Shown here: positions 1 to 6,136 of the stretch, in pieces | How positions within the stretch are numbered: the first letter of the stretch is position 1 | Layout: each line of letters opens with the position of its first letter | Source of the DNA: Candidatus Altarchaeum sp. | GTDB taxonomy: Archaea; Altiarchaeota; Altiarchaeia; Altiarchaeales; Altiarchaeaceae | Length of the DNA stretch: 6,136 nt | Assembly: GCA_018260755.1 (NCBI GenBank) | Contig: JAGTWP010000070.1 | Coordinates: 1 to 6,136, forward strand | Reading direction: 5' to 3' | Program-made: the position numbers and the translations under genes | Notes under the pieces: generated by a model | What the model was told of the DNA's origin: nothing | What the model saw: only the letters and a program-made list of their open reading frames with translations | The model's database searches: none

Positions 1-122
1 TTCAAATATTTTTTAATACCTGCGATTTTCAAACTTGTTTGAAAATACACGAACAAAGTGAGCGTAAGAAATCAAAAAATTTACCTGTGATTTTTGGGGT
101 GGTTGAATAGTTACAAATTTTT
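1..122. other. Gene-free left edge with dyad and short direct repeat
   Basis: No coding region can be supported here, although one plus-strand frame stays open from 3 to 110 and a gene fragment running in from the left cannot be excluded. A perfect dyad lies at 25-46, with 10-bp arms (ATTTTCAAAC / GTTTGAAAAT) and a 2-nt centre. A 12-bp direct repeat with one mismatch occurs at 18-29 (ACCTGCGATTTT) and 83-94 (ACCTGTGATTTT). The dyad lies about 80 bp past the stop of the minus-strand trm56 gene, so it could be a transcript-end structure or part of a dispersed intergenic repeat. That role is inference; only the repeats are seen. Confidence 0.4.
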
Positions 123-647
123 TTAAATTTCCCCTTTTTTGATTACTTCTTTCCCCTGTGCCTTCGGAATAATTTCAAGCTTTCCGTTAAATTTTTTTTG
201 CGTTTCCTTTCCGTCAAAGAATCTGTCCAAAAAAACAGCCAATGCGGCAACCTCGCTGTGCGGCTGATTTCCAATTCCGACATTGTAATCTGTAAGAAAA
301 TACACTTCACTATCAACTTTTTGACCGCCGACAATTATAAGTAAATTTTTTTCTTTGGATTTATCTGAAATTTCTTTTAAGACATCATTTACATTTAGTC
401 CGTACATAGTCAAATGAACCCTAACACCATTAAAATTTTTTATAAATTTTTTATAGTCCTCGGTAAAATTTACCTTAAAATTTCCTCCCCAGTCATTTGT
501 AATCCGCTTAACGCTGTCCTCTACTCTTTCATCCCGGACATCAAAAACAACTTCATCCGCTCCTAATGCACGGGCAGTTAAGCAAATATGCGTTGAAATT
601 CGTTTGTCTCTTTCAAAACGATGCCCGAGTCGCAAAACCGTAATCAT
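123..647 (-). CDS. trm56: tRNA (cytidine(56)-2'-O)-methyltransferase Trm56
   Basis: This 174-aa protein matches the archaeal SPOUT-class Trm56 family, which 2'-O-methylates C56 in the T-loop of tRNAs using S-adenosylmethionine and normally acts as a dimer in the cytoplasm. It begins with the family hallmark VLRLGHRFERDKRISTH (residues 4-20). It continues with VHLTMYG (77-83) and the knot strands that bind the cofactor: IIVGGQKVDSEVY (104-116) and NVGIGNQPHSEVAALAVFL (122-140). The length is normal for the family (about 180 aa), with no truncation. The ATG at 645-647 has no Shine-Dalgarno sequence. An AT-rich TATA-like stretch near 672-680 (minus strand) would place transcription start close to the ATG, suggesting a leaderless mRNA; that is inference. 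The gene is divergent from the glycosyltransferase gene. Together with endA it indicates an archaeal host. Confidence 0.95.
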   Translation of the reverse strand: MITVLRLGHRFERDKRISTHICLTARALGADEVVFDVRDERVEDSVKRITNDWGGNFKVNFTEDYKKFIKNFNGVRVHLTMYGLNVNDVLKEISDKSKEKNLLIIVGGQKVDSEVYFLTDYNVGIGNQPHSEVAALAVFLDRFFDGKETQKKFNGKLEIIPKAQGKEVIKKGEI

Positions 648-769
648 TTTATAACTGAAAATTTGAAAATGTTTTAAATTATGATTAAAAAATTAACTTA
701 AATTTCTTAATTATGTTATTGTAAATTTTATTGTAAATTTTATTGTAAATTTTATTGTAAATTTTAAAG
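648..769. promoter_or_regulatory. Divergent promoter region between trm56 and the glycosyltransferase gene
   Basis: These 122 bp separate two divergent start codons and must hold both promoters. For trm56, TTTTAAATT at 672-680 (read AATTTAAAA on the minus strand) is about 25 bp from a start site at the ATG. For the plus-strand gene the clearest TATA-like words are CTTAAATTT near 697-705 and the TTTTATTG/TTTATTG words inside the 12-bp repeats. Neither gene has a ribosome binding site. The region is so AT-rich that individual box assignments are weak. Confidence 0.45.
719..766. repeat. Four perfect 12-bp tandem repeats before the glycosyltransferase start
   Basis: The unit TTGTAAATTTTA is repeated four times without mismatch (719-730, 731-742, 743-754, 755-766) and ends 3 bp before the ATG at 770. 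It therefore occupies the core promoter and leader zone of the plus-strand gene. Each unit carries a TTTTATTG-like word, so the array multiplies a possible TATA element or a regulator site. Copy number may vary by slippage and so tune expression, which is inference. Confidence 0.9.
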
Positions 770-2323
770 ATGCACATCCTCGCATTAACATTTGAATACC
801 CTCCTGCACAAACAGGCGGATTAGGAAAAATTGTCCAAGACATATACAAAGAGATATGGAAAAATTTTGGAAACGCAGATGAGAAAATTTATGTAAGTTT
901 AGCGATGCCATCTCAGGGATTGCAGAACGGATATAAAAATATCTCTATTGTAAAGAAAGAGACCGACTTTGATGTTGAATTGGGTGACAGAAAACAGCAC
1001 ATTGAAGTAAAATTGGCTTCTGATTCCGCAAATCCGAATCTTCCTATTCATCTGATATGCGGAGCGGAACTGGATGACAGGCGATGTTATGTGTCTCTTA
1101 CTCAAAAAATTGCATTATTTTCAAGAGCAATTCCGATGTTTATTGACCATTTATTCTGGAATCATTACGATGTTGATTTAATTCACATCCACGATTGGCA
1201 TTGTGTTCCCGCAGGAGTTATGGGAAAATTAAAGTACGCAAAGCAGGGAAAGAAAATACCAATGCTTTACACAATACACCGCATCGGAGAAAAAGAATGT
1301 GTTTATGATGTCCATTTTCTGGACTGGCTCAAATTTTACGAATATGACAACATAAGTAAGATGGCTTATGTTTCCGGTTTCGGCTGGGGGAAGTTTTCAA
1401 TTGAAGCATTAGGATATTATTATGCGGATAAAGTAAATACTGTCAGCAGGAGTTATATATATGATGCATTAAATTTTATGAGTAAATTTCCTCAAAATCA
1501 GGATAACATAAAAAACAAGACCACCTACATTTTTAACGGCATTGAAAAATTTCATAATTTTAATGTCGGTGAAAAGAAAACAGAGAGAAAAAATTTTCTT
1601 AATAAAAACAATTTAAGCAACGGCATCCTTATTTCCTTTGTCGGGAGATTTGACAGAAGACAGGGAAAACCCGGTGCATTATTGAACGCAATAGAGAAAT
1701 TTTTTGAGAAAAGCGATTCAATAACAAAAGATATAAGATTTATTATAAAATATTCCGGCGGGGATGAAAGTTTGCTGAATTATGCGAACTATCTGCAATC
1801 TAATTTTCCAAAAAATGTGAAAATTTTAAAGGGATGGATTGAGCTGGAAAATTTATACAAAGCAAGCGATATATTTGTCAATGTTCCGTATTTTGAGCCG
1901 TTCGGTTTGACAACATTAGAGGCAATGGACAGCGGAGCAATTGTTATCGGAACAGAGGTGGGGGGAATTAGGGATATGCTCAACGACTTTTACTGGAAAT
2001 GGGATTTTGCAGACGGAATGAAAAACAACAATGTTACGGGGTTTTTTACATTGAATGACGCAACTGCTTTGTCAAATAAAATTTTAGAGGTCTGTATTCT
2101 GGTTAAGTCTGGAGAAATTCTAAGTGATTTCGGTGCGCATTCGGAGCAATATAAAAAATTTATGGATTCAATTCCGACAGAATGCGACAAATTAAAGGAA
2201 GAAATTTTAAAAGAGCCGTTTTTAGCAGGTATGATGATGCACAATTCAATAGCGAGAGCGAGGAAATTTTCTATTGAAGAGACAGCAAAAAATTATGTTG
2301 AAATTTATAAAAAGTTAAAATAA
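770..2323 (+). CDS. glgA: Glycogen synthase-like glycosyltransferase (GT5/GT4 fold)
   Basis: This 517-aa protein has the two Rossmann domains of glycogen/starch synthase-type glycosyltransferases, and its length fits archaeal glycogen synthases. The N-terminal half has the sugar-nucleotide loop FEYPPAQTGGLGK (8-20), IHIHDWH (138-144) and YTIHRIG (167-173). The usual lysine of the bacterial K-x-GGL motif is Gln14 here. The C-terminal half shows FNGIEK (255-260), FVGRFDRRQGK (290-300, the phosphate-contacting Arg and Lys) and FEPFGLTTLEAM (375-386), whose Glu376 and Glu384 form the E-X7-E signature, followed by GTEVGGIRD (394-402). The expected reaction is transfer of glucose from ADP- or UDP-glucose to an alpha-1,4-glucan. 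The donor cannot be read from the sequence, and another alpha-glycosyltransferase role is possible. The ATG has no Shine-Dalgarno and sits right after the 12-bp repeat array. The last 28 codons and 3' flank are duplicated 1.9 kb downstream. Confidence 0.8.
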   Translation: MHILALTFEYPPAQTGGLGKIVQDIYKEIWKNFGNADEKIYVSLAMPSQGLQNGYKNISIVKKETDFDVELGDRKQHIEVKLASDSANPNLPIHLICGAELDDRRCYVSLTQKIALFSRAIPMFIDHLFWNHYDVDLIHIHDWHCVPAGVMGKLKYAKQGKKIPMLYTIHRIGEKECVYDVHFLDWLKFYEYDNISKMAYVSGFGWGKFSIEALGYYYADKVNTVSRSYIYDALNFMSKFPQNQDNIKNKTTYIFNGIEKFHNFNVGEKKTERKNFLNKNNLSNGILISFVGRFDRRQGKPGALLNAIEKFFEKSDSITKDIRFIIKYSGGDESLLNYANYLQSNFPKNVKILKGWIELENLYKASDIFVNVPYFEPFGLTTLEAMDSGAIVIGTEVGGIRDMLNDFYWKWDFADGMKNNNVTGFFTLNDATALSNKILEVCILVKSGEILSDFGAHSEQYKKFMDSIPTECDKLKEEILKEPFLAGMMMHNSIARARKFSIEETAKNYVEIYKKLK

Positions 2324-2340
2324 GAAAAAGTAAGAAAAAG
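2321..2340 (+). repeat. 10-bp tandem repeat carrying the glycosyltransferase stop codon
   Basis: TAAGAAAAAG occurs twice in tandem, and the first TAA is the stop codon of the glycosyltransferase gene. The second TAA is shifted by 10 bp and so lies in another frame; a further in-frame TAA follows at 2342. The same pair is preserved in the right copy of the large repeat at 4207-4226. An A-tract of this kind easily arises by slippage. Confidence 0.85.
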
Positions 2341-2379
2341 TTAAATTGTCTCAAAGAAACTTTTTAATTATTTGTGTCA

Positions 2380-2396
2380 AAAGTAAGTTTATATAT
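2380..2396 (+). promoter_or_regulatory. BRE/TATA promoter of the AlbA_2 gene
   Basis: TTTATATAT at 2388-2396 is a strong archaeal TATA box, preceded by an A-rich BRE-like stretch (AAAAGTAAG). A start 24-27 bp downstream would fall near 2415-2420, giving a leader of about 35 nt before the ATG at 2453. The promoter lies inside the 170-bp repeat. An 8-bp inverted pair TTTGTGTC (2371-2378) and GACACAAA (2420-2427) brackets it and could be an operator. Only the left half is present in the right-hand repeat copy. Confidence 0.65.
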
Positions 2397-2452
2397 CAAA
2401 ATAAAAATTTAACAAAAAGGACACAAAAATAATAAAATTATGATTGGGAGGA

Positions 2453-3808
2453 ATGGATCAAAAACAACTCAATGAAGTTATAGAAAACGGTGAAACCGAG
2501 GAAGTAGAATTCAAGAAATCAACCGCTCAATTAGAAAAGGGCTTGAGAGCGATCTGCGCTTTTTTGAACTACCGGGGCGGAGCAGTATATTTTGGAATTG
2601 ACAAGGGAAAGTTTGTCGGACAGCAGGTTTCTGATCAGACAGTAAAATCAATATCCCAAAAAATCAGACAGAGGATAAAACCTGAAGTAACTCCGGAAAT
2701 TACGGTTCCGGGAGCGGGCAAAGAGAAGGTTATAAAAGTTACAGTAAAGGAAGGACTGAATAAAATATATTATCTGGATGGAGTTGCTTACAAAAGAGTT
2801 GGAACAGAAAATATTGTGATGCCTCCTGAAGAAATCGAGAGAATTATTTTGGAAAGGCGAAAAATTACTTTGGACTCTGAAATTTGTGAAGGAGCAAGTT
2901 TGAAAGATATTGATAAGGAAAAAGTAAAATGGTTTTTGAGAAAGGCAAAATATGAGAGAAATTTTGATGTTGATCCGGAGATTCCCATAAAAGAGGTGTT
3001 AGAAAAACTTGAGTTAATGAAAAATGAAAAACTAACAAATGCATCCGTTTTGTTATTTGGAAAGAAACCGCAGAGGTTCTTTTTACAGGCAGAAACAAGA
3101 TGCGCCAGATTCAAAGGAACAGAGCCGCTGGAGTTTATTGATATGAAGGTTTTTAAAGGGAATGTTATTAGTCAAAGAGATGACGCAGTTGAATTTGTGA
3201 AAGAGCACATCAAACTACACGCAAAAATTGTTGGGACAGAAAGAGTGGAGACATGGGAATATCCGATTGAAGCAATAAGGGAAGGAATATCAAACGCAAT
3301 TTGCCATAGGGATTATGAAATACATAGCAATGTTCAGGTAAGAATCTTTGACGATAGGATTGAAGTATGGAATCCGGGGACCTTGTTGAAAGGGCTGACG
3401 ATAGAGAAATTGAAAGGAAAGCACGAATCCATATTAAGAAACCCGATGATAGGCAAGTGCTTTTTTCTCATCAAATTTATAGAGCAATGGGGCACAGGCA
3501 CAAATAGAATAATCAGGGAAACATTAAATTATGGGCTCCCCGAGCCAATTTTTGAAGATACGAAAACAAGTTTTGTTCTCACTTTTAGAAAATATAGGAT
3601 TTCGGACGAGTTGCTCAAAACATTGAATGAAAGACAACAAAAATCTATTGAACATATAAAAGAAAAAGGAGCGATAACAACAGCAGAATATCAATCAATA
3701 AACGATATCGGCAAGGTTTATTCGGTAAAAGAGTTAAATGAAATGGTTGCCGCAGGAATAATATATAGAACCGGTAAAGGCCGCAGTGTTAAATATGTAT
3801 TGAAGTGA
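2453..3808 (+). CDS. AlbA_2 (Schlafen-like) / GHKL-ATPase / winged-helix protein, COG2865 type
   Basis: The 451-aa product has the three-part layout of COG2865 proteins, predicted ATP-binding transcriptional regulators often mislabelled as RecG helicase. Residues are numbered from the ATG at 2453. An AlbA_2 nucleic-acid-binding domain (about 1-135) carries EVEFKKS (17-23) and GGAVYFGIDKGKFVG (42-56). A GHKL-type ATP-binding region follows, with EAIREGISNAICHRDY (273-288, N-box Glu/Asn), DDRIEVWNPG (300-309) and WGTGTNRI (346-353, glycine loop). A C-terminal winged helix (about 392-451) is likely DNA-binding. The target is unknown. A strong GGGAGGA directly abuts the ATG, unlike the SD-less neighbours, and its spacing is unusually short; a TTG at 2444 is the alternative start. 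The gene has its own promoter and lies inside the repeat-bracketed module, suggesting acquisition. Such proteins are frequent in accessory and defence regions, but no partner is visible here. Confidence 0.85.
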   Translation: MDQKQLNEVIENGETEEVEFKKSTAQLEKGLRAICAFLNYRGGAVYFGIDKGKFVGQQVSDQTVKSISQKIRQRIKPEVTPEITVPGAGKEKVIKVTVKEGLNKIYYLDGVAYKRVGTENIVMPPEEIERIILERRKITLDSEICEGASLKDIDKEKVKWFLRKAKYERNFDVDPEIPIKEVLEKLELMKNEKLTNASVLLFGKKPQRFFLQAETRCARFKGTEPLEFIDMKVFKGNVISQRDDAVEFVKEHIKLHAKIVGTERVETWEYPIEAIREGISNAICHRDYEIHSNVQVRIFDDRIEVWNPGTLLKGLTIEKLKGKHESILRNPMIGKCFFLIKFIEQWGTGTNRIIRETLNYGLPEPIFEDTKTSFVLTFRKYRISDELLKTLNERQQKSIEHIKEKGAITTAEYQSINDIGKVYSVKELNEMVAAGIIYRTGKGRSVKYVLK

Positions 3809-3835
3809 ACGATAAGTGAACGATAAGTGAACGAT
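3803..3835 (+). repeat. Three 11-bp tandem repeats carrying the AlbA_2 gene stop codon
   Basis: AAGTGAACGAT is present in three perfect copies (3803-3813, 3814-3824, 3825-3835). The TGA of the first copy (3806-3808) terminates the AlbA_2 gene. Because the unit is 11 bp, the three TGAs at 3806, 3817 and 3828 fall in all three reading frames, so any ribosome running past would stop within 25 bp. Confidence 0.92.
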
Positions 3836-4120
3836 TAGTAAAATTTGCGTGAATTTCGAGTACAGAAAGCACATCTGTAAACGGAAACTTCGCAGAAACA
3901 AATTATTGATAGCTGAGAAATGACACACTTTTTTGCAGAAAGCAGAGAAATTTTAGAAACGAGATGTGCTTTTGTGAACACTCCGCAGAAAATCAGAGAA
4001 CATTTTGACCCGGTTGGCAGAGCCAATCACAAATTATCCGCAAGCAAGATAATGAAGATAGTAAGGGGTTCCAGAGAGGAAGTAGACACTGCAAACTGCG
4101 AAGGCGCAATATGGGGAAAG
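3809..4120 (+). other. Region of unclear coding status between the AlbA_2 gene and the right repeat
   Basis: This stretch of about 310 bp is clearly richer in G+C than the other intergenic regions here, which suggests coding origin. In the frame of the ORF at 3920, translation from 3842 reads like protein but is cut by TAA (3878) and TGA (3914). A second frame is open from 3831 to a TGA at 3921-3923 and includes a GTG at 3849 (24 codons); its stop overlaps the ATG of the next ORF as ATGA. An 11-bp inverted pair, AAAGCACATCT (3866-3876) and AGATGTGCTTT (3962-3972), could form a large hairpin. I read this as a decayed gene or unknown cargo, not as ordinary spacer. Confidence 0.4.
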
Positions 4121-4123
4121 TGA
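3920..4123 (+). CDS. Small ORF of unknown function, possibly a gene remnant
   Basis: This is a 67-aa open frame starting at ATG 3920 with no Shine-Dalgarno and no promoter that I can identify. The product is soluble and charged, with no membrane segment or signal peptide. The C-terminal half (about residues 28-61) contains HFDPVGRANHKLS and KIMKIVRGSREEVDTANCEG, which read like real protein, but I do not recognise the family. Its stop TGA (4121-4123) overlaps the ATG (4123) that opens the relic glycosyltransferase tail by one base, exactly where the right repeat begins. It could be a genuine small gene of the bracketed module, or the 3' remnant of a larger gene cut by the rearrangement. The in-frame stops just upstream favour a remnant. 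Confidence 0.3.
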   Translation: MTHFFAESREILETRCAFVNTPQKIREHFDPVGRANHKLSASKIMKIVRGSREEVDTANCEGAIWGK

Positions 4124-4209
4124 TGCATAATTCAATGAAAAGAGGATGGAAATTTTCTATTGAATAGACAGCAAAAAATTATGTTGAAATTTATAAAAAG
4201 TTAAAATAA
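4123..4209 (+). pseudogene. Relic C-terminal end of the glycosyltransferase gene
   Basis: Read from the ATG at 4123, this segment encodes MHNSMKRGWKFSIE, a TAG stop (4165-4167), then TAKNYVEIYKKLK and the TAA at 4207-4209. It parallels residues 490-517 of the intact glycosyltransferase, where the TAG position is a GAG (Glu504). It is therefore a dead 3' fragment with no N-terminal part. The first residues after MHNS differ from the intact gene while the rest is nearly identical. That mosaic could mean the tail came from a related glycosyltransferase, with the core later homogenised by gene conversion. Confidence 0.85.
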
Positions 4210-4265
4210 GAAAAAGTAAGAAAAAGTTAAATTGTCTCAAAGAAACTTTTTAATTATTTGTGTCA

Positions 4266-4282
4266 AAAGTAAATTTATATAT
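4266..4282 (+). promoter_or_regulatory. Duplicate TATA promoter, probably serving purU
   Basis: TTTATATAT at 4274-4282, with an A-rich BRE-like stretch before it, is the copy of the promoter at 2388-2396. Transcription would start near 4300. The purU ATG is 134 bp beyond the box, but about 86 bp of this is the MITE-like insert and its target duplication. Without them the spacing would be close to that seen for the AlbA_2 gene. No stronger promoter-like sequence stands out nearer to purU. Confidence 0.5.
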
Positions 4283-4321
4283 CAAAATAATTTATTAAAA
4301 TTTAAAATAAATCTGAATAAA

Positions 4322-4402
4322 TAGACATGTTGCAAAATAACTTTTTTACATTTAAATTTTATTATTTTTCACCTTTAAAATTTTTAATTTGCAACAACTC
4401 TA
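4322..4402. mobile_element. 81-bp MITE-like near-palindrome with TIRs and 5-bp flanking repeat
   Basis: The ends TAGACATGTTGCAAA (4322-4336) and TTTGCAACAACTCTA (4388-4402) are inverted repeats matching at 13 of 15 positions. Pairing continues imperfectly inward to about 4350/4374 (roughly 23 of 29), so the whole unit folds into one hairpin. The sequence is flanked on both sides by ATAAA (4317-4321 and 4403-4407), like a 5-bp target duplication. It has no coding capacity. In such AT-rich DNA the flanking repeat alone is weak, but the G/C-containing TIR core TGTTGCAAA is less likely by chance. A leader hairpin of purU is the main alternative. Confidence 0.5.
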
Positions 4403-4415
4403 ATAAAGTAATATT

Positions 4416-5267
4416 ATGGAAACCACCACTATTTTATTAACATGTCCTGACAGCAAAGGCATCGTTGCAAGTGTTACCGATTTCGTCTATAAAAACGATG
4501 GAAATATCCTGCACGCGGACCAGCATATTGACGATAAAAGTAAAACATTATTCATGCGGATTGAATTTGATCCAGCAAATTTTAAGATTGAAAAAGAAAG
4601 AATAAGAAATAAATTTAACGAAATTGCTGTCCTGTTTGATATGAATTATTCTGTAAAATTTTCCTCCGAAATACAGAATGTGGCAATTTTTGCCGGAAAG
4701 GAGGAACATTGTTTATTCGACATACTTCTGAAACAAAAAGCAGGTGAATTAAAATGCAATATTCCTTTGATAATAAGCAACCATCCGGATATGGAAAATA
4801 TTGCGAAATTTTTTGGATGTAAATATTTTGTAATAGAAAAGACTCCCGAAAATAAAATTTCACAGGAGGTAAAGGAAAGGGAATTATTGAGAAAATTTAA
4901 AATTGATACAATAGTTTTGGCAAAATATATGCAGATTTTGAGTAAAAATTTTATTGAAAGTTATCCGGACAGAATAATAAATGTTCATCATTCGTTTTTA
5001 CCTGCATTTAAAGGTGCAAAGCCGTATTTACAGGCATATGAGGCAGGAGTAAAGTTAATCGGAGCGACCGCACATTATGTCACGGAAGAATTAGATAACG
5101 GTTCCATAATTGAACAGGAAGTTGTAAGGGTTAGCCACAAGGACACATTGTCGGATTTTATTGAAAAAGGGAAGAATGTTGAAAAAATAGTTTTGGCAAG
5201 GGCATTAAAAGCACATTTGGAGAATAAAATTTTAGTTTATGGAAATAAGACGGTTGTTTTTGATTAA
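4416..5267 (+). CDS. purU: Formyltetrahydrofolate deformylase PurU
   Basis: The 283-aa product has the length and layout of PurU, which hydrolyses 10-formyltetrahydrofolate to formate and tetrahydrofolate, balancing the one-carbon pool and supplying formate for purine synthesis. An N-terminal ACT domain (about 4-84: ILLTCPDSKGIVASVTDFV, LHADQHID) is the usual regulatory part. The formyltransferase-fold domain (about 87-283) contains EEHCLFDIL (96-104), AKYMQIL (169-175), INVHHSFLPAF (188-198) and GATAHYVTEELDNGSIIEQ (216-234). By analogy with PurN-type enzymes the catalytic residues are Asn189, His191 and Asp227, all present. The C-terminus keeps the typical GNKTVVF. There is no Shine-Dalgarno. 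Most archaea use tetrahydromethanopterin for C1 transfer, so a folate enzyme of bacterial type suggests horizontal transfer or a folate-using archaeon. The stop codon lies in the first unit of a 29-bp tandem array. Confidence 0.95.
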   Translation: METTTILLTCPDSKGIVASVTDFVYKNDGNILHADQHIDDKSKTLFMRIEFDPANFKIEKERIRNKFNEIAVLFDMNYSVKFSSEIQNVAIFAGKEEHCLFDILLKQKAGELKCNIPLIISNHPDMENIAKFFGCKYFVIEKTPENKISQEVKERELLRKFKIDTIVLAKYMQILSKNFIESYPDRIINVHHSFLPAFKGAKPYLQAYEAGVKLIGATAHYVTEELDNGSIIEQEVVRVSHKDTLSDFIEKGKNVEKIVLARALKAHLENKILVYGNKTVVFD

Positions 5268-5375
5268 AATTTTTGGCATGTGTTGTTTTTGATTAAAATT
5301 TTTGGCATGTGTTGTTTTTGATTAAAATTTTTTGGCATGTGTTGTTTTTGATTAAATTTGTGTGTTTTTGATTAG
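5253..5375 (+). repeat. 29-bp tandem repeat array across the purU stop codon, with oligo-T tracts
   Basis: Units lie at 5253-5281 (29 bp), 5282-5310 (29 bp, identical) and 5311-5340 (30 bp, one extra T). Two decayed partial units follow at 5341-5363 and about 5362-5375. Each full unit starts GTTGTTTTTGATTAAAA and ends TTTGGCATGT. The first unit contains the last codons of purU (Val-Phe-Asp) and its TAA at 5265-5267, and later TAAs at 5294, 5323 and 5353 cover the other frames. Every unit has two T-tracts, the usual signal for intrinsic termination in archaea, so the array probably doubles as tandem terminators insulating endA. Confidence 0.9.
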
Positions 5376-5435
5376 GAGTTAAATTAATAAGCAAATTTTT
5401 AAATTTTTCAGGTTATAAATTTTATAATTTTTCAA
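5376..5435 (+). promoter_or_regulatory. Probable endA promoter and leader
   Basis: The 60 bp between the repeat array and the endA ATG contain two AT-rich candidates: TTTTTAAAT near 5396-5404 and TTATAAAT at 5413-5420. The first is correctly placed for a start 5-10 bp before the ATG. The second is too close to the ATG unless a later start is used. No Shine-Dalgarno is seen, so a leaderless or nearly leaderless mRNA is likely. Confidence 0.35.
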
Positions 5436-6026
5436 ATGAAAAAAATTAGAGGTGCACTATCTGGAACACGAATCATAAGCAGAGACAAAAGCATTGAAAA
5501 ATACATCTTTCTGGGAGATGAGGCAAAAAAATTAGGTGGATTTTCAGTAATTGAGGGATTATATTTGGTTGAAAAAGGTATTTTAGAGGTCTATGATAAA
5601 GACAGGAATGTAAATTTTGAAGAATTATTAGAAAAGGGAATGAAATTAACTAATGATGAAAATTTTTACATAAAATATGTGGTTTTCAGGGATTTGATGA
5701 ACAGAGGATATATGCTGGCAACAGGAATCAAATTCGGTGTTGATTTCAGGGCGTATGACAAAAAGGACAACAAAGAAGGCATAAAATCCGAAAAAACAGG
5801 TGAAATAGATATTGAAAAGATAGGACAAAAACAAAACAATGTGCGGCAAATCAGGCTCCATTCAAAATTTCTTATTAAGGTTGTGCCTGAGGAATATATT
5901 TCTTCTTTTCCGGGAATAGCAGGGGATGTCCGGCTGGCAAGAGCGGTAAATAAAAATTTAGTTTATGCTGTTGTTGATAAGGATAGCGACATTCTCTATT
6001 ATGGAATTGATATGGCAAAAATTTAA
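5436..6026 (+). CDS. endA: tRNA-splicing endonuclease EndA with an enlarged active-site loop
   Basis: This 196-aa protein fits the single-unit archaeal EndA class (about 170-190 aa, typically a homotetramer), which cuts bulge-helix-bulge motifs to release tRNA and rRNA introns. The N-terminal domain (about 1-75) includes GGFSVIEGLYLVEKG (34-48). The catalytic domain carries YVVFRDLMNRGYMLATGIKF (81-100), GVDFRAY (101-107), LHSKFLIKVVPE (141-152) and RLARAVNKNLVYAVVD (166-181). By family alignment the triad is Tyr107, His142 and Lys173, all present. Tyr and His are 35 positions apart, against about 10 in the Methanocaldococcus enzyme, because of a charged, Lys-rich insert (about 109-138). Apart from this the gene looks intact. 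It has its own upstream AT-rich region and follows purU after a repeat/terminator array, so it is probably transcribed separately. Confidence 0.95.
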   Translation: MKKIRGALSGTRIISRDKSIEKYIFLGDEAKKLGGFSVIEGLYLVEKGILEVYDKDRNVNFEELLEKGMKLTNDENFYIKYVVFRDLMNRGYMLATGIKFGVDFRAYDKKDNKEGIKSEKTGEIDIEKIGQKQNNVRQIRLHSKFLIKVVPEEYISSFPGIAGDVRLARAVNKNLVYAVVDKDSDILYYGIDMAKI

Positions 6027-6136
6027 AAATTCTATGGGATAAATAATCTTGTCAAAAACAGAATTGTCACATTATAATTTTAAGCCGTAACTTTGCTGAT
6101 TTTAAGTAATTGGTACTCCTACACTCTCAATAACTT
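6027..6136. other. Right edge without a supportable gene
   Basis: This region has no start codon with an open frame of useful length on the plus strand. On the minus strand one frame entering from the window edge stays open for ten codons (…VIESVGVPIT) before a TAA at 6102-6104. That could be the end of a convergent gene, but it is far too short to call. A TATA-like TTATAATTTT lies at 6073-6082, and TTGTCA occurs twice nearby (6049 and 6064). I see no hairpin terminator after endA, only short A/T runs. Confidence 0.3.

Follow-up and report, generated by a model that had tools for sequence, protein, structure and literature searches.

The locus and its direct repeat

The window, by which we mean the whole stretch of DNA analysed here, is a complete contig (C28) of 6136 bp from a Candidatus Altarchaeum metagenome bin of 78 contigs. 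It holds the following features, of which the central ones lie between a glycosyltransferase gene (GT) and a purU-like gene:

123-647, minus strand: aTrm56
770-2323, plus strand: intact GlgA-like GT with Glyco_transf_5 and GT1 domains (Pfam PF08323/PF13692)
2235-2404, plus strand: left repeat copy, comprising the GT tail, its stop codon and 81 bp of intergenic DNA with a TATA-like box
2388-2396, plus strand: TATA-like box TTTATATAT, putative promoter of the AlbA_2 gene, read from the sequence
2453-3808, plus strand: gene for an AlbA_2 (Schlafen)-HATPase_c_4-winged-HTH protein (PF04326, PF13749), 451 aa from the ATG, between GT and the purU-like gene
3803-3839, plus strand: three tandem copies of AAGTGAACGAT (11 bp) over the AlbA_2 stop codon, specific to this gene
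3917-4108, plus strand: remnant of another AlbA_2 gene, from a different subgroup, in one open frame
4121-4290, plus strand: right repeat copy, comprising a dead GT tail, a TAG at 4165-4167 and a second TATA-like box
about 4320-4404, no strand assigned: MITE-like dispersed repeat of 85 bp between the right copy and purU, with ends TAGACATGTTGCAAA / TTTGCAACAACTCTA
4416-5267, plus strand: purU-like formyltransferase (ACT and Formyl_trans_N, domain search), the right neighbour
5436-6026: tRNA-splicing endonuclease gene

A domain search bore out what an earlier note on this DNA had said of the GT, AlbA_2 and purU genes. The open reading frame listed for the AlbA_2 gene begins at a TTG at 2444, and its 451 residues are counted from the ATG at 2453. 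Both of its Pfam matches (68.6 bits for PF04326 and 88.5 bits for PF13749) exceed the gathering score, and the protein belongs to the AlbA_2 (SLFN)/HATPase_c_4 regulator family; NCBIfam gave it no AlbA_2 name. In an AlphaFold2 model with a mean pLDDT of 86.9, the C-terminal part has an HHH-beta-beta, winged-HTH-like arrangement. The nearest solved structure to the protein is 3lmm, and the predicted C-terminal fold gives weak fold matches to the plasmid centromere-binding protein AspA. The window contains no defence genes, and the PADLOC matches are to Argonaute-related models that share parts of the protein, which is not evidence for a defence system. An Rfam scan of the whole window returned no match. 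Two further sets of short repeats lie beside the neighbouring genes: four 12-bp tandem units (TTTTATTGTAAA) at 714-766, upstream of the GT start codon, and, at 5257-5359, the 3' end of purU including its stop codon followed by 29-30 bp tandem repeats of its last codons.

The copies of the direct repeat are identical at 160 of 170 positions (94%) and are spaced 1886 bp apart, with a longest exact run of 107 bp; the absence of indels and the core of 141/143 identities are as the earlier note had described them. The 10 mismatches are unevenly spread: the first 27 bp contain 8 of them and the 143 bp beyond contain 2 (Fisher p = 5e-6). Such clustering suggests a tract of gene conversion or a junction that was patched, not simple drift. 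The earlier account of what the repeat carries also holds: the left copy includes the last 89 bp of GT and its stop codon, and the 81 bp beyond the stop include TTTATATAT. Read directly, the right copy runs into an in-frame TAG at 4165-4167, lacks a GT body before it, and is indeed a dead tail in front of purU, with its own TTTATATAT box at 4274-4282. A search of the genome for further copies found these two only; the sole candidate for a third was a weak AT-rich match of 71 bases at 73% (E 4e-4). Elsewhere in the genus, the promoter part of the repeat had no convincing match before position 2430. From about 2430 onward the leader of the AlbA_2 gene is common to two AlbA_2 genes of the congener G003, whereas the DNA before it is not.

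A relic of another AlbA_2 gene and an empty site

The earlier note had described about 310 bp of unknown DNA within the module. This DNA is present, but most of it is a degraded fragment of another AlbA_2 gene, headed by the 11-bp repeats, and a reading of it as an RNA or as unrelated cargo gives way to that of a relic. The relic matches residues about 17-148 of AlbA_2 proteins of another subgroup, with two internal deletions, and scores 35.0 bits as against at most 26.2 bits in about 500 dinucleotide shuffles. Because these 310 bp contain the relic of a second AlbA_2 gene, the locus is what is left of a small array of AlbA_2 genes. Searches for relics 3' of AlbA_2 genes in general gave few clear cases, with controls contaminated by genes that lie directly upstream of AlbA_2.

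Between the right copy and purU, the 85-bp dispersed repeat has imperfect terminal inverted repeats (TAGACATGTTGCAAA...), with an inverted repeat at 4322-4348/4376-4402. It has 35 matches in its own genome, of which about 18 are near full length at 79-95% identity. Being short, multicopy, free of genes and bounded by terminal inverted repeats, the element at 4320-4404 has the features of a MITE, which apply to it and not to the module as a whole. Copies lie on contigs C61, C37, C27, C73, C54, C7, C22 and others of this genome, and seven are 94-95% identical.

The GT gene is also present in the Candidatus Altarchaeum bin JAGWDQ, the nearest named relative to carry it, and has an ortholog with 87% amino acid identity in G003. 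There the GT stop codon is followed, after 2 bp, by the purU start codon; this is the empty site that the earlier note had proposed looking for in related genomes. The G003 site has no 81-bp promoter part, AlbA_2 gene, right repeat copy or MITE-like repeat. In the core coding part, 5 bases are common to both repeat copies and differ from G003, while the copies differ from each other at 1 site. Because both copies share these five bases, the duplication, or its last homogenisation, is younger than the split from G003, in keeping with the earlier suggestion of a recent event or gene conversion. Insertion is the probable direction of change; loss of the module in G003 would be a less simple explanation, since a crossover joining the two copies should have kept the promoter part in place. 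Since the 81 bp with the promoter are missing in G003, a pure target duplication in turn needs either loss there or an earlier gain. This is the one empty site found: two other repeat-flanked loci (G003:C82 and C121) have no ortholog in congeners.

Recurrence around AlbA_2 genes in related genomes

The class is rich in AlbA_2 genes, with 25 matches in G003, and many of these genes are flanked in a similar manner. When the 2-kb flanks of AlbA_2 ORFs in related genomes were searched for direct repeats, these were found around 13 of the 25 closest AlbA_2 genes, which are not 13 independent insertions because several flanked cases are tandem arrays, and around 19 of 59 AlbA_2 ORFs overall. The corresponding figures for controls, among which are further multi-copy families, ATPase_2 for one, were 8/85 for ORFs far from AlbA_2 and 5/99 for ORFs near it (Fisher p = 9e-4 for 19/59 against the distant controls). 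Among the control regions, direct repeats flank a DNA methylase gene (L145, 7529-8464) and several ATPase_2 genes in tandem (L146, 4076-9163), so AlbA_2 is not the sole repeat-flanked family. The earlier view of the module as a lone element, such as a non-autonomous cassette, falls in the face of the second AlbA_2 relic within it and of the duplicated gene ends around other AlbA_2 genes.

The flanking repeats elsewhere are 90-500 bp long, locus-specific and made of gene heads as often as gene tails, and those of similar structures in other assemblies are 80-98% identical. In 6 of 8 single-gene cases checked, the locus-specific repeats include a gene start or stop; L102, whose repeat had been extended as far as the start codon, is left out of this count. 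Annotation and ORF maps identify these repeats as heads of a deacetylase-like gene (L079), an ABC transporter gene (L120) and apparently polB (L098), and as tails in the window and at L093. Two arrays are particularly clear. At G003:C82 (L079, 5940-16113) there are five copies of a single deacetylase-like gene head, with AlbA_2, ATPase_2, AlbA_2 debris and ATPase_2 in the spacers, and two units have a common head and promoter (332 bp, 93%) yet carry unrelated genes. At G026:C110 (L097, 4008-13382) five AlbA_2 genes stand in a row, and in 4 of the 5 units the leaders are 93-96% identical over 420-480 bp while the proteins are 27-53% identical. Gene arrays with constant flanks are therefore found at both of these loci, and the window retains one intact unit. 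By eye, nucleotide similarity between paralogs at different loci often starts or stops at about nt 460-500 of the AlbA_2 coding sequence; a break at this point would fit exchange of N- and C-terminal parts, that is, domain shuffling.

The most surprising by-product of the analysis is the short repeats near the 3' ends of AlbA_2 genes, which are statistically strong. In the region that reaches from 300 nt upstream of the stop codon to 150 nt downstream of it, 42 of 64 AlbA_2 ORFs have a tandem repeat of period 10-13, compared with 3 of 226 ORFs of other kinds (p = 1e-30), with an effective number smaller than 64 because the AlbA_2 genes are related. The unit sequences vary from gene to gene, and the period is mostly 12 within the coding sequence (20/25) and mostly 11 past the stop (17/22). 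The AAGTGAACGAT unit of the window is found nowhere else in its genome, and 12-bp coding repeats are also present in 3 of 8 bacterial plasmid homologs. Such 3'-end repeats were seen in the window, at L076, L083, L084, L085, L086, L097, L098 and others, and further at L102, L103, L105, L106 and L107. We hypothesise that the winged-HTH domain may recognise the short repeats of its own gene; a Mantel test for covariation of repeat unit and HTH gave p = 0.08.

Origin of the arrangement and its relation to known systems

In light of these observations, how might the module have arisen? We lean towards a recombination event, homologous or repair-driven, in which DNA was inserted or a cassette replaced and a gene end was duplicated with no integrase. 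DNA with an AlbA_2-ATPase-winged-HTH gene would have been placed between the adjacent GT and purU genes in this Ca. Altarchaeum lineage, in such a way that the junction DNA (the GT tail and the 81 bp with the promoter) came to stand on both sides; GT would as a result have stayed intact and the new gene would have gained a promoter. The locus would then have held at least two AlbA_2 genes, one since decayed, and the MITE-like repeat would have landed beside it later. More generally, AlbA_2 genes may serve as cargo that is swapped between the copies of repeats peculiar to each locus (heads, tails and leaders) through homologous or repair recombination and with no integrase, and selection against gene-breaking events alone would leave such neighbour-sparing cases in view.

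The main rival, which accounts for the window nearly as well and which we regard as possible though less probable, is a local tandem duplication: a unit of the repeat (GT tail and promoter) and AlbA_2 was doubled, and the extra copy decayed or was deleted to leave repeat, AlbA_2, relic and repeat. This would give the identical repeat-gene-repeat layout with the promoter within both copies, and it is in line with the clear tandem AlbA_2 arrays of relatives and with the second AlbA_2 relic in the window. Yet the relic is closer to another AlbA_2 subgroup than to the intact gene, no AlbA_2 remnant is seen past the right copy, and the near-identical leaders of the arrays stand before very different genes, even of other families, so that cargo replacement or leader conversion would be needed in any case. 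The earlier idea of an integration that rebuilds a gene end with no integrase fares partly well: there is an empty site, the neighbours are intact and no tyrosine or serine integrase occurs among the main ORFs of the window. Integration at an attachment site fits worse. An att-like direct repeat that restores a gene end is present, together with the G003 empty site, and would suit a non-autonomous element that a trans-acting integrase inserted into the 3' end of GT while rebuilding it. We nonetheless consider this highly improbable, since the window has no integrase, the module ends have no inverted repeats (the repeat there being the 170-bp direct one), and the flanking repeats at other loci are locus-specific, 90-500 bp long and as often heads as tails. 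Heads as often as tails, along with arrays, are better explained by recombination-driven arrays than by attachment sites.

It is also conceivable, if unlikely, that AlbA_2-ATPase-winged-HTH genes are a class of self-addressed cargo, in which each protein would recognise, by its HTH, the 3' repeats of its own gene, spaced by about a helical turn, and protein and repeats together would direct insertion or exchange between duplicated ends with no known recombinase. Less likely again are self-addressed mobile units, in which the AlbA_2 protein would bind its own 3' repeats through the winged HTH and join in insertion or recombination. The gene-specific 11/12-bp repeats and their excess over controls, the confinement of the window's unit to one place in its genome and the predicted C-terminal fold with its weak matches to AspA speak for such units; the protein has no known recombinase or transposase domain, and the coding-region repeats could be slippage products or linkers. 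An assembly artefact is the least probable origin of all: the window is a whole 6.1-kb contig in a 78-contig bin, but the copies differ at 10 sites, their flanks differ, and similar structures recur in other assemblies.

Compared with known systems, the arrangement resembles Campbell-type (single-crossover) integration or insertion-duplication, which likewise leaves a repeat-insert-repeat layout in which the direct repeats are long and homologous and a short target duplication is absent; here the likeness lies in the repeat layout. Gene-end integrating elements, which use an integrase at tRNA or protein-gene 3' ends, likewise rebuild a 3' end and displace the old one, whereas here there is no integrase, heads as well as tails are involved and the repeats are long and variable. 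Integrons and other cassette arrays also place variable genes between repeated elements, but no IntI or attC is present in the window, and the repeats are local gene ends that differ at each locus. As for IS elements and transposons, the module has no terminal inverted repeats or short target duplication around it, and a domain search found no transposase gene in the window. The protein itself shares its domain order and fold with COG2865-type AlbA_2 (PF04326)/HATPase_c_4 (PF13749) regulators, which are related to RecG, such as DIP2311 (PDB 3lmm). Coding repeats of 4 residues (12 bp) also occur among bacterial plasmid homologs; what sets the archaeal members apart is that they stand in recombining arrays between duplicated gene ends, with 11-bp repeats that lie across the stop codon or beyond it. 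Conflict systems also include Schlafen/AlbA_2 proteins, for instance as fusions to prokaryotic Argonautes or in their vicinity (PMC6299218); the window protein has the AlbA_2 domain in common with these proteins, while the window is without defence genes. A search of the open-access literature for AlbA_2 or COG2865 with repeats returned nothing relevant.

Thus, the locus represents a form of insertion-duplication that is real and that recurs around members of a known gene family, and it looks like recurrent shuffling of AlbA_2 genes by means of duplicated gene ends with no recognised integrase. AlbA_2/RecG-related regulators are widespread and often multi-copy, and little is known of their role and of how they spread. 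The duplicated ends, the near-constant leaders with exchanged cargo and the short 3' repeats offer handles on both the function and the spread of AlbA_2. If confirmed, the pattern would show how a gene can enter next to an essential one and leave it unharmed, with no need of an integrase.
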